From positions 1-47,458 of the forward strand of contig VBOZ01000007.1 of assembly GCA_005893305.1 (NCBI GenBank): a DNA stretch of 47,458 bases, given 5' to 3'. Within the stretch, counting starts at the first letter, position 1. Each line of letters opens with the position of its first letter. Positions 1-47,458 of the stretch are shown in pieces. The position numbers and the translations under genes are program-made. Under the pieces are notes generated by a model. It was not told the DNA's origin, made no database searches, and saw only the letters and a program-made list of their open reading frames with translations. The DNA comes from Candidatus Eisenbacteria bacterium (GTDB lineage: Bacteria; Eisenbacteria; RBG-16-71-46; SZUA-252).

Positions 1-1
1 G

Positions 2-1237
2 ATTCCCTTCTCCCCGATCCGCGTCATGTTTCGCCTCGCGGACGAGCTCGAGCGCTCGGGAGGCGGCCGCGTCATCCGTCTCCACGTCGGCGATCCCGAC
101 TTCGCGCCGCCGGAGGCCGCCATCGAGGCGACCGCTCGGGCGATGCGCGAGGGGAAGACACACTACCCCCCGAGCGTCGGCGTCCATGAGCTGCGCGTCG
201 CCTTAGCGCGGAAGGTGACGCGAAAGAACGGCATCGCCGCGGCCACGGAGCAGATCGTCGTCACGCCCGGCTCGACGGAGGCGCTGCTCGCCGCGATGGA
301 GATCGCGCTCCATCCCGGCGACGGGATGCTCCTCCCCGAGATCTACTGGCCCAACTACGTCCAGCAGACCCTCCTGGCGAGCGCGATCCCGATCTTCTAT
401 CCCCTCGGGGCGGGCTACCAGCCGGACGTGGAGGGCGTGCGCCGCGCGATCACGCCGAAGACGCGGGCCATCCTGATCAACAGCCCGAGCAACCCCACCG
501 GAGCCGTGATTCCCGAGGCGACGCTCCGCGCGCTCTACGCCGTCGCACGGGAGCGCGATCTCTGGATCATCAGCGACGAGGCGTACGAGGACATCGTCTT
601 CGACGCGGCGCACGTCTCGCTCGCCTCGTTCGAGCGCGATCTGCCCGAGTCGGCGCGGCGCGTCTTCTCGCTCTTCACGTTCTCGAAATCGTACGCGATG
701 ACCGGCTTTCGCCTGGGGTACATGGCCGCTCCGAATCTCCTGATCGCCAACGTTCTCCGGAAGATCCAGGAGCCGCTGGTGGCCTCGACCGCCACGCCGA
801 TCCAATGGGGAGGGCTGGCGGTGCTCCCCGACGAGACGACGATCGCTTCGATGCGGGACGCCTACCGGCGCCGGCGTGATCTCGCGCTGTCGATCCTCCG
901 ACCGGCGGGGCTGGTCGACTACACCCCCGAGGGCGCCTTCTACGTGCTCGCGGACGTCCGGTCGACGGGGCTGGACGCGGACGAGTTCGCGGTGCGGCTC
1001 TTGCGGGAGCATCGGGTGGCGGTGGCGCCCGCCTCGGGGTTCGCTCTCGCGCCGCGCATCGGGCCCGACGGGCTCCCGGAAGGCGAGATGACCGCCGCCG
1101 GCGCCCCGGACTACCCGATCAATCCGAAGGCCCGGAGCCGGGTCCGGATCGCGTTCTGTGTTTCGGAGGCGGAGCTCCAGGAGGGGCTCACCCGCCTCGT
1201 GTCCTTCGCGCGCTCGTGCGCGGCCGTCAAGGCCTAG
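2..1237 (+). CDS. Pyridoxal-phosphate aminotransferase class I/II, 5' end outside the window
   Basis: This is a fold-type I aminotransferase of the aspartate/aromatic family, expected to move an amino group between an amino acid and a 2-oxoacid. The frame is open from base 2, and the residues before the first ATG (26) read IPFSPIRV, which matches the usual family N-terminus (S-x-I-R), so the true start lies upstream of the window. Seen in the sequence: NSPSNPTG (cofactor/substrate loop), SDEAYED, the Schiff-base lysine in FSKSYAMTGFRLGY, and the carboxylate-binding arginine in RVRIAF near the end. It converges on the rhodanese gene with an 11-base overlap of the two 3' ends. Its position beside a tyrosine-degradation operon makes a tyrosine/aromatic substrate plausible, but specificity cannot be read from the sequence. 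Confidence 0.9.
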   Translation: MPFSPIRVMFRLADELERSGGGRVIRLHVGDPDFAPPEAAIEATARAMREGKTHYPPSVGVHELRVALARKVTRKNGIAAATEQIVVTPGSTEALLAAMEIALHPGDGMLLPEIYWPNYVQQTLLASAIPIFYPLGAGYQPDVEGVRRAITPKTRAILINSPSNPTGAVIPEATLRALYAVARERDLWIISDEAYEDIVFDAAHVSLASFERDLPESARRVFSLFTFSKSYAMTGFRLGYMAAPNLLIANVLRKIQEPLVASTATPIQWGGLAVLPDETTIASMRDAYRRRRDLALSILRPAGLVDYTPEGAFYVLADVRSTGLDADEFAVRLLREHRVAVAPASGFALAPRIGPDGLPEGEMTAAGAPDYPINPKARSRVRIAFCVSEAELQEGLTRLVSFARSCAAVKA

Positions 1238-2021
1238 CGGCCGCTTTAGCCTCGGCGTACGTCCCGGCGAAGTAGGCCACGTTCTGGAACGCCTCGTGGG
1301 TGATCGCTTCGGCCACCGTGCGCGCCATTCCCGGATCGCCCCCCAAGACGATGATCCGCGTGTTGTGGTCCTCCATCGGCAGCCGCCCGTCGTCCTTGGC
1401 CCGCTTGACCTCGCCGACGTCCTTTCCCTCGAGGACCAGGCTGCGCGGGATGTTCCGGGCGCCCGGAAGGGAGCCGGCGCGGAAGGCGTCCGCCTCGCGC
1501 ACGTCGATCAGGACCGCCGTCCGGTCGTCCGCGATCACGTGCTGGAGCCCCTCCGGCTCGATCACGGTCACTCCCCCGAGGGCCCGCCAGACCGGAATGC
1601 CCAGCTGATAGCGCCGAACGTCGGTGAAGCCGGCGGCCAAGAGCTCGTCGGCGAGACGTTTGCTCTTCCCGCAGAAGGGACCGTTGCAGTAAAGCACGAG
1701 TGGGGCGTCTTTCTTCCCGTCGAGGAGACGGCTGATCTCGGCGACGTCGGATACGTAGGCGGACATCGCAACGCCGGGCTTCGCCGCCACGTTGAGGGCG
1801 CCCGGGATGTGGCTCATCGCGAATTCCCGGGACGGGCGCGCGTCGAGCACCGTGGCGCTCTTGTCGGCGAGGACCTGCTTAAGCTCCTCGGTCGAGATCT
1901 CCTCCGTCTTCTGGCCGGTCTCGCCGAGTGTCGCCTGGGTGATGGTCTCCGCGGGCACGACCGGCGCGGCGGCGGCCGAGCCCAGGAGCGTGAGCGCCGA
2001 CAAAACGATCCGAAGGGTCAT
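1227..2021 (-). CDS. Exported tandem-rhodanese protein
   Basis: 264 residues starting at the ATG at 2021, which has a strong AAGGAGG ribosome site just upstream. The N-terminus looks like a signal peptide, so it probably acts in the periplasm. Two rhodanese domains follow. The first has LDARPSREF, SHIPGALN and the catalytic-loop cysteine in CNGPFCGKS. The second has LIDVREADAF and LPGARNIP, but the position expected for cysteine reads VLGGDPGMAR, so this domain is probably catalytically dead, as is common in tandem rhodaneses. Sulfur transfer or sulfide handling is the family role. The substrate is unknown. It is the last gene of the tyrosine-degradation run, 32 bases after the flavin reductase, and may only share transcription. 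Confidence 0.82.
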   Translation of the reverse strand: MTLRIVLSALTLLGSAAAAPVVPAETITQATLGETGQKTEEISTEELKQVLADKSATVLDARPSREFAMSHIPGALNVAAKPGVAMSAYVSDVAEISRLLDGKKDAPLVLYCNGPFCGKSKRLADELLAAGFTDVRRYQLGIPVWRALGGVTVIEPEGLQHVIADDRTAVLIDVREADAFRAGSLPGARNIPRSLVLEGKDVGEVKRAKDDGRLPMEDHNTRIIVLGGDPGMARTVAEAITHEAFQNVAYFAGTYAEAKAAARP

Positions 2022-2053
2022 CTCTCTCCTCCTTACGTTGACACCGTCAGGGG

Positions 2054-2710
2054 TCATCCGCCCGGGATGGTCGGCCTCGGCATGCTGAAGATCGTCTCCC
2101 GCGTCACGCGTGTGTAGAGCGGCCCGCCGAGCCGCGCGATCGCGTCGAGCTTGGCGGCGTCCACGCGGCCCTCGGTGAACACCGCCTCGGCGATGTGGAG
2201 GAAGACGACCTCCCCGATAACGTAGTTCGCATGGTAGGGGCCGGCGCCGTGCTCCACGATCTTGAAGAGGCGGCACTCCATCGCGATCGGGCACTCGACG
2301 GCGCGCCACGGCTTCACCTTGACGCTGGGCGCCTTCGTGAAACCGGCTTCCACGAACTCGTCCACCTCGGGCGGATAGTCGGCGGAGGCCTGGTTCATCC
2401 GCTCGCGGATCTCGAACCGGACGATGTGGATCACGTACTCCCCGGTCGCGCGCACGTTGTGGAGCGTGTCCTTGTCCCGGCTGACGCCGCTCGTGACCGG
2501 CATGAAGACGACCGAGGGTGGGTTGGCGCCTCCCGCGTTGAAGAACGAGAACGGCGCCAGATTCGGGATGCCGTTCTTCGACAGGGAGGAGACGAACGCG
2601 ATCGGCCGCGGGACGACGCAGGCCGTCAGAAGGGAATAAAACTCTCCCGGCGGGACCCCTTTGGGGTCGATCCCCCGGAAGTCGCCGGGGGTGGAGCTCC
2701 CACCGGCTAT
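2054..2710 (-). CDS. Flavin reductase-like (FMN-binding split barrel) protein, start unclear
   Basis: Resembles flavin-reductase-domain proteins that bind FMN. Family-like residues run well upstream of the first ATG (2503): reading the same frame back gives DFRGID, PPGEFYSLL, VVPRPIAFVSS and NLAPFSFFNAGG, the conserved N-terminal part of the fold. No ATG, GTG or TTG exists in that frame between 2503 and the hmgA stop at 2715-2717. The best-placed candidate is an ATA at 2708-2710, right behind GGGGTGAGG. That choice is a guess: a rare start codon, an ATG-to-ATA change or a small indel would each explain it. It follows hmgA in the operon. In related clusters such proteins accompany aromatic catabolism, but no specific reaction can be assigned. 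Confidence 0.7.
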   Translation of the reverse strand: MAGGSSTPGDFRGIDPKGVPPGEFYSLLTACVVPRPIAFVSSLSKNGIPNLAPFSFFNAGGANPPSVVFMPVTSGVSRDKDTLHNVRATGEYVIHIVRFEIRERMNQASADYPPEVDEFVEAGFTKAPSVKVKPWRAVECPIAMECRLFKIVEHGAGPYHANYVIGEVVFLHIAEAVFTEGRVDAAKLDAIARLGGPLYTRVTRETIFSMPRPTIPGG

Positions 2711-2714
2711 GGCC

Positions 2715-3905
2715 TCACCCCGTCGCGCCTTCGCCCGTGAATCCGCCCGTGGGCTCGAGCCAGGAGTAGGGATAGGCCTTGTCGTCGTAGGACTCGGCGT
2801 CCTTCGTGACGTTGAGCGGGTAGAACGTGTCGAGCATCACCGCGAGCTCCTTCGTCTCCTTGGCGCCCAGGGACGCCTCGGCCGCGCCCGGGTGGGGCCC
2901 GTGCGGGATCCCCGACGGGTGAAGCGTGAAGGAGCCGACCTCGATCCCGCGCCGGCTCATGAAATTCCCGTTCACGTAGTAGAGCACCTCGTCGGAGTCC
3001 ACGTTGGAGTGGTTGTACGGAACGGGCACCGAGAGCGGATGGTAGTCGTACATGCGGGGCACGAACGAGCAGACCACGAAATTCCGACCCTCGAAGCATT
3101 GGTGCGTGGGCGGCGGCATGTGGACCCGACCCGTGATCGGCTCGAAGTCCTCGATGTTGAAGATGTAGGGATAGAGGAATCCGTCCCAGCCGGCGACGTC
3201 CAGCGGGTGGAAATCGAATTCGTACGCGGTGATCTGGTCCCGCGCCTTGATCCGGACCTCGAACTTGCCTTGGTCCGTGAACGTCTCGAGGCGCTCCGGC
3301 CTCCGGATGTCGCGCTCCGAGAACGGCGCGTGCTCGAGGAGCTGACCGTACTCGTTCCGATACCGCTTCGGGGTCTCGATCGAGGAGGCCGATTCGATCA
3401 CCAGATACCGCTGCGCGTCGCCGCTCGGGTGGAACATGTAGCTCGTCCCGCGCGGGATCACGACGTAGTCCCCCGGCCGATAGTGGAGCTCGCCGAAGAT
3501 CGTCTGGATTCGCCCGGTCCCCTCATGGACGTAGTACATGTCGTCGCCCTGCCCGTTCCGGTAGTAGTAGGTCATCTTCTGGTCGGGGACGGCGATCGCC
3601 ATCGAGACATCGTTGTTGTGGAGAAGGACGACGCGCGAGCTCACCGGGTCCCCGCTCTTCTTCAGGTCCTTGGTCTTGAAGTGGTGGTGACGGAGGCCCT
3701 GCTCGTCCGAATAGGTCACGCGGCAATCCTGGATCTTTCGGATCTGGCGGGCCTGGGTCGGCATGTTGTAGTGGTAGATCAACGAGGAGCGTCCCGAGAA
3801 TCCGCGCGATCCCATCAGCTGCTCGGTGTAGAGCTTCCCGTCCGGGCGGCGGAACTGGGTGTGTCGTTTGTGCGGGACCTGCCCCAGGGTGTGATAAATC
3901 GGCAT
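2715..3905 (-). CDS. hmgA: Homogentisate 1,2-dioxygenase
   Basis: 396 residues. This iron enzyme opens the ring of homogentisate to maleylacetoacetate in tyrosine/phenylalanine degradation. The conserved C-terminal half is clear: HMPPPTHQCFEGRNFVVCSF, the HSNVDSDEVLYYVNGNFMSR block, and SGIPHGPHPG, which carry the histidine and glutamate metal ligands of the family. The cupin-like middle (YYVHEGTGRI, GDYVVIPRGTSY) is also present. It starts at an ATG with a nearby AGG and sits 21 bases after the fumarylacetoacetase gene. Gene order HppD, fumarylacetoacetase, HmgA supports the assignment strongly. Maleylacetoacetate isomerase, the enzyme between HmgA and fumarylacetoacetase, is not seen in the window. 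Confidence 0.95.
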   Translation of the reverse strand: MPIYHTLGQVPHKRHTQFRRPDGKLYTEQLMGSRGFSGRSSLIYHYNMPTQARQIRKIQDCRVTYSDEQGLRHHHFKTKDLKKSGDPVSSRVVLLHNNDVSMAIAVPDQKMTYYYRNGQGDDMYYVHEGTGRIQTIFGELHYRPGDYVVIPRGTSYMFHPSGDAQRYLVIESASSIETPKRYRNEYGQLLEHAPFSERDIRRPERLETFTDQGKFEVRIKARDQITAYEFDFHPLDVAGWDGFLYPYIFNIEDFEPITGRVHMPPPTHQCFEGRNFVVCSFVPRMYDYHPLSVPVPYNHSNVDSDEVLYYVNGNFMSRRGIEVGSFTLHPSGIPHGPHPGAAEASLGAKETKELAVMLDTFYPLNVTKDAESYDDKAYPYSWLEPTGGFTGEGATG

Positions 3906-3926
3906 GACGTTACCTCGCGAGGGAGA

Positions 3927-4895
3927 TCAGACGATTCGGTTCGTCAGGGCGCCCAGGCGCTCGATCTCGAGCGTCACCTCGTCGCCGGGTTGAAGCCAGC
4001 GGTGGACCTCGGGTCCCAGCTCGAGGAGGCACCCGCCCCCCACGGTGCCCGACCCGATCACATCGCCGGGAAAAAGATACACGTCCTGCGATGCCCTCGC
4101 AATCATATGCCCGAACGTGTAGTGCATGTCTCGCGCGTTCCCCGTGGAGAGCGTCCGCCCGTTGACGCGCGCCTCCATCGCGAGATCGTGCCGATCTCCC
4201 TGGCGGCGCGGCTCCAGCTCGTCCAGCGTCACGAGCGACGGGCCGAGCGAGGTCGCGAAGTCCTTCCCCTTGGCCGGGCCCAGGCCGACCGCCATCTCGC
4301 GGCGCTGCACGTCGCGCGCGCTCCAGTCGTTCATGATCGTGAAGCCCGCCACCACCGAGCGCCAGTCCTCGGCGCGCACGTCCCGGGCCTGCTTGCCGAT
4401 CACGCAGGCGATCTCGAGCTCATAGTCGAGCGCCTCGGTCGTGGCGGGCTTCCGGACCGGCTCGCCGTGCCCCATGAGCGCGCCGGGATTCGAGAAGTAG
4501 AAGACCGGGAATTCGTACCACTCGGGCGGCACGGGCAGCCCGCGGCGCGCGCGGGCGTTTCGGACGTGGGTTTCGAACGCGTAGAAATCGCGCACGGTGG
4601 GCGGGCGGGCGACGGGGGAATGGAACACGACCGACTGGAGCTCGTGCCGGGCCGCGGACAGGAGATCGAGCCGCTCCCCGGCCGCGCGCTCCGCGCGGGC
4701 GAAGGTGTCGCGCGCGGCGGCGAGACCCCGGTCCCAGTCCGAGAGCAACGATTCCATCGTGGCGAGGAGCGCGGGGCCCGAATCGGGAATATCCAGGGCC
4801 GCGGCGGCTCGCGCCAGCTCGAGAACGGAGCCGTCCTCGAGCGCGCCCAACGCACGGGAGCCCGCCCCCTTCGGAGAGAAGGAGACCAGACGCAT
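3927..4895 (-). CDS. Fumarylacetoacetate hydrolase family protein
   Basis: 322 residues. The family hydrolyses fumarylacetoacetate to fumarate and acetoacetate, the last step of the homogentisate pathway. Visible motifs are FYAFETHVRNARARRG, PEWYEFPVFYFSNP, YELEIACVIG, GFTIMNDWSARDVQRRE and GPAKGKDFATSLGP, which carry the acidic metal ligands and the catalytic pocket. The start ATG at 4895 has a poor ribosome site but lies seven bases after the HppD stop, so translation is probably coupled. The length fits the bacterial FahA-like group rather than the longer eukaryotic enzyme. Context between HppD and HmgA makes fumarylacetoacetate the likely substrate. Confidence 0.92.
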   Translation of the reverse strand: MRLVSFSPKGAGSRALGALEDGSVLELARAAAALDIPDSGPALLATMESLLSDWDRGLAAARDTFARAERAAGERLDLLSAARHELQSVVFHSPVARPPTVRDFYAFETHVRNARARRGLPVPPEWYEFPVFYFSNPGALMGHGEPVRKPATTEALDYELEIACVIGKQARDVRAEDWRSVVAGFTIMNDWSARDVQRREMAVGLGPAKGKDFATSLGPSLVTLDELEPRRQGDRHDLAMEARVNGRTLSTGNARDMHYTFGHMIARASQDVYLFPGDVIGSGTVGGGCLLELGPEVHRWLQPGDEVTLEIERLGALTNRIV

Positions 4896-4902
4896 CGGGG
4901 AG

Positions 4903-6066
4903 TTAGAGGTTGCCTCGGAGAGCCTGTTCCCGCTCGATCGCCTCGAAGAGGGCCTTGAAGTTCCCCTTTCCGAAGCCGCGGCTTCCCTTTCGCTGGATGA
5001 TCTCGTAGAAGACGGTCGGACGGTCCTCGACCGGTTTGGTGAACAGCTGGAGGAGGTAGCCCTCCTCGTCCCGGTCGACGAGGATTCCCAGGCCCGCGAG
5101 CGTGTCGATGTTCTCGGTCGTCCCGACGCGCGACGGGAGCATCTCGTAGTACGCGGGCGGAACCGTGAGGAACGCCACGCCGCTGTCGCGAAGCCGCGCC
5201 ACGGTGTCGATGATGTCCGCCGTCGCGAGCGCGATGTGCTGCACGCCCGGGCCGCGGTAGAAATCGAGGTACTCCTCGATCTGGGATTTCCGTTTTCCCT
5301 CGGCCGGCTCGTTGATCGGGAACTTGATCCGGCCCGATCCGTCCGCCATCACCTTCGACATGAGCGCGGAGTATTCGGTGGAGATGTCCTTGTCGTCGAA
5401 ATGCTGGAATTGGCTGAACCCCATGACGTCGCGGTAGTAGGCGACGTAGCGGTTCATGTCCCCCAGCGCCACGTTCCCGACCATGTGGTCGATGTAGAGG
5501 AGCGGGCCGGGCTCGACCCTGGCGCCGGTCGAGCGATAGCCGGGAAGGAACGCGCCCTTGTAGTTCGACCGGTCGATGAAGGAGTGGATCGTGTCGCCGT
5601 AGGTGGCGATCGCCGCCCGGCGAATCACGCCGTGCTCGTCCTGGACGTCGTGGGGCTCCTGGATCGAGCGTGCGCCGCGTTTCGTGGTGCCCTCCCACGC
5701 CCGGTCGACGTCCTCGACGTCAAGCGCGATGTCCCGGACGCCGTCCCCGTGCCGCTGGACGTGGTCCGCGATCGGACCGTCCGGCCCGAGCGCCGCGGTC
5801 AGGACCAGCCGGACCTTCCCCTGCTGGAGCACGTACGAGGCGCGGTCTCGGAGCCCCGTCTCGAGGCCGCCGTACGCCGCGGCGGAGAGCCCGAAGGCGT
5901 GCGCGTAGTAGTACGCCGCCTGCTTCGCGTTCCCGACGTAGAACTCGACGTGGTCGGTCCCGCGGATCTTCAGGAAGTCGTCCGGGGCACTCTGGCTTGG
6001 CTTGGCCTTGGGCGCCGCGGCGCTGCTCGGCTTCGGCGCGGCTGTGCTGCCCGTCTTCGGTTTCAT
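4903..6066 (-). CDS. hppD: 4-hydroxyphenylpyruvate dioxygenase
   Basis: 387 residues from the ATG at 6066, which overlaps the glutamate dehydrogenase stop in the sequence ATGA. It converts 4-hydroxyphenylpyruvate to homogentisate with an Fe(II) centre. The three metal ligands are visible: His in YIDHMVGNV, His in [12 protein letters not shown], and Glu in [10 protein letters not shown]. The C-terminal helix region ([18 protein letters not shown]) that gates the active site is also present. An Ala/Pro/Ser/Lys-rich stretch of about 30 residues precedes the first vicinal-oxygen-chelate domain and is probably disordered. The long upstream extension of the same frame is antisense to the dehydrogenase and is not part of the gene. 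Confidence 0.96.
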
Positions 6067-7325
6067 CCGTACAGCCCTCGGAGCCGCGTCGCCTCCGCCA
6101 CCCGCCCGACGCCCAGCATGTAGGCCGCGGTGCGCATGTGGACATGGTGCTTCTGCGCGAGCGCGGACACATCCGCGAACGACCGGCGCATGACGGTCTC
6201 GAGCTTCTGGTTCACCTCTTCCTCGCTCCAGAAATAGTTCGCGAGGTCCTGTACCCACTCGAAGTAGGAGACCGTGACGCCGCCCGCGTTCGCCAGGATG
6301 TCCGGGATCAGGAAGACACCGTTCTCGTGCAGGATCGGATCGGCCTCGGGCGTCGTCGGCCCGTTGGCGGCCTCGGCCAGGATCTTGGGACGGATCCGGG
6401 GCGCGTTCTCCTCGGTGATCTGATTCTCCAGGGCGGCCGGGACCAGGACGTCGACCTTGAGCTCGAGCAGATCGTGGTTCGTGATCTTCTCGGTTCCAGG
6501 CATGCCGACGACGCTCCCCGCATTCTTCTTGTGCGCCTGCACCGCCGCCGGGTCGAGCCCCTTCGAGCTCTGGATCCCGCCGCGGGAGTCGCTCACCGCG
6601 ACCACCTTCGCGCCGCGCGCGTGGAGCAGATCGTGCGCGATCGAGCCGGCGTTCCCGTATCCCTGGATCGCCACGGTGAGACCCGCGAGCTTGAGACCCA
6701 GGTGCTTGCACGCCTCTTCGATCGTGACGGTGCAGCCCCTCGCCGTCGCCTCGCGCCGGCCGAGCGATCCGCCGAGGGAAATCGGCTTCCCGGTCACAAC
6801 GCCCGGGGACGCGAAGCCCTGGCGCATGGTGAACGTATCCATGATCCACGCCATCACCTGAGCGTCGGTGTAGACGTCCGGGGCGGGGATGTCCTTCTCC
6901 GGGCCGATGATGATCGCGATCTCGTTCGTGTAGCGGCGGGTCATCCGCTCCAGCTCGTGCATCGAGAGCACCTTGGGATCGACCTCGATGCCGCCCTTCG
7001 CGCCTCCGTACGGGAGGTTCACGACAGCGCACTTCCAGGTCATCCACGCGGCGAGCGCCTTCACCTCGTCCAGCGTGACCTGCGGGTGGAACCGGATGCC
7101 GCCCTTCGCGGGACCGCGGGAGACGTCGTGCTGCACGCGGTGGCCGGTCACGACGCGCCACGTTCCGTCGTCCATCTCGAAGGGGACGGAGACGGTCAGG
7201 CAGCGCCGCGGGACGCGCAGCTTGAGCCGGATTCCATCCTCGAGGTTGAGCATGTTGGCGGCGATATCGAACTGCATCTGGGCGATCTGGAAGGGATTTC
7301 GAATTTCTTCGGCAACTAAGGCCAT
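6063..7325 (-). CDS. gdhA: Glutamate dehydrogenase (Glu/Leu/Phe/Val family)
   Basis: 420 residues, the usual length of the hexameric NAD-type enzyme. It interconverts glutamate with 2-oxoglutarate and ammonia. Visible are the substrate-site blocks [11 protein letters not shown] and [16 protein letters not shown] (with the catalytic lysines), [11 protein letters not shown], the Rossmann motif IQGYGNAGS, and [12 protein letters not shown]. It is the first gene of the tyrosine operon and overlaps hppD by ATGA. It could recycle the glutamate formed by the aminotransferase step, which is an inference from context. A promoter-like sequence and a perfect hairpin lie in the 80 bases upstream. Confidence 0.94.
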
Positions 7326-7355
7326 TGCGCGGACCCCCTGTTTGGCTGGCGAAAC

Positions 7356-7388
7356 GGCGCCCTGCCTGGTGGTTAGCGGCAGGGCGCC
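7356..7388 (-). promoter_or_regulatory. Perfect 11-bp hairpin in the gdhA leader
   Basis: The 11 bases at 7356-7366 are exactly complementary to 7378-7388, with an 11-base loop. The hairpin lies after the stop of the FAD oxidoreductase (7408) and before the gdhA start (7325). No clear U-run follows, so it is either a weak terminator for the upstream operon or a leader element of the tyrosine operon. Confidence 0.6.
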
Positions 7389-7407
7389 AGATTGCGGTTT
7401 AACCCGA

Positions 7408-8724
7408 TCATTGTACGCCCCGGCCCTGGGGGCGCAACCGTGAAAGAGGACGGCCGGGAAGCGCTTGTTCCGCGCCCAGAAGCGAAAGTGCGTCCATGAT
7501 TTGCCGGTGCCCGATCGTGAGCAGGAACGCGGGATTCCGCCCGTAGCTCTTCGCGCCCAGGATGAAGAACCCGGGCTCGGGAGTCCTCAACGACTCGGGC
7601 CCGTGGGCGACCTGGGAGAGGCAGTCGCCGGCCTGGCCGGGAGCTTTCAGACCCGCACTAAGGACGGCCGCGGCCAGGCTCATCGGACCCTCCGACGCGT
7701 AGCAGAGATGGACTTGAAGCTCCCGGTAGATCGCCGTGTCGGGCCGGTAACCGACGAGCGCGAGAACGCGGTCCACCTCGATCCGGCGCTCCTCGCCGGC
7801 CGGATATCGAAGCCGGACGCGCAGGCGGCCGCCCCACGTGTCGTCGTAGGAGTCGACGATCGCTCCCGGATGGCGCGTGATCCAGGCCGCGGAGCGGACC
7901 ACCGAGTTCGCGCTCGCCGCCAGATCGCGGCGCGCGGGAAGCGGGTCGTCCTCGATCGCGGGGAAGAATTCTTCCCCGTTGCGCTCGGGGAGCACCCAGT
8001 GGACCTGGATTCCACCGGTCCGCCCCTCTCGCGCGAGCGCGCCCATCTCCGCGAGGAAGGTCGCCGCGGAGTGGCCATCGCCGATCAGGAGGATCGTCTT
8101 GTCTCGGTACCGATCCTTCGCCTCGCCGCGCATCGCGGGAATCCACCGATCGATCCGATCGCCCAGCCGGTCCTCGCCGAGGGCCGGGAGCCCACCCGGC
8201 CCCGTGGCGTTCGGATTCGCGTAGACCCCGCTCGCATCGATCACGAAGTCGGCGCGATCGAGCCGGGCCAGCCGATCCGGTGTCTCGACGCGGATCAGGA
8301 ACGGCGCCCCTTCCCGGCCCCGATCACCCGTTGAGGCGATTCCCCGCGGCTTCGAGAAGCCCTCGCGGCCCAGGTGCGTCACGCGCTCGCCCTCGCGAAT
8401 CGAGCCCCGAAGCTCCGGCAGGCCCGCGAGCGGCGAGAGGTAGCGCCCCACCAGCTCCGACGCCGTCAGGAGATCATCGTCCCCGGGAATCAAAACGCCC
8501 GCCGCCCGCAACGCTTCCCTTCCCGCTTCGGTGGAATTCATCCGGAACGGGGTGAAGAGCCCGACGTGGCCGAACCGAAGCAAATGGCCCCCGACGCGAT
8601 CGGCCTCGTAGACCGTCACGTCGAATCCGCGCCGCCTCGCCTCGAGCGCCGCCTCGATCCCGATCGGGCCGCCGCCCACGATCGCGACCGATCGCCCGCT
8701 CATCTCATCCGCGCTCCGGATCAT
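7408..8724 (-). CDS. FAD-dependent (NAD(P)-binding) oxidoreductase
   Basis: 438 residues. The N-terminus has a dinucleotide-binding motif (VAIVGGGPIGIEAAL, then YEADRVGGHLL), and a second Rossmann-like site occurs near the middle (TILLIGDGHSAATF). This two-dinucleotide layout is that of flavin monooxygenases and pyridine-nucleotide disulfide-type reductases. A late GDCL segment resembles the FAD-closing motif. No redox-active CxxC pair follows the first motif. The substrate is unknown. The ATG at 8724 overlaps the stop of the upstream TPR-zincin gene in ATGA; a second Met eight codons in (MSGRSVAIVGG) is an alternative start. It is the last gene of the run that includes cox3 and the RND pump. 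Confidence 0.8.
   Translation of the reverse strand: MIRSADEMSGRSVAIVGGGPIGIEAALEARRRGFDVTVYEADRVGGHLLRFGHVGLFTPFRMNSTEAGREALRAAGVLIPGDDDLLTASELVGRYLSPLAGLPELRGSIREGERVTHLGREGFSKPRGIASTGDRGREGAPFLIRVETPDRLARLDRADFVIDASGVYANPNATGPGGLPALGEDRLGDRIDRWIPAMRGEAKDRYRDKTILLIGDGHSAATFLAEMGALAREGRTGGIQVHWVLPERNGEEFFPAIEDDPLPARRDLAASANSVVRSAAWITRHPGAIVDSYDDTWGGRLRVRLRYPAGEERRIEVDRVLALVGYRPDTAIYRELQVHLCYASEGPMSLAAAVLSAGLKAPGQAGDCLSQVAHGPESLRTPEPGFFILGAKSYGRNPAFLLTIGHRQIMDALSLLGAEQALPGRPLSRLRPQGRGVQ
7410..7437 (-). promoter_or_regulatory. Candidate sigma-70-like promoter for the gdhA-hppD operon
   Basis: On the minus strand, TTGCGC (7437-7432) and TACAAT (7415-7410) are separated by 16 bases. The -10 box matches consensus at five of six positions; the -35 box matches only three. 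Transcription would begin near 7403, giving a leader of about 80 bases that contains the hairpin at 7356-7388. Confidence 0.45.
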
Positions 8725-9431
8725 CCCAGCCCCAGGTGCTCCAGCTCCTCTTCGTCGAATCCCAGGTAATGGCCATATTCGTGGAGGAGCGTGATCTTGA
8801 TCTCCTTCGACACCTCCGAGCGCGACCGCCCGGCCCGTTCGAGGTTCCGCTGATAGAGGAGCACGACGTTCGGATACCCGGACGGAGCGACGACCATCTC
8901 TCCGACGGTCGTGCCCACGAAGAGCCCAAGCACTTCCGGCGTGATGTGAGGGGCTCGCTCCGCGATCGCGGCCGTCGGCTTGGCTTCCACGAGGACGGGA
9001 ACCTGCGCGACCGCCGAGCGGATCACCTCGGGGAGCGACTCCAGCACCTTGTCGAGGATCGCGCGGAAGTCCGCCGCGGTCGTCCGCACGGGAAGGGGGT
9101 ATTCGCGCGGGGCAAGCTCGTGCGCGCGGGCGAAGAGCTTGTCAGCGTCCGCGAACTCGCCGCGCGCCTCGAGAATCCGGGCCTCGAGATCGACGCGCTC
9201 CGGATCGTCCTCCTCGGTCGTGGCAGGGGTCAGGGCGCGCACGTAGCGCAGCGCCTCGGCGGTCCGCCAGAGCATCTCGAGGGCTTCGACCCTGCCCAGC
9301 GCGGCGCCCCAGTGCTCGGGATCCGCCTGGAGCGCCTGCTCGAACAATTGGAGGGCGCGCTCGTACTCGCCTGCCTCGAGCGCCTTGTCCCCCTCGTCGA
9401 TCAGAGCGTCGACGGTGGGCTCGGGGGCCAT
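8721..9431 (-). CDS. TPR-zincin: tetratricopeptide repeats plus minimal metallopeptidase domain
   Basis: 236 residues. The N-terminal half (about 5-110) is TPR-like (EAGEYERALQLFEQALQADP, ARGEFADADKLFARAHELAP). The C-terminal part has the zinc-protease signature LLHEYGHYLGF close to the end, preceded by PNVVLLYQRNLE, as in the short metallopeptidase family once called DUF1025. No signal peptide is seen, so it is probably cytoplasmic. The target is unknown. It starts 11 bases after the lipoprotein stop and its stop is fused to the next start, so it is clearly part of the operon. Confidence 0.83.
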   Translation of the reverse strand: MAPEPTVDALIDEGDKALEAGEYERALQLFEQALQADPEHWGAALGRVEALEMLWRTAEALRYVRALTPATTEEDDPERVDLEARILEARGEFADADKLFARAHELAPREYPLPVRTTAADFRAILDKVLESLPEVIRSAVAQVPVLVEAKPTAAIAERAPHITPEVLGLFVGTTVGEMVVAPSGYPNVVLLYQRNLERAGRSRSEVSKEIKITLLHEYGHYLGFDEEELEHLGLG

Positions 9432-9441
9432 CGAAACCTGC

Positions 9442-9900
9442 CTAGGAGCCTTCCGGGGCCGGGTTGTCGGCGGCGGTGGCGCGGATGGTGTGGTCGAGGA
9501 GCGTGTCGACGTCGTCCAGAACGGGATTCAGCTTCTCCACCTCCGACCGGATCGCGTCCATGTCAGTCGAGTTGACCCACTGGTTGATCGACGTGAGCAT
9601 CCTCCGGCCCGACGCAAGCTCGATCGCCAGGTGCTCCCGGTCGACGAGGTTCATCGCCGAGGATTTCGCCCAGATCTCGTCGAAGCGGGTGCTGATCCCC
9701 TGGAGGCTGCGCGACACGCCGTCGATCTCGCCCGCGGCGACGGCGCGGTTGAGCCCGGCCCGGTTGTCCGCCAGGGCCTGCTTCAGCTCTTCGAACTCCT
9801 TGGGCGAGCCGCCCTTTCCCGCCAGCGTCTGGCAGGAGCAGAGCGAGAGCGCGAGGACGCCCGCGAGGGCTAGAGCAGGTAGACGATCGTGAACACGCAT
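9442..9900 (-). CDS. Small lipoprotein, function unknown
   Basis: 152 residues from the ATG at 9900. A short hydrophobic segment (ALALAGVLALSLCSC) ends in a lipobox-like cysteine, so the product is likely a lipoprotein. The mature part is helical and charged (EFEELKQALADNRAGLNRAV, VSRSLQGISTRFDEIW) and could form a coiled coil. No family recognised. It overlaps the 3' end of cox3 by 31 bases, which is more than the usual stop-start overlap. The long upstream extension of this frame is antisense-like to cox3 and not real. Confidence 0.7.
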   Translation of the reverse strand: MRVHDRLPALALAGVLALSLCSCQTLAGKGGSPKEFEELKQALADNRAGLNRAVAAGEIDGVSRSLQGISTRFDEIWAKSSAMNLVDREHLAIELASGRRMLTSINQWVNSTDMDAIRSEVEKLNPVLDDVDTLLDHTIRATAADNPAPEGS

Positions 9901-10646
9901 ATCCACACCGCGTCGACGAAGTGCCAGTACCAGGAAGCGGCCAGGAACGGGAAGTGCTGCTCCGGCGTCATGAGGTTCCGGATCCCGGCCCCGTAGACCA
10001 CGTTCAGGAAGATGATCCCGACCAGCACGTGGAGGCCATGGAATCCGGTGAGCATGAAAAAGGTCGTGCCGAAGATGGTGCTCTTCACGTTGAATCCCAG
10101 GCCGTTCAGAAATCCGTACTCGTAGGCCTGGCCGCACAGGAAGAGCGCGCCGAGAAAGATCGTCATGAGGAGCGCGGCGATCATCCCGTCCTTGCGGCCC
10201 TTCTCCAGCGCGACGTGTCCCAGGTGGAGCGTCACGCTGCTGGAGAGGAGGATGACGGTGTTCACCGCGGGGACGAGGATCTCGAAGTGCGGCATCCCTT
10301 CCGGCGGCCAGATCTTGGCGTGGTGCCGCGCGTAAAAGAGGGCCGCGAAGAAGGCGCCGAAGATCATCGCCTCGGAAGCGATGAAGAACGCGAACATACG
10401 CTTCAGGCGGGAATCCGCCTCCACCGCGTCCCGTCCGAAGAATTTGTCCCGCAGAAGCTCGCCCCACCAGCGGCCGGCGCCGCTCAGGGCGACGAATAGG
10501 CCCGCGGCGATCACCGCGAGGCCGCCCTTCCAGCCGTGCGCGCTCGCGACGATGCCGACCGGGATGAGTCCCACTCCGATCGCGGTGATGATCGGCCAGT
10601 GGCTCGGGACGGGATCGTGGGAGTGATGCTCTACGGTCGCGACCAT
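9870..10646 (-). CDS. Cytochrome c oxidase subunit III (heme-copper oxidase)
   Basis: 258 residues from the ATG at 10646, which follows a GGAGAA ribosome site. This integral membrane subunit of the aa3-type oxidase family has five or more predicted membrane helices. Family motifs include FAFFIASEAMIFGAFFAALF, VNTVILLSSSVTLHLG, FFMLTGFHGLHVLVGI and the C-terminal SWYWHFVDAVWICVF. Subunits I and II are absent from the window; the gene is 89 bases downstream of the RND pump gene instead. It may serve an oxidase encoded elsewhere. Confidence 0.92.
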   Translation of the reverse strand: MVATVEHHSHDPVPSHWPIITAIGVGLIPVGIVASAHGWKGGLAVIAAGLFVALSGAGRWWGELLRDKFFGRDAVEADSRLKRMFAFFIASEAMIFGAFFAALFYARHHAKIWPPEGMPHFEILVPAVNTVILLSSSVTLHLGHVALEKGRKDGMIAALLMTIFLGALFLCGQAYEYGFLNGLGFNVKSTIFGTTFFMLTGFHGLHVLVGIIFLNVVYGAGIRNLMTPEQHFPFLAASWYWHFVDAVWICVFTIVYLL

Positions 10647-10735
10647 CGATTCTCCTCGCGAGGGAACGATCGGTATCGGCCCGCTATCTTGCCCCGGAGG
10701 AGACGGTCCCGCAAGGGTTTTCGGCCGACCGGGCG

Positions 10736-13700
10736 TCAGTCGATCTTGCGAGTGCCGCCGAGCGAGCCGGCCGGCTCGCCCATTGGGATCGGGCCCGCCG
10801 GGTGTCCGCTGGGTGCGGCGCGCTGGCGCGCGGGCTCCCCGCTCACGCCGGCTGCGATCTCCGGCGCCTGGACGTGCGTGAACCGCGCGAGAATCCGGTA
10901 AACGACCGGAACGAGAAGGAGCGTCAGGAAGGTCGAGAAGAGGAGCCCGCCGACCACCGCGACGCCGAGCGGGCGACGCGATTCGGCTCCGGCCCCAAGG
11001 CCCATCGCCAGGGGCAGCACTCCGAAGATCGTCGCGAAGGAGGTCATGAGAATCGGGCGGAGCCGGATCTTGGAAGCTTCGACGACCGCCTCCGTCACCT
11101 CCAGCCCACGGGCGCGAAGCTGGTTCGCGTACTCCACGATCAGAATCGAGTTCTTCGTGACGAGCCCGATGAGCATGATGAGCCCGATCTGCGAGAAGAT
11201 GTTCATGCTCTGCCCGAAGACGAAGAGCGAGATAATCGCCCCGACGACCGCGAGCGGAACCGAGAGGAGAATCGTGAGCGGATGGATGAAACTCTCGAAC
11301 TGCGCCGCGAGCACCAGGTAGATGAACACGACGGCCAGGAGGAAGAGGAAGTAGAGGCTGCCGCTCGACTCGCGGAATTCCTTCGACTGTCCGCCCAGCT
11401 CCCGCTTCACTCCGGCCGGGAGCTTCGTGCTCATGATCAGGTCGAGATCGTTGAGCGCTTTCCCGAGGCTGACCCCTGGGACGAGATTCGCCGTGATCGT
11501 CGCCGACCGCTGCCGGTTGTAGTGATTGAGCTCCTTCGGCGCCACCGTCTCCTGGACCTTGACCACGTTGGCCAGCTGCACCAGCCCGCCGTTCCCGCGT
11601 AGATAGATCTCGGGGATCGCGGCCGGGGTCGACCGATCGGTCGGCTTGAGCTGGGCGATCACGTCGTATTGCTTGGTTCCCCGCTTGAACTCGGAGATTG
11701 CCTTGCCGCCCAGGAAGGTCTCGAGCGTGCCGCCGATGTCGGTCACCGAGACCCCGACCTGCGCGGCGCGGTCGCGGTCGATCGCGATGTCGAGCTGGGG
11801 CTTGTTCAGCCTGAGGTCCGTGTCGAGGTTGACGAGGTAGCCGAGCTTCTGGGCCTCGCCCATCATGGTCCCGACGGCCTGGCCGAGCGTTTCGTAGTCC
11901 TGCGCCTGGAGGACGTATTCGACCGGCGAGGAGGAGAAGCTGCCGCCCAGGCTGGGCGGATTGATCACGAAGGCGAGCACGCCCGGGATGCCGAGGAGCC
12001 TGGGAAAGAGCTGCTGGACGATCTCCTGCTGCGACCTGGCGCGGTAGATCGGCACCTGGATCATGGAGAGGATCGGGAGCGGCGTCGGGATCCACTGCTT
12101 CGGCCGCTCGGCTATCGGCTTCAAGCTCAGGAAGAGGAACCCGTTCGTCACGCGGCCCGGCCCTCCGAACCCAAGGCCGGTCGCGGTGAAGAGCCCCCTC
12201 CGCTCCGGGAGCGGCATGAGGATCGACTCCACTTCACGCATGTAGCGGTCCGTGTACTCGAGGGTCGAGCCCTCCGGCGCGATCACGATGCCGAAGCCCA
12301 CGCCCCGATCCTCGACCGGGACCAACTCCTGCCGCATGTGCAAGAACGCCACGACGCTCACGGCGACGAAGATCCCCGCCACCACCAACACGCGCCACGC
12401 GCTCCGAATCGCTCCGCGGAGGAGGCGGTCGTAGAACGTGTTCAGCCAGTGGAAGAAGCCGTCGAACGTGCGCGAGGCCCACGAGTCCCCGCCGCCGTGC
12501 AGCGGCCGGAGCATGCGCGAGCAGAGCATCGGCGTGAGCGAAAGCGCGACGAATCCCGAGATCAGAACGGCGACCGCCACCGTGAGCCCGAACTCGTTGA
12601 AGAGGCGGCCGACCGTTCCTTGCAGGAAGGCGACGGGGATGAAGACCGCGACGAGCGAGATCGTGGTGGCCATGATCGCGAAGCCGATCTCGTTGGCGCC
12701 GTCGAGCGCGGCGCGGAGGCGCGGCTTTCCCAGCTCCATGTGCCGATAGACGTTTTCGAGCATGACGATGGCGTCGTCGACCACGAGCCCGATCGCGAGC
12801 ACCAATGCGAGCAGCGTCAGGATGTTGATCGTGAATCCGAGGAAGTAGGCCACCGCGAGCGCGCCGACGATCGAGACCGGGATCGCGACGGCGGGGATGA
12901 ACGTCGCGCGGAAGCTCTTTAGGAAGATCAGAATGACGAGCACCACGAGGCACATCGCCACCACGATCGTGTGCGAGACCTCGGTGATCGAATCTTGAAT
13001 GAACGACGAGGAATCGTAGGCGACGTCGAGCTTCATTCCCGCCGGGACGAGCTTCTGGAGCTCCGGAAGCGACCTTCGAACCTCGCCCGCCACCTCCAGC
13101 GTGCTCGCGTTCTTCTGCTTCACGATGCCGAGCCCGACCGCCTGCTGCCCGTTCCAGCGGGCCGCGGTGCGCTCGTCCTCCGGCCCGACCTCGACGCTGG
13201 CCACGTCGCCCAGGCGGACGATGTCGGTACCGTGCTGCGCGATGACGATCGAGGCGAACTCCTCGGGCTTGGTCAGCTCGCCTCGCGTGCGGACCGCGAA
13301 CTCGCGGTTCGTGCCCTCCACGCGTCCGCCCGGAATCTCCGCGTTCTCGGAGCTGACGGCGCGCTCGACGTCCTGGGTCGTGACGCGATGGCTCGCCATG
13401 AGCTGCGAGTCGAGCCAGACGCGCATCGCGTAACGCCGCTCGCCGCCGATGAACACCGATCCGACGCCGGGGAGCCGCTGGAGCCTCTCTTTGAGCACGA
13501 CGTCGGCCATCTCGCTCAGCTCGAGGCCGCTGTGACGGTCGCTCGACAGGGCGATCCAGAAGATCGGCTGCGCGTTCACGTCCACCTTCGCCACGATCGG
13601 GTCATCCGCCTCGCGCGGCAGCCGGCCTCGGACGCGCGCCACTCGATCGCGGACATCGTTGGCCGCCTGCTCCACGTCGCGCGACAGCTCGAACTCGATC

Positions 13701-13975
13701 GTGATGACCGAGCCCTGCTCCCGGCTCGACGAATTGATGGTCTTCACCGCCTCCAGGGTGGCGAACTGCTCCTCCAGGACGTCGGTGATCTCGGTCTCGA
13801 TGACATTCGGGCTGGCGCCGCGGTAGAAGGTAGTCACCGAGACGATCGGCGGGTCGATGTCGGGGTACTCGCGCACGGGGAGGCGTGAGAACGCGATGAC
13901 CCCGAACAGGATGATCGCGAGGCTCATGACCGTCGCGGCGACGGGACGCTGGATCGAGACTTCGCTCAGCTTCAT
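10736..13975 (-). CDS. RND multidrug/solute efflux pump, inner-membrane transporter (HAE1/AcrB family)
   Basis: 1079 residues, full length for the family. It exports hydrophobic substrates using the proton gradient in a tripartite complex with an adaptor and a TolC channel. The N-terminal helix (MKLSEVSIQRPVAATVMSLA) and REYPDIDPP motif are typical. The proton-relay aspartate pair is visible in GLVVDDAIVMLENVYRHME, and SLTPMLCSRML and the C-terminal helix bundle (GLVTKNSILIVEYANQLR) are intact. It starts in ATGA overlap with the adaptor gene. A poorly conserved Pro/Gly/Arg-rich tail of about 35 residues ends the protein. Substrate unknown. Confidence 0.96.
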   Translation of the reverse strand: MKLSEVSIQRPVAATVMSLAIILFGVIAFSRLPVREYPDIDPPIVSVTTFYRGASPNVIETEITDVLEEQFATLEAVKTINSSSREQGSVITIEFELSRDVEQAANDVRDRVARVRGRLPREADDPIVAKVDVNAQPIFWIALSSDRHSGLELSEMADVVLKERLQRLPGVGSVFIGGERRYAMRVWLDSQLMASHRVTTQDVERAVSSENAEIPGGRVEGTNREFAVRTRGELTKPEEFASIVIAQHGTDIVRLGDVASVEVGPEDERTAARWNGQQAVGLGIVKQKNASTLEVAGEVRRSLPELQKLVPAGMKLDVAYDSSSFIQDSITEVSHTIVVAMCLVVLVILIFLKSFRATFIPAVAIPVSIVGALAVAYFLGFTINILTLLALVLAIGLVVDDAIVMLENVYRHMELGKPRLRAALDGANEIGFAIMATTISLVAVFIPVAFLQGTVGRLFNEFGLTVAVAVLISGFVALSLTPMLCSRMLRPLHGGGDSWASRTFDGFFHWLNTFYDRLLRGAIRSAWRVLVVAGIFVAVSVVAFLHMRQELVPVEDRGVGFGIVIAPEGSTLEYTDRYMREVESILMPLPERRGLFTATGLGFGGPGRVTNGFLFLSLKPIAERPKQWIPTPLPILSMIQVPIYRARSQQEIVQQLFPRLLGIPGVLAFVINPPSLGGSFSSSPVEYVLQAQDYETLGQAVGTMMGEAQKLGYLVNLDTDLRLNKPQLDIAIDRDRAAQVGVSVTDIGGTLETFLGGKAISEFKRGTKQYDVIAQLKPTDRSTPAAIPEIYLRGNGGLVQLANVVKVQETVAPKELNHYNRQRSATITANLVPGVSLGKALNDLDLIMSTKLPAGVKRELGGQSKEFRESSGSLYFLFLLAVVFIYLVLAAQFESFIHPLTILLSVPLAVVGAIISLFVFGQSMNIFSQIGLIMLIGLVTKNSILIVEYANQLRARGLEVTEAVVEASKIRLRPILMTSFATIFGVLPLAMGLGAGAESRRPLGVAVVGGLLFSTFLTLLLVPVVYRILARFTHVQAPEIAAGVSGEPARQRAAPSGHPAGPIPMGEPAGSLGGTRKID

Positions 13976-14508
13976 TTGCCGCTCTTCTCCCCCGGCTTCG
14001 CGGCGGGGCTCTTCCCGGGCGCCGCGCCCTTGCCCGCATTGGCGCCGCCGGCCGCGGCGCCGCCGGGCGCGCCACCGCCCGCACCGCCCGCGCCTCCACC
14101 GCCCTGCGACTGGATCGGGATTACCTTGGCCGTCTCGAAGAGCTTCTGGTGCCCGGCCACCACCACGCGCTGGCCAGGCTCCAGGCCCTGGACCACCTCC
14201 ACCTCGTCGGAAAGGCGGGTGCCGAGCGTCACGGCACGGCGCGAGACGGTGCTATCGGCCTGCACGACGTACACGAGCGTCTGATTCCCCTCGGCGAACA
14301 CCGCTTCGTTCGGGATGGTGAGCGCGTTCATCCGCTCGCTCAGCACGACCGAAGCGTTGGCCGACATGCCCGGCCGGAACTTGCCGCCCGGATTCCTCAC
14401 GCGCGCGGTCACGCGGGCGCTCCGGGTCTCCGGGTCGAGGACGGGATCGATCACGTCGATCCGGCCCGAGAGGGCGTAGCCGGGATAGGCGGTCGTCGAG
14501 ACCGACAC
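13972..14508 (-). CDS. RND periplasmic adaptor, C-terminal part after a frameshift
   Basis: This is the second half of the adaptor that begins at 15158, in a different reading frame. It contains the beta-barrel and membrane-proximal regions (YPGYALSGRIDVIDPVLDPE, FRPGMSANASVVL, LTIPNEAVFAEG, QGLEPGQRVVVAG) and ends in a Gly/Ala/Lys-rich low-complexity tail. The family sequence continues without a gap if one base is added in the G run of codons TAC TTG GGA (plus-strand CCC at 14530-14532): the frame then reads YLG-KLKAGAPVSVST. The stop overlaps the RND pump start in ATGA, so the 3' part is still under operon constraint. The ATG/GTG at 14508 is probably not a real start. Confidence 0.75.
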   Translation of the reverse strand: MSVSTTAYPGYALSGRIDVIDPVLDPETRSARVTARVRNPGGKFRPGMSANASVVLSERMNALTIPNEAVFAEGNQTLVYVVQADSTVSRRAVTLGTRLSDEVEVVQGLEPGQRVVVAGHQKLFETAKVIPIQSQGGGGAGGAGGGAPGGAAAGGANAGKGAAPGKSPAAKPGEKSGK

Positions 14509-15158
14509 GGGCGCGCCAGCCTTGAGCTTCCCAAGTACCGCTCGGGAGCCGAGAAGATGACCTTCAGCTCGGAGATCCGGGCCAGGTCGGTGATCGCGTC
14601 CCCCACCTTCAAGTACGCGCCCGGGCTCACGCGCTTCGAGCCGACGACGCCGTCGAAGGGAGCCTTGATCTGAGCTTTCGAGAGCCGGGTGTCGGCGAGG
14701 GCGAGGTTCGCCTCGGCGACCTTCAATGCGGCCCCGGCGTCGTCGAGATCTTGCGCCGATCCGGCGCCCTGCTCGACCACGCTCTTTACGCGCTCGTAGG
14801 TCGAGCGGGCCTGGTCGCGAATCGCGGAGGTCCGGTCGACTTCCGCCTTCGGCTGCGCGTCGTCGAGCTGCGCCAGGAGCGCTCCCTTCTCCACGGGCCT
14901 CCCCTCTCGATACGGAAGGCTGACGACGTTCGCGGCGATTTCCGTCGCGACCGTGATCGCGTCCCCGGCCTCGATGCTGCCGACTGCCTCGAATCGATCG
15001 AAGACGGTTTCTTTGGAAGCGACGGCGGTTTCGACCGGCATCGGGGGCATGGAGAAACCGCCCCCCGGCCCGCCGCGGGCGCAGCCGACCGCGGCGAGCG
15101 CGATGACCGCGAACGCGACGCGAAGTCGGACGCGCGAGAAACTTGGGACCAGGATCAT
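14451..15158 (-). CDS. RND periplasmic adaptor (membrane fusion protein), N-terminal part, frameshifted
   Basis: The adaptor bridges the RND pump and the TolC channel. The N-terminus is a lipoprotein signal (AVIALAAVGCARG). It is followed by the lipoyl-like half motif (EAGDAITVATEIAANVVSL), a short alpha-hairpin (IRDQARSTYERVKSVVEQG) and the second lipoyl half (KAQIKAPFDGVVGSKRVSPG). After FSAPERYLG the frame goes wrong (about 14530), and the last roughly 25 residues to the stop at 14451 are not family-like. The rest of the adaptor lies in another frame (13972-14508). A single missing base in a G run explains this. It may be a sequence error or a true mutation. The start ATG overlaps the tolC stop in ATGA. 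Confidence 0.78.
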   Translation of the reverse strand: MILVPSFSRVRLRVAFAVIALAAVGCARGGPGGGFSMPPMPVETAVASKETVFDRFEAVGSIEAGDAITVATEIAANVVSLPYREGRPVEKGALLAQLDDAQPKAEVDRTSAIRDQARSTYERVKSVVEQGAGSAQDLDDAGAALKVAEANLALADTRLSKAQIKAPFDGVVGSKRVSPGAYLKVGDAITDLARISELKVIFSAPERYLGSSRLARPCRSRRPPIPATPSRAGST

Positions 15159-16780
15159 GGCTTCGAATTCCCTCCGCTGGTTGCTCTGGCCGGATACGTG
15201 CCTGAGGTCAGGAATCGCAGTGACGCCGCGGCCTTTGCCGTGCGCACAAGTGCGGACGAGTACCGCTGCTGGGCCGACGCCAGGTCCGCCCCGAGACGGA
15301 CCAGCTCGAACGCGGTGGTACGTCCATTATTGTACTGAAGCACGCCGATGCGCACCTGTTCTCGCGCGGCCTGCGCCCCGCTCTGCGCGGCTTCGAACCG
15401 GCGCCCCGCCCGGACGAGCGCCCGGTGCGCGCTTCGAACATCGTCCTCCAGGACGCGGCGCGCCGACTCGTAGTCCTCGGCCGCCCGATCCGACTCGGCG
15501 CGCAGACGATCGTGCTCCCCTCTCCCTTCGCGCAGGAACAGCGGGAACGAGAACTCGAGTCCCGCGCTCCACGTCGGAAAGTCCCGCTGATTCACCTGCG
15601 ACCAGGCGTCGCCGAAGTTTCCGTTCATGTTGGTCACGAGCGTGTCGGTCCCGAAGATCACCGTTCGTCCCTTGCCGGCGAGGCCTCGCCCACCGAGAGT
15701 CCCCACGAAGTTGAGCGTGGGAAACCGGTTCCATGCGGCGCCCTGCGTCCGGGCTTTCGCGGCGGCCCAATCGCGCTCTTTCGCCCGGAGCTCGCGGTTC
15801 TCGCGCAGCGCGCGCGCGACGACGGAATCCTCGGGCTCGATCGCGAAGCTCGAGGGCGGGTCGTCGACAGGATGATATCGGGGCAGCCCGCCGGATGGGC
15901 GGCGGCCGATCAAGGCCGCGAGCCGGTCGGAGATCTGATCGAGATCCTCCTCGCGGTCGAGCACCGCCTGTTCCCGCTCGGCGAGGAAGACGCGGGCGTT
16001 CGCCGGATCGTTGGGCCCGACGAGACCGGTGCGCGCCCTCACCTCGGACTGCGTGGCGAGCGCCTGCGCCTGGTCGCGGATGAGACGTCCGACCGCGAGG
16101 TCGCGCTCCGCGGCGTAGAGATCCCAATAGACCTGCTCGACCAGAGCCTCCACGCCGAGGATCACGTCGTCGTAGCGCGCCATCGCGGCCTCGGTCTCGC
16201 GCTTCGTGGCCTTGGCTTCGCTCCCGGTACCGGGACCGAAACCCTTGAGGAGGGGCTGGCGCACCAGGATTCGTCCGTTCGCGTCGTACTGGGGATTCAC
16301 CGCCGCGAACGCGGAGTTGGACTCGCTCCTCGAGGCGTCCAGGATGGCTTCGATGTCGGTGCCGAAGGGGAGCGTGATCCTCGCCCCGCCGGTGCCGGCG
16401 GTCCGCTTCGTCTCGAGCACGTCCGCGCCCGAGAAGGGGGATGTCGTCGGCTGATGGTCTTTCGTCCGCGCGCCGGTAAGAAACAGCTCGGGGTCGAACG
16501 CTCCGCGCTCCCGCCGCTGCGTGCCCCGCGCCGCAGCGAGCGCGGCCGCGGCGGCCCGGGCCGCGGTCGAGCCGCCCTGGAGTGCCGCGTTGATGGCCTC
16601 CTGGAGCGTAAGGGGCGCCCCTTCGATCCGGGCCATGGCGCCCGCGAGAGCGCTGTCGGGGTTCACCGTGGAGGCCGTGCTGGTCTGCGCCGCGAGCGCC
16701 GGGGCGGGAATGGCCGTGTGGAATAGTAGCAAGCAGCTGAGCGCGACGCCGCAGGGGACGCCCCGGATGTCACACGACAC
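15155..16780 (-). CDS. TolC-family outer-membrane efflux channel
   Basis: 541 residues from a GTG at 16780 with a strong GGGAGGAA ribosome site. The N-terminus is a signal peptide (SCLLLFHTAIPAPALAAQ). Two outer-membrane-factor repeats follow, rich in Ala/Arg/Glu helices: LTLQEAINAALQGG and GILVRQPLLKGFGPG-type elements in the first half, and FSFPLFLREGRGEHDRLRAE plus LVRLGADLASAQQRY in the second. It supplies the outer-membrane exit for the RND pump encoded two genes downstream. Order channel, adaptor, pump, each joined by ATGA overlaps, indicates one transcript. It starts 50 bases after the HtrA-like gene, probably in the same operon. Confidence 0.92.
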   Translation of the reverse strand: MSCDIRGVPCGVALSCLLLFHTAIPAPALAAQTSTASTVNPDSALAGAMARIEGAPLTLQEAINAALQGGSTAARAAAAALAAARGTQRRERGAFDPELFLTGARTKDHQPTTSPFSGADVLETKRTAGTGGARITLPFGTDIEAILDASRSESNSAFAAVNPQYDANGRILVRQPLLKGFGPGTGSEAKATKRETEAAMARYDDVILGVEALVEQVYWDLYAAERDLAVGRLIRDQAQALATQSEVRARTGLVGPNDPANARVFLAEREQAVLDREEDLDQISDRLAALIGRRPSGGLPRYHPVDDPPSSFAIEPEDSVVARALRENRELRAKERDWAAAKARTQGAAWNRFPTLNFVGTLGGRGLAGKGRTVIFGTDTLVTNMNGNFGDAWSQVNQRDFPTWSAGLEFSFPLFLREGRGEHDRLRAESDRAAEDYESARRVLEDDVRSAHRALVRAGRRFEAAQSGAQAAREQVRIGVLQYNNGRTTAFELVRLGADLASAQQRYSSALVRTAKAAASLRFLTSGTYPARATSGGNSKP

Positions 16781-16830
16781 GCGTTCCTCCCTAAGGTCTC
16801 TAAGGCGCGAACGCGTCTCTTAGAGGATCG

Positions 16831-17874
16831 TCAAGAAGATTTGGATTCCCGGGGCACGACGTCCAAGTCGAGCCGCTCGACTCCTCGAATGATCTTGACC
16901 GTGGAGCTGACCCCGACCTCACGGTCGGTGAGCTTCGCCTGAAGGTCGTCGATCCCACGAATGGGCGCTTCGCTGAACGCCACAATCACATCGCCGGGTC
17001 GGAACCCGGCCTGCTCCGCAGGACTTCCCGGCTCGACGGCCTCCACGCGCACGCCGCTTTCGAACGGCAGGTGGAAGAAGCGCGTCACCTTCCGGGCGAT
17101 CGGCACGCTCTGGCCGGCGATTCCAATCGCGCTCCGGCGAACGCGCCCATCACGGATCAACTGCCCCGCCACCAGCTTGGCCGTGTTGACCGCGATGGCG
17201 AAGCAGATGCCCTGCGCGGGCATAATGACGGCTGAGTTTACACCGATTACGGTTCCTTGTGTCGTGACAAGAGGGCCGCCCGAATTTCCAGGGTTGAGCG
17301 CGGCGTCGGTCTGGATCACGTTGTCGATCAGCCTTCCGGACACGGACCGAAGCGACCGGCCGAGCGCGCTCACCACTCCCGCCGTGACCGTCGCCTGAAA
17401 TCCGTAGGGGCTGCCGATCGCGACGACCAGCTGACCCACGCGGACGTCCCGCGAATCGCCGAGGCGGGCGGGCGTGAGCTGGGCCGCGGTGATGCGCACC
17501 ACCGCGAGGTCCGTTTCGGGGTCATCGCCGACAAGATCCGCTTCATGGCGCTGCCCGTCGGGCAACGCGACCACGATGCGGGCGGCGTCATGTACGACGT
17601 GACTGTTGGTCAGGATGAACCCGTCCGGCGTGAACACGAAGCCGGAGCCGGCGCCCCCGTTTCCTCCCCGTCGCGACCCTCCCCGCGCGCGGCGCTCCAT
17701 CTCGATCGAAACGACGGAGGGGGCGACCGAATCCACGGCGCTGGTGACGGCCCGCGAGTAGGCGTCGAGGAGCTCCGCCGAATCATCCCTTGGGGGCACA
17801 ACCAACGGGGCGACGTCGGGCGCGGCGCTCGGAGCGGTGTCCGGGACGGCCCTTTCTGGCTCATGCGGTATCAT
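16831..17874 (-). CDS. HtrA/DegP-like trypsin-type serine protease with C-terminal PDZ domain
   Basis: 347 residues from the ATG at 17874. The catalytic triad is visible: His in LTNSHVVHDA, Asp in DPETDLAVVRI and Ser in NPGNSGGPLV. A PDZ domain follows (VEAVEPGSPAEQAGFRPGDV, DLQAKLTDREVG). In the family these proteases degrade or refold damaged envelope proteins. Here the N-terminus (MIPHEPERAVPDTAPSAAP) is acidic and Pro/Ala-rich with no signal peptide or membrane helix, and the region upstream in frame offers none either, so a cytoplasmic location or a misplaced start are both possible. It diverges from the hydrolase gene at 17935. Confidence 0.88.
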   Translation of the reverse strand: MIPHEPERAVPDTAPSAAPDVAPLVVPPRDDSAELLDAYSRAVTSAVDSVAPSVVSIEMERRARGGSRRGGNGGAGSGFVFTPDGFILTNSHVVHDAARIVVALPDGQRHEADLVGDDPETDLAVVRITAAQLTPARLGDSRDVRVGQLVVAIGSPYGFQATVTAGVVSALGRSLRSVSGRLIDNVIQTDAALNPGNSGGPLVTTQGTVIGVNSAVIMPAQGICFAIAVNTAKLVAGQLIRDGRVRRSAIGIAGQSVPIARKVTRFFHLPFESGVRVEAVEPGSPAEQAGFRPGDVIVAFSEAPIRGIDDLQAKLTDREVGVSSTVKIIRGVERLDLDVVPRESKSS

Positions 17875-17934
17875 GCAGCTTAGGATGCTGGAACCATCCA
17901 GGCGATGCAACGTTCGGGACTCCACGGGGTTGGA

Positions 17935-18777
17935 ATGACAAGCGAGACGATCTCGGAATTTCGGATCGAGTTGCCGCGCGGCGAGATCGCCGGCTGGGAA
18001 ATGGGCGATCCGGGCGCGCCGAAGGGCATCGGGATCCTGCACGGGCTCGGAGACCATGCCGGGCGTTACATCCCGATCGGCGCCGCGCTCGGGGCCCGCG
18101 GCTTCGCGGCCCAAGCGATCGACCTCCCGGGCCACGGAAAGTCGTACGGCAAGCGCGGCCACGTCGACTCGTGGGACGAGTATCGGTCGGCGGTCACGGC
18201 TTGGATGGACCGGGCGAAGGCGGCTGTCCCGACCCGGCGGTGGTCACTCCTCGGTCACAGCATGGGAGCGTTCGTCGCGCTCGACTGGGCGCTCATGAAC
18301 CCGGGACGCGTCGAGCGGCTCGTCCTCTCCGCGCCCCCGTTCCAGCTCGCGTTTACGCCTTCCATGCTCAAGGTGAAGGCGGCTCAGCTCCTCGTGCGCG
18401 TCTGGCCCGGATTCTCGCAGGGGAACATGATCCTCCCCTCGATGCTGTCACACGATCCCGAGGTCGTCCGAGAGCATTCGCTGGATCCGCTCGTCCACTA
18501 CAAGATCAGCGCGCGTCTCTTCCTCGAATTCCAGGCGATGCGATCGACGCTTCGGAAGCGCGCGCACGATCTCCCGATCGCAACGCTGCTCCTGCACGGA
18601 GCCGCCGACCCGATCGCGGACCCGGAGGGAAGCCGGCGGTGGGCCGAGTCCGCGCCGCCCGGCATGGTGTCCCTTCGCCTCTACCCGACCCTCTATCACG
18701 AGGTGCTGATGGAGATCGGACGCGAGAAGATCATCGCTTCGATGATCGACTGGCTCGAGAGCGTGCCGGGGCGCTAG
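17935..18777 (+). CDS. Alpha/beta hydrolase, monoacylglycerol-lipase-like
   Basis: 280 residues from the ATG at 17935; an in-frame ATG at 17905 would add ten residues, and neither has a strong ribosome site. The nucleophile serine is in LLGHSMGAFVALDWAL, the oxyanion region in ILHGLGDHAGRY, the acid in LLLHGAADPIADPEGS, and the histidine in LYHEVLMEIG. HGxxxH plus GHSMG is typical of serine aminopeptidase S33/monoglyceride lipases. It may release fatty acid and glycerol from monoacylglycerols. The neighbouring glpD-glpK pair makes glycerol as a product attractive, but this is inference. It converges on glpK and their 3' ends overlap by 47 bases. Confidence 0.87.
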   Translation: MTSETISEFRIELPRGEIAGWEMGDPGAPKGIGILHGLGDHAGRYIPIGAALGARGFAAQAIDLPGHGKSYGKRGHVDSWDEYRSAVTAWMDRAKAAVPTRRWSLLGHSMGAFVALDWALMNPGRVERLVLSAPPFQLAFTPSMLKVKAAQLLVRVWPGFSQGNMILPSMLSHDPEVVREHSLDPLVHYKISARLFLEFQAMRSTLRKRAHDLPIATLLLHGAADPIADPEGSRRWAESAPPGMVSLRLYPTLYHEVLMEIGREKIIASMIDWLESVPGR

Positions 18778-20302
18778 GGCGCCGCGGGGCGCCGGAGCGT
18801 CGCGGGGCGTTGAGGAGGAGCGAGATCGCGTCCCGCCAGCCCGCGACCTGACGGTCGCGCTCCGCGCGTGACATCGCGGGCTGGAACATCTTCGCCGATC
18901 CGCCCGCTTCCGGGATCGCGCCCGCGTGCGGCCAGAGCCCGATCCCAATTCCCGCCAGATGCGCGGCGCCGAGCGCCGTTGCTTCCGCCATCGAAGGCCG
19001 CTCGATCGGCACTCCCAGGACGTCGGCCTGGAATTGCATGAGGAAGTCGTTCTGCGTCGCGCCCCCGTCGACGAGGAGGCGGCGGATCCTGACCCCCGCC
19101 TCCCGATTCATCGCCTCGACCACGTCCCTCGACTGGAACGCGATCGACTCCAGCGCCGCGCGCGCCAGGTGGGCGCGCGTCGTGCCCCTCGTGAGCCCGC
19201 ACCAGATGCCCCTCGCATCGGGGCGCCAGTACGGCGCGCCGAGCCCCACGAACGCGGGGACGAGGTAGGTACCGCCCGTGTCAGGGACCGACCGAGCGAG
19301 CGGCTCCGAGTCGGCGGCGGACGCCAGGATCCCAAGGCCGTCGCGAAGCCACTGGATCGCCGCGCCGGCCACGAACACGCTCCCCTCGAGCGCGTAGGCT
19401 CCCTCCCCCCTCGGACCGCACGCGACCGTTGTGAGAAGGCCGCTGCGGGAGGCCACCGGCTTCTTGCCGGTGTGGAGCATGAGGAAGCAGCCTGTCCCGT
19501 ACGTGTTCTTGAGCCCCCCCGCCGCGACGCACCCCTGCCCGAAGAGGGCGGCCTGCTGGTCCCCCGCCATGCCGCGGATCGGGACGCCGTCGGGAATCCC
19601 GAGAAGGCCGCGCGTGACGCCGAAATCACCGGCCGATGGGCGCACCTCGGGGAGCAACGACCGCGGAACCCGGAACAACGATAGGAGTCCGTCGTCCCAG
19701 CCGTGGCGGCGGATGTCGTAGAGCAGGGTCCGGCTCGCGTTGGTGGGATCGGTCGCGTGGACGCGCCCGCCCGTGAGCTTCCAGAGAAGCCACGAGTCGA
19801 CCGTCCCGAACGCGAGCTCGCCCTTCCTCGCGCGGGCGCGGGCGCCCGGCGCGTGGTCGACGAGCCACTCGAGCTTGGTCGCCGAGAAATAGGGATCGAG
19901 CCTGAGACCCGTCCGCCGCGAGATCGCGCGCTCGTGCCCAGCGCGGCGGAGCGCCTCGCACTTGGGAGCGGTGCGGCGGTCTTGCCACACGATCGCCCGC
20001 GCGATGGGCCGCGAGGTTTGCCGATCCCACACGAGCGTCGTCTCGCGCTGATTCGTGATTCCGATCGCCGTGAGAGCGGCGCCCGCCCTCGGGTCGCGGG
20101 CGAGGGCGTCCCGGACCGCGCGGAGCGTCGCCTCCCAGATCTCCTCGCCGTCGTGCTCGACCCAGCCCGGCTGCGGGAAGTGCTGCGGCAGCTCGGCGTA
20201 GCCGCGCGCGACGACCGCGCCCTCCCCGTCCAAAAGCATCGCCGTGCTCCCGGTCGTTCCCTGGTCAATCGCGAGCACCCGGACGTCTCCCGCTCCGCTC
20301 AT
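18731..20302 (-). CDS. glpK: Glycerol kinase
   Basis: 523 residues. It phosphorylates glycerol to glycerol 3-phosphate. FGGY-kinase features are clear: the phosphate loop DQGTTGSTAML, the block GITNQRETTLVWDR, KLEWLVDH, and the late AGDQQAALFGQ, TYGTGCFLM and LLVDGGATQNDFLMQFQAD motifs. The ATG overlaps the glpD stop in ATGA, so the two are translated together. The last 25 or so residues are Arg/Ser/Pro-rich and extend beyond the usual family end; they lie in the overlap with the convergent hydrolase gene, which suggests loss of an earlier stop codon. Confidence 0.95.
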   Translation of the reverse strand: MSGAGDVRVLAIDQGTTGSTAMLLDGEGAVVARGYAELPQHFPQPGWVEHDGEEIWEATLRAVRDALARDPRAGAALTAIGITNQRETTLVWDRQTSRPIARAIVWQDRRTAPKCEALRRAGHERAISRRTGLRLDPYFSATKLEWLVDHAPGARARARKGELAFGTVDSWLLWKLTGGRVHATDPTNASRTLLYDIRRHGWDDGLLSLFRVPRSLLPEVRPSAGDFGVTRGLLGIPDGVPIRGMAGDQQAALFGQGCVAAGGLKNTYGTGCFLMLHTGKKPVASRSGLLTTVACGPRGEGAYALEGSVFVAGAAIQWLRDGLGILASAADSEPLARSVPDTGGTYLVPAFVGLGAPYWRPDARGIWCGLTRGTTRAHLARAALESIAFQSRDVVEAMNREAGVRIRRLLVDGGATQNDFLMQFQADVLGVPIERPSMAEATALGAAHLAGIGIGLWPHAGAIPEAGGSAKMFQPAMSRAERDRQVAGWRDAISLLLNAPRRSGAPRRPSAPARSRASRSSKR

Positions 20303-21795
20303 CGCGTTCCCTCCTCGATCCTCCGCTCTTCATCGTCCAGCGAGCGCGTGAGCCGCCCGATCTCTTCTTCAGACCGCGCCGCGCCCCATCCCAAGCGCTG
20401 CGCCATCCACGCGGCCACCGGGGCAGCGGCGCGTCGGAGCGCCCGCGCGTCGAGCCATAGCCGGGTGCGACGGAGGAGCACGTCCTCGAGCCGTCGCGCC
20501 TTCTCCGCGATCACGGCGTCGACGACCTCGGCCTCGTCGAGCACGAGACCCTCGCCGAGCTTCAACGTCCCGGGATGCCGCTCGCGGAGCGCGTTGATGC
20601 GGCCCGCGCGATCCGTTCCGATGGGCGTCTTCGCGGTGCGACATTCGCCCGCGGGCCTCCCCGACATCTCCACGACGCGATCGACGACGCGCTCCGCGAG
20701 ACTCCGATGCGTCGTGTACTTCCCGCCGACGACCGAGATCATCCCTTCCTCGAGAATCAACCGGTATCCGCGTGGATTGGACCACGGGTTCCCGGCCCGG
20801 CTCCTCGCGAGCGGACGGAGCCCGGCGAACGCGCGGACGGGGCGGCCGGCGGCGGCCGCGGGAAACGCCAGGCCCGCCTCCTCGATCAAGTACCGAATGT
20901 CCTCCCTGGGCGGCGCGACCTTCTCGGGCGGGCTCTCATCGTCCGCGTCGGTCGTCCCGATCAGGGAATACCGCCCCCACGGGAGCACGAAGAATACCCG
21001 GCCGTCCCGGCGGGCGGTCAGGAGCAGCGCCCGTTCCCCGGCGATCCCCGGGAGCACGATGTGCGTCCCCCGCGTGCGCCGGACGGTGGACTGCCGGGCG
21101 CCGACCGCCATCGCTCGGATCTCGTCCGCCCACGGCCCCGCCGCGTTCACGACGACCCCGGCGGCGGACTCACCCTCCGTGGCGTCGATCGTGTCCTTGT
21201 GACGTGCCTTCCAGATCCCGCCCTCGCGCCGGAGCGAGGTGAGCGCGGTATGCGTCTTCACCTCCGCGCCGGCCCGCCCCGCATCCACCGCGATCGCGAC
21301 GCAGAGGAGCGCGTCGTCCATCTGCGCATCCCAGAAAAGGGAGCTCCCGACGAGGCCGTCCCGCCGGAGCCCCGGCTCCATCGAGAGCGTCTCCGACGCG
21401 CCGAGGCGGCGGTGCTCCGTCAGGGAGTGCCCGCCGGCCAGCGGCTGCCGCCCGGCCAGCGCGGCGTAGAGCGCGAGCCCGAGGGCGACCCACGCGGCGG
21501 GACGACCCTCGCCACGGTAGTGCGGGATCATGAAGGGGAGCGGCCGGACGAACGCCGGCGCGGTCTCGAGGAGGACGGCCCGCTCGCGGAGCGCCTCGCG
21601 CACCAATCCGAACTGGGCGGTCTCGAGATAGCGGATTCCGCCGTGGATCAGCTTCGACGTGCGGCTGCTCGTGGCGGATGCGAGATCGCCGGCTTCGAGC
21701 ACGAGCACGGAGAGGCCGCGGAGCGAGGCGTCGCGAGCCACGGCCGCGCCATGAATCCCACCACCCACCACGAGAACGTCGAAGATCGCGACCAC
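20299..21795 (-). CDS. glpD: FAD-dependent glycerol-3-phosphate dehydrogenase
   Basis: About 498 residues. It oxidises glycerol 3-phosphate to dihydroxyacetone phosphate at the membrane and passes electrons to quinone. The FAD-binding motif is at the very start (DVLVVGGGIHGAAVARDASL), followed by SSRTSKLIHGGIRYLE, a strong GlpD signature, then VVNAAGPWADEI and the C-terminal SVVGGKYTTHRSLAE. No ATG precedes the motif. I chose GTG at 21795, although GGGAGG directly abuts it, which is closer than normal spacing, so the start is uncertain by several codons. First gene of the glpD-glpK pair; diverges from the SDR gene across about 130 bases. Confidence 0.92.
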   Translation of the reverse strand: MVAIFDVLVVGGGIHGAAVARDASLRGLSVLVLEAGDLASATSSRTSKLIHGGIRYLETAQFGLVREALRERAVLLETAPAFVRPLPFMIPHYRGEGRPAAWVALGLALYAALAGRQPLAGGHSLTEHRRLGASETLSMEPGLRRDGLVGSSLFWDAQMDDALLCVAIAVDAGRAGAEVKTHTALTSLRREGGIWKARHKDTIDATEGESAAGVVVNAAGPWADEIRAMAVGARQSTVRRTRGTHIVLPGIAGERALLLTARRDGRVFFVLPWGRYSLIGTTDADDESPPEKVAPPREDIRYLIEEAGLAFPAAAAGRPVRAFAGLRPLARSRAGNPWSNPRGYRLILEEGMISVVGGKYTTHRSLAERVVDRVVEMSGRPAGECRTAKTPIGTDRAGRINALRERHPGTLKLGEGLVLDEAEVVDAVIAEKARRLEDVLLRRTRLWLDARALRRAAAPVAAWMAQRLGWGAARSEEEIGRLTRSLDDEERRIEEGTR

Positions 21796-21922
21796 CCTCC
21801 CTGGAGCGGGACGCCGCACGGCGCGCCGCGGGAGTCTAGGGCACCTTCCGGCGCCCCGCCAGCCGCTTCGATGGTATCCTCGCCGCTCGCGCGCACTTCG
21901 AAGGACGCCGGGAGGAATTCTC

Positions 21923-22705
21923 ATGTCTGAGCTCCAGGGCCGCTGGGCGCTGGTGACGGGAGCGACGAGCGGATTCGGCGAGGCCATTGCCCGCCGCTTG
22001 GCCGCCGCCGGGTGCCACGTGGCGATCACCGGACGCCGCACGGACCGGCTCGAGCGCGTCGCGAAGGAGATCCGATCGAGCCATCGGGTGGAGGTCGCGA
22101 CGCTCGCCTTCGATGTGCGCGACCGGAAGGCGGTGTCGCACGCGCTGGCGGAAGCGAAGACGCTCCTCTCGAAGCTCGACATCCTGGTCAACAACGCCGG
22201 CCTCGCCCTCGCGCTCGATCCCATTCAGTCGGGAAACCCGGACGACTGGGACCAGATGATCGACACCAACGTGAAGGGCCTCCTCTACGTCACGCGCGCG
22301 GCTCTCCCCGGCATGCTCGAGCGGGGACGAGGACACGTCGTGAACATCGGCTCCGTCGCGGGACACCAGGTCTACGCCGGCGGCGCGGTCTACTCCGCCA
22401 CGAAATTCGCCGTCCGGGCCATCTCGGACGCCCTCCGATACGACGTGCTGGGCACCGGAATCCGGATCACCAACGTGGAGCCGGGGCTGGCGGAAACCGA
22501 ATTCAGCATCGTGCGGTTCAAGGGAGATCAGGCGCGCGCCTCGACGGTCTACGAAGGAGTCCAACCGCTTCGAGGCGAGGACGTGGCCGACGCGGTGCAC
22601 TGGGCGGTGACGCGGCCGCAGCACGTCAACGTGCAATCGATCTTGCTGATGCCCACCGATCAGGCAGCGGTCCCCGCGCTCCACCGGAGGAAGGCAGGAA
22701 CGTGA
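21923..22705 (+). CDS. Short-chain dehydrogenase/reductase, YdfG-like
   Basis: 260 residues with a GGGAGGAATTC ribosome site before the ATG. The cofactor motif TGATSGFGEAIA, the structural LDILVNNAG and the catalytic Ser/Tyr/Lys (IGSVAGHQVYAGGAVYSATK) are all present. GRRTDRLERV suggests NADP binding. It resembles NADP-dependent 3-hydroxy acid dehydrogenases such as YdfG; the true substrate is unknown. Bases 22101-22199, encoding roughly residues 60-92, are copied exactly at 23735-23833 inside a cold-shock gene. Its stop lies three bases before the next gene's ATG. Confidence 0.92.
   Translation: MSELQGRWALVTGATSGFGEAIARRLAAAGCHVAITGRRTDRLERVAKEIRSSHRVEVATLAFDVRDRKAVSHALAEAKTLLSKLDILVNNAGLALALDPIQSGNPDDWDQMIDTNVKGLLYVTRAALPGMLERGRGHVVNIGSVAGHQVYAGGAVYSATKFAVRAISDALRYDVLGTGIRITNVEPGLAETEFSIVRFKGDQARASTVYEGVQPLRGEDVADAVHWAVTRPQHVNVQSILLMPTDQAAVPALHRRKAGT
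22101..22199 (+). repeat. 99-bp direct repeat, source copy inside the SDR gene
   Basis: This stretch is identical base for base to 23735-23833. The match stops at both ends: 22100 is A against C at 23734, and 22200 is G against C at 23834. Here it is in frame and encodes part of the SDR fold, so this is the original copy. Confidence 0.95.
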
Positions 22706-22707
22706 CC

Positions 22708-23568
22708 ATGAATCGATCCCCGCTCCGACCTTGGAGAGCCTTGGGCGCGGCGCTGCTGGCCCTCCTCCTCGGGCCCTTCTTGCCCTCCACCGCGCTCCCC
22801 GGTCCGCCGCCGCTCGCCGTCGCCGAGCGCGGGAGCGGAAAGCCGACGCTCGTCCTCATCCACAGCCTCGGCCAGGACCGGACCGTATGGAACCGCCTCG
22901 CCTCGAGACTCGAAGGGCGCTACAAGCTCCTGCTCGTCGACCTGCCGGGACATGGCCAGAGCGCCTCGATCCCAAACGTGTCGGTGGCCTCGGTGACGGA
23001 GGCGCTCGACCGGACGCTCCGGGAGCGAAAGGTGAAGCAGGCGCTCTTGGTGGGTCACTCCTATGGCGGGCTCGTGGCGCTGGAGGAGGCGGCCAAGCAT
23101 CCCGACCGGGCGGTCGGGGTCGTCACGATCGAGACGGAGACCTACGCCGAGGCCGAGGTCGCCTCGGAGCGCGTCGCGAATCTCGAGCAGATCATGACGC
23201 AGCGCTATCCGCTCTTTCTCCGCGGCGTCTTCGAGCCCATGACACGCGACTCGAGCCAGATCGACTCGGTCATCGCGAAGGCCGGCATGGTGCCTCGCGA
23301 TGTCCTCGTGGAATATTTCCGCGATGCCTGGCGGGCCGACCTAAGACCCAGCATCCGGACCCTCAAGGCTCCCATCATGGTCGTGTCGATCGACACCACG
23401 TGGCCGCCACAGGAATCTTGGACCAGCGCGAGGAAGCGGTTTGGCTACGAGACCGCCGGCCCCGCCATCGGGCACCGGATCTGGGGCTCGGCCCACCTCG
23501 TTCAGCTTGACCAGCCCGACTCGCTGGCCGCCGCGATCTCCGACTTCGCCGAGACCCTCAAGAAGTAG
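22708..23568 (+). CDS. Exported alpha/beta hydrolase
   Basis: 286 residues from the ATG at 22708, preceded by GGAGGAAGGCAGGAA. The N-terminus is a signal sequence (RALGAALLALLLGPFLPSTA), so the enzyme is probably periplasmic. The fold is clear: LVLIHSLGQDRTVWNRLASR (oxyanion region), VDLPGHGQS, the nucleophile in LLVGHSYGGLVALEEA, and a late His in GSAHLVQLDQP. The substrate is unknown. It begins two bases after the SDR stop and is likely co-transcribed. The frame extends far upstream, but that part is only the alternative frame of the SDR gene. Confidence 0.88.
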   Translation: MNRSPLRPWRALGAALLALLLGPFLPSTALPGPPPLAVAERGSGKPTLVLIHSLGQDRTVWNRLASRLEGRYKLLLVDLPGHGQSASIPNVSVASVTEALDRTLRERKVKQALLVGHSYGGLVALEEAAKHPDRAVGVVTIETETYAEAEVASERVANLEQIMTQRYPLFLRGVFEPMTRDSSQIDSVIAKAGMVPRDVLVEYFRDAWRADLRPSIRTLKAPIMVVSIDTTWPPQESWTSARKRFGYETAGPAIGHRIWGSAHLVQLDQPDSLAAAISDFAETLKK

Positions 23569-23596
23569 AGGCGTGCGCCGGAGCGGCCCCGCGCCG

Positions 23597-23640
23597 TAAA
23601 AACGAGATCGGGGCGGCGCCTCGCGGCGTCGCCCCGTCTC
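23597..23640 (-). terminator. Rho-independent terminator of the cold-shock locus
   Basis: On the minus strand a long GC stem (GAGACGGGGCGACGCC paired with 23604-23620, one bulge, GCGA-type loop) is followed by GTTTTTACGG. This is a standard intrinsic terminator 31 bases after the csp stop. Confidence 0.8.
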
Positions 23641-23670
23641 ACTACCGAGGTTCGGTGATTCTTCGGCTAC

Positions 23671-23848
23671 TTACGCCTTGCGGACGTTCGCAGCCTGGAG
23701 GCCCTTCGGGCCCCGGACGATGTCGAACTCCAACCGCTCGCCTTCGATGTGCGCGACCGGAAGGCGGTGTCGCACGCGCTGGCGGAAGCGAAGACGCTCC
23801 TCTCGAAGCTCGACATCCTGGTCAACAACGCCGCGTTCCGTTCGCCAC
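23671..23848 (-). pseudogene. Cold-shock protein gene interrupted by a copied SDR segment
   Basis: The minus strand starts with GTG (23848) behind AAGGAG and reads M-A-N-G-T, the usual beginning of CspA-type RNA chaperones. It ends with 25 codons (IEGERLEFDIVRGPKG then LQAANVRKA, stop at 23673-23671), the usual end. The middle, which should hold the RNA-binding segments starting VKWF, is replaced by 99 bases identical to 22101-22199 in reverse orientation relative to csp. The distance from start to stop is 178 bases, not a multiple of three, and about 25 bases shorter than a normal csp, so no cold-shock protein can be made. It may be a real recombination product or an assembly chimera. Confidence 0.8.
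23735..23833 (+). repeat. 99-bp direct repeat, inserted copy
   Basis: Exact copy of 22101-22199. It sits between the first five and last 25 codons of the cold-shock gene. Up to 15 bases at the left edge (23735-23749) also fit the csp reading frame, so microhomology may have guided the event. Confidence 0.95.
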
Positions 23849-24035
23849 TGTTTCTGCTCCTTCTACTACGGGGTGCAACACCCCACCACGCCGCCTCGCG
23901 GGCGGCACTGCCCGGCCACCTTGGTCGGGCTATCCGGGCGACGAATCGCCCAGATACAAGAAAAGCCGCAGGAAAGTTAACCCCGCGGCGTACCAGTCAT
24001 GCACAGTCCGTGCTACTAACTACCGTCAGGCAACT
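23849..24035 (-). promoter_or_regulatory. Long structured 5' leader of the cold-shock gene
   Basis: About 187 bases separate the predicted transcription start from the csp GTG, similar to the long leaders of known csp mRNAs. At least three hairpins can be drawn: 23936-23951 (6-bp stem closing a UUCG loop), 23890-23906 (6-bp stem, 5-base loop) and 23870-23884 (6-bp stem, 3-base loop). The last ends shortly before the AAGGAG ribosome site. Temperature control of translation is the known role of such leaders. Confidence 0.6.
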
Positions 24036-24041
24036 AGGAGA

Positions 24042-24070
24042 ATTATCGGTCCTGGAGCCCCTTTTGTAAA
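24042..24070 (-). promoter_or_regulatory. Strong sigma-70-type promoter of the cold-shock gene
   Basis: On the minus strand TTTACA (24070-24065) and GATAAT (24047-24042) are separated by exactly 17 bases; each box matches consensus at five of six positions. This is the best promoter seen in the window. Confidence 0.75.
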
Positions 24071-24113
24071 GCACTTTTTTTCACGAGCCGGCCCGATGGT
24101 AGACTCGCGGCGC

Positions 24114-25178
24114 ATGACCGTCGCGGCCCCGCTCAAGATCGGCATCCTCTACGACGCCTGGCACGAGGCCCAGGAAGAGGAGCGCGTCGCGCCCCCCGAG
24201 GGCGCCGGAAAAGGGCCCCGCCGGAAGCGCTTGAAGTCCGATCGCGAGGAGATTTTCGACGCGCTCGCGAAACGGGGACACCAACCCGAGTACTACTGCC
24301 TCGACGGACGGGTCCGCTCGCTCAAGGGCCTGGCCGGCGTCGATTTCGATCTCATCTTCAACCTCACCGAATCGTATGCCGGCGACGATACCAAGGACAT
24401 CAACATCGCGGCCTACCTCGATCTGCTGGGCCTTCCCTACACGGGCTCCGGACCGTCGGGCCTTCACCTGGCGCAGGACAAATCGGTCGCGAAGCGGCTC
24501 TTCCAATTCCACGGAATCCGCACGCCCCACTTCGCGACCGTCTACCGGGGCCGGCTCCAGTGGTCCGACGACCTTCGCTTTCCGGTCATCGTGAAGCCAA
24601 AGCGCGAGGACGGATCGATCGGCATCGAGTTCAACGCCGTGGTCGGCTCCATCAAGGAGATGATGGAGCGGATCGACGCCCTCCACGCCGATCTCGACAC
24701 GCCGGTCCTGATCGAGGAGTACATCGAGGGGCGGGAGCTCTACGTCTCCGTGCTGGGCAACGACCCGCCTGAAGCGCTCCCGGCGATCGAGCTCGACCTT
24801 TCGGATTTGCCCGCGGGAACACCCCGCATCGCGGGAACCGAGGTGAAGTGGGAGCGCGGCACGGAGGCCTACCAGCGGACGAAGCTCCGCGTCCCGAAAG
24901 ACCTGTCCGAGGAGACGCGAAAACGGATTGAGGAAACCGCCATGTCGGCGTTCCGCGCGCTCGAAATCCGGGACTACGGGCGCGTCGACCTCAGGCTCAC
25001 GGAGGACGGTACGATCTACACCCTCGAGGTGAACCCGAACCCCTGGCTCCACTCGACGGCCGAGTTCGCGACCGCGGCGCGCGAGTCGGGGCGGGATCTC
25101 GGTGGGCTCATCGAGGAGATCGTCGACCTCGCGATCACCCGCTACCGCGGAAAAACGCTTTCAGTACATTCCTCGTAA
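24114..25178 (+). CDS. ATP-grasp ligase of the D-alanine-D-alanine ligase family
   Basis: 354 residues from the ATG at 24114; an in-frame ATG at 24096 would add six residues, and neither has a clear ribosome site. The N-terminal domain (KIGILYDAWHEA) is followed by an ATP-grasp fold: FDLIFNLTESYAGDD, DKSVAKRLFQFHGIRTP, FPVIVKPKREDGSIGI (nucleotide-binding lysine), LIEEYIEGRELYVSVLG, and the metal site YTLEVNPNPWL. D-Ala-D-Ala ligase proteins have this layout, but peptidoglycan function is not certain because the family includes other amino-acid ligases. The insertion EEERVAPPEGAGKGPRRKRL near residue 20 is unusual. Its 3' end overlaps that of the convergent dimethylformamidase-like gene by 44 bases. 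Confidence 0.82.
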   Translation: MTVAAPLKIGILYDAWHEAQEEERVAPPEGAGKGPRRKRLKSDREEIFDALAKRGHQPEYYCLDGRVRSLKGLAGVDFDLIFNLTESYAGDDTKDINIAAYLDLLGLPYTGSGPSGLHLAQDKSVAKRLFQFHGIRTPHFATVYRGRLQWSDDLRFPVIVKPKREDGSIGIEFNAVVGSIKEMMERIDALHADLDTPVLIEEYIEGRELYVSVLGNDPPEALPAIELDLSDLPAGTPRIAGTEVKWERGTEAYQRTKLRVPKDLSEETRKRIEETAMSAFRALEIRDYGRVDLRLTEDGTIYTLEVNPNPWLHSTAEFATAARESGRDLGGLIEEIVDLAITRYRGKTLSVHSS

Positions 25179-26724
25179 TCCGCTCCACGTCGGGATGGCT
25201 TCGCTTCGGCCGGAGCCTTGGCGCCCCCCAGTCGTCCAGACCCCAGGACCATTGCATCGTCCCCGTCGAGAAAACGATCGCCCCTGAGGGTGCGGTGTAG
25301 ACAGAAGTCTCGGTGACCGAACGGTGCCCGTTCGGGGGCGCGATCGGGGTGCGCGCGAGCACCGTCAATCCCTTGGGAGACCACCGGCCGTATAGCGAAT
25401 CGTCCGCGAACGAGCGATCCACCTCATAGCCGCCCAGGCCGGGAAGGCTGCTGGTCGTCCCACGCGCGATCCCGGTCCCATCGTACGCCCAGTGCTTCCG
25501 CTGCTCCGGGAGCGGGACGAAATCGGATTCCACGTTCTCCCCCGAGATCATCATCCCGACGAGCGCGACCTCCGGCCTCCTCGGGTGGAGATCCCGAAAT
25601 CGGACGGTCAGGTCCTTGTCCGCGTCCGTGTCGTAGAGCGAGTCGAGGGCCGCGTCCTTGGCGCAAAACATGATTCGGGATTCTCCACCAGCCGACGGAG
25701 CCTCGAGGCGAATCTGCCAGTAGCCGACGTTCGCCGCGAATATCCCGAGGTTCGTCCCTCGATCGCGGGCCGCCTCGATCCGATCCCGCATGACACGAGA
25801 CCAGTACTCGTCGTGCCCCACGATCAAAAATCCGCGCCTTCCCTGGAGCAACCCAGGATCCCTCTGGACGTCGAGGTCGGTCGCGTACCCCACGTGGTAC
25901 CCCGAGCGCTCGAGCCAGCGGAGCATCGGGTACTCCCACCCCGCCGGACGCGGGGCGTGGGCCACGGTGAGAAGCTCGCCGGCCCCGAGGCCCGTCCAGG
26001 CGCCCACGCCGGATCCGTAAGGCCGGTCGAAGGAGACGCGCCGGGCGCGCTTCCCTCCGCTGCTGTTGAAGTCGTAGAGGCTCTTCCCGCCCCAGTTGTT
26101 GTAGGCCTGCCAGGTCGTGACGGAGCTCTGGAAGAGGAGGCCCGCGCGATCCCAGGGGGCGTCCTCGCGGCCCTGCGTCCCGCCCGCGCCCTCGCGCACC
26201 ACGAACGGGACGAACGCCTGCCTGCCGTCGTCCTTCCCGGTAAGCCGGGCAAGGTAGATGCCGCTTACCCAATCGGACCCTACGGCGACCGAGTACGAGA
26301 CCGGCCAATCGCAGGCGACGAGCCCGTCGCCCGCCCGCGGGGGCGGCGTCCCCCGCCGCGCCCCCTTAAGTCCCCTGGCCTCGGCAACCCGCCTCGCACC
26401 GAGGCCGCCGTACCAACCAAGTCGGTAGACATCGATATCAAACAGGTGGGATTTCGCGCTGACGTGGAGCGGGAGGCTTCCGCCGGGAGCCACGCTCGAG
26501 GCCGATGCGTAACCCTCTATCTCCCTGTTTGTTGCCGGTTTCGATAGTCCCCAATTTCGGGTTCCCGGGCGCGCATTCTCGAGCGCGGTCGGGTTGCTCC
26601 GAGCATTCGAGTCAGGGGCAGCGCGGACAGCCAGCAGGAGGAGAGGAAGCAGGAAGAGGGCGATCCTTGACAGGAAGGCGGGATTCTCGGAACATCGGGA
26701 GCACTTTCCCGGTATGGATGTCAT
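25135..26724 (-). CDS. Exported protein related to the N,N-dimethylformamidase large subunit
   Basis: 529 residues from the ATG at 26724. A hydrophobic segment near the N-terminus (LSRIALFLLPLLLLAVRA) suggests export. The body resembles the C-terminal domain of N,N-dimethylformamidase beta subunits: FDIDVYRLGWYGGLGARRV, TWQAYNNWGGKSLYDFNS, LIVGHDEYWSRVMRDRIE, NLGIFAANVGYWQIRLE and FSTGTMQWSWGLDDW. The first block looks like the sugar/Ig-like front part of such proteins. Enzyme activity is not established for exported relatives, so an amidase role is only a guess. It diverges from the M16 protease gene with about 40 bases between starts. Longer N-terminal readings would overlap that gene. Confidence 0.75.
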   Translation of the reverse strand: MTSIPGKCSRCSENPAFLSRIALFLLPLLLLAVRAAPDSNARSNPTALENARPGTRNWGLSKPATNREIEGYASASSVAPGGSLPLHVSAKSHLFDIDVYRLGWYGGLGARRVAEARGLKGARRGTPPPRAGDGLVACDWPVSYSVAVGSDWVSGIYLARLTGKDDGRQAFVPFVVREGAGGTQGREDAPWDRAGLLFQSSVTTWQAYNNWGGKSLYDFNSSGGKRARRVSFDRPYGSGVGAWTGLGAGELLTVAHAPRPAGWEYPMLRWLERSGYHVGYATDLDVQRDPGLLQGRRGFLIVGHDEYWSRVMRDRIEAARDRGTNLGIFAANVGYWQIRLEAPSAGGESRIMFCAKDAALDSLYDTDADKDLTVRFRDLHPRRPEVALVGMMISGENVESDFVPLPEQRKHWAYDGTGIARGTTSSLPGLGGYEVDRSFADDSLYGRWSPKGLTVLARTPIAPPNGHRSVTETSVYTAPSGAIVFSTGTMQWSWGLDDWGAPRLRPKRSHPDVERITRNVLKAFFRGSG

Positions 26725-26764
26725 TCCCGCGCTGGCGACCCCCATATACCTAAGGAGAAACTGA

Positions 26765-29641
26765 ATGGACTCGCAGTCTAGCTTTCGTCGTATCCGAGGC
26801 CACGGCCGGGCCCCGCTCGCCGTCGGTCTCGTCTTGGCCGCCGCCATGGTAACCGCATCCGCGGCGCCCGCCCATTCCGCCGGCGTCAAGCCGCCGGCGG
26901 TCAAGCTCGAGGTCGAGAAATATACGCTCCCGAACGGTCTCGAGGTGATCCTCCGCGAAGATCACCGCCTCCCGCTGGTCGCGGTGAACACCTGGTACCA
27001 CGTCGGCCCGGCGAATGAAACCGCCGGCCGCACCGGCTTCGCCCACCTCTTCGAGCACATGATGTTCCAGTCTTCCGGCCACGTCGGCGAGGACCAGATC
27101 TGGAAGTACCTCGAAGGGGCCGGCGCGTCCTTCATCAACGGCACGACCGACTTCGACCGCACGAACTACCTGGAGGACCTGCCGTCGAATCAGCTGGAGC
27201 TCGCGCTCTGGCTCGAGAGCGACCGCATGGGCTTCCTCCTCGACAAGATCGACGCGGCGTCCCTCGCGAACCAGCAGGACGTGGTCCGAAACGAGCGCCG
27301 CCAGAGTGGCGAGAACACGCCCTATGGAATCGTCGAAGAAGAAATGTGGCACATGATCTTCCCCAAGGATCACCCGTATTACCCGTACGTGATCGGGTCG
27401 CACGAGGATATCCAGGCGGCGAAGCTCGAGGACGTGAAGGAGTTCTTCCGCCGGTACTACTGCCCCAACAACGCGAGCCTCGTCATCGTCGGCGACATCG
27501 ACAAGGTGAAGACGAAGGCGCTCGTCGAGAAGTACTACGGCTCGATCCCGCGCGGCGCGGACGTGCCGCCGATCACCGCGACGACGCCCCCGATCACCCA
27601 GGAGCGGCGCGCGACCGTGACCGACAAGATCACGCTCCCCCGCGTCTACATGTCCTGGCTGACCTCTCCGATCTTCAAGCCCGGGGACGCCGACGCAGGC
27701 GTCGCGGCCCAGATCCTGGGCGGCGGCAAGGCGAGCCGGCTCTATAAGTCCCTCGTCTACGAGAAGCAGATCTGCCAGGACGTCTCCGTCGTGCAGCAGT
27801 CGTACTCCCTCGGCTCGGTCTTCCAGCTCACGGCGACCGTGAAGCCGGGCAAGACCCCGGATGAGGTCGAGAAGGCGATCGACGAGGAGCTCGCGCGCTT
27901 CGCGGCGGACGGCCCGACGGCGGAGGAGGTCGCCGCGACCCAGAACTCGATCTACTCGGAGACGGTGACCAGCCTCGAGAACTTCGGCGGATTCTCCGGG
28001 GTCGCGGACCGCCTGAACCAGTACAACCATCACCTGAAGGATCCGAACTACCTGAACAAGGACCTCGCGCGATTCGCGGCGGTCAGCCCGGCCTCGGTGA
28101 AGAAGTTCGCGAGCGATCAGCTCAAGAAGAATGCGCGCGTGGTGGTCTACGCCGTGCCGGGCGACAAGAAGCTTCCGCCCGACCCCGCTGCCCCGCCGAA
28201 GCCCGAAAAGGCGACGACCCAGGTCGAGTCGAAGGAGCCGTGGCGGAACACGGTGCCCAGCCCCGGCCCCGAGGTGAAGGCTCAGCTCCCGTCGGCGAAG
28301 CGCATGGAGCTTCCGAACGGCTTGGCGCTCTACGTCGTCGAGGCGCACGAGCTGCCGATCGTCGCGGCGAATCTTGTGTTCCGGTCGGGCAGCGCCGCGG
28401 ATCCGACCGACCTCCCCGGGCTCGCCGGCTTCACGGCATCCATGCTCGACGAAGGCACGACGAAGCGTGACGCGCTCCAGATCGCGAATGAGATCTACGC
28501 GCTGGGGGCTTCGCTGAGCACGGGAACCCAGACCGACGGAAGCAACGCCAGCGTGCGCTCGCTCAAGCAGAACGCGTCGGCGTCATTGGCCATCCTGTCG
28601 GACGTCGTCGAGAACCCGGCGTTCGCTGAGAAGGAATTGGAGCGGGTCCGGAACGATCGCCTGACCGCGCTCATGCAGCAGCGCGACCAGCCGTGGCCCA
28701 CCGCGCTCCGCGTCATGAACGCCTGCCTCTTCGGCCCGACGCATCCGTACGGCCACACGGCGCTCGGCACCGAGGAATCGCTCAAGAAGATGTCGCGCGC
28801 GGATCTCGCGACCCTCTACAAGTCGACGTTCAGCCCGAAGAACGCGGCGTTGATCCTGGTTGGAGACGTCACGCTGGCCGAGGCGAAGAAGCTGGCCACC
28901 GACGCCTTCGGCTCGTGGAAGGGTGAAGCCACCGCCGCCTTGACTCCCGCGGCCGGGACCACGGTGACCTCCCGCGTGGTGATCGTGGACAAGCCGGGCA
29001 ACAATCAGACGATGCTCCTCGCGGGACAGATGGGCGTGAAGCGCTCCGACCCGGACTACGAGAAGCTCGACGTCATGAACACGGTCCTGGGCGGGCTCTT
29101 CTCCAGCCGCATCAACATGAATCTCCGCGAAGACAAGGGCTACAGCTACGGCGCGTTCTCGTTCATCGGACAGAACCGGGCGGTCGGTCCGCTCATGGCG
29201 GGTGCCGCCGTGCGGGGCGACGTGACGGGGCCGTCGATCGAGGAGATCCTGAAGGAAGTCGCGAAGATCAAGGACGGCGGCGTGACACCTGACGAGCTGA
29301 AGCTCGCGAAGGAGTCGATCGTGCGCTCGCTCCCTGCGAACTTCGAGACCACGTCCTCCACGGCCGGCACGATGTCCGGCATCTACCTCTACGATCTGCC
29401 GCTCGACTACTACCAGACGCTGCCGGCGCGGATGGACGCGATTCAGGTGTCCGATGTGGCGGACGTCGCGAAGCGGCACTTGGTTCCGGATCGGATGGTG
29501 GTCGTGGCCGTCGGGGATCGGGCCAAGATCGAGCCTCAGATCTCCAAGTTGAACCTGGGCTCGATCGCCTACCGCGACGCGGACGGCAAGGAAGTCGCCT
29601 CGGCGCCCAGCGGCTCGGGGAGTCCTTCGACGTCAAACTAG
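26765..29641 (+). CDS. Two-repeat M16 (insulinase-type) zinc protease
   Basis: 958 residues with AAGGAGAAA before the ATG. The N-terminus is a long signal sequence (PLAVGLVLAAAMVTASAAPA), so it acts in the periplasm or at the outer membrane. The first M16 unit is active: inverted zinc motif H94-LF-E97-H98, and the distal glutamate in VRNERRQSGENTP. The second unit (from about residue 510, LPNGLALYVVEAHELPIVAA) lacks HxxEH and has the usual structural R/Y region (GGLFSSRINMNLREDKGYSY), as in PqqL-like proteins with one catalytic and one inactive half. Peptide degradation is the family role. A two-way terminator follows the stop. Confidence 0.95.
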   Translation: MDSQSSFRRIRGHGRAPLAVGLVLAAAMVTASAAPAHSAGVKPPAVKLEVEKYTLPNGLEVILREDHRLPLVAVNTWYHVGPANETAGRTGFAHLFEHMMFQSSGHVGEDQIWKYLEGAGASFINGTTDFDRTNYLEDLPSNQLELALWLESDRMGFLLDKIDAASLANQQDVVRNERRQSGENTPYGIVEEEMWHMIFPKDHPYYPYVIGSHEDIQAAKLEDVKEFFRRYYCPNNASLVIVGDIDKVKTKALVEKYYGSIPRGADVPPITATTPPITQERRATVTDKITLPRVYMSWLTSPIFKPGDADAGVAAQILGGGKASRLYKSLVYEKQICQDVSVVQQSYSLGSVFQLTATVKPGKTPDEVEKAIDEELARFAADGPTAEEVAATQNSIYSETVTSLENFGGFSGVADRLNQYNHHLKDPNYLNKDLARFAAVSPASVKKFASDQLKKNARVVVYAVPGDKKLPPDPAAPPKPEKATTQVESKEPWRNTVPSPGPEVKAQLPSAKRMELPNGLALYVVEAHELPIVAANLVFRSGSAADPTDLPGLAGFTASMLDEGTTKRDALQIANEIYALGASLSTGTQTDGSNASVRSLKQNASASLAILSDVVENPAFAEKELERVRNDRLTALMQQRDQPWPTALRVMNACLFGPTHPYGHTALGTEESLKKMSRADLATLYKSTFSPKNAALILVGDVTLAEAKKLATDAFGSWKGEATAALTPAAGTTVTSRVVIVDKPGNNQTMLLAGQMGVKRSDPDYEKLDVMNTVLGGLFSSRINMNLREDKGYSYGAFSFIGQNRAVGPLMAGAAVRGDVTGPSIEEILKEVAKIKDGGVTPDELKLAKESIVRSLPANFETTSSTAGTMSGIYLYDLPLDYYQTLPARMDAIQVSDVADVAKRHLVPDRMVVVAVGDRAKIEPQISKLNLGSIAYRDADGKEVASAPSGSGSPSTSN

Positions 29642-29671
29642 GTTTCGGACTCTCGCAGTAAGGGCGGAATG

Positions 29672-29713
29672 AAAATGGGGCCGGTCCCTCTCGGGGCCAG
29701 CCCCTTCATATTT
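29672..29713. terminator. Bidirectional intrinsic terminator between M16 protease and ferritin genes
   Basis: A 12-bp stem (29677-29688 with 29693-29704, one mismatch, one G-U pair) closes a TCTC loop. It is flanked by AAAAT on the left and TTCATATTT on the right, so it can end transcripts arriving from both convergent genes. Confidence 0.75.
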
Positions 29714-29765
29714 CAGGTCAGCATCCTGCGGAAATCAAACCCCGCGTAGCCGTCGAAGGTGGCTG

Positions 29766-30287
29766 CTACGTGGCGTCCGCCGCAGCCGAAGGCACCGAGA
29801 TGCCTCCGCGACGCGCCAGATAATCCTCCACGAAGAGGAGCCCGTTTTCGCCCGCACGCCGCACGATGCTCAGGAGCTGGTCCATGCTCGAGACCTCCTC
29901 GAGCTGCTCGTTCACGAACCATTGTAAGAAGTTCCGCGTGATGTGGTCGTTCTCCTTGATCGCGAGATCGACCAGGCCGCTGATCTGCTTCGTGACCGTC
30001 TCCTCCCAATCCAGCGACAGCTGAACCGCCTCCTCGGCGGTCTTGAATCCCGACTTCGGCGCCGGGATGGCCGGGATCACCACGCGGGCACCCGCGTCGA
30101 CCACGTAATTCACGAACCGGAGCGCGTGATCCTTCTCTTCCATCGCCTGCTTGTGGAAGTGCTTCGAGAGTTCGGGCAGATTCTCGGTGCCGAAGTGGGC
30201 TGCGATCGAGACGTACTGGAGGCAAGCCCCGAATTCGTTTCCTATCTGCGTATTGATGGCGGCCGCCATCTTGTCGCTGATCAGCAT
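29766..30287 (-). CDS. Ferritin-like iron storage protein
   Basis: 173 residues from the ATG at 30287, which has an AGGAGAAC ribosome site; longer readings lack one. It resembles non-heme ferritin (FtnA): MAAAINTQIGNEFGACLQYV carries the first glutamate, HFHKQAMEEKDHALRFVNYV the Glu-x-x-His pair, and NDHITRNFLQWFVNEQLEE a later acidic site. It oxidises Fe(II) and stores iron in a 24-subunit shell in the cytoplasm. It stands alone, convergent to the M16 protease. Confidence 0.93.
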   Translation of the reverse strand: MLISDKMAAAINTQIGNEFGACLQYVSIAAHFGTENLPELSKHFHKQAMEEKDHALRFVNYVVDAGARVVIPAIPAPKSGFKTAEEAVQLSLDWEETVTKQISGLVDLAIKENDHITRNFLQWFVNEQLEEVSSMDQLLSIVRRAGENGLLFVEDYLARRGGISVPSAAADAT

Positions 30288-30433
30288 GCGTTCTCCTAAC
30301 TTGAGGTGAGGGCGCGGCTTCACCGCCCCCGATGGTCAGCTTGGTTGGGCTCTCGAGCGGAGGTGAGAGTGCCACGGTGCAGGTGGAATTGGAACCCCGA
30401 TCGGGAGATCCTCAAGGGGCTCCGTTGTAAGGG

Positions 30434-31867
30434 TTACTCGCGCGGCAACCGCTTGCCGCGATCCACGACATCCTCTGTCCAGTCATGACCATCCTGGTCC
30501 AAGATTGACCTGATACTACTTGAGTCAATGTATTGACTTTGACCCATGGGGCTCGTCACTTTGACCTGGCCAACGCCCCAAGGTCGGACTGATCGCGCTG
30601 GGATCACTGAGCCGTCCCCCAGGATGACCTTGAAAGGCGCGTCGCCGTGCTGCTTTGTGGAGTCCCTCGTCGCACGTGCCGTGGTCAGGGTATCCGAAGG
30701 GACCCTGGAGGATCCGGCGTTGGACTGCTCCGCGGAGTCCGGTCGGGTAGGTATTGTGCTCGTGGGACGCGAAGTTGATGGGCCCCTTTCACTGGCCTTC
30801 TCTGGGACGAGAGCTATTCCCCTATTGCGTTTCGATTGAATTTCGGTGACAGCGTTCTCCATGGCTATGAAGCGCTCCGGCGTGCTCGGATGAGATGCCG
30901 TGAAGTTTTTCTTGATACTCCCGGGGTGCTCGGCGGCCATCCGTCGCCAGAAATTGGGAGCCTTCGTGATATCGAATCCAGCCCTGGCGGCCATGTACAG
31001 ACCCTCGTAGTCAGCCTCTGCCTCAAACCGCTGCGAGAACGCATTTGCAGCGGCGTTGCTGAACATGCCCCCGGTATTGACCCCGGTTGTGGCAGCGACG
31101 GCGACGTCCAGGATCGCACCGAGCAGAGAGTTCCCCTTCTTCTTCCCGATGTGCCCGAGGGCATCATGGGAAAGCTCATGCCCGACGACGAAGGCCAGCT
31201 CGTCATCGTCTTCGGTGAACCGCAGCATTCCGCTTGCGATGAAGACCTTCTCTCCATCCGCATACGCGTTCACCACGTCGTCCTCTGTTGCGAGAACCGG
31301 ATAGTCACACGCGGGCACACCGAGCATCGAGAGATTAAGAATCTGGCCCTTTCGTCGTACATCGAGCTTTAGCGAATCAGTACTCGAGGACGCCTTAAGG
31401 AGCATCTCCATGGCCTGTAGAGTCGTCTTCCCCTCAACACTCTTTCCATTGATCGCCTTGAGTGAGTCGCCCGGCTGAAGACCCGCCAGGGCAGCCGGGA
31501 AATTGGGTTGTACGTTGCGCACCACGGGGCAGTCACCCAACCCGAAGTACTTGATAGCGGCTTCACGGTAGTCCTTGGAATAGGAGCCGACATCGTGCGC
31601 AACGAATCCATAAATGGCACGCTGTTCGCCGCAAAGCTCTGCTGATGCCCGAGTCAGGCGGTAGGAAACCGCTCCCAAGCGGTCCTGCTTCTTAACCCAG
31701 ACTTCGAGCGCCATTTCCCGCTGTTTTTCGGCTTCAGACCGCGCGGCCGATTCGCTGACGGGCATTTGCTTCAGCGTAGGGGCGCATGACGGGATCATCA
31801 GGTCAAGGAGGATGAAAAGAATCGCCGATAAAGAGAGGCGCGCGAGCGCTGACCGGATCTGAGGCAT
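30434..31867 (-). CDS. M48-type metallopeptidase lipoprotein with internal PDZ domain
   Basis: 477 residues from the ATG at 31867, preceded by GGAGGTGCCA; a GTG two codons upstream is possible. A hydrophobic N-terminus ending in MIPSC28 suggests a lipoprotein. A PDZ-like domain lies around 112-185 (VVRNVQPNFPAALAGLQPGD). The zinc motif is H230-ELS-H234, with the third ligand in RFEAEADYEGLYMAARAGF. M48 enzymes of this type, such as BepA and LoiP, act in outer-membrane quality control. The C-terminal 130 residues are Ser/Thr/Arg-rich and end in VILGDGSVIPARSVRPWG, unlike BepA. Base composition is visibly less GC-rich than in neighbouring genes, which may reflect a different history. Nothing is recognised in the 145 bases between it and ferritin. 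Confidence 0.85.
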   Translation of the reverse strand: MPQIRSALARLSLSAILFILLDLMIPSCAPTLKQMPVSESAARSEAEKQREMALEVWVKKQDRLGAVSYRLTRASAELCGEQRAIYGFVAHDVGSYSKDYREAAIKYFGLGDCPVVRNVQPNFPAALAGLQPGDSLKAINGKSVEGKTTLQAMEMLLKASSSTDSLKLDVRRKGQILNLSMLGVPACDYPVLATEDDVVNAYADGEKVFIASGMLRFTEDDDELAFVVGHELSHDALGHIGKKKGNSLLGAILDVAVAATTGVNTGGMFSNAAANAFSQRFEAEADYEGLYMAARAGFDITKAPNFWRRMAAEHPGSIKKNFTASHPSTPERFIAMENAVTEIQSKRNRGIALVPEKASERGPSTSRPTSTIPTRPDSAEQSNAGSSRVPSDTLTTARATRDSTKQHGDAPFKVILGDGSVIPARSVRPWGVGQVKVTSPMGQSQYIDSSSIRSILDQDGHDWTEDVVDRGKRLPRE

Positions 31868-32049
31868 TGGCACCTCCGAAGGGCTGGCTACTCCAAATCG
31901 TGGGGGGAGAGGGCGAAGGCTACTCCCCGACCGTCTGTCGCGCTAGCCCGAATCTCGAACGAGGCGGATCCACGGCTCTACACCAACTACAAACGGTATC
32001 CGATGGGCATAGTTCGGCTGGAAGACAAGCGACTGCTGTTTGATTGTGG

Positions 32050-32124
32050 TGTCCCCAAGGGGATTCGAACCCCTGTTGCCGCCGTGAAAGGGCGGTGTCC
32101 TAGGCCAGGCTAGACGATGGGGAC
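32050..32124 (-). tRNA. tRNA-Glu (anticodon TTC)
   Basis: The minus strand folds into a full cloverleaf: 7-bp acceptor GTCCCCA/TGGGGAC, anticodon loop CTTTCAC with anticodon TTC, and T-loop GGTTCGAATCC. The discriminator is A, and the 3' CCA is encoded at 32049-32047. Confidence 0.95.
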
Positions 32125-32446
32125 AACCTTGGTTGCACGAGGTCCAACGGCGGGCGGGTATGATCCCTAGCCAACGCGCGTGGGACTATAACGTATTCGA
32201 AGCGCACCCCGCCAGACGGCCCAGCCCCCGCCCCCGTTCCTGGTTCGATCCGACCACTCCCTGCGAGATTCCGCCCTCCGCCCCTCGGGCGATCTCCGGG
32301 CGTATATCGTAACCTACTGTAAATAAATACGTTGTGCGAACACCCCCTCCCGGCACGGCCCATGCGTCCACGTAGTCGTGGGATTGGGTAAGTGGGTGAG
32401 AACCGGCGGCCCGGTGGGCTCGGCCGGGCACAAAAGGGAGGCTCAG
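32125..32446. other. 322-base intergenic region with a short leader hairpin
   Basis: No gene recognised. An AT-rich patch near 32310-32335 stands out in GC-rich DNA and could hold a promoter for the genes to the right, although no good -35/-10 pair is visible. CCACGTAGTCGTGG forms a small hairpin, and the last 50 bases before the mini-gene are GC-rich and foldable (GGCCCGGTGGGCTCGGCCGG). A riboswitch could not be matched. Confidence 0.4.
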
Positions 32447-32524
32447 ATGACACGGTTGCCGAAGAAAGTGCTCTTCCGGATCGCGGCTGCGGCCGCGACG
32501 TTGATCGGGCTCGTCTCCTTCTAG
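32447..32524 (+). CDS. 25-residue hydrophobic mini-protein
   Basis: A 26-codon reading frame with a good ribosome site (AAAGGGAGGCTCAG, spacing 5-6). The product starts MTRLPKKVLFR and continues with an Ala/Leu/Ile-rich stretch to VSF, so it is a basic N-terminus plus one short membrane-like segment. It ends nine bases before the ATG of the 7TM-like gene, whose ribosome site (GGGAGAAACG) begins right at its stop codon, so translational coupling is likely. It may be a small membrane protein or a leader peptide. No homologue is recalled. Confidence 0.5.
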   Translation: MTRLPKKVLFRIAAAAATLIGLVSF

Positions 32525-32533
32525 GGAGAAACG

Positions 32534-33265
32534 ATGCTCCTCACCGGCTACATCGCACTTGTCGTCGCGGCGGGAGGGATCGCGCTCTGGGGTGTGGGCG
32601 CTCCCGATCCTACGATCGGCTGGCTGTCTCTGTGGTTCTGGCTGCTGGCCAACCTGCTGGGCGAGGTGCTTTGGCTCCCGGCGCCCAAGGGGCGTGGATA
32701 CCTCAGCATGGCGAACGCCGCGAACTTCGCCACGCTGATCCTCCTGTCGCCCTCCTCCGCGATCGCGGTGACGGCGACGGCGGGTCTCATCGCGGACCTC
32801 CTGTTCCGGCGGAGGGCGTGGTACCAGGCGCTCTTCAATTCCGCGGCGTGCGCGTTGACGGTCGCCGCCGCCTCCCTGGTCTTCTCGCATACGGGCGGGA
32901 TGAGCTCGAGCGTGGACGCGATCCTGTCGCCGCTCAACGCGGTGCCGCTCCTCTTGTCCGGCTTGACCTACTTCCTGCTCAACACCTGGCTGGTCTCGGG
33001 CGTCGTGGCGCTCCATCGCCGTGAGGCGATCTGGACGGTCTGGCGCACGAGCTTCGCTTTCTCGTACGAGCTCGTCGGCGCGGTGGTGCTGAAGCTCCTT
33101 GGATACCTGTTCGCGATCCTGTTCCTGACGTGGGGCTACATGAGCGCGTTCCTGGCAGTCATCGCCACGTATTTCATCCGCGACGCCTACATTCGCTACG
33201 TCGCCCAGACCGAAGCGGCCGCCCGTCCTGCGGCCCCCGCACCCGACCGGAGGCCGACGTCATGA
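32534..33265 (+). CDS. Multi-pass membrane protein, 7TM/MASE-like sensor region without output domain
   Basis: 243 residues with six to eight hydrophobic segments (GYIALVVAAGGIALWG, WLSLWFWLLANLLGEVLWL, FATLILLSPSSAIAVTATAG, FAILFLTWGYMSAFLAVIA). The pattern and the motif NAANFATLILLSP resemble the membrane part of HD-GYP and GGDEF sensor proteins, but the protein stops after the last helix with a short Ala/Pro tail. It might partner with a separate output protein, or be a stand-alone membrane protein. It follows the mini-gene and overlaps the next lipoprotein gene in ATGA. Confidence 0.7.
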   Translation: MLLTGYIALVVAAGGIALWGVGAPDPTIGWLSLWFWLLANLLGEVLWLPAPKGRGYLSMANAANFATLILLSPSSAIAVTATAGLIADLLFRRRAWYQALFNSAACALTVAAASLVFSHTGGMSSSVDAILSPLNAVPLLLSGLTYFLLNTWLVSGVVALHRREAIWTVWRTSFAFSYELVGAVVLKLLGYLFAILFLTWGYMSAFLAVIATYFIRDAYIRYVAQTEAAARPAAPAPDRRPTS

Positions 33266-33918
33266 GAATCTCCAGGCAGATCGCCACCTGGGCTCTACTC
33301 GCATTCGCAATCACTGCCTTCTCAGGCTGCGGGAACTCCCCGGTCGGCCCGGCGTCGATCGGTGGCGGCGGCGGCGGCGAACCTTCCTTCCGGTCAGGTC
33401 CGGATGTCCTTGTGGTCCATCCGGACGGCACCACGAGCTGGACGGCGTCCCCGCTCGGCGGACCGAAACCCGCCGGCGTCCTCCCGGATTCCGGATCGTC
33501 GAGCAGGATGGTGGACGTTGTGGAGGAGGTGGACGGCTCGGTCGGCGCGAAGATGCGCTGCGGAAGGTTCTACCTCATGATCCCGCCGGGCGCGTTCGAC
33601 GGACGCGGATCGGTGACGATGTCGATGGAAGACTCGACCGTGATGATCTGCGATCTGAGCATCTTCCCTGCTTCGCTGAACCAGTTCCACGAGCCGGTCA
33701 AGCTTGCGCTCTCCATCAACAACACCGACACCTCGACCGACACGCTTTCGATCTACTGGTACGACGAGACCGGCAGAGCGTGGGTCGACATGGTGTGCGA
33801 CAAGGACCTGAGCAACAACCCCGAGACCGCCGCCGCGCCCTACCCCGCGAATATGTGCGGGGTCATGACCGAGCTCAGGCACTTCTCCCGCTACTCGGCA
33901 GGCAAGGCGGGCTGGTAG
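33262..33918 (+). CDS. Lipoprotein with ZU5-like domain
   Basis: 218 residues. It starts in ATGA overlap with the membrane protein gene and has GGAGGCC upstream. The signal ends in the lipobox FSGCGNS. A glycine-rich linker (SIGGGGGGEPS) follows, then a domain starting near residue 110 (RFYLMIPPGAFDGRGSVTM), which looks like a ZU5-type beta fold often found in surface lipoproteins. The end (ELRHFSRYSAG) fits that family's 'thFS.y' ending. The function is unknown; protein interaction is the general role of the fold. A clear terminator follows. Confidence 0.72.
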   Translation: MRISRQIATWALLAFAITAFSGCGNSPVGPASIGGGGGGEPSFRSGPDVLVVHPDGTTSWTASPLGGPKPAGVLPDSGSSSRMVDVVEEVDGSVGAKMRCGRFYLMIPPGAFDGRGSVTMSMEDSTVMICDLSIFPASLNQFHEPVKLALSINNTDTSTDTLSIYWYDETGRAWVDMVCDKDLSNNPETAAAPYPANMCGVMTELRHFSRYSAGKAGW

Positions 33919-33943
33919 GCGAAAGCCACCTCCCCGCAAACGA

Positions 33944-33979
33944 GGCCGCCGGCACCCCTCCCGGCGGCCTTATACATTT
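33944..33979 (+). terminator. Intrinsic terminator after the ZU5-like lipoprotein gene
   Basis: A perfect 9-bp stem (GGCCGCCGG at 33944-33952, CCGGCGGCC at 33961-33969) with an 8-base loop is followed by TTATACATTT. It ends the 32.4-33.9 kb transcript. Confidence 0.82.
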
Positions 33980-34108
33980 CCGGTCGGGATGCGGCGGCCG
34001 TTCGGGCCGCCGAGACGCGAACTCCCTCGTTGCGCCCCCTGGTCCCCGCCGCTATGCTCGTCGGCTCCGAAGCAGCGTCGGCCCCGCTTCGGTTCACCCG
34101 GAGGAATC

Positions 34109-35275
34109 ATGCAGAAGTTCGACGGAGTCGATTTCCTGGAGATCGACGGCCTCTTCAGCGACGAGGAGATTCTCGTCCGCGATTCCGTCCGGAGATTTGT
34201 CAGCGACCGGGTGCTCCCCGTCATCGAGAAGCACAATCGCGAAGGCACGTTTCCCGCGGACTTGATTCCAGGGATGGCCGAGCTGGGCATGTTGGGAGCG
34301 AATCTGCAGGGCTACGGCGCCGCCGGGCTCAACAACGTCGCGTACGGGCTCATCATGCAGGAGCTGGAGCGCGGCGACAGCGGCATTCGCTCCTTCGTCT
34401 CCGTCCAGGGCGCGCTCTGCATGTATCCGATCTACACGTACGGATCGGACGCGCAGAAGGAGAAGTATCTCCCGGGGATGGTGAAGGGAGAGGTAATCGG
34501 CTGCTTCGGGCTCACCGAGGCGGACTTCGGCTCCAATCCGTCCGGCATGCGCACGTCCGCCCGCAAAGACGGCAATTCCTACATCCTGAACGGAAGCAAG
34601 ATGTGGATCACGAACGGCGGGATCGCGCACGTGGCGATCGTCTGGGGACGCCTGGACGGCGTGATTCGTGGGTTCCTCGTCGACAAGGGCACGCCCGGCT
34701 ACTCCACGAAGGACATCCACGGCAAGTGGTCGCTCCGCGCCTCCGTGACCTCGGAGCTGACGTTTCAGGATTGCCGTGTCCCCCTCGACAACATCCTACC
34801 CGGCGTCGAGGGGCTGAAAGGGCCGCTAGGTTGCCTCAACCAAGCCCGATACGGGATCGCGTGGGGCGGACTTGGTGCCGCGATGGCCTGCTACCACGTG
34901 GCGCTGGAGTGCTCGAAGTCACGTATCCAGTTCGATCGCTCGATCGCGGGCTTTCAAATGGTGCAGGAGAAGCTCGCCTGGATGATTCGCGAGATCACCA
35001 AGGGACAGCTTCTCGCGATCCAGCTCGGCCGGCTCAAGGACGCCGGCAAGGTGAAGGCGCACCAGGTCTCGCTCGGGAAGATGAACAACGTGGACGTTGG
35101 CCTACAGTGCGCGCGGCTCGCGCGCTCGATCCTCGGGGCCAACGGGATTACCGACGAGTACCAGTGCGGCCGCCACATGTGCAACTTGGAGAGCGTTTAC
35201 ACCTACGAAGGCACCCACGACATCCACACCCTCGTGCTCGGCGAAGCCGTCACGGGGATCCCCGCGTACAAGTAG
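34109..35275 (+). CDS. Acyl-CoA dehydrogenase, glutaryl-CoA dehydrogenase type
   Basis: 388 residues from the ATG at 34109, with GGAGGAATC directly upstream. This FAD enzyme oxidises (and in the glutaryl-CoA subfamily also decarboxylates) an acyl-CoA. Motifs: LQGYGAAGLNNVAYGLIMQE, CFGLTEADFGSNPSGMRT, KMWITNGGIAHVAIVWG and RYGIAWGGLGAAM. The end VYTYEGTHDIHTLVLGEAVTG, with the catalytic glutamate, is characteristic of GcdH. Glutaryl-CoA comes from lysine, hydroxylysine or tryptophan breakdown, so this adds to the amino-acid catabolism encoded in the window. It appears to be a single-gene transcript. Confidence 0.9.
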   Translation: MQKFDGVDFLEIDGLFSDEEILVRDSVRRFVSDRVLPVIEKHNREGTFPADLIPGMAELGMLGANLQGYGAAGLNNVAYGLIMQELERGDSGIRSFVSVQGALCMYPIYTYGSDAQKEKYLPGMVKGEVIGCFGLTEADFGSNPSGMRTSARKDGNSYILNGSKMWITNGGIAHVAIVWGRLDGVIRGFLVDKGTPGYSTKDIHGKWSLRASVTSELTFQDCRVPLDNILPGVEGLKGPLGCLNQARYGIAWGGLGAAMACYHVALECSKSRIQFDRSIAGFQMVQEKLAWMIREITKGQLLAIQLGRLKDAGKVKAHQVSLGKMNNVDVGLQCARLARSILGANGITDEYQCGRHMCNLESVYTYEGTHDIHTLVLGEAVTGIPAYK

Positions 35276-35316
35276 TTCTTCCGGACTCGGCCCGCCCGCG
35301 CTACCGCGCCTTCCTC

Positions 35317-36453
35317 TCAGAACGGAATGAAGAGCATCGCGAAGTATTCGTCCTGGTCCCTGTTAATGGAATAGTTGTAGCGGCGGTACGACACCTTGAT
35401 GTCGGTGAACGGCATGGGGCAGATGTCCACCTCGGCGAGATAGCGGCGCCAGATTTCGTTGAATATCACCCCAGACGGAGGCCCGTAGTAATCCATCTTC
35501 GCGCGGAGATCGAGTCCTCGCGACAGTCGATAGACGACCTCCGTGAACGCCGCCTTGCGACTCACGTCCGGATTGAAATCGTTCGAGACATATTCGCCCA
35601 GGAACGTCCAGCGGCCGCGCGTGGTCGACGCATAGAGCGACCACCGGTATATGTCCGGCGTGAAGGCCGATTCCCTGTCGTACCCAGACAGGCCGAACTG
35701 GAATGCCCTGGACGCCCGGCCGAACTTCGCAGCGTAAGTGCTCGCATTCTGCCCAAATGGATCACCACCATTTGTGAAGGAGGCCTCCCCAAACCAATTG
35801 TTCCCGATCGCGCCTACCTCGATGCCAGCGTCCTCCATCTGGGAGTCGTACGGAAGCACGAGGGTCGTCCGCGTGAACGAGGTGTGGTCTTCCTGGCGAA
35901 GCCCGAAGGGGAGCCGGAAGCGGCCCACCTGAATATATAGATCCTTTGCAAATCCGTGGAACAGCCCGTAAAGCTCCCGGGCCACGTAGGGGGCCGGAAA
36001 GCTGGCATATTCAATCACCAGCCCGTGCGTTCCGACGATGGTGAGGTAGTCGTGCGGCTGGATCGCTATACGTAGGTTTCCCTCCATCGGGAAGAAGGTC
36101 GAGGCCGTGAAATTCGACACCCCCTCTTGGTGGGACGCGTAGTACATGAACCTCGTATCCAACCCCAAACGGATCCAGTCGTTGAGTTGAGGATTCACGG
36201 TGACCTTGGACCAGCGCTCCTCTTCCCCCATCGAATGGCGGTTCTTCCCGTAGTTGAACCCGAATTCGTTCCGCATCGCGCTGCCGTTGGGATCGAAGTG
36301 GCAGGAGATGCAGTTCCTGCCCTCCCTCGAGGCGTAGAGCGGAAGCGCCTGCGCGGGGGTCGTGAAGGCCGCGGCTGCGGCAGCAGTGGCGAGGAGCAGC
36401 CCTAGGATCCGGGCCGCAAGATTTGTCCGAACAGTGAGTGGTCGACGGATCAC
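35317..36453 (-). CDS. Monoheme c-type cytochrome fused to an outer-membrane beta-barrel
   Basis: 378 residues. A signal peptide (ILGLLLATAAAAAAFTTPAQA) is followed at once by LPLYASREGRNCISCHFDPN, one CxxCH heme-binding site, and then NEFGFNYGKNRH. The rest is rich in alternating aromatic residues (FMYYASHQEGVSNFTAS, ELYGLFHGFAKDLYIQVGRF, RRYNYSINRDQDEYFAMLF) and ends in phenylalanine, as outer-membrane barrels do. The order signal, CxxCH, porin is that of Cyc2-like fused cytochrome-porins, which move electrons across the outer membrane, although overall similarity to Cyc2 could not be tested. It overlaps the MFS gene in ATGA. Confidence 0.75.
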   Translation of the reverse strand: MIRRPLTVRTNLAARILGLLLATAAAAAAFTTPAQALPLYASREGRNCISCHFDPNGSAMRNEFGFNYGKNRHSMGEEERWSKVTVNPQLNDWIRLGLDTRFMYYASHQEGVSNFTASTFFPMEGNLRIAIQPHDYLTIVGTHGLVIEYASFPAPYVARELYGLFHGFAKDLYIQVGRFRLPFGLRQEDHTSFTRTTLVLPYDSQMEDAGIEVGAIGNNWFGEASFTNGGDPFGQNASTYAAKFGRASRAFQFGLSGYDRESAFTPDIYRWSLYASTTRGRWTFLGEYVSNDFNPDVSRKAAFTEVVYRLSRGLDLRAKMDYYGPPSGVIFNEIWRRYLAEVDICPMPFTDIKVSYRRYNYSINRDQDEYFAMLFIPF

Positions 36454-37712
36454 GAGGTTCCCCTCCTTCCGGCTAGGGAGTAGGCAGGCTCAGGAAGACG
36501 GAAGATCACAAGATAGAGCGACACCACCGCGCCCGCAAGCCCAACCCACGCGATGGGAATGAATCCAAAGCGATCGATGAATGCTCCCGAGGAGCCGGCG
36601 ACGAGGGCCGTGAACGGCGTCACGATTGCGGGAATGATGCCGATGTAGGCGGTGTTGTCCTCATGCGGGGAGAACGCCATCGATAGGTTGAAGAGCGCCA
36701 GGACGTCGGACACGATGAAAATGCCGAGCACGAACGCGGTGCAGTAGTAGAAAGCCGGATGGCTTCCCCAGATCGCTAGCGAGAGCCCGAGGGTGAGAGC
36801 CGCCATCGCGACCACCGCGACGCGCGAGTAGCCGAACCGGTCCCCGATCGTCCCCACGAGAACGCTACCGATCATCTGTCCCGCCATGCAAATGGAGGTG
36901 TAGATGGCCGAGTCGCGCGGCTGGAGTGAGAAGCGGGATTCGGCGAAGACCGGATAGTACGTGATCAGCATGAAGCGGCCCACGGAGAGGAGCAGGACCG
37001 TGAGGTAAACCCGAAGGCCCGTCCGGTCGGCGAGGATCTCGCGGGTATAGCGAAGCACGGTCGCGAACGCGGGGCTCGGTTTCGTTGTCCCGCCGGCGTC
37101 CTCGCGGACCGGGAGAAAGAAGAAGCTCCCGATGCTCATGCAGATGCCCGCGACCAGAAATCCGAGTGCGTAGTTCAGGGGGAACGGAAGGCTCGAGCCG
37201 AGCAACCGGCTCCCGACCCACCCTCCGATCGCGCCCATGAGCGTCTGGAAGAAGAAGATCGTCCCGAATGTTCGCGCGCGCAGCTCGGGGCGCGTCACCT
37301 TTGCGATGAAGTTGATCCAGACTGGAATCGTGAAGCCCATGACGATCCACGACGCGCCCCAGCCGATGAGGAGAGCGAGAATATCCACCGCTCCGGAGGG
37401 GCGTCCGAGGATGCCGAACCACGCGGCGAGGAACAGCCACGGGATCCCAGCGAGCAGGTGGAGGATGATGACCGCCCGCTTGCGATGCGCGAGGCCGCCG
37501 GTAAAGTGGGCCGCGAAGGCGCCAGGGAAGTTCGTGGCGAGAAGCCAGATCACGGGAAGCGCGCCGATGACAGTATTGGTCGCGCCGAGCCGGCTCAGGA
37601 AAACGGGGAGGACCGCCACCATCGAGATGAGCGACAGGGCGACGCCGTAGAAACCCTCGACGCCGAGGAGCGAGGAGACGTTTTTCCAGTGGCGATCGAG
37701 AGGAAGCGTCAC
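36450..37712 (-). CDS. Major facilitator superfamily transporter
   Basis: 420 residues from a GTG at 37712, with about twelve hydrophobic segments. Visible are the cytoplasmic-loop signature after helix 2 (GGLAHRKRAVI) and its repeat in the second half (GTIGDRFGYSRVAVV). FFFQTLMGAIGGWVGSRLLG and GIIPAIVTPFTALVAGSSGA are typical membrane segments. Substrate unknown. The stop overlaps the start of the monoheme-barrel gene by ATGA, so the two are made from one transcript and may work on the same compound or metal. Confidence 0.88.
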   Translation of the reverse strand: MTLPLDRHWKNVSSLLGVEGFYGVALSLISMVAVLPVFLSRLGATNTVIGALPVIWLLATNFPGAFAAHFTGGLAHRKRAVIILHLLAGIPWLFLAAWFGILGRPSGAVDILALLIGWGASWIVMGFTIPVWINFIAKVTRPELRARTFGTIFFFQTLMGAIGGWVGSRLLGSSLPFPLNYALGFLVAGICMSIGSFFFLPVREDAGGTTKPSPAFATVLRYTREILADRTGLRVYLTVLLLSVGRFMLITYYPVFAESRFSLQPRDSAIYTSICMAGQMIGSVLVGTIGDRFGYSRVAVVAMAALTLGLSLAIWGSHPAFYYCTAFVLGIFIVSDVLALFNLSMAFSPHEDNTAYIGIIPAIVTPFTALVAGSSGAFIDRFGFIPIAWVGLAGAVVSLYLVIFRLPEPAYSLAGRRGTS

Positions 37713-37760
37713 GCGGCGGGAGCCTATCAGGTCGGCGCGGAGGCGGCAACGCCGTGGCGG

Positions 37761-39149
37761 CTACTTCTTCCCCTTCTCTTTGCCCTTGCGCTCCGGCTTC
37801 CCCTGGCCGCGCCGCGCCTTCTCCGCCCGGATTTGCTCCAACCGCTCGAGCAGCTCCTTCTCGGCCCCGCGCGGAACGCCCTTCCAGTAGCGCGCCTCCC
37901 CCAGCTCGTCCGGTAGGTAGCGCTGCGTCACGATCGCGTCGTCGTAATCGTGCGCGTACTCGTAGTCCTCGCCGTAGCCCAGATCTTTCATGAGCTTCGT
38001 CGGGGCGTTCCGGATCCAGAGCGGCACCGGGTAGGGTGGTTTCTCGAGCGCATCCCGCGAGGCGCGCTGATACGCCGTATAGATCGAGTTGCTCTTGGGC
38101 GCGAGGGCCAAGTAAACGACGAGCTGCGCGAGAGCGGTATTCCCCTCCGGCATCCCGAGGAAATGGACGGCGTCGCGAACCGCCATCGCGAGCCGGAGCG
38201 CGTCGGGATCGGCCAGCCCGACGTCCTCCGAGGCAAAGCGCACGAGCCGGCGGGCCACGTAAAGCGGATCCTCCCCCGCCTCGAGCATTCTCGCGAGCCA
38301 GTAGAGCCCCGCGTCGGGGTCACTCCCACGGATGCACTTGTGGAGCGCCGAGATGATGTTGAAGTGCTCCTCCCCCACGCGGTCATAGGGGAGGGCGCGT
38401 CGCTGCGCGGCCTCGCGCACGTCCTCCGCGGCGATCTCCTTCCGCTTCGCCCCGAGAGCCAACCCGGCCGCGATCTCGAGCGTCTGAAGGGCGATCCGCG
38501 CGTCCCCGCCCGAGATCGATGCGATGAGCTTCAGGGTGTCTTCGGAAGAAGTGACCCCGGAGCGGCCCAACCCGTGCTCCTTCTCCTCGAGCGCGCGGCG
38601 GAGGATCCGGACGAGGGCGTCCGGCTCCAGCATCGGGAGCACGATCACCTTCATCCGCGAGAGGAGGGCGTTGTTCACCTCGAACGACGGGTTCTCGGTG
38701 GTCGCGCCCATCAACACGATCGTTCCGTCCTCGACGTGTGGCAGGAAGGCATCCTGCTGCGCCTTGTTGAAGCGGTGGATCTCGTCGATGAAGAGGAGTG
38801 TCGCCGTCCCGGTCGCGCGCCGCGACGCGCGCGCGCGCTCGATCACCTCGCGCACGTCCTTCACGCCCGATGTGACCGCGCTGAACGCTACGAAGTCGGC
38901 GCCGCTCGCCTTGGCGAGGAGCCGCGCCAGCGTGGTCTTCCCGCTCCCTGGAGGGCCCCAGAGGATGAGGGAAGGTAGAACTCCGGATTCGATGGCCGAG
39001 CCGAGGAGCGAGCCCGGCCCAAGAAACGCCTCCCTCCCCTCGAACTCATCGAGTGTCGTGGGGCGGACTCGATCCGCGAGAGGCGTCTGGGCGGCGCGGC
39101 GGCCGCCGGCGCGATCGGGAAAGAGGTCGAGCGGTTTGTCGTCGCTCAC
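37761..39149 (-). CDS. rarA: Replication-associated recombination protein A (RarA/MgsA)
   Basis: 462 residues from a GTG at 39149 that overlaps the upstream stop in GTGA. This clamp-loader-like AAA+ ATPase acts at stalled replication forks. Motifs: the N-terminal LADRVRPTTLDEFEGREAFL, Walker A LWGPPGSGKTTLARLLA, Walker B LLFIDEIHRFNKAQQDAFLP, sensor 1 GATTENPSFEVN, and the C-terminal RarA block LHKCIRGSDPDAGLYWLARM with YLPDELGEARYW. The tail is Lys/Arg-rich. It is downstream of a small membrane-anchored protein gene. Confidence 0.96.
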   Translation of the reverse strand: MSDDKPLDLFPDRAGGRRAAQTPLADRVRPTTLDEFEGREAFLGPGSLLGSAIESGVLPSLILWGPPGSGKTTLARLLAKASGADFVAFSAVTSGVKDVREVIERARASRRATGTATLLFIDEIHRFNKAQQDAFLPHVEDGTIVLMGATTENPSFEVNNALLSRMKVIVLPMLEPDALVRILRRALEEKEHGLGRSGVTSSEDTLKLIASISGGDARIALQTLEIAAGLALGAKRKEIAAEDVREAAQRRALPYDRVGEEHFNIISALHKCIRGSDPDAGLYWLARMLEAGEDPLYVARRLVRFASEDVGLADPDALRLAMAVRDAVHFLGMPEGNTALAQLVVYLALAPKSNSIYTAYQRASRDALEKPPYPVPLWIRNAPTKLMKDLGYGEDYEYAHDYDDAIVTQRYLPDELGEARYWKGVPRGAEKELLERLEQIRAEKARRGQGKPERKGKEKGKK

Positions 39150-39427
39150 GGCGGGGAGTCGGGCGGTGAGTCGGGCGGAATGTCGGTGAACGGCACATCG
39201 ACCGCGTCCGAGCGCTGGACACGTGAGCGCGGCGGGCGTTCGCCGGTTCGGAGCGGCCCCTCCCCGCGATCTTGAGGCCCCTCGTTGCGCTGAGACCCCT
39301 CGTTGCCCTGAGATCCCCCGTTACCCTGGGGTCCCGGCCCCTTTCCCGCGGTGATCATCCTTGCGATGACCGATACGAAGCGCAGCGCGAGAAGGACGGA
39401 GAGCGCGTAGAGGATGGATCGAAGCAT
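39146..39427 (-). CDS. Small membrane-anchored protein with a Gly/Asn/Gln repeat linker
   Basis: 93 residues. An N-terminal membrane segment (ILYALSVLLALRFVSVIA) is followed by an imperfect five-residue repeat (GNGGS, GNEGS, RNEGP) and a Pro/Asp-rich end. The overlap of its stop with the rarA start (GTGA) supports expression. Function unknown. The repeat region is probably disordered, and repeat number may vary. Confidence 0.6.
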   Translation of the reverse strand: MLRSILYALSVLLALRFVSVIARMITAGKGPGPQGNGGSQGNEGSQRNEGPQDRGEGPLRTGERPPRSRVQRSDAVDVPFTDIPPDSPPDSPP

Positions 39428-39469
39428 CGCAGGCTCGTTTCGGCGTCGGGACGGGCGCGCCGCGCGGCG

Positions 39470-40042
39470 CTACCGCGCCGCCGGAACGCGCAGGTACGGG
39501 ACCGCCCGCCCGGTCAGCTCCACCAGCGGAAGCCGGGCGAGGTCGGCCACCGTCTTGAAAACGGCGATCTGCCGCGCGACCATCTGGTCCTCCCGCTTCG
39601 CGGCGAAGAATGTGCCCTTGTTCGTGAGAGCGTCGCGCTCGTACTGGGTGGGCATCGGGTAGAGCGCCCTCTCATGGACCGGGATGAGCTTGTCGAGCAT
39701 GAACCGCCGCTCGCTCAGCTCTTCCGCCGGCATCGGCTCGTCGACCGGCAGGGGAACGACGATCTGATAGGCGCGCAGACCGAGAAGCTCGGTCCAGACG
39801 TCGGCGCTCGCGACCCCGCCGTTCGGTGCCGCGTGAAACGTGAAGAACGGCTTGATGACGCGGTCGAGCCCCTCCTCGCTCCCCAGAATGAGCGCGAGGC
39901 GGGTGAGGACGGAGAGCCCCCGGATCCCCACCACGTTCGGGACCGCGTTGGTGTCGGCATACCAGTAGAGCATCAAAAGGAAATCGCCACGGGTCATCGG
40001 CCCGGTGGCGGTGATGTTGCTGTGCGGTATCGTGCTGGCCAC
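39470..40042 (-). CDS. Protein of unknown function
   Basis: 190 residues from a GTG at 40042, preceded by GAGGAAGGGG. The next in-frame Met (MTRGDFLLMLYWYADTN) is a possible alternative start. No signal peptide, membrane segment or known motif was recognised. The middle (LTRLALILGSEEGLDRVIKP) is helical, and the end has VARQIAVFKTVADLARLPLV. It lies 17 bases after the DUF4097-type gene on the same strand, so the two are probably co-transcribed. Confidence 0.6.
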   Translation of the reverse strand: MASTIPHSNITATGPMTRGDFLLMLYWYADTNAVPNVVGIRGLSVLTRLALILGSEEGLDRVIKPFFTFHAAPNGGVASADVWTELLGLRAYQIVVPLPVDEPMPAEELSERRFMLDKLIPVHERALYPMPTQYERDALTNKGTFFAAKREDQMVARQIAVFKTVADLARLPLVELTGRAVPYLRVPAAR

Positions 40043-40059
40043 GAAGTCCCCTTCCTCGA

Positions 40060-40944
40060 TCAGTTGCGGCGGCTCTCGCCGACCCGCGTGACCACGATGT
40101 TTCCGTTCGTCGTCGTGAGGCTCACGACGGCGCCGCCACCGCCGATCCGGCCCCGCACCATCTTCGAGCTCGACTTCCCGACCATCTCGATCGGGTAACC
40201 GATGCTGACGCGCCCGTTCGTCGTCTCGGCATCCAGCTGCGCCTTGAGCTCCGCCGGGAGCATGGCCGTCAAGTTCCCGTTCGTCGTCGAGAGCTCGACG
40301 CCCGCGCCCGGGTCGAGCTTCCGGATCTCCACCTCGATCGCGCCGTTCGTCGTGCTGGCCTGGGCCGCGCCGCGAGTCCCGACCAGATGGACGTTCCCGT
40401 TCGTGGTACTGACATCGACCGAACCGCTCGTCGACGTCACCTCCACGTTGCCGTTCACGGTCTGCCCGACGAGCGCCGCCGAAGTGCCTCGGACTTGCAA
40501 CTCCCCGTTGGAAGTCTCGAGGTGGAGCCGGGTGTCCGCCGGCACCTGCACGTAATAGTGGATGTTCAAGGACGTAACCCGCTGCCCGAGCACGTCCCAG
40601 ATCCCGACGCTTTCGGAGCGCTTCGGGTACTGGCTCTCGATCTCGATCCGCCCGTCGCCGACCGTCACGTCGGCGCGAAGCTCCTTCATCAGCTCCGCGG
40701 CCCGACTTTCGCTGTTGGCGCGGACGGTGCGCGTGATCTGAATTCGCGCCTCCGGGCGGTCCCACGCCTCGACGGTAATCCGGCCGTTCTGGCTCGAGAT
40801 GTCGAGCTCGCCCCCCGGTTTGAAGGGGAAGACACGCTCCGTCACCTCGCGCAGCTGGGCCGCTTCGGCGGCCGGGGCCAACCCAAAGACGCAAAGGCAA
40901 AGCCATGCCGCGAGCGCCGATGCGATCCGCACTGGTCCGAACAT
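40060..40944 (-). CDS. Exported beta-helix-like protein of the DUF4097 (adhesin-like) type
   Basis: 294 residues from the ATG at 40944 with a strong AGGAGGAGCGGC site. A signal peptide (LAAWLCLCVFGLAPAAEAA) is followed by regular repeats with the short motif TTNG or similar: SQNGRITVE, TSNGELQV, TVNGNVEV, TTNGNVHL, TTNGAIEV, TTNGNLTA, TTNGRVSI, TTNGNIVV. Each unit is about 20-25 residues, as expected for a stacked beta-strand fold. The family occurs in exported or envelope proteins and has no proven activity. The very regular repeats are good targets for length variation. It starts 75 bases after the YchF-like gene. Confidence 0.82.
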   Translation of the reverse strand: MFGPVRIASALAAWLCLCVFGLAPAAEAAQLREVTERVFPFKPGGELDISSQNGRITVEAWDRPEARIQITRTVRANSESRAAELMKELRADVTVGDGRIEIESQYPKRSESVGIWDVLGQRVTSLNIHYYVQVPADTRLHLETSNGELQVRGTSAALVGQTVNGNVEVTSTSGSVDVSTTNGNVHLVGTRGAAQASTTNGAIEVEIRKLDPGAGVELSTTNGNLTAMLPAELKAQLDAETTNGRVSIGYPIEMVGKSSSKMVRGRIGGGGAVVSLTTTNGNIVVTRVGESRRN

Positions 40945-41019
40945 GCCGCTCCTCCTGGGCCGGTTCCGAACGAAAATCACCATAAAATCCCTACGTTCGA
41001 CCGTCCCTGGATGTTTCCC

Positions 41020-42102
41020 TCACACGCTAAAGCGGATGTTCACGATGTCACCGTCCCGAACTTTATAGTCTCTCCCCTCGGTGCGCAAGAGGCCCCGCTC
41101 CCGGGCCTTGGCCATTGTGCCGGCATCGATCAGATCGTCGTAGCCGATCACCTCGGCCCGGATGAAGCCGCGCTCCAGGTCGCTGTGGATCGCGCCCGCC
41201 GCCTCGGGCGCCAGGGCGCCGTCGCGCACGGTCCACGCGCGGACCTCGTCCGGTCCGACGGTGAAAAACGAGAGCAAGCCCAGGGCGGTGTAGGAAAGCC
41301 GGATCATCCGCGTGAGTCCGGGCTCCTGGATGCCGAGGTCCGCCATGAACTCGGCCGCGTCCGCCTCCGGGAGCGCGACCAACTCCGCTTCGGTCTTCGC
41401 CGAGAGGGCGATCACGGGGGGCGTCGGCTCCGGGAGGCGGCGGCGGATCGGATCGCAGACCACGTCCTCCCCCAGCTTGAGCGCCGCGTCATCCACGTTC
41501 ACGACGACGATCCAAGGTCGCGCCGAGAGAAGCTGAAAGCCGCGCAGCGATCGCTCCTGGGGCGCGTTGAGCCCGGCCGAGCGGGCCGGCCGCTCCGATT
41601 CGAGGGCCGCCATGACCTTCTTCAGCGCCTCGTATTCGTTCGCGTCCTCGGGCTTCTTCCCCACCCTGAGCGACTTCTCGATCCGGTCGACGCGTCGCTC
41701 GACGACCGCGAGGTCCTCGAGTAGAAGCTCCCCCGCGAGCCATGCCGCATCGCGCGCCGCGTCCACCGTCTGCATGAAGTGCGGCACGGCAGGATCCTCG
41801 AACGCACGGATCACGAGCACGAACGCGTCGACGTCTCGGAGCGCTGTGAGGGCCGAGAGGGCGCCGCGCTCGCCCCGAGCGGTCTCGAGGGCCGGAGCGT
41901 CCACGTAGTCGACCTTGGCGGGGGTGAACTTCTTCGGCTGGTGCATCTCGCGGAGCTTTTCGAGACGGGCGTCGGGCACCCGCACCGAGCCTAGATGGAC
42001 CTTCTCCCCGCGCGCCGAGCCCGACTCCGCCTGCCCGCGCGTGACCGCGGTGAAGAGCGTCGTCTTACCGCTCTGGGGCGGACCCAGGATGCCGAGTTTC
42101 AT
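41020..42102 (-). CDS. ychF: YchF-like GTPase/ATPase with C-terminal TGS (DUF933) domain
   Basis: 360 residues, the normal YchF length. The P-loop is LGILGPPQSGKTTLFTAVTRG (YchF usually has GLPNVGKST here, so this is a divergent branch). The later motif VDYVDAPAL follows the G3 position, VVNVDD fits the base-recognition region, and YTALGLLSFFTVGPDEVRAW followed by AAGAIHSDLERGFIRAEVI forms the TGS domain typical of the family. YchF binds ATP and ribosomes and affects oxidative-stress responses. The ATG is 27 bases after the selenoprotein stop, on the same strand, so the two may share a transcript. Confidence 0.88.
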   Translation of the reverse strand: MKLGILGPPQSGKTTLFTAVTRGQAESGSARGEKVHLGSVRVPDARLEKLREMHQPKKFTPAKVDYVDAPALETARGERGALSALTALRDVDAFVLVIRAFEDPAVPHFMQTVDAARDAAWLAGELLLEDLAVVERRVDRIEKSLRVGKKPEDANEYEALKKVMAALESERPARSAGLNAPQERSLRGFQLLSARPWIVVVNVDDAALKLGEDVVCDPIRRRLPEPTPPVIALSAKTEAELVALPEADAAEFMADLGIQEPGLTRMIRLSYTALGLLSFFTVGPDEVRAWTVRDGALAPEAAGAIHSDLERGFIRAEVIGYDDLIDAGTMAKARERGLLRTEGRDYKVRDGDIVNIRFSV

Positions 42103-42129
42103 GTCGTGGGGGTCGGAACGAGCGGCGCG

Positions 42130-43005
42130 TCAGGCGCCGGATTTGCGGGCGATTTGGACGGCCAAGGTGTCTGCCTGCTCCTTGGCATAGGGAGCGTCTT
42201 CGTCTTCGGGGAACTTGCCTGCGTAGTCCAGAAATACCTTTCGTGCCTTCGCGAGATCGCCAGCCTTCTTCCAGTTGATCGCTACCTGGAGGAACGCGGA
42301 TCTCATGTTGTCGCTGTCCGGGTATCGGTCGAGTACCTTTTGCGCGTATTTCCGCGCGGTCGCATAGTCCCCGTCCTTCCGACTCATCCGCGAAAGACTC
42401 ATGAGCGCGTCGTCCACCAGGCCGCTCTTGTTCGCCCGGTCGAGCGCCACGAGGCGTAGATACCTAGCCTTGGCGTCTGCGTAAAGGCCGTGCTCAAAGT
42501 AGCGGTCGGCCAGCTTCGCCAGGAACGCAGGGTCAGAGCCCTGCGTCGACTCGGCCCCCGCCATCGAGGCGAGCGTGTTCCTTCCGTCGAGGTAGTCCTC
42601 CACCAGCCCCGTGAATTCAGGAGCGCGGTAGTACCCCACGACGCGATCGATCTCGACGCCGTCCGATCTCAGGACGAGGACCGTCGGGTAGCTCCGCACG
42701 CGGTAATGGGCGGACGTAGCCGTGTCCACCTCCGCGTTCAGCTTCACGCAGGTGAACCGCTTGGAGAACTCGATGAACTTGGGATCGGTGTAGGTAGACT
42801 CTTCCAGAGCCTTACACCAAGTTCACCAGTCGGTGTAGAAGTCGAGGAGGATCGGCCGTCCGCTCTTCCCCGCGTCGGCAAGCGCGGCGTCCATCGCGGT
42901 ATTCCACGTGATCGTCGCCGGCGCTTCCCTTTTCGCGGTCGCGCAGCCGCCGGCGATCAGCGTGAACGCCATCGCGCCAGCCATCCATCCACAGGCTGTC
43001 TTCAT
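42130..43005 (-). CDS. Predicted selenoprotein: thioredoxin-fold lipoprotein with UxxC motif and TPR-like C-terminus
   Basis: 291 residues including one in-frame TGA (42825-42823) at position 61. The N-terminus ends in a lipobox-like cysteine (FTLIAGGC21). The thioredoxin domain reads RPILLDFYTDW-U61-TWC64-KALE, where family members have W-C-x-x-C-K, and has the cis-proline in RVRSYP107TVLVL. Downstream the same frame stays open to the stop at 42130, with TPR-like helices (LADRYFEHGLYADAKARYL, ARKYAQKVLDRYPDSDNM, WKKAGDLAKARKVFLDYA). A SECIS-type hairpin follows the TGA. Redox or thiol-exchange activity in the envelope is inferred. Alternatives: a Cys-to-TGA sequence error or a pseudogene. 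The start at 43005 has a weak ribosome site. Confidence 0.8.
42787..42818 (-). promoter_or_regulatory. Bacterial SECIS-like hairpin behind the in-frame TGA
   Basis: On the minus strand GGTGTA (42818-42813) pairs with TACACC (42792-42787), and GGCTCT (42811-42806) pairs with AGAGTC (42802-42797, one G-U). The loop is GGA (42805-42803). The loop begins 18 bases after the TGA and its first base is G. Known bacterial SECIS elements have a short G-containing apical loop about 16-37 bases from the UGA, so this fits. Confidence 0.75.
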
Positions 43006-43114
43006 GGCGGGATGATGGAACCGCGGTCGGTGCCCTGTCAAGCGGCCGGTCGGGCCCGGCGGCCCGGGTTGGAGGGGGCCCGCGCTGCCCGGAGAAACCG
43101 CTGGCCCGCGCGCC

Positions 43115-43154
43115 TGTCCCCTCCCTATCATGTGGGTATCGTGCAGGGGGGACA
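43115..43154 (+). promoter_or_regulatory. Stem-loop that could mask the ribosome site of the Cys-rich protein gene
   Basis: TGTCCCC (43115-43121) is complementary to GGGGACA (43148-43154), and the pairing may extend by a G-U and a G-C. The right arm is the ribosome site itself (ATG at 43161). Confidence 0.4.
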
Positions 43155-43160
43155 CGCGGT

Positions 43161-43466
43161 ATGAGTGCCTGCTATTTCTGCCACACGTCGCTCGATCCCA
43201 AGCTGCGGATCGTCCGCGACAGCGTCTGCCCCAGCTGCCAGCGCGACCTCCACGCCTGTGTCCAGTGCCGCCACTTCGATCGGAACGCCCACAACCAGTG
43301 TCGCGAGCCCAATGCGGAGTGGGTCACCGACCGCGACCGCCGGAACTTCTGCGACTACTTTTCTTTGAATTCGGCGGTCTCTACAGGAATCAAAACAAAC
43401 CGCGCCCAAGACGCCCGAACGAAGCTCGATCAGCTCTTCAAGCCCAAGGAGCCTAATCCCGAATGA
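43161..43466 (+). CDS. Cysteine-rich small protein, probable zinc binder
   Basis: 101 residues with GGGGGGACACGCGGT before the ATG. Eight cysteines lie in the first 64 residues: CYFC (4, 7), CPSC (23, 26), CVQC (33, 36), then C47 and C64. Paired CxxC sites suggest two zinc-ribbon-like sites, or a redox protein. No family recognised. It overlaps the next gene in ATGA and diverges from the predicted selenoprotein across 155 bases, so all three genes could share thiol/metal chemistry. A hairpin covers its ribosome site. Confidence 0.72.
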   Translation: MSACYFCHTSLDPKLRIVRDSVCPSCQRDLHACVQCRHFDRNAHNQCREPNAEWVTDRDRRNFCDYFSLNSAVSTGIKTNRAQDARTKLDQLFKPKEPNPE

Positions 43467-44221
43467 AACTCGACATCCTCGTGTTCGGCCCGCATCCGGA
43501 TGACGCCGAGATCGGAGCCGGCGGGCTCTTGCTCAAGATGAAGGATTTGGGTCATACGACCGGCATCATTGACATGACGCGCGGGGACATGGGTTGGGGC
43601 ACGCCCGAGGAGCGCGAGGGTTGGGGCACGCCCGAGGAGCGCGATAAGGAGAGCGAGGAGGCCGCGAAGATTCTCCGACTCGACGTTCGCGAGAACATGG
43701 ATCTCGGGGACAACCGGATCGAGGACACCTTCGAGAACCGCTGCAAGGTGGCCGCGATCCTGCGAAAGTACCGCCCCGAGATGATCTTCGCCCCCTACTA
43801 CGACCTCCCGATCGGGCGCGGCCTCGGGCACAACGATCACTTCAAGACCGGGATTCTGGTATCGCAGGCGTTCAACCTCGCCCACTTGCGGAAGGCTCCG
43901 ATCGAGGGGGAGCCGTACCAGGTGAAGGCGATCTTCTACTACTTCATCCCGCCCGGGATGCGGCCCACGTTTATGGTCGATGTCTCGCCCTATTTCAAAG
44001 ACTGGATGCGGGCGTTGTCGGTTCACCGCACGCAGTTTTCGAATCCTGAGAAACCCAAGCCGAAGGGAGAGAGCCCCGGCGTGACGGAGCTGGTGGATGC
44101 CGCGTCGCGTGCGACCGGCTTCATGGTCGGGGCCGGCCACGCGCAGTCCTTTCTTTCAATCGCCGCACTCAAGGTCAAGGACCCTATGGAGCTGGTTCGA
44201 GGAGTAGAACCGCGGCCGTAG
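43463..44221 (+). CDS. Bacillithiol biosynthesis deacetylase, BshB1-like (LmbE/PIG-L family)
   Basis: 252 residues starting in ATGA overlap with the Cys-rich gene. Zinc-dependent deacetylases of this family remove the acetyl group from GlcNAc-malate in bacillithiol synthesis. The zinc site PHPDDAEIGAGG, the block IDMTRGDMGWGTPEERE and the C-terminal GHNDHF and GMRPTFMVDVSPYF match BshB1. A 27-bp unit (43591-43617) is repeated exactly at 43618-43644, so the segment GWGTPEERE occurs twice in tandem; family members have one copy at this site. The protein is therefore nine residues longer in a loop close to the active site. bshA and bshC are not in the window. Confidence 0.86.
   Translation: MKLDILVFGPHPDDAEIGAGGLLLKMKDLGHTTGIIDMTRGDMGWGTPEEREGWGTPEERDKESEEAAKILRLDVRENMDLGDNRIEDTFENRCKVAAILRKYRPEMIFAPYYDLPIGRGLGHNDHFKTGILVSQAFNLAHLRKAPIEGEPYQVKAIFYYFIPPGMRPTFMVDVSPYFKDWMRALSVHRTQFSNPEKPKPKGESPGVTELVDAASRATGFMVGAGHAQSFLSIAALKVKDPMELVRGVEPRP
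43591..43644 (+). repeat. Exact 27-bp tandem duplication in the deacetylase gene
   Basis: Two identical 27-base units (43591-43617 and 43618-43644) keep the reading frame and double the peptide GWGTPEERE. Confidence 0.95.
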
Positions 44222-44273
44222 CCTGACCCCGACGCCGCCGGGGCGGAGTGTCCCTGTATCAGGAGGAGAGACG

Positions 44274-44660
44274 ATGATCATCCTTTCGAGGTTCTCCGCG
44301 CAGATCTACGGCCTGCTTCGCATCGTCACAGGCTTGATGTTCGCGATGCACGGGGCGGAGAAGCTGTTCGGGTGGCCCACCGGTCCCGCCATGACCGGGA
44401 ACCCCATGATGCTGACGGCCGCGATCATCGAGTTCGTCGGCGGGCTCATGATCGGGTTGGGATTCGGGACGAGGATCGCCGCCTTCCTCGCAAGCGGCGA
44501 GATGGCCGTGGCCTATTTCATGGTGCACGCGAAGGGCGGCCTCTATCCGATCGTGAACCACGGGGAGCTTGCGGTGGTCTACTGCTTCCTCTTCTTGTAT
44601 TTCGCATCAATGGGGTCGGGAACGCTGAGCGTGAAGAGCTTGATGAAGAAGAAGGGGTGA
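44274..44660 (+). CDS. DoxX-family membrane protein
   Basis: 128 residues with AGGAGGAGAGACG before the ATG. Four membrane segments are visible. The N-terminal motif IYGLLRIVTGLMFAMHGAEKLFGW and the middle AAIIEFVGGLMIGLGFGTRIAAF are DoxX/SURF4-like hallmarks. DoxX-type proteins occur in quinone- or thiol-linked redox roles, but most members have no known activity. It is 52 bases after the deacetylase gene on the same strand, which may place it in the same thiol-related transcript. The Lys-rich end (LMKKKG) is cytoplasmic. Confidence 0.88.
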   Translation: MIILSRFSAQIYGLLRIVTGLMFAMHGAEKLFGWPTGPAMTGNPMMLTAAIIEFVGGLMIGLGFGTRIAAFLASGEMAVAYFMVHAKGGLYPIVNHGELAVVYCFLFLYFASMGSGTLSVKSLMKKKG

Positions 44661-44747
44661 GCAGCGCGAGCGGCTTCCTTCTGTGAGGTAGCGCGGGCGC
44701 GCCTTGGTCCCGATGCAGGGCCAGGGCGCGTCTCGTTTTTGAAGGTG

Positions 44748-44820
44748 TGGGCCGTGATGGACTCGAACCATCGACTCCCTGCTTAAAAGGCAGGTGCTCT
44801 ACCACCTGAGCTAACGGCCC
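44748..44820 (-). tRNA. tRNA-Lys (anticodon TTT)
   Basis: The minus strand forms a cloverleaf: acceptor GGGCCGT/ACGGCCC, D-arm GCTCAGGTGGTAGAGC, anticodon arm CTGCC TTTTAA GCAG with anticodon TTT, and T-loop GGTTCGAGTCC. The 3' CCA is not encoded. Its 5' half is repeated at 45705-45742. Confidence 0.95.
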
Positions 44821-44932
44821 AACTAGACTGCAACTTGTAACCTAGCACGTTTTCTTGAGATATGCTTTGGGTGGGGTGATCGATCCGCTGGGTGAACCGG
44901 TCCAACGAGGTTCGGCCAAGAGGGGAGTTCGT

Positions 44933-45736
44933 ATGCGACCGCCTGTCATCGCTATCGTGGTCCTGGTGGCCTTGCTTCCCATCACCGAGGGCTGCTCGAG
45001 GAGCGCACCCGAACAAGGCGGGCGACCCGGAAGAATGGTTCAGACACCCCTCTCACAGATGACCGACGAGCAGAAGCTGATGCTTTTCGAGTACGTGCCG
45101 CTAGGTGTTACTCTTCCCCAAGTGAAGGGGGTCGCGCCTGGCCTCGGGACCCCCCGCGTCGAAGGGTTTCCGGCGCGAGGACTTGCTGACGCTGAGGTCG
45201 CCCTCGACGTTCTCGGATACCACACGCGCGCAGAATTCAATTTCCGCAACGACACACTCTATGCGGTTAACTTCGGACCTCTGGTGCTCCCTGCAGATTC
45301 CGGAGACTCCTTGTTCGACAATTTGAACAAGTTCTATACGGGCCGATTTGGAAGCCCTCTCGTTGACGATGGACAGGACTCGCCCTACTTCGTGAAGTCT
45401 CGCTTCTGGCGAACATCATCGGGGGAGGTCGGTGTGTCCAACTCCCTCGACGACGGGCAGAGGATCCTTGGTTGGGGGTATCAGCCAGCCCTCAATACGA
45501 AGGATGCTCTAGTTCCGTCGAACGCGGTTGTCACCGCAGAAGGCGTTCCCGGTGTTCCCGGTTTGAAAGGGCTTTCAGAGGGTTCAAGGGACCGCAAAGG
45601 GCGCCAAAGGGCTGCGCCCCCGAGAGTGGTAACTCGCGGGGGCGCTTTGTATTTCGTTGGCGTTGTGCGGCTTGGCCGAGCGGGCTCGTTTGTGGGTCTT
45701 GTTGTTAAAAGGCAGGTGTTCTACCTCCTGAGCTAA
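44933..45736 (+). CDS. Lipoprotein of unknown function, C-terminus doubtful
   Basis: 267 residues from the ATG at 44933, preceded by AGGGGAGTTCGT. The signal (AIVVLVALLPITEGCSRSA) ends in a lipobox-like cysteine. The mature part (MLFEYVPLGVTLPQVKGVAP, YHTRAEFNFRNDTLYAVNFG, NLNKFYTGRFGSPLVDDG) has no family I recognise. After about residue 210 the sequence turns Arg/Gly-rich, runs through a terminator hairpin (45614-45654) and ends inside a tRNA-Lys fragment. The native stop was probably lost; in another frame a TGA occurs at 45564. The gene is visibly less GC-rich than its neighbours and lies between tRNA-Lys and its partial copy. Confidence 0.55.
   Translation: MRPPVIAIVVLVALLPITEGCSRSAPEQGGRPGRMVQTPLSQMTDEQKLMLFEYVPLGVTLPQVKGVAPGLGTPRVEGFPARGLADAEVALDVLGYHTRAEFNFRNDTLYAVNFGPLVLPADSGDSLFDNLNKFYTGRFGSPLVDDGQDSPYFVKSRFWRTSSGEVGVSNSLDDGQRILGWGYQPALNTKDALVPSNAVVTAEGVPGVPGLKGLSEGSRDRKGRQRAAPPRVVTRGGALYFVGVVRLGRAGSFVGLVVKRQVFYLLS
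45614..45654 (+). terminator. Intrinsic terminator inside the open frame of the lipoprotein gene
   Basis: GCGCCCCCG (45614-45622) pairs with CGGGGGCGC (45637-45645), 14-base loop, followed by TTTGTATTT. It fits a terminator for the lipoprotein gene, although the reading frame continues through it. Confidence 0.65.
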
Positions 45737-45742
45737 CGGCCC
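45705..45742 (-). pseudogene. 5'-half remnant of tRNA-Lys
   Basis: 38 bases match the 5' end of the tRNA-Lys gene (44783-44820) at 36 of 38 positions, from the acceptor strand to the anticodon loop, in the same orientation. The anticodon stem 3' side and the rest of the tRNA are missing. One mismatch falls in the D-arm. Confidence 0.85.
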
Positions 45743-45960
45743 ATGCTGAGGAAGTAGAGTAACTTAGCACAGAGCACCTACCGAATGGGCAGGTGCTCAC
45801 TATCGGAAATGCGGCGCCGGCGGTGGATTTCCCTCACTTAATGTGCCCGGTTTGCCGGGTTTCGGCCCGAGACCTAGCTAGCGGCCACGCGAGCAGGTCG
45901 GAGAGAAAGCCCAGCAACATGCAGCGGCAGATGACGAGCGGGGACCTCGGAAACCACCGG
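45743..45960. other. Intergenic region without recognised gene
   Basis: 218 bases. A weak hairpin CCCGG-TTTG-CCGGG followed by TTTCGG occurs near 45845-45865. No reading frame with family similarity or tRNA was found. Confidence 0.4.
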
Positions 45961-46512
45961 TCACAGGATCTCCTCGATCCTGTGAATCGCTCCGTCCGGA
46001 CGAGCTTCACCCGAGCCGACCGTGATGATGCGATTCAGGAAAGCATATCGCTCCGCCGAGGTCTCGAACCGCGGCAGCGTCCGGAAGTAGTAACGCGCGG
46101 GATCGACGACCTCTCCCCGTCCGAGGGCCGCGATCACGTCGGGGGAACCGTGCCGCAGTCCCTGGAACGTCATGTAGATGAGGGCGTGATCGTCCGTCTC
46201 CAGGATGATGCGCAGGTCCAGCTCCAGAACGCCGTCCGAGCGCAGCAACAGCCAGTCCCCTCCCCCGGGCACGATCCGGCCGCGAAGTCGTGGGCCTTCG
46301 AAGTTGCCTCCCGAGACCGGCACGAAGGTACGGATGCCGTGAGGCACCGGACCGAACGTTTGGCGCGTGGCCGCGCTGATTCTTACCGTCATGAGGGGCC
46401 GCGACCTGATAGCCCGGCCCTCGGCGTCGACACCCGGCGCGAATCCGGCCAGCGCGCTCGCCGCCGTGACCGCCACGGCCTTCAAAACGTCTCTGCGGCG
46501 CCCATCGTGCAT
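45961..46512 (-). CDS. DUF3237 family protein with Tat-type signal
   Basis: 183 residues. The N-terminus GRRRDVLKAVAVTAASALAG looks like a twin-arginine signal, so the folded protein is probably exported. The body is a DUF3237 beta-barrel-like domain: NFEGPRLRGRIVPGGGDWLL, GVLELDLRIILETDDHALIY, YYFRTLPRFETSAERYAFLN, ending IHRIEEIL. The function of the family is unknown. It is a paralogue of the gene just upstream, which lacks the signal. The two are separated by two bases and are surely co-transcribed. A 9-bp inverted repeat (CACAGGATC/GATCCTGTG) lies over its last codons. Confidence 0.82.
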   Translation of the reverse strand: MHDGRRRDVLKAVAVTAASALAGFAPGVDAEGRAIRSRPLMTVRISAATRQTFGPVPHGIRTFVPVSGGNFEGPRLRGRIVPGGGDWLLLRSDGVLELDLRIILETDDHALIYMTFQGLRHGSPDVIAALGRGEVVDPARYYFRTLPRFETSAERYAFLNRIITVGSGEARPDGAIHRIEEIL

Positions 46513-46514
46513 TG

Positions 46515-46964
46515 CTAAAGGATCTCCTCGATCGAGTAGATCGGTCCGCCTGCGCGGCGGTCGCCCGAAGCGATGGCCAGCACCCGGTTCAAGAACGCGT
46601 ATTGCGGCGCGCTGGTCTCGAACCTCGGAGCCGTACGAAAGTAGTATTCTGACGGATCCACCGGCTCTCCTCGGGACAGTGCGGCCAGCACCTCGGCAGG
46701 ACCATGACGTAGGCCGAAGGACGACATGCCGATCAGCGCGCCGTCATCGGTTTCCAGCGTGATCCGCAGATCGAGCTCGAGAACACCGTCGGGCCGTAGG
46801 AGCGTCCAGTCACCTCCGCCGGGTAGGACCTTGCCTCTCAGTCGAGGGCCCTCGAAGGTCCCGCCCGCGATCGCCGCGATCACGCGCGTTCCCTGAGGCA
46901 CCACGCCGAGCTTCTGCGGCGGCGGAACCACGACCTCAACCCTCATCAAAGGACGGCACGTCAT
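46515..46964 (-). CDS. DUF3237 family protein, no export signal
   Basis: 149 residues with GGAGGAGAACC before the ATG. The sequence lines up with the downstream gene along its full domain: TFEGPRLRGKVLPGGGDWTL, GVLELDLRITLETDDGALIG, YYFRTAPRFETSAPQYAFLN and ending YSIEEIL. Tandem duplication followed by gain (or loss) of the Tat signal in one copy is the simplest history. No enzyme activity is known for this family. First gene of the pair. Confidence 0.82.
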   Translation of the reverse strand: MTCRPLMRVEVVVPPPQKLGVVPQGTRVIAAIAGGTFEGPRLRGKVLPGGGDWTLLRPDGVLELDLRITLETDDGALIGMSSFGLRHGPAEVLAALSRGEPVDPSEYYFRTAPRFETSAPQYAFLNRVLAIASGDRRAGGPIYSIEEIL

Positions 46965-47342
46965 GCGCGGTTCTCCTCCTGGAACTATGACCTTGTGACG
47001 CTAGATCACACCCGCTGGATTCGGTGGTCTATTGGACGATGGTATTGATGAGTGCTTTTGCGAAGCCCACGAGGTGCGTGGATAGGACGAGAACCTCCAG
47101 CCTTGTCCCCGCTTACGGCCCAAGAAGGCGCGTTTGGCGCCCCAACCCCGCCGGGAAGTCCGCCGGGGCTTGACCCGCCATCTCTGGTTTCTGCGAAGTG
47201 CTGCTTCGGCGGCAGTTTGGCCCTGTTCCCGGCTTCTTCCCGGTTCGGAGGGTCCAAGGCCGCGGGCGCCGACTTCGTACCTAGTCTTGCTGGGCAACGC
47301 GCGAAGGGGCCCGAGGCGGCCGGCCGCATAGTTACCACAGCC
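46965..47342. other. 378-base region without recognised gene
   Basis: Open frames exist on both strands because the DNA is GC-rich, but none has a ribosome site, motif or recognisable family. GGCGC-GTTTG-GCGCC near 47136-47150 is a possible small hairpin. The region would contain the 3' untranslated part of the dehydrogenase and the promoter of the DUF3237 pair. Confidence 0.4.
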
Positions 47343-47458
47343 TCACACCCTGACCATGACCTTGAGGGCCTGGCGTTTGTCCATCGCCGCGTATCCACCG
47401 GGTACGCCGTCCAGATCCACCGTCATGTCGAAGACGGGTGAGGGGTCGAGCGTGCCTG
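47343..47458 (-). CDS. Zinc-type alcohol dehydrogenase-like protein, C-terminal end only
   Basis: The last 38 codons of a gene that enters from the right edge. The peptide ends with DPSPVFDMTVDLDGVPGGYA and MDKRQALKVMVRV. The order 'd-L-d-x-v-p-x-g-Y-x-a-M-d-x-R-x-A-x-K-v-m' is typical for the end of medium-chain (zinc-dependent) dehydrogenases. Stop TGA at 47345-47343. The substrate cannot be inferred. Confidence 0.6.
   Translation of the reverse strand, partial: GTLDPSPVFDMTVDLDGVPGGYAAMDKRQALKVMVRV

Follow-up and report, generated by a model that had tools for sequence, protein, structure and literature searches.

We identified, in a 47,458-nucleotide stretch of a Candidatus Eisenbacteria contig (hereafter the window), a gene with an in-frame UGA at the active site of a thioredoxin domain. 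On the evidence of the sequence, this codon is almost certainly decoded as selenocysteine (Sec), a reading already proposed in a preliminary description of the window and supported here by the Sec machinery of the genome, by the homologues and by a hairpin downstream of the codon. The gene that seemed to be broken by a stop is thus very probably intact. We consider it highly likely that it represents a new family of exported selenoproteins, in which a thioredoxin domain with a Sec61-x-x-Cys64 motif precedes a TPR domain, and which would serve as a thiol-disulfide oxidoreductase of the cell envelope, probably as a lipoprotein in the lineage of the window. A thioredoxin-TPR family is thereby added to the selenoproteins that is absent from the curated models and from the 2026 catalogue. 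With TGA at the active-site codon, such genes are liable to truncated calls in roughly one half of the Zixibacteria genomes examined.

Features of the selenoprotein locus in the window (positions on the forward strand)
Feature	Position	Strand	Remarks
Putative selenoprotein gene	42130..43005	-	291 residues, counting the UGA as Sec; frame ends with TGA 42132-42130
Sec61 (predicted), in-frame TGA at first UxxC position	42823..42825	-	79 loci with TGA, 51 with Cys
Cys64, resolving Cys of UxxC	42814..42816	-	Invariant in 62-member alignment A2
Probable export signal and lipobox Cys21 (42945-42943)	42943..43005	-	Cys invariant in nine family members; predicted from sequence
Thioredoxin_7 / DsbD-gamma-like domain	42589..42909	-	Residues 33-139; cis-Pro107 at 42687-42685
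TPR domain	42136..42573	-	Residues 145-290, eight helices
SECIS-like hairpin	42785..42820	-	Two-part, GGA loop 42805-42803, 17 nt after TGA
Nine identical consecutive codons, +3 to +11 after TGA	42790..42816	-	Nine genomes, Fisher p = 6e-7
ychF-like ATPase gene	41020..42102	-	27 nt after selenoprotein stop

The sole internal stop of the frame is the TGA, which stands in the context FYTDW-U-TWCKALEE at the place of the first cysteine of a CxxC motif. The coordinates of the frame and of its single interruption were exact in the preliminary description, and the cis-proline site and TPR-like region noted there proved to be real as judged by Pfam, by the alignment and by AlphaFold. A six-frame search of the phylum of the window recovered the gene in all nine genomes of the taxonomic family of the window, the eight relatives being 58-67% identical to the window protein, and in one genome of another family of the phylum (G017, 36% identity). 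Each of these relatives contains exactly one TGA, at the same codon. In the Zixibacteria, the phylum of records L042 and L043, relatives were found in 118 of the 132 genomes.

Whether homologues carry Cys or TGA at residue 61 had been posed as a check on the Sec reading, and both were found: the codon in this column is TGA in 79 of the 133 loci (nine in the family of the window, one in G017 and 69 in the Zixibacteria), a Cys codon in 51 and a Ser codon in three. The set includes three repeat fetches, all of them Cys, so that the tree contains 48 different Cys loci from the Zixibacteria. The partner cysteine at +3 is retained in the Sec forms. So many occurrences of TGA at one codon, 79 loci in all, are not due to chance. 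It could be argued that a single assembly, such as the one from which the window is taken, may contain a sequencing or assembly error, or a pseudogene in decay; given that this TGA is shared by 69 loci of the Zixibacteria and by ten genomes of the phylum of the window, and that the matches in TGA-bearing relatives contain no other stop, we regard this explanation as exceedingly improbable.

Two more distant thioredoxin-TPR-like frames, L199 in another genome of the phylum of the window (G003) and L191 in a KSB1-titled phylum (G246), have TGA at the same active-site place, which suggests that the Sec form may extend to a third phylum and to another family of the phylum of the window. Close orthologues were not found in the KSB1-titled phylum, where the matches were weak (5 of 82), and the viral contigs searched contained no relatives of the gene. 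Seven Zixibacteria loci (L120, L133, L101, L148, L159, L167 and L171) have serine in the motif (SxxS, SxxC) or are of the monothiol CxxS type. In one genome (G069), the SxxS copy L120 occurs beside a Sec copy (L107), and one of the two may have lost its redox function.

All four components of the Sec machinery that the preliminary description had named as a check, selA, selB, selC and selD, are present in the genome of the window (2.75 Mb, 95.8% complete). The scores are 567.6 bits for selA, 356.8 bits for selB and 382.2 bits for selD, and the tRNA-Sec, with anticodon UCA, scores 68.6 bits against a cut-off of 47; selD adjoins selC on contig 8. The objection that the organism lacks the means to insert Sec therefore does not hold. 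Within the phylum, selA was found in 41 of the 47 genomes, among them all 26 with a completeness of 90% or more, and a tRNA-Sec above the cut-off in 39 of the 47; 120 of the 132 Zixibacteria genomes have selA.

A two-part hairpin with a GGA loop follows the TGA, as had been described, with small corrections: the stem starts with base three downstream of the TGA rather than four bases after it, and 17 rather than 18 nucleotides separate the TGA from the loop. The lower stem of 8 bp (42820-42813 with 42792-42785) is followed by a 3-nt bulge and an upper stem of 7 bp (42812-42806 with 42802-42796). The minimum free energy (MFE) is -16.7 kcal/mol (z = -3.4), and none of 200 dinucleotide shuffles was as good. 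The published limits for bacterial SECIS elements are a loop of 3-9 nt with G in the first two positions, a stem of 4-16 bp, a distance of 16-37 nt from the UGA and an MFE of at most -7.5 (PMC13188914). The hairpin in the window, with its 3-nt loop, 7-bp upper stem, 17-nt spacing and folding energy, falls within all of them, a result that favors the Sec reading in the bSECIS check that had been proposed.

Such rules are of limited value on their own. A scripted, strict version finds no passing hairpin at 27 of the 79 TGA loci and passes 12 of the 51 non-TGA loci, and the simple rule passes 17 of the 33 loci in the first Cys control set. Because the simple rule discriminates poorly in GC-rich DNA, we place the weight on synonymous constraint and on covariation. 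The window itself yielded 86 candidates for TGA-interrupted frames accompanied by a SECIS-like hairpin; among 25 of these, the gene at 43005-42130 was the only one with a recognisable redox motif. We also considered thioredoxin matches with TAG codons in the phylum of the window as candidates for UAG-encoded Sec or pyrrolysine, and these proved to be ordinary C-terminal stops.

In the nine genomes of the family of the window, all nine invariant residues with degenerate codons at +3 to +11 keep a single codon, as compared to 12 of the 77 other invariant residues (Fisher p = 6e-7). The fixed codons include GCT, GAA, TCT and TGT, which end in T or A despite the GC3-rich composition of the gene. 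The Zixibacteria have a different hairpin, with the loop GGTC located 23 nt after the TGA, and here 30 of the 31 Sec rows with the xDTVV motif read GACACGGTCGTG, a stretch that forms the hairpin and for which codon usage predicts 1% per row; these rows are related, so that the identity does not represent 31 independent events. The third bases of codons +6 and +11 covary perfectly in this hairpin (G-C in 24 rows, C-G in 10), even to the point of swapping Phe for Leu. Across 32 rows (30 of them distinct), 210 of 210 cells are paired, against no more than 48% in slid controls, and two of the pairs have changed on both sides.

These patterns bear on the question of whether the UGA might be a true stop, or be read at a low level as another residue such as Trp, with the downstream part of the frame either dead or translated from an internal start. 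TGA is formally a stop codon, and a frame of 205 residues could start from an internal GTG (42747), but a start at this site would cut through the thioredoxin fold. Furthermore, the same TGA occurs in 79 loci and is exchanged only with Cys, apart from the three Ser loci, and selection is purifying on both sides of it: for the pairs where dN/dS could be computed, the values 3' of the TGA are 0.05-0.2, similar to those upstream, and most pairs show little or no synonymous change in the hairpin. Together with the synonymous constraint on the hairpin and the full Sec machinery, this makes a true stop very unlikely, and decoding as Sec is by far the better reading.

The alternation between Sec and Cys was traced on a maximum-likelihood gene tree in which the trait residue had been masked; the search was quick and single branches should not be over-read. 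The Sec label changes 21 times across the Zixibacteria tree by parsimony, and at least 12-13 switches are required when only the well-supported branches are trusted. Some sister pairs differ in the trait, among them L113 (TGA) with L114 (TGT) and L172 (TGA) with L165 (TGT). Since Sec and Cys have alternated repeatedly among close relatives, the family offers a direct comparative test of the gain and loss of Sec. If these switches are real, repeated exchange at one site is a natural experiment on why bacteria retain selenocysteine, and comparisons within the family, whose SECIS hairpins differ and some of whose Cys forms keep the hairpin sequence, can test what Sec buys an envelope oxidoreductase.

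One of the Cys forms, L165 (2480-3343), has zero synonymous change in the hairpin relative to the Sec form L172 (2492-3355), with other synonymous sites near saturation. This stretch looks like a fossil SECIS element left by a recent switch from Sec to Cys.

The two-domain fold was predicted with high confidence by AlphaFold2, run with 62 family members (mean pLDDT 93.2, pTM 0.84). The thioredoxin domain extends to about residue 139 and matches Thioredoxin_7 in Pfam (PF13899; 49.7 bits over residues 33-113, against a cut-off of 27), and the TPR part, also recognised by Pfam, consists of eight helices. Sec is placed directly ahead of the helix that follows strand 52-57 in the predicted model. 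No variation is seen at C61, C64, P107, R121, T144 and A254 across the 62 aligned members, with U written as C. A Foldseek search with the thioredoxin domain placed DsbD gamma among the best matches, with a TM-score of about 0.7-0.8 when normalised by target length, whereas the full chain retrieved YbbN/CnoX (3qou) first, with a weak superposition (TM 0.30).

The lipid anchor that had been proposed is likely for the window protein, as indicated by an N-terminal hydrophobic segment and by a lipobox cysteine, in an AGGC-type box, in nine of nine members of the family of the window. Elsewhere the lipobox pattern is patchy: it occurs in 45 of the 120 Zixibacteria loci and was not found in G017.

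Selenoproteins with a thioredoxin fold and a UxxC motif are already known, and the novelty lies therefore in the family and its architecture rather than in a new principle. No thioredoxin-TPR protein is among the 119 families and subfamilies of prokaryotic selenoproteins that the 2026 review catalogues (PMC13188914), and a term search of a 2022 selenoprotein table showed none either (PMC9312934). The window protein scores far below every cut-off in NCBIfam release 20, and the other 61 family members match the same generic models, the cut-offs having been compared for the first member. For Zixibacteria together with selenoproteins, the open-access literature searched yielded a single paper, which deals with another subject. 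The suggestion that this may be a new selenoprotein family is supported in that no curated family examined matches it.

The closest catalogued analogues are the Sec-containing thioredoxin (PF00085) and the thiol:disulfide interchange protein (PF13098) (PMC13188914, Table 1), which share the thioredoxin fold, Sec in place of the first Cys of CxxC and a SECIS element downstream of the UGA; by their catalogue listing these have a thioredoxin-type domain only, whereas the window protein adds a TPR domain and a predicted export signal. The Trx7/PDZ selenoprotein NF041199 (PF13899) likewise combines a Thioredoxin_7 domain with Sec, but has CxxU and PDZ where the window protein has UxxC and TPR, and the latter scores 19.8 bits where 300 are required. 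The best-scoring relatives of the thioredoxin domain are the rhodanese/DsbD fusion-like selenoprotein TsoB (NF045694; 60.2 bits over the thioredoxin domain only, cut-off 805) and DsbD gamma (DsbD 58 bits, cut-off 330); unlike these, the window protein has neither a membrane domain nor a rhodanese domain. The chaperedoxin CnoX/YbbN shares the order of a thioredoxin domain and then a TPR domain, and it heads the full-length fold matches. CnoX is a cytoplasmic partner of GroEL with SxxC or CxxC (PMC8129009), whereas the window protein has a putative export signal and Sec, and the domains are differently arranged (rmsd 22 A and 13% identity to 3qou). We rejected membership of CnoX/YbbN both on the cytoplasmic location, as judged from the sequence, and on the whole-length superposition.

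The fold and the signal together make a function as an envelope oxidoreductase likely. We propose that SelB and tRNA-Sec would decode the UGA, with the hairpin that follows it as the directing signal. The selenolate of Sec61 may then attack a client disulfide or another oxidised thiol in the cell envelope, after which Cys64 would resolve the mixed selenyl-sulfide, while the groove of the TPR domain could hold the client or a partner.

The gene neighbourhoods differ between the two phyla and provide no single functional hint. The next gene downstream is ychF-like in each of the nine testable loci of the phylum of the window, including G017, where it is 37% identical. The copy in the window matches TIGR00092 with 270 bits, below the cut-off of 279.2, and the NCBI name for its family is redox-regulated ATPase YchF. 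YchF is a cytoplasmic protein, so that this link is treated only as a lead. In the Zixibacteria, a glycine-cleavage P-protein gene (gcvPB where examined) is located directly downstream in 103 of the 120 loci (L067-L187), gcvPA and gcvH are found upstream in many, an ABC transporter gene occurs downstream and a small ORF of the zinc-ribbon or DUF2007 type is often found upstream.

These associations could mean that Sec is inserted but that the role of the protein is tied to its operon partner, glycine cleavage in the Zixibacteria and YchF in the phylum of the window. However, the glycine-cleavage enzymes, like YchF, are cytoplasmic, whereas the N-terminus of the selenoprotein resembles an export signal; the neighbourhoods change between the phyla while the protein remains constant, and the gcv context is common to the Sec and Cys forms. 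We consider a partner-bound role unlikely, and favor an envelope oxidoreductase. A tentative extension, which we think is possible but doubtful, is that this uncatalogued family, found, with either Sec or Cys, in roughly nine of ten Zixibacteria genomes, couples thiol chemistry in the envelope to the glycine-cleavage cluster.

Divergently oriented to the selenoprotein gene in the window is a small Cys-rich, zinc-ribbon-like ORF (43161-43466, forward strand; MSACYFCHTSLDPK...), for which an NCBIfam search gave no match. It is followed on the same strand by a gene for a PIG-L deacetylase (43463-44221).
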